A stretch of DNA of 12,532 bases from an uncultured euryarchaeote (GTDB taxonomy: Archaea; Thermoplasmatota; Poseidoniia; Poseidoniales; Thalassarchaeaceae): the NCBI GenBank assembly GCA_937897085.1, contig CALCOR010000113.1, positions 1-12,532 on the forward strand, in the 5' to 3' direction. Shown piece after piece: positions 1 to 12,532 of the stretch (position 1 is its first letter; each line of letters opens with the position of its first letter). The position numbers were made by a program, and so were the translations under genes. The notes under the pieces are model-generated. The model saw only the letters and a list, made by a program, of their open reading frames with translations, was not told the origin of the DNA and did no database searches.

Positions 1-1830
1 GTTATGTTACCCAGACCATCTTCGCTATGGGCAATCAACTCGAACCCGGTCATGTTCTCCCCGCTGCCCTCCTCGTAGAAGGATATCAGCAGATGCGCAG
101 ACTCTTTCGTGCGCCAGGAAATCTCATCGAGGCTGGCGTTGCCGTCGATAATCAGCAGTCCGCGGAACTCCTCATGTGTCACGCCGGTGTTGAATCGATC
201 AACAGTGACTATCCACTCTCCTTCGGGAAGATAGTCGAGCAGGGTGCCATTCTCGTCCGTGAAGCGATTGAACTCCATATCGCCGTCCACAGATTCAAAG
301 TTCACCTGTCTCTCCGCCACCGCTCCGCTGGAGAAGTTGGTCAGTTCGGCGTTCACCCGCCACATTGGCAAGAAGGGCATCTCAACGACCTCGCTCACGT
401 TGTTCACGCCAAGTGCCAGCACGATGTTTTCTACCGCGGCCAACTGGGTGTCGTAGGCGCTGCCGTTGGTCTCATTCTGCGGCTCTACGGCAAGCGTGTA
501 GACACCAGGTTCCACGTCCACGGTGATACGGCCATCGGTGAACTCGGCTGCGGTGACGTTCAGGCCAATCCCCAGACCACCAGATGAGATCGGTACGAAC
601 GCCAGGTCGATGTCGATGAGCGTACCGTTGCTGACGTTCGCATCGCCCTCATGGTCGATGAAGGCGGTGATGTCGACGGTGATGTTGTCCGGTTGCGCCA
701 TCAGCACTATGTTCTGAAGGTTCTCGCTGTTGTTGAGTGAGACGTTGATGTCCGATGATTCGAGATTGAACCAATCATCATCTATGCTCAGTGTCCAGAC
801 TCCCTCGAGCAGTTTGTTGCTGAAGCGGCCATCCGAGCCTATCCCCAGGAACCAGTGCACATCACGGGCGTGGTCGTAGGCGTGAATCTCCACCGGTTGG
901 TAAAAGGGGAAGCTGCTGGTGTACAACGTCAGGTTGCGATTGACGAACATCGTGCCAGAGATAAGCAGACCATCCTCGAGGAAGAGCACGATTGGATCCA
1001 TCCCTTCAAGCACCTCGAACTGGGTTCCGTTGGAAAGTTGGCTGGCAATCGAACGGGCGGTCATGTTGATGAGCGCATGTTCGGGGAGAAGCAACGAGAA
1101 GTTGCCCTCCATGTCTGTCGTCACCGACGTCTCGATGCCGCCCCACTGGAACTCAACCACGAGGTTGTGCGCCGGATCGAATGGGTCATCCTCCTTCTGG
1201 GTGTGCACGAGGATCGTGCCGTTCACCTCGACGCTGCGGACAAGCGTCCATTCCAGGCCGCTCAGGTCCTCGGTCACCTCGAACTCCTCCCAGAGCATCA
1301 GGCCATCTTCACCTGTGCTGTTGGCCACCCATCCACCCATGGGCAACTCGATGTGGTAGGAACTCGTGTTGTTGTCATAACGAGCATGTAGGTACTCATC
1401 ATCGAGCAACAACTCGTTGTGGAACCACACGTCGGAGTCACTCACTGGCTCTAACGTTCCTCCGCCCAAGTCTGTCCAGACAGTGAACTCGACATCATAG
1501 TGCGCCGGAACCGGGTTGGCGATGCTGATGAGTGAGAACTCCTGCGCATCGATGATGGCGGAGATGTGCGCGACTCCGTTGCATATGCCGTAGCCAGTAC
1601 CGTTCCACGGAACACACTCGTTGAATCCATCACCATCGTAGTCCATGCTCAACGAGTAGTTGCCATCAGGGAGAGGACCGAACCCGAACGAGCCGTTCTC
1701 ATCGGTGGTAATGATGCAAGGAGCGAAGAAAGTGTCCTCGCATGGCTCGATGGCAGGACTGTCTGGCAGGCTGTTGTCGAGGACCTCAAGTGGGGCATCG
1801 CTGATCATTGAGCCGTTCATCCACTTCAGG
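1..1830 (-). repeat. Tandem ~95-residue beta-sandwich modules in AglB tail
   Basis: A degenerate signature of the form D-x-x-G-x-F-x-x-x-L-P-x-G-x-Y recurs near AglB residues 1922 (ENGSFGFGPLPDGNYSL), 2030 (NNTSSYHIELPMGGW), 2120 (DMEGNFSLLLPEHAL), 2210 (SDGRFSNKLLEGVWTL), 2309 (TDGRITVDVEPGVYTL) and 2404 (ENGTLLDYLPEGEWIV). The spacing is about 90-108 residues. A related but separate copy is at about 1507 (DDDGHFEFRVPAGHIRV). The pattern matches the carboxypeptidase-regulatory-like / transthyretin-like fold class. These modules are known as stalks or adhesion modules in secreted proteins. The array is cut by the window edge, so the total number of copies is unknown. Confidence 0.7.
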
Positions 1831-4800
1831 TCTCCACTGATGTATGACCCGGGCATCAGCAGTTCGACTTCAGCTATCGGTTCTGTTTCGACATCGAGGG
1901 TCGTCGACAGTCGGGTGCGCTTGCCGTTACCGAGAATGACCTCGACTCGATAGGTACCGGGGAGAGCATCAACGAGATGAAACGATCCTGGCTCCACCAT
2001 TTCCCCGCTGAAGATGCCGACTCCGCTGAACAGTCCTGTGCCGTTAATCACTCCGTACGTCTCGAGTTGATCGTCACTGGTGTTGGTGATGAAAATTCCT
2101 GCACCGACAAACGTCTCCCTGAACATATGTGCAGTGAAGTCCAGAGTGCCATTGGCGGTGACCCTGCCACTGCCATCCAACTGATTGATGAACACGTACT
2201 TTGCCGGATCACTGCCTAGAATCAGACAGATCTCATCGTCCTCCGAAACGCTCTCGTTCACGCAGTTGGAGAGGTTCGCGGGCGGGTTGTCAAGCGTGCC
2301 TTCGAATGTGCCCGCACCCTTGAACTCGCCACTACCGGTGAAGGAGTGGTTGTGCAGGATCTGGCGTGTGAAATTGCCCGTGAAGTCAGAGACGAGCACA
2401 GTACCCTCAGATTGCATCAGGCCAATTCCGGTGAAGGTGACCTCTCCGGTGCCGCGGTAGGTTCGCGGATGCTCTTCATCGGATTCAACCGTTCCGTTGG
2501 TGGTCCAGATGTGCGGGAGTTCCTGATCAGTCCAGATCTCTGTTAAGATGAGTTCGTGAGAAATGAGTGGCTCATCGTCGAATGAGGCGTGGCCATCCCA
2601 GGCGACGCTGCCCGAGGCGCTCGATGCCTCGATGAGAAGTGTCTGCTCGACAACCTGCTCACCGTTCGAGTCTGCTTGCTCTCCGGTGACATTGAACTCC
2701 ATCTCGCCGATCCACTTCCCTCCTGAGACATTCGCCAGCAGCGCGGTGACCGGATTGACGGTTCGCGCATCTTCAGGCTGGTCTCCGAGTACGTCTGTGA
2801 GCCAAGTCTGCCAGGTCTGGAAGGTGTTCTGCGCCTGCGTTATCTTATCGATCGACGCCTGACGCGCCTCGGCCTCATCCCCAGTGAACCCGGTGAACGC
2901 TGTGACGCGAATGTGGCCTGCAGGGACCCTGAACTCGAAGTGACCGTCATCGTCCGCATCTACAGTGCCGATTGGAACCCAGTATTCACGCGGGTCGTCG
3001 TCGTTGGAACTCTCACCACTGTAGGCATCGCGTTCGATGAGGAGGCGCGCATTGGGCACAGTGGAGATGTCCCCCAGTTGGACTTCGCCCGACAGAGTCG
3101 CTCCAGAATAGTACTTCAGAATCTTGACCGCGGTGTTTGCATCATACCATGGCTTCGTTCCGTCGTCGTTGTTCTCGTCGTACCAGTTGGCGATGACGAA
3201 GTGGTTCATCATCGCCGCCGGAAGCGGGAAGGCGTACTGCAGTGACGAATTCGTCGTCCCGCGCATATCGAAGTGCTGCCCCGGCTGAGCTGGATCTGTG
3301 TTGAGCGCGTCATCGAGACCGAGCTGAGGCGAACCGTAGCCGATGTAGGTGCGAGCGACCATCGTGTCGAAGAATTCCGCCTCATGATCCACCCTGATAT
3401 CCAATAGTTGGATGATCTGTAGATCGTTCTGTGACTGGCTGCGCACGATGTCATCTTTGTACTCCGCTTCGTACTGCGCGGCCGACATGTCCACAGGATA
3501 ACCTGACGCGCCGCGCTGGGTGATGTAGGACGTCTCGAAGTATGTGTCCGGGTCCAGCCCAGAGAGAGTGGTCGGGGCGTAGAAGATGCCCGTGGGGTTG
3601 CCTCCGCTGGAGGAGTAGGCGCCCGCAATGGGGTAGAGGCGGTTGTCGACGGCGAAGTAGCGAATCTCGTGGTTGCGATCGATCATGTCTCCGGGCTTGC
3701 CGCTGGAATCGGCGACGGTGTAGATGATGTCATTGGACACCTCGTGGTTGAGCGTGACCAACTCATCGAGTGTGAGTGCGGTGGACAGGAAGGTGCGCCC
3801 CAGCGCCAGCCGTGCATTCTGCCGGTGAAGCGAGGTCGTGGCGTCGGCGAAGTCCTCGACGATATCCTTGGTGTACCAGTAGTCACCGATGATGTAGTGC
3901 GTCACTTCCTCCTTCACCTCGTCGTTGCGGTGTTTTGTTGAGTTGAACGATGCCATTGCGTCGGTCAGAACAGCGTGTTCTGTGCCATCCCACTCTCGAC
4001 TGTCGTAGACCCGGTAGGATTTCGTGACAACAGGCATGCCGATGTCGTTGAGGTGATATCCTTCTCCGAGGGAGACGCTGCCCGCTGTGTGGGTGATGGT
4101 GAACGAGTGATCGACGACAACCGATTCCTCATCAGCACCCAAGGTGGTCAGCAGCACGAATTCGTCGTACTGAGCGTCTGACAGCGCGCGATGCAAGGCG
4201 TTGTTGAACCCAGGTGTGAACCCGCCGTCGCCGCTGTAGCGCAGATCACCCTCGGCGAGGGTCAGTATCCACAGTGCCAGCAGATCCTCCTCGGACTGGG
4301 CGAGCAGCATGTTCCCTGAGTTCGGGATACCGCTCTGGAAGTTGTCCGCCACTGTCGGGTGCTTCCCCTGGGCGAGCGCTTGGAATCCATAATCCCACCA
4401 GGATACGAACGCCGGACGTTGCGAGAACGGCAATTCCTGATCCTGCTCTTCAAGCCACTGGTAGCCGTTGTTCCAATAGCGTCCATTGAAGCCTGAACCG
4501 AAAGACCCCATGTACCAACAACTGGTCGACTTGCTGGAGCCGCGACAACCGCCTGGCGGGTTGTAATGTGTGTCGTCGAACACGGAGAATCCGAATATCG
4601 GGTCAGCTGTGCGCAGCAGACGCGGTGTGATGTTGTAAATCGACGAATCGACATCCTTGGCTGCAGAGTTGCCCTGCGGTATGCCAGCATCCAGTCCGTA
4701 GGTGGCGTGCTGGCTGGCGAGTAGCATGAACACGAGCAGTATGGCCCCCACGGCGGGGTGCTTTTTCAGCGCCTTGGTACCAGAAGTAAATCGCGCCTTC

Positions 4801-7460
4801 GGGGTGCCGATTCCGAACCTGCGCCACGATTTGGCGATCTTGCTGCCTCCGGACAGGCCCCACAAGAGGGTAATCGACCACGCGCCCATGACCGCCACCG
4901 GAGGTGTCGCGTTGAACACGAACCGCCCTGCGCTCCAGGCCATGAAACCGGCAACGAGCATCCACACCGCCAGCACCAGTTTCACTCGGTCCTGCTTGCG
5001 CACACCCTGCCACAACGCCGTGATGCCTGCACCGATGGACAGCAACGCGACAAGCGGTCCGAACGAACCGAACAGCATACCGCGACTGGGAGCCTGTGCC
5101 TCAGCAATCGTCCCGAAGATCTTGTTCTTGCTGAAGTAGTAGCCACCGGTGAACAGCACCTCCCATGTCGAGGTATCCTGCAACACGTCGACGATGAACC
5201 AGCCAGCTGCGCCGATGGCCCCTAGCCCGAGCACGATGTACTGCGGGTTGATCTTGGATTCGTAACTGGCGAGGAACATCCAGATGAACAGCAGACAGGC
5301 GGCGAGCGCACCGAAGTACCACTCGATGGAGAAGTTCACTCCTCCTGCAATGATCAGCATGCCGATAATCGCCGGTCCGGCGATGACCAACCACGGCATA
5401 TCGCGACTGGCGGAGGCAATGTATCCCGTGACGAACGTGAATGCAAGGATGTAGAACATTGGCTGGAACCCGCTGGCATCCCACACGAGTTTCAACTCCA
5501 TGTGAGCGTAGAACGGGAGTGGCAGCAGGAAGGCACTGACCATCATCGCCAGTGCAGCGACCGTGAGTGGCATGCTGTCACGACGCCGGAACATGTTCAG
5601 CAGAACCTGAGTGAAGAAGGCTGCATACAGGATGGCGAGACCATAGACGAATCCCTTCCATCCAAGTGCAACAGTGGCGAACGCGAATCCGGCGAGAATC
5701 GCATTGGATATCGCAGTCGGACGTTGCTCAATAGCCGCCTTCACTCCCTTGAGGAAGTAAGAGGGGCGCCACGAGGATTTGGCTACGAGCTTGTCGCTGC
5801 CTGCCGCCTCGACCGCCTTCAACCAGAAGTAGAACCCGAGCGTCAGGAACAGGATGACGAACGCGTCGTGGTCCGCCATCGCGAAGGTACTCTTGGAGAC
5901 GTGGCCCGGCATCAGGGCAATCAGCCAAGCGGCCACTGCACCGGTGCCCTTGCTGAAGAATCGCCGACCGATGGACGCCATCGGCAACACAGTGAGAGAG
6001 CCGTAGATGACGGGCAGAGCGGCCACAGACCACCAAACCGCATCTTCTGCCGGCACACCGAGAATCGGGGCAAGCAGTATTCCTCCGACAGCCATGCTCC
6101 AAGCGAACAGCGGAGGCCGCGGATTGATCGCCCCTAGAGGATAGGAGCGGTCCATGTCAATCAGGAAGTGGCTATGCTGGGCGAGGATGTACTCCACTGC
6201 GCGCATCATGTACCACGGGTCAGAACCACCTGTCAGGTCCCACTCATGGGTACCGCTGGCGTTCATCGCCGGAGTGACGCTCCAGACTGTGCGGATGATC
6301 AGCGCGACCAACAAGGCGGAAGACACTGTGATGCCGTACCAGTGTGCGGACCACCAGAGACGGGCCGGGCCGGGTGAGCGCCGCGGTGATGTGTCACCGA
6401 GTTTGCCCATGACGCCGAGAATGATGGCGACCGAGTTCACCCAGAAGAAGATGAAGAACCAGACGAACAGGCCATTGCTGCCTCCGAAGTATGAATGCCA
6501 GTCAGCGGATCCGGTCAGGATGAGGCCCTTCTCCTGCAATCCCGAGAGAGAGAACAGCAGCCAATTCGCGAGTAAGAGCGTCGCTCGCGTCTTCCAGCGC
6601 TCGGAGATGAAGAACATCGCCAGCAACGAGAGGAGACCGGTGAACAGAGCCCACCAGATGCTCATGTGGTCGCCAGCCAGTCGCGCACCTTCATCGGATG
6701 AGAAGAAGGAGGCGAATACGGTGACGTGGGCAAGCATCCAGAGCGCGAATCCGGCGTAGAGCGGCCATGTAGAGCGGGGATCCAAGCGTTCAGGGAGGTT
6801 GACGAACCAGCTGCCGCGACCAGCGGGCAGCAGTCTGCCGCGCAGGGCGAACGTGGCGAGCGCACCGGCCAGCATGCTGACCATCCAGGCGTTGAAGAAC
6901 AGGAAGCCGACCTCCTGTCGGTGACTATCCAGATGTCCCCAGTAGGAACTGTCAGCAACATCGAGAGCCGGCAACCAAGCGCCGCCCACCCACTGTGAGC
7001 CGTCGAATGTCGGTGCGGCCACGGCTGCGAACGACAGCGCGGCATAGAACCCCATAACTGTCCAAGTGAGGATGTTCGCCTCCTCGAAACGACCCGATCG
7101 GTCAAACAGGTGCACACCGAGTGCGAGCACGACGAAAAGCAGACCGAGAAGCGTGTCGCCGATGACCAACTGGGGTATGGCTGCCGCCAACACCAGCGGC
7201 GCGAAGATGAACAGCGTGACATGCGAAGGCTTGACTCCGATGCCGGAGAAGATGATGCGGGGGGTAACCCCGAGCAGGGCTCCGATCGTCAGTAGAACGA
7301 ACGGAAGCACCTGAGTCATCACGGCTTCTTGGCTGTCATACGTCACGCCCAGCGGGTACATCGTCATCGTCAACAGCAGTAGCACGACCCCGGCTAACGG
7401 GGCCGCGAACAGACTGCGCACGGTGCTGACACCCGAGGACGTGCTGTGGTTGTCGTCCAT
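1..7460 (-). CDS. aglB: Giant oligosaccharyltransferase AglB/STT3 (3' end outside window)
   Basis: AglB transfers a lipid-linked glycan to Asn in N-X-S/T sequons on the outer face of the membrane. The frame is open for 2,486 codons from ATG at 7460 to the left edge, so the C-terminus is missing. Seen: residues 1-370 form an extra module with about 10 hydrophobic segments. The STT3 core begins near 375, with GGSDPWYMMR (Asp414) as the first acidic motif in loop 1 and DHD at 530-532 as the second. The last core membrane segment lies near 900-915. The soluble catalytic region carries SWWDYGF (WWDYG at 1021-1025), the family's sequon-recognition motif. From about 1470 onward the protein is extracellular beta-sandwich-like modules. 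Known archaeal AglBs are usually about 800-1,000 residues, so this is more than twice that length. The start is supported by GAGGG 6 nt upstream. Assignment to AglB is very secure; the roles of the two extensions are unknown. Confidence 0.95.
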   Translation of the reverse strand, partial: MDDNHSTSSGVSTVRSLFAAPLAGVVLLLLTMTMYPLGVTYDSQEAVMTQVLPFVLLTIGALLGVTPRIIFSGIGVKPSHVTLFIFAPLVLAAAIPQLVIGDTLLGLLFVVLALGVHLFDRSGRFEEANILTWTVMGFYAALSFAAVAAPTFDGSQWVGGAWLPALDVADSSYWGHLDSHRQEVGFLFFNAWMVSMLAGALATFALRGRLLPAGRGSWFVNLPERLDPRSTWPLYAGFALWMLAHVTVFASFFSSDEGARLAGDHMSIWWALFTGLLSLLAMFFISERWKTRATLLLANWLLFSLSGLQEKGLILTGSADWHSYFGGSNGLFVWFFIFFWVNSVAIILGVMGKLGDTSPRRSPGPARLWWSAHWYGITVSSALLVALIIRTVWSVTPAMNASGTHEWDLTGGSDPWYMMRAVEYILAQHSHFLIDMDRSYPLGAINPRPPLFAWSMAVGGILLAPILGVPAEDAVWWSVAALPVIYGSLTVLPMASIGRRFFSKGTGAVAAWLIALMPGHVSKSTFAMADHDAFVILFLTLGFYFWLKAVEAAGSDKLVAKSSWRPSYFLKGVKAAIEQRPTAISNAILAGFAFATVALGWKGFVYGLAILYAAFFTQVLLNMFRRRDSMPLTVAALAMMVSAFLLPLPFYAHMELKLVWDASGFQPMFYILAFTFVTGYIASASRDMPWLVIAGPAIIGMLIIAGGVNFSIEWYFGALAACLLFIWMFLASYESKINPQYIVLGLGAIGAAGWFIVDVLQDTSTWEVLFTGGYYFSKNKIFGTIAEAQAPSRGMLFGSFGPLVALLSIGAGITALWQGVRKQDRVKLVLAVWMLVAGFMAWSAGRFVFNATPPVAVMGAWSITLLWGLSGGSKIAKSWRRFGIGTPKARFTSGTKALKKHPAVGAILLVFMLLASQHATYGLDAGIPQGNSAAKDVDSSIYNITPRLLRTADPIFGFSVFDDTHYNPPGGCRGSSKSTSCWYMGSFGSGFNGRYWNNGYQWLEEQDQELPFSQRPAFVSWWDYGFQALAQGKHPTVADNFQSGIPNSGNMLLAQSEEDLLALWILTLAEGDLRYSGDGGFTPGFNNALHRALSDAQYDEFVLLTTLGADEESVVVDHSFTITHTAGSVSLGEGYHLNDIGMPVVTKSYRVYDSREWDGTEHAVLTDAMASFNSTKHRNDEVKEEVTHYIIGDYWYTKDIVEDFADATTSLHRQNARLALGRTFLSTALTLDELVTLNHEVSNDIIYTVADSSGKPGDMIDRNHEIRYFAVDNRLYPIAGAYSSSGGNPTGIFYAPTTLSGLDPDTYFETSYITQRGASGYPVDMSAAQYEAEYKDDIVRSQSQNDLQIIQLLDIRVDHEAEFFDTMVARTYIGYGSPQLGLDDALNTDPAQPGQHFDMRGTTNSSLQYAFPLPAAMMNHFVIANWYDENNDDGTKPWYDANTAVKILKYYSGATLSGEVQLGDISTVPNARLLIERDAYSGESSNDDDPREYWVPIGTVDADDDGHFEFRVPAGHIRVTAFTGFTGDEAEARQASIDKITQAQNTFQTWQTWLTDVLGDQPEDARTVNPVTALLANVSGGKWIGEMEFNVTGEQADSNGEQVVEQTLLIEASSASGSVAWDGHASFDDEPLISHELILTEIWTDQELPHIWTTNGTVESDEEHPRTYRGTGEVTFTGIGLMQSEGTVLVSDFTGNFTRQILHNHSFTGSGEFKGAGTFEGTLDNPPANLSNCVNESVSEDDEICLILGSDPAKYVFINQLDGSGRVTANGTLDFTAHMFRETFVGAGIFITNTSDDQLETYGVINGTGLFSGVGIFSGEMVEPGSFHLVDALPGTYRVEVILGNGKRTRLSTTLDVETEPIAEVELLMPGSYISGDLKWMNGSMISDAPLEVLDNSLPDSPAIEPCEDTFFAPCIITTDENGSFGFGPLPDGNYSLSMDYDGDGFNECVPWNGTGYGICNGVAHISAIIDAQEFSLISIANPVPAHYDVEFTVWTDLGGGTLEPVSDSDVWFHNELLLDDEYLHARYDNNTSSYHIELPMGGWVANSTGEDGLMLWEEFEVTEDLSGLEWTLVRSVEVNGTILVHTQKEDDPFDPAHNLVVEFQWGGIETSVTTDMEGNFSLLLPEHALINMTARSIASQLSNGTQFEVLEGMDPIVLFLEDGLLISGTMFVNRNLTLYTSSFPFYQPVEIHAYDHARDVHWFLGIGSDGRFSNKLLEGVWTLSIDDDWFNLESSDINVSLNNSENLQNIVLMAQPDNITVDITAFIDHEGDANVSNGTLIDIDLAFVPISSGGLGIGLNVTAAEFTDGRITVDVEPGVYTLAVEPQNETNGSAYDTQLAAVENIVLALGVNNVSEVVEMPFLPMWRVNAELTNFSSGAVAERQVNFESVDGDMEFNRFTDENGTLLDYLPEGEWIVTVDRFNTGVTHEEFRGLLIIDGNASLDEISWRTKESAHLLISFYEEGSGENMTGFELIAHSEDGLGNI
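2000..2470 (-). repeat. Short Gly-x-Gly-x-Phe beta repeats in AglB tail
   Basis: AglB residues of about 1665-1820 contain recurring short units such as GTGEVTFTGIG, GSGEFKGAGTFEG, GSGRVTANGTLDF, VGAGIF and GTGLFSGVGIFSG. Alternating small and hydrophobic residues with paired glycines suggest a beta-solenoid or stacked-hairpin segment. A disulfide-capable loop (C1733 and C1745) lies inside it. The repeats are degenerate in sequence, and the unit length varies around 10-13 residues. The fold is inferred, not proven. Confidence 0.55.
6335..7460 (-). other. Extra N-terminal polytopic membrane module of AglB
   Basis: This stretch encodes AglB residues 1 to about 375. I count roughly ten hydrophobic segments, for example around FAAPLAGVVLLLLTM, VTLFIFAPLVLAA, LLGLLFVVLALGVHLF, VSMLAGALATFAL, WWALFTGLLSLLAMFFI and LFVWFFIFFWVNSVAIILGV. 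In STT3/AglB proteins the first acidic motif normally follows directly after the first membrane helix, near residue 40-50; here it is at 414. The module is in the same uninterrupted frame as the core, so this is a fusion rather than a neighbouring gene. I do not recognise its family. It could assist the glycan donor, anchor a complex, or be a degenerate duplicated transporter-like segment; none of these is shown by the sequence. Confidence 0.75.
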
Positions 7461-7466
7461 CGTTTT

Positions 7467-7471
7467 CCCTC
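7467..7471 (-). promoter_or_regulatory. Shine-Dalgarno-like site of aglB
   Basis: On the minus strand GAGGG lies 6 nt before the ATG at 7460, a normal spacing. It decides the start: the downstream reading (MDDNHSTSSG) runs directly into the first hydrophobic segment. A clear site of this kind is not seen at purD or at the plus-strand gene at 9757, so aglB looks more strongly leadered than its neighbours. Confidence 0.6.
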
Positions 7472-7477
7472 TTGAAA

Positions 7478-7507
7478 GACAGTCGTCAGACTGTCGGCGT
7501 CGCCGCC
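7478..7507 (-). promoter_or_regulatory. Paired hairpins in the aglB leader
   Basis: Positions 7478-7495 form a perfect inverted repeat, GACAGTC-4 nt-GACTGTC on the minus strand (7-bp stem, 4-nt loop). Immediately upstream on that strand, 7496-7507 is GGCG-4 nt-CGCC. Both sit between the possible TATA box and the start codon, 17 nt or more before the ATG. They could be a 5'-UTR structure, a protein-binding palindrome near the transcription start, or part of the purD 3' end. No U-run long enough for a convincing archaeal terminator follows. Confidence 0.45.
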
Positions 7508-7520
7508 ACCTAGCATTGTG

Positions 7521-7538
7521 GTTTAACGGTTTTTACAC
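7521..7538 (-). promoter_or_regulatory. Possible archaeal promoter for aglB
   Basis: The minus strand reads GTGTAAAAACCGTTAAAC, the most A/T-rich patch in the purD-aglB gap. It resembles a purine-rich BRE followed by a weak TATA-like element. A start about 25 nt downstream would fall near 7497-7500, just before the hairpin. The match is weak, and read-through from purD is equally possible. Confidence 0.3.
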
Positions 7539-7631
7539 GCGGGCGCGAGGTGCATCGCCTCAGTGCCACGAATACACCTAGGATTCTCAGGCTTTGGCGA
7601 ATATGCTCGTCAGTGGCATGGCGGACTCAGA

Positions 7632-8900
7632 TCATAGGGCACGGTGTCCAATGTCCCTGCGGTAATGCGAGCCTTCCAACTCGATACCAGCCAGCAGGTC
7701 ATAGGCGGCATCGCGCGCCCCCTCGAGGCTGGAGGATATCCCCGTGCTGGCGAGCACTCGGCCCCCTGATGCCACCAGCCGGCCCTGTTCATCGAGGCCT
7801 GTGCCAGCATGATGCACCAGCGCGCTGCTACCGGCGTCGACAAGCACCTCAGAAGCGAACGTGATCGGCAGCCCTGTTCGCGGAGGACCGGGGTAACCCT
7901 GCGCTGCGAGCACCACTGTCAGCGCATGGGATTCGGAGAATTCTGGAATCGTGTCAGCCACCCTCCCCTCAGACACCGCGAGCAACAGTTGGTAGAGGTC
8001 GCTGGAGATCAACGGGATGGTGACCTGCGTCTCGGGGTCACCGAACCTGACGTTGTACTCAATCACGTAGGGGTCTTCCTGTTCATCGATCATCAGCCCG
8101 ACATAGAGACAACCACGATAGGGGGTCTTCTGGGATGAGAGCCACTTGTGCATCGGCTCCACGATTCGTTCGAACACTTTGTCGCGCACTGCATCCGTAA
8201 CCACCGGTGCAGGAGCATACGCGCCCATGCCACCAGTGTTGGGACCAGTGTCACCCTCTCCCACCCGTTTGTGGTCCTGGCTGGCGGGCAACGCAACCCA
8301 TCCCGATTCATCGAGCATCACGAGCATGCTCGCTTCCTCTCCTGAAAGGAATTCCTCCAGCAGCACGAACGAGTCTGATTCGATGGCTGATTCGATGGCC
8401 TGACGGGCGTCGTCGCGCACATCGGTCACCGTCACCCCCTTGCCCCCGGCGAGAACGTCACGCTTCACCACCCATGGAGGAGCGAACCTGTCCAGAGCGT
8501 CTTCTATCTGGTCGGCATCATCGATGACCACCACGCCCCCAGTGGGTACTCCGTTCTGCTGCATCACCTGCTTGGCGTGCAACTTGCTCCCCTCGAGTTC
8601 CGCACCGGCGGAATGGGGGCCGAAGCAAGGGATGTGCTTCGTTCTCAGCATATCGGCAAGGCCGGCGACCAGAGGCCCTTCGGGACCGACCACGACTAGG
8701 TCGCAGTCGAGTCCCTCGGCCAACCCCACCAGTCCTTCGACATCGCTGTCCGGGAGCGCATGGTTAGTCGCCACGGCAGCGGTGCCAGCGTTGCCCGGAG
8801 CGACGTGCACCTCGGATACCGTCGGTGATGCGGCGAGGCCGATGGCCAATGCGTGCTCACGCCCCCCCCCTCCGACGACGAGCACGATTGCGCCTGACAT
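7632..8900 (-). CDS. purD: Phosphoribosylamine-glycine ligase (GAR synthetase)
   Basis: PurD joins 5-phosphoribosylamine and glycine using ATP to make glycinamide ribonucleotide, the second step of de novo purine synthesis, in the cytoplasm. The 422 residues match the usual length of about 420-430. Seen: N-terminal Gly-rich loop VLVVGGGGREHALA (6-19), VVVGPEGPLVAGLAD (69-83), FGPHSAGAELEGSK (93-106), the ATP-grasp signature SQDHKRVGEGDTGPNTGGMG (207-226), metal/ATP-site EYNVRFGDPETQ (281-292) and a C-terminal HYRRDIGHRAL. ATG at 8900 sits right at the family N-terminus; no clear Shine-Dalgarno site precedes it. One oddity is the segment usually read as KADGLAAGKG, which here is KRDVLAGGKG (146-155). 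It lies 83 bp downstream of carS and 171 bp upstream of aglB on the same strand. Confidence 0.97.
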   Translation of the reverse strand: MSGAIVLVVGGGGREHALAIGLAASPTVSEVHVAPGNAGTAAVATNHALPDSDVEGLVGLAEGLDCDLVVVGPEGPLVAGLADMLRTKHIPCFGPHSAGAELEGSKLHAKQVMQQNGVPTGGVVVIDDADQIEDALDRFAPPWVVKRDVLAGGKGVTVTDVRDDARQAIESAIESDSFVLLEEFLSGEEASMLVMLDESGWVALPASQDHKRVGEGDTGPNTGGMGAYAPAPVVTDAVRDKVFERIVEPMHKWLSSQKTPYRGCLYVGLMIDEQEDPYVIEYNVRFGDPETQVTIPLISSDLYQLLLAVSEGRVADTIPEFSESHALTVVLAAQGYPGPPRTGLPITFASEVLVDAGSSALVHHAGTGLDEQGRLVASGGRVLASTGISSSLEGARDAAYDLLAGIELEGSHYRRDIGHRAL

Positions 8901-8983
8901 CGGAGCATGTGGCGCGCGCTGACGTGATAATCATGCGCCCGAAGCCGCCACCGTTCCGGAACAGGAGCCTGAGCAACAGAGAA
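8901..8983. other. carS-purD spacer with a 10-bp palindrome
   Basis: This 83-bp gap holds a perfect palindrome, GTTCCGGAAC (8953-8962). On the minus strand it also has an A/T patch, GATTATC, about 31-37 nt before the purD ATG. The patch could be a weak TATA element for a nearly leaderless purD transcript. Neither signal is strong, and carS-purD co-transcription is plausible. No small gene is evident here. Confidence 0.3.
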
Positions 8984-9670
8984 TCAGTATGGGACCGATT
9001 TCAGACCGAGCTTGTACCCGACGAGATTGAACAGCCTGTGCACGATTGGGGTGGCTATCAGGGTGGCGAGCATCGGCAGGATGAACTCTGTCTGTCCGTG
9101 CAGCGCCTGAGAGAAGAACAACAGCCCGAACAGATACAGTAGGATGGCGAATGGCAGGGTGTCCAGCAGCGGTGCCTTGCTGCTCACATCACCCTCTCGC
9201 TTCATGCCGCGGCGCCGTTTGATGAACGAGCCGAGGGCATCTCCGGTCATCGTCCCGAATCCAAGCACACAACCGAGCACGAATGCCGCTCCATACGCCC
9301 CCCCGACCCAGAACCACGCATCCTCTGACACACCGGCCAGAAGATCGACTGTCGGGCGGTCACCCGCGAGTATCCGGCCTACGCTCAGATGGTGCTGCAG
9401 CATCGTCAGCAGGCCTGCGGTCATGCTCCCACCGATGAACCCGTTCCACGTCTTGCCGTCGCCGAGCAGCCTGTTGCCATCGGAATGCAACCTACCGGCG
9501 TCGATCGGCTTCACCGGCATCCCTGTCAGCGCAGGGATCCACTTCCCCCACAGCATGGCAAAAGTGTTGGCGAGGTAGCCGGCCATGTAGAGCCAGGCCA
9601 GTGTCACCACGACCAGCAGGAACTGATTCGCTCCGTCATAGGAAACGACCTCCTCGAAGATGCCGGACAT
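8984..9670 (-). CDS. carS: CDP-archaeol synthase
   Basis: CarS transfers CMP from CTP to 2,3-di-O-geranylgeranylglyceryl phosphate. The product, CDP-archaeol, is the activated precursor of archaeal polar lipids; the enzyme sits in the membrane. The 228 residues carry the family signatures: ANTFAMLWGKWIP (34-46), PIDAGRLHSDGNRLLGDGKT (55-74), WNGFIGG (75-81) and GDALGSFIKRRRGMKREGD (143-161), followed by APLLDTLPF (166-174). About five hydrophobic segments are visible (17-39, 78-90, 118-140, 172-188, 194-212). The length is slightly above the typical 170-200 because of an N-terminal extension before the first helix and a polar insert at about 92-116. ATG at 9670 is the first possible in-frame start after the divergent intergenic region. 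A GGAGGT lies only 1 nt before it, unusually close. It is divergent to the gene at 9757. Confidence 0.95.
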   Translation of the reverse strand: MSGIFEEVVSYDGANQFLLVVVTLAWLYMAGYLANTFAMLWGKWIPALTGMPVKPIDAGRLHSDGNRLLGDGKTWNGFIGGSMTAGLLTMLQHHLSVGRILAGDRPTVDLLAGVSEDAWFWVGGAYGAAFVLGCVLGFGTMTGDALGSFIKRRRGMKREGDVSSKAPLLDTLPFAILLYLFGLLFFSQALHGQTEFILPMLATLIATPIVHRLFNLVGYKLGLKSVPY

Positions 9671-9756
9671 GACCTCCGTCGGGCGCGAGCGGCGGTTGAA
9701 CCTTCGTACATCGTGGGGGCGGCGAATTGATGGAGTGAGCCGGCATCCCCAGCGCG
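9671..9756. other. Divergent intergenic region carS / surface protein gene
   Basis: This 86-bp segment must hold the 5' signals of carS (leftward) and of the gene at 9757 (rightward). It is GC-rich with no convincing TATA box on either strand. The only purine-rich ribosome-site-like sequence is GGAGGT (minus strand, 9672-9677), with a 1-nt spacer to the carS ATG. The short ATG at 9730 is followed after one codon by TGA, so it cannot extend the right-hand gene. Confidence 0.4.
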
Positions 9757-11484
9757 ATGAACCCGAAGACCAGCCCCCTGATCATCTGCCTGCTGATGCT
9801 CTCAATGCTCTGTCTACCCGCCCCTCCAGCGGTGGCCACCGGACCCCCCGGTGGAAGCGATGCGATCAACATCACGGAAGACACGACCTGGGACGAAGCG
9901 GGCAGTATCGACCAGCAACTGACAATCTCCGCGGGCGCGACGCTCACCATCTCGAGCGACATCGATGTCGGACCAGCCACCAACATCGTGGTCTCGGGCA
10001 CGCTCGACCTCGACGGCGGTTCACTCGTGGCTACCGACCCACCCTCTGATGTACAATGGTGGAACGCAGGAGGTGCTTCCACCCTCTGGCTGCCGACGGA
10101 CCAAGTCAGCGGCAGCGGCGCGATCATCATCGTCAGCGCGGCTGGGTTCAACCTGTCTGGATTCACGGTAGCATGGGGAGACGGGGCTTCCGAGCAGATG
10201 GACGGAGAGCAGCACGAGATCACCCTCAACTCGTTCCCAAATGACGGGGACTGGCTCACGTTCGAGATGGAGATCGGCAGTTGGGGTGAACTGGTGCTCG
10301 ACAGGATCGAGGTCAGGACCGCATCCACCATCCCGTTCGAAGCGGCGGATCTCGACGGGTCAGGTTGGGTGTTGCGTGGGGATTTCGGATTCTCTCTCGG
10401 CGTCGCCGACGGGGGGTCCCTCAGCGCCACCGATGCGGAGATTATGGGAGCTGATGTCCTAATCAGCGGCACCGCGGTAGGACAGAACAGTTGGTTCAAG
10501 CGCTCGGGTCCAGTGAATGTGCAGGGGGCACAGGCCTCACTGACTTGGAACGGAGGGGGTTTCAACAGCACACTCGATGACCATGACGTGCGGGCGGACG
10601 GTGTGGCCGCGCTCTCATTCACAGGTGTGACCGACAGTGGAGGATTCGTCGACCTGTGGGAGAGACAGATTCCAGCACAGGTTCTCCATTTCCCTGGAAG
10701 TGGGGCTCAATTCACTTTGAATGGGGTCGGACCGGATGCACGTACCATCCCCGGCATCAGCACGGCGGAGGGCATATCCAACGTACCCGGAGATGATGGC
10801 CCGACCACTCGTGTCGTGGAGATAGGTCAGTCCGACGGCACGGTCTGGACCGAGAGCGCCACGATTGACAGCATCTCCTGGTTCACCGCATGGGGGACGT
10901 ACACGAGTGATGGGATTCCACTGACTCACTCATCCGACGTGGTAGTCGATTTCCCGCTGCCATCGGTATCCATCTCGCAGGTAGAGATCGAGGATGCAGC
11001 ACCCACAATCGGAAGGAGGGCGTCGGTCACGGTCACCCTGGCGAACACTGGTGAAGTCCCAGCCAACGTTCCCATCGAGTGCTATGATGGAGCCGACCGG
11101 GCGGACATCTCCCCTACGTACCCGAGCGCCACGGTCGCGGCTGGCTCGGATGCGGACATCGACCTGAAGTGGGGTCATACAGGAACCGGTAATTCCACCC
11201 TGACATGCTCTCCGATGTTGCCCACGCAACTCACCCGCGACGGTGCCTTCGGTGGCGGCTCAGGTGATTCGGCCGTGGTCGTTTGGGAGGTGCAGCTGGA
11301 AACGGGGATGGACCCGATCGTGATCGCACTGATCGTCGCACTCGTCGTCGGCGTCCTGCTAGTTGCCGGGTTCGCCAGCATGCAGGCTCGCGAGAGCATG
11401 GTGAAGGCCGAGGAACCTGATGAGGACATCGAACTAGTCGATCTCGATGATGAGCTGGAAGAACTCGATGATGACGACGACTGA
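9757..11484 (+). CDS. Secreted surface protein with C-terminal membrane anchor and acidic tail
   Basis: I do not recognise a named family. The 575 residues start with a signal peptide (about 1-28: Lys4, hydrophobic IICLLMLSMLCL, then APPAVATG). Next is a beta-rich region with strand-turn repeats such as ATLTISSDI and GTLDLDGGSL, suggestive of a beta-helix-like fold. Residues of about 400-505 resemble a CARDB/Ig-like module (ASVTVTLANTGEVPANVPIE, then TVAAGSDADIDLKW). A single membrane segment follows at about 519-539 (VIALIVALVVGVLLVAGF). A short basic/polar linker leads to a cytoplasmic tail with 17 acidic residues in the last 24, ending in DDDDD. Four N-X-S/T sequons (NIT, NLS, NST, NST) make it a plausible AglB substrate. 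ATG at 9757 is the first in-frame start after a stop at 9736. It converges on the gene at 11485. Function unknown; an S-layer-associated or adhesin role is conjecture. Confidence 0.88.
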   Translation: MNPKTSPLIICLLMLSMLCLPAPPAVATGPPGGSDAINITEDTTWDEAGSIDQQLTISAGATLTISSDIDVGPATNIVVSGTLDLDGGSLVATDPPSDVQWWNAGGASTLWLPTDQVSGSGAIIIVSAAGFNLSGFTVAWGDGASEQMDGEQHEITLNSFPNDGDWLTFEMEIGSWGELVLDRIEVRTASTIPFEAADLDGSGWVLRGDFGFSLGVADGGSLSATDAEIMGADVLISGTAVGQNSWFKRSGPVNVQGAQASLTWNGGGFNSTLDDHDVRADGVAALSFTGVTDSGGFVDLWERQIPAQVLHFPGSGAQFTLNGVGPDARTIPGISTAEGISNVPGDDGPTTRVVEIGQSDGTVWTESATIDSISWFTAWGTYTSDGIPLTHSSDVVVDFPLPSVSISQVEIEDAAPTIGRRASVTVTLANTGEVPANVPIECYDGADRADISPTYPSATVAAGSDADIDLKWGHTGTGNSTLTCSPMLPTQLTRDGAFGGGSGDSAVVVWEVQLETGMDPIVIALIVALVVGVLLVAGFASMQARESMVKAEEPDEDIELVDLDDELEELDDDDD

Positions 11485-11487
11485 TCA
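11482..11487. other. Abutting convergent stop codons in TGATCA
   Basis: The plus-strand gene ends with TGA at 11482-11484 and the minus-strand gene ends with TGA occupying 11485-11487. Together they form the palindrome TGATCA, with no intergenic base. Any 3' untranslated region or terminator of either gene must therefore lie inside the other gene's coding sequence. Confidence 0.95.
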
Positions 11488-12532
11488 GCAAGCATCAGTC
11501 GGCTTGTATGGCTCACCTGTTTGGGGGCCCTCTCCATCGGGGTCCGATGTGTCACGCTCCTCGTTGTAGTCCCACCAGAACTGAAAACCCTGATCGGCAT
11601 TGGCAGTGAACACATCTCCGAACGGAGATTCATGAGTTACCGTAATCTCGATGATGTAGCACCCATCACCATCGTAGAAATCTCCTCGCGGGATGTAGTT
11701 CTGCATTTCATTGAAGGCACCCAACTTCTCGCCATCGCCGTCGAGATCGAGCCACGCGCTCTCGACCAAACCACCGCCACCAGACCAAGTTGCAGTTGAG
11801 CCGTCAACCGTGACGGTCGGGAAGACAAAGACTTCTGAACCCTCGAAGTAAATCGATGCTTGGATGGTGTAGTCCGATTCGACGTGGAGCATCATGCCGG
11901 TTGTGTTGCCGGTCACCGGATCCTCCACGCCCGCGCCGACTCGCAGCGAAGCGCCGAGGTGGTCGAGGCCGTTCTTTGGACACTCTCCTGTTTCCTCATC
12001 ACAGGTGGTTGCCTCCGTTAGAGTGGCAAGTTCTCCGTCAACCGCGGTGATGGTGCGGTCCATGATTTCCGGAGATATCGGGTAAGCGCTGGCGGCCGAG
12101 CCGCCCTGCCTCACCTCAATGGTATAGTCGATATCGGTCAAATCGTTGGCGGCCGCACGGGAATTCCCTTGGTAGAAATCGCTGAACGGAATCTCGTACC
12201 ATGAGAGTTTGTTCTTCGGTGTGAACGAACCGTTGTACGCCTCGACCTCTCCATAGGTGATCGTCACCTCTAGCGGATCGTCAGGCGTACCCCCAAGCAT
12301 CGGGGTGCCGATGAACATCTGCACTCGCAGCACATCGTCCGACTCATCGACCTCGACGGCGGACACTGAAATCGAATACTCCCCCAGACTGAACCCCATA
12401 GCCATCTGAGCGGCGATGAACACAATCAGCAGAACAACGAGGCCTGCAGCGATGCCTTTCTTGGCATTCGATGAGAGAAAGGACGATTCTTGACCAGTAC
12501 TCCTTGACGAATCCGCGCGAGCCAGCAGTCCA
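11485..12532 (-). CDS. Membrane-anchored extracellular protein (5' end outside window)
   Basis: The family is not recognised. The frame is open from the right edge to TGA at 11485, 348 residues visible. A GTG at 12421-12423 could be read as a start, but it lies inside the membrane helix and the frame continues upstream, so the true start is beyond the window. Seen: a polar Ser-rich N-terminal part (RADSSRSTGQESS), then KKG followed by a hydrophobic segment IAAGLVVLLIVFIAAQMAM, then about 300 residues that are acidic, beta-rich and probably outside the cell. There is a CDEETGEC cysteine pair, two DGDG-containing loops (LDLDGDGEKL and FYDGDGC) that could bind calcium, two sequons (NGS, NTT) and a C-terminal Cys. 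KKG before the helix recalls class III (pilin-like) signal sequences, but the leader is long, so a plain N-terminal anchor is equally likely. Confidence 0.85.
   Translation of the reverse strand, partial: GLLARADSSRSTGQESSFLSSNAKKGIAAGLVVLLIVFIAAQMAMGFSLGEYSISVSAVEVDESDDVLRVQMFIGTPMLGGTPDDPLEVTITYGEVEAYNGSFTPKNKLSWYEIPFSDFYQGNSRAAANDLTDIDYTIEVRQGGSAASAYPISPEIMDRTITAVDGELATLTEATTCDEETGECPKNGLDHLGASLRVGAGVEDPVTGNTTGMMLHVESDYTIQASIYFEGSEVFVFPTVTVDGSTATWSGGGGLVESAWLDLDGDGEKLGAFNEMQNYIPRGDFYDGDGCYIIEITVTHESPFGDVFTANADQGFQFWWDYNEERDTSDPDGEGPQTGEPYKPTDAC

Follow-up and report, generated by a model that had tools for sequence, protein, structure and literature searches.

A giant marine archaeal oligosaccharyltransferase with a sequon-packed and probably self-glycosylated tail

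The AglB/STT3 oligosaccharyltransferase (OST) encoded in the window, the 12,532-nucleotide stretch of DNA from an uncultured member of the Thalassarchaeaceae analysed here, carries behind its catalytic domain a long tail crowded with N-X-S/T sequons. Single-subunit OSTs are usually seen as compact enzymes that work on other proteins. In the reading that we think probable, though by no means assured, the tail is a selected acceptor array on an extracytoplasmic stalk, which the enzyme itself glycosylates into a glycan-coated arch or brush on the cell surface.

The gene lies on the minus strand at 3..7460, where 2486 codons are present. The window starts at base 1 of contig C113, in a genome that is 85% complete, and because the gene overruns that base its tail is incomplete within the window. 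The encoded protein matches the STT3 membrane domain PF02516 (56.9 bits, cut-off 24.5), scores 189.8 bits with NCBIfam TIGR04154 (archaeo_STT3), below the curated cut-off of 450, and over residues 996-1062 matches the structures 3vu0 (E 1.1e-5) and 3vgp (E 1.7e-5). From the N-terminus, and throughout on the minus strand, it consists of an additional membrane block (residues 1-365, 6366..7460), delimited by TM helices and by the alignment of the relative P0001, that precedes the part alignable with known AglB; the motifs SDPWY (residues 413-417, 6210..6224), DHD (residues 530-532, 5865..5873) and a conserved TIAE (residues 784-787, 5100..5111), which we take to be the first acidic motif region, the second acidic motif and the TIxE motif, respectively; an extracytoplasmic catalytic part (residues 926-1576, 2733..4685) with the WWDYG motif at residues 1021-1025 (4386..4400); and the sequon-rich tail (residues 1577-2486, 3..2732). 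P0001, the closest relative among the matches listed (93% identical over the whole query, 3245 aa), aligns with the archaeal AglB structure (3waj/5gmy) at E 7.8e-11, and its equivalent of SDPWY falls on NDPWY of 3waj. Archaeal AglB and the proteins described here have in common the STT3 membrane domain, the acidic motif and the WWDYG region; the former, however, is a chain of 875 residues, whereas full-length relatives of the window protein reach about 3,200 aa by adding the N-terminal membrane block, a stalk of some 1,650 residues rich in sequons and a C-terminal TM helix. The giant-tailed protein is a variant of AglB and no new kind of system.

The original prediction, made from the letters of the window, had put 34 sequons in the tail, and 35 were counted in residues 1577-2486, the difference perhaps arising from an overlapping NNT/NTS pair at N2030/N2031. 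Composition-matched shuffles of the same residues yield a mean of 8.74 (sd 2.7, z 9.7), and not one of 5000 reaches 35. The catalytic part holds 3 sequons against 4.7 expected, residues 1-925 hold 4 against 1.8 expected from shuffles, and the neighbouring ORF at 9757-11484 holds 4 against 2.7, the counts of 3 and 4 being those that the prediction gave for the catalytic part and the neighbour. Sequons take up 35 of the 59 Asn residues of the tail versus 3 of 32 in residues 926-1576 (Fisher p 2e-6). A sharp switch within one protein had also been claimed, and a change-point scan of residues 926-2486 places it at residue 1576, a result matched by none of 1000 random placements and by one of 2000 permutations of the labels among Asn.

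Relatives show the same pattern. From 164 matches to the protein 120 were listed, under names that include Candidatus Thalassarchaeaceae and uncultured marine group II (Thermoplasmatota, Poseidoniia, Poseidoniales); the 111 of at least 3100 aa were used and the 9 shorter ones dropped. As in the window, the tail exceeds its shuffles in 111/111 of these full-length relatives (z from 2.7 to 14.1, median 7.9), with a median density of 2.72 sequons per 100 aa. Median observed/expected ratios are 2.65 for the tail, 0.64 for the WWDYG part and 1.21 for the TM part, and in the alignment the mean density rises from 0.04 per 100 residues at 1501-1575 to 2.90 at 1576-1650. The catalytic part is unevenly sparse, with relatives' mean densities of 1.48 at 1126-1200 and 1.08 at 1426-1500. 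Residues 1-1576 are matched in 301 of 318 genomes of the order, and frames of about 3,100-3,300 codons, found in both families, make up many of the matches listed, others being shorter. Shuffles, relatives and change-point scan together rule out composition or chance as the source of the tail sequons.

The sites also bear the marks of selection for the acceptor motif. Across the 111 relatives and the window, S/T around tail Asn is enriched 2.5-fold at N+2 and lies at 0.7-1.1 at all other offsets from -4 to +5; around tail Asp, taken as a control, the value at +2 is 1.04. The same contrast holds in 23 tails from outside the order (2.69 for Asn, 1.05 for Asp), and at N+2 in the catalytic part S/T is depleted (0.71). 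Pro occupies the +1 position in 28 of 4988 N-x-S/T triplets (0.56%) versus 225 of 6097 N-x-other triplets (3.7%). An S/T enrichment confined to N+2, a flat Asp control and missing Pro point to selection for acceptor sites, and judged by its sequence the tail is a selected array that bears the hallmarks of OST specificity, down to the exclusion of proline.

Conservation of the sites, another point on which the prediction could be checked, is above that of other Asn residues at every distance. With the window as reference, sequon Asn, other Asn and Asp are retained at 0.99, 0.88 and 0.84 above 80% tail identity (2 relatives), at 0.69, 0.27 and 0.54 at 50-80% (11 relatives), at 0.48, 0.27 and 0.34 at 35-50% (21 relatives) and at 0.41, 0.18 and 0.32 at 25-35% (77 relatives). 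A sequon occurs in 428 alignment columns in at least one of the 111 relatives, and in 5 columns in at least 80% of them. Pairwise sharing of sites falls from 0.99 at identities of at least 90% to 0.29 at 20-30%, while the count per tail stays at 28-65 (median 45), so that density is more constant than the positions themselves. A few nearly invariant sites depart from this turnover, among them N2278 (NGT, 621..629, minus strand; 111/111 full-length relatives), N1806 (NGT, 2037..2045, minus strand; 106/111) and N1590 (NVT, 2685..2693, minus strand; 104/111). In a random 15% of ordered pairs, a lost sequon had a new one within 12 columns at 0.18 vs 0.05 (70-90% identity) and at 0.24 vs 0.17 (40-70% identity); this local compensation is only suggestive, since variable loops and alignment shifts can imitate it.

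Relatives run about 760 residues past the end of the window to a TM helix, and P0001 finishes with a hydrophobic helix and, behind it, basic residues. From this C-terminal helix the tail is predicted to be extracytoplasmic and anchored in the membrane at both ends. A cytoplasmic location is disfavoured: the only extra hydrophobic stretch of P0001 (2701-2719) appears to lie within beta strands, a placement taken from high-confidence strands of a homologous model, with the equivalence judged by eye. Modelling, for which the C-terminal half of the stalk was represented by the relative L157, predicts a string of Ig/CNA-B/transthyretin-like beta-sandwiches, and the predicted models contain both these domains and the C-terminal TM helix, a SlaB-like feature. 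Sequon Asn residues are placed in loops in 21 of 35 cases and other tail Asn residues in 15 of 24, shares so similar that the model gives no separate indication of accessibility. Structure matches from Foldseek and VIA are to generic folds of the Ig/CNA-B type, and their whole-length TM-scores are low; no specific function can therefore be read from them.

Giant tails extend beyond the order. An STT3 match is present in 39 of 46 genomes drawn outside it, and only 17 of these 39 have a frame of at least 2000 codons, the shorter frames being either real or cut by contig ends. The 28 loci fetched from outside the order are a non-random sample, because long frames were picked first; they gave 27 usable frames, 20 of them with tails longer than 1000 aa. 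Genomes G182 and G383 were left out of the locus tail counts, the frame taken there having no WWD motif; a split AglB gene in G182 was rejected, as its two frames overlap in undetermined sequence and were taken for an artefact. All 20 long tails exceed their shuffles, 17 with z of at least 3, including one (G338) whose z of 3.3 is unreliable because its tail was counted from an incorrect motif that lies earlier in the protein. Enrichment is weak in G377 (z 1.1), G327 (z 1.5) and G318 (z 2.4) and strongest in G346 (z 16.5) and G353 (z 14.6), which have 91 and 92 sequons, respectively, each in 1317 residues. A C-terminal TM helix is detected in 18 of the 20, the exceptions being G350 and G353, the latter cut by a contig end. 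A scan of named genomes, in which the best 80 of 460 confirmed relatives were kept and some species are probably common to the fetched loci, found an AglB ORF in 79, complete at the 3' end in 64 and with a tail of at least 700 residues in 40. All 40 of these tails lie above expectation (z at least 2 in 34, at least 3 in 30), and 39 have a TM helix no more than 40 residues from the C-terminus; two long tails, L266 (z 0.7) and L302 (z 0.5), are nearly free of enrichment. The best 80 also include 17 proteins whose tails are short (150-700 aa, z 2.0-7.6) and 7 whose tails are below 150. One member of the scan, L271, is a metagenome-assembled genome of an Aciduliprofundum sp., a genus with cultured members; its AglB has 2075 aa, with 24 sequons in the tail against 13.7 expected. 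Their titles name Thermoplasmatota groups, unspecific archaeal or euryarchaeal organisms and one 'Methanomicrobia archaeon', a list that is no test of other phyla. As far as these sequences tell, many Thermoplasmatota, though not all, have giant tails, most of them enriched in sequons; in the open-licence PMC literature we found no description of giant AglB tails or their sequons.

The most serious alternative, which we nonetheless rate as unlikely, is that ordinary exposure accounts for the sequons: large exported domains would all gather them, and the glycans of the tail would serve only to help it fold and stay stable, without a function linked to the enzyme. The genome of the relative G105 provides the relevant background, its 1,780,684 bases (genome about 2.1 Mb, 88% complete) yielding 1,266 ORFs of at least 120 aa. 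With classes assigned by hydropathy only, sequon observed/expected ratios are 0.96 for ORFs with no TM helix, 1.54 for those with a signal or anchor, 1.27 for others with 1-3 TM helices and 1.39 for polytopic proteins, a class that includes AglB. The enriched exported classes indicate that N-x-S/T is widely used in exported proteins of the lineage, as exposure would have it, and G105 holds rivals to AglB in a 3005-aa transglutaminase-like protein with 100 sequons and a 601-aa protein with 50. By an approximate formula for z, AglB comes second for whole proteins (7.9, behind 11.4 for the 3005-aa protein). When windows of at most 900 residues are compared, however, it tops all 1,266 ORFs (33 sequons vs 8.6, z 9.1; next-best windows z 8.7 and 7.6), and the enrichment of the tail is about 3- to 4-fold (49 vs 15.9 in G105, 35 vs 8.7 in the window) against about 1.5-fold for signal/anchored ORFs. 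Exposure also leaves aside that the tail is fused to an OST and that giant forms recur across the phylum. AglB is accordingly an extreme instance of an enrichment that other exported proteins share.

The remaining alternatives are far less probable. The original prediction had offered, beside a glycan brush, a built-in sensor, in which occupancy of the tail would read glycan supply and alter the stability or activity of AglB. The near-invariant sites, N2278 foremost, could be seen in this light, as could a possible regulatory role that passages of PMC8241124 suggest for the glycan of Haloferax AglB itself; yet most sites turn over, which is unexpected for a specific switch, and Pfam searches of the window protein and P0001 found no signalling domain. 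We consider a sensor improbable, and the glycan-coated arch is favoured over it: a brush fits conserved density with positional turnover, whereas the sensor lacks specific support. Even less probable is a NOMO-like translocon accessory, whose stalk would take nascent chains beside the translocon while its glycans kept it soluble. NOMO is an array of transthyretin-like beta-sandwich domains with a membrane anchor. Such domains are common to the tail and to NOMO of the BOS complex (9c7v, 9c7u); the window tail matches 9c7v at E 0.005, and the relative L124 scores above the cut-off for NOMO_5th. P0001, on the other hand, has no row for NOMO families up to E 0.1, teneurin, SlaB, pilins and others match the same fold class equally well or better, and NOMO is not fused to an OST; for the window the likeness is weak or generic. 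Least credible of all is a structural by-product, in which N-G turns of beta-sandwiches would yield sequons without glycosylation. NGT and NGS are indeed the commonest sequons (G stands at X in 1089 of 4960), but in the tails S/T follows NG in 56% of cases and DG in 15%, and this difference, the Asp control and the depletion of Pro at +1 led us to reject it.

The agent of any tail glycosylation is likely to be AglB, since each of the 8 genomes checked has a single STT3 match; in a wider draw, 6 of 51 matching genomes have two, so that the sole-agent argument need not apply everywhere. All 4 genomes searched for glycosyltransferase 2 genes have them, with 6-10 matches each. A search of 6 genomes for PF00953, a priming enzyme of one type, gave no match in 5 of them, nor in the controls Haloferax and Methanosarcina. 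Parts of PMC8241124 describe Haloferax AglB as itself N-glycosylated and note STT3 as glycosylated too; the Haloferax volcanii enzyme is there an AglB-dependent substrate, with a table entry of 2 that we read as sites, while the protein described here, known in this respect from its sequons, has 35 in the 910 tail residues present. For Sulfolobus SlaA, passages of PMC10903991 give 27 confirmed glycans at 31 predicted sites in 1424 aa, compared with 35 in 910 for the tail, a precedent for high occupancy of dense archaeal sequons. Unlike in the S-layer proteins SlaA/SlaB (8qox), the acceptor tail here belongs to the transferase itself. The three checks that could have overturned the original interpretation, on shuffled counts, on conservation of sequon positions and on predicted topology, left it standing, and it is supported in part. 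Of its elements, self-glycosylation is favoured, by the single STT3 and the Haloferax precedent, and we infer that the tail sequons are occupied and that AglB probably glycosylates its own tail, in cis or in trans.

The sequon-packed tail and the similar tails of many relatives argue that AglB probably self-glycosylates into a surface arch. The beta-sandwich string would start at the catalytic domain and rejoin the membrane via its C-terminal helix; AglB would attach N-glycans to the tail sequons, in cis or onto adjacent AglB molecules; and the glycans would turn AglB into a coated arch or brush. By analogy, the tail may act as a coat, the likely gains being a shield against proteases and solvent for a stalk so long and thin, and a share in the glycocalyx of the cell. 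A bolder proposal, which we put forward as doubtful, is that the OST of Thermoplasmatota is at the same time a major surface glycoprotein, made in abundance as a double-anchored arch that coats itself with dozens of N-glycans. If true, synthesis and scaffold of the glycocalyx would be united in a single polypeptide, coat density would rise automatically with the level of OST, and the arrangement would suit members without an S-layer. Among Thermoplasmatales, those without an S-layer outnumber those with one, and AglB is present nonetheless, according to statements in PMC5155288; for acid-mine archaea, portions of PMC3750248 report surface layers seen by imaging, together with AglB homologues and putative S-layer genes, so that a general absence of S-layers is disputed.

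In one study of Marine Group II, an OST gene is named among highly transcribed genes in a section of PMC9723583. The gene is listed there under lipid metabolism and may differ from the AglB of the window.

A planktonic marine order and many further members of its phylum thus appear to fuse an OST to a dense array of its own acceptors. If the sites are occupied, self-glycosylation by an OST becomes directly testable, the tails would offer strong natural acceptors, and the array would be a candidate for the surface coat of archaea among which some lack an S-layer.

The AglB of the window, an STT3-type oligosaccharyltransferase, opens with an additional polytopic membrane block (residues 1–365; positions 6366–7460, minus strand) that precedes the part alignable to known AglB proteins, and its WWDYG motif lies at residue 1021, compared with residues ~520–820 in AglB frames from outside the order Poseidoniales. 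The sole Pfam match within residues 1–365 is a sub-cutoff one to SPC25 (E 0.0023; 18.2 bits against a cut-off of 24.3). Directly upstream of aglB lies a purD-like gene (positions 7632–8900, minus strand), and in the relative G182 (locus L140) an ORF upstream of aglB has a start that, compared by eye, resembles that of the window gene, which suggests that this adjacency represents old synteny. In G182, a single-contig genome, the AglB frame is broken into two frames; because these overlap at an undetermined stretch, we rejected a real interruption and regard the break as an artefact.

Profile searches for the PF00953 priming enzyme, one type of enzyme that may initiate N-glycan synthesis, returned no match in genomes G000, G105, G182, G241, and G346, in contrast to G361, where it is present.

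Other sequon-rich proteins are encoded in the relative G105. The highest whole-protein sequon enrichment among its 1,266 ORFs belongs to a protein of 3005 aa (L202:3170–12184, minus strand), which contains a transglutaminase core and bears 100 sequons. A 601-aa protein (L215:11990–13792, plus strand) carries 50 sequons (8.3 per 100 aa) and, by hydropathy, two hydrophobic helices, one close to the C-terminus; a Pfam search with a threshold of E 0.1 gave no match, and the protein is a candidate surface glycoprotein.

Two AglB tails, each counted over 1317 residues, are more extreme in sequon content than the window tail: that of family f11 (L124:2928–10760, plus strand) has 91 sequons, and that of family f16 (L121:1–7806, minus strand), whose frame is truncated at the edge of its contig, has 92. 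The L124 tail also matches Pfam NOMO_5th above the cut-off and the EMC7 beta-sandwich slightly below it. These matches may reflect a connection to factors that act in membrane-protein biogenesis at the eukaryotic ER, or possibly just a common fold class.
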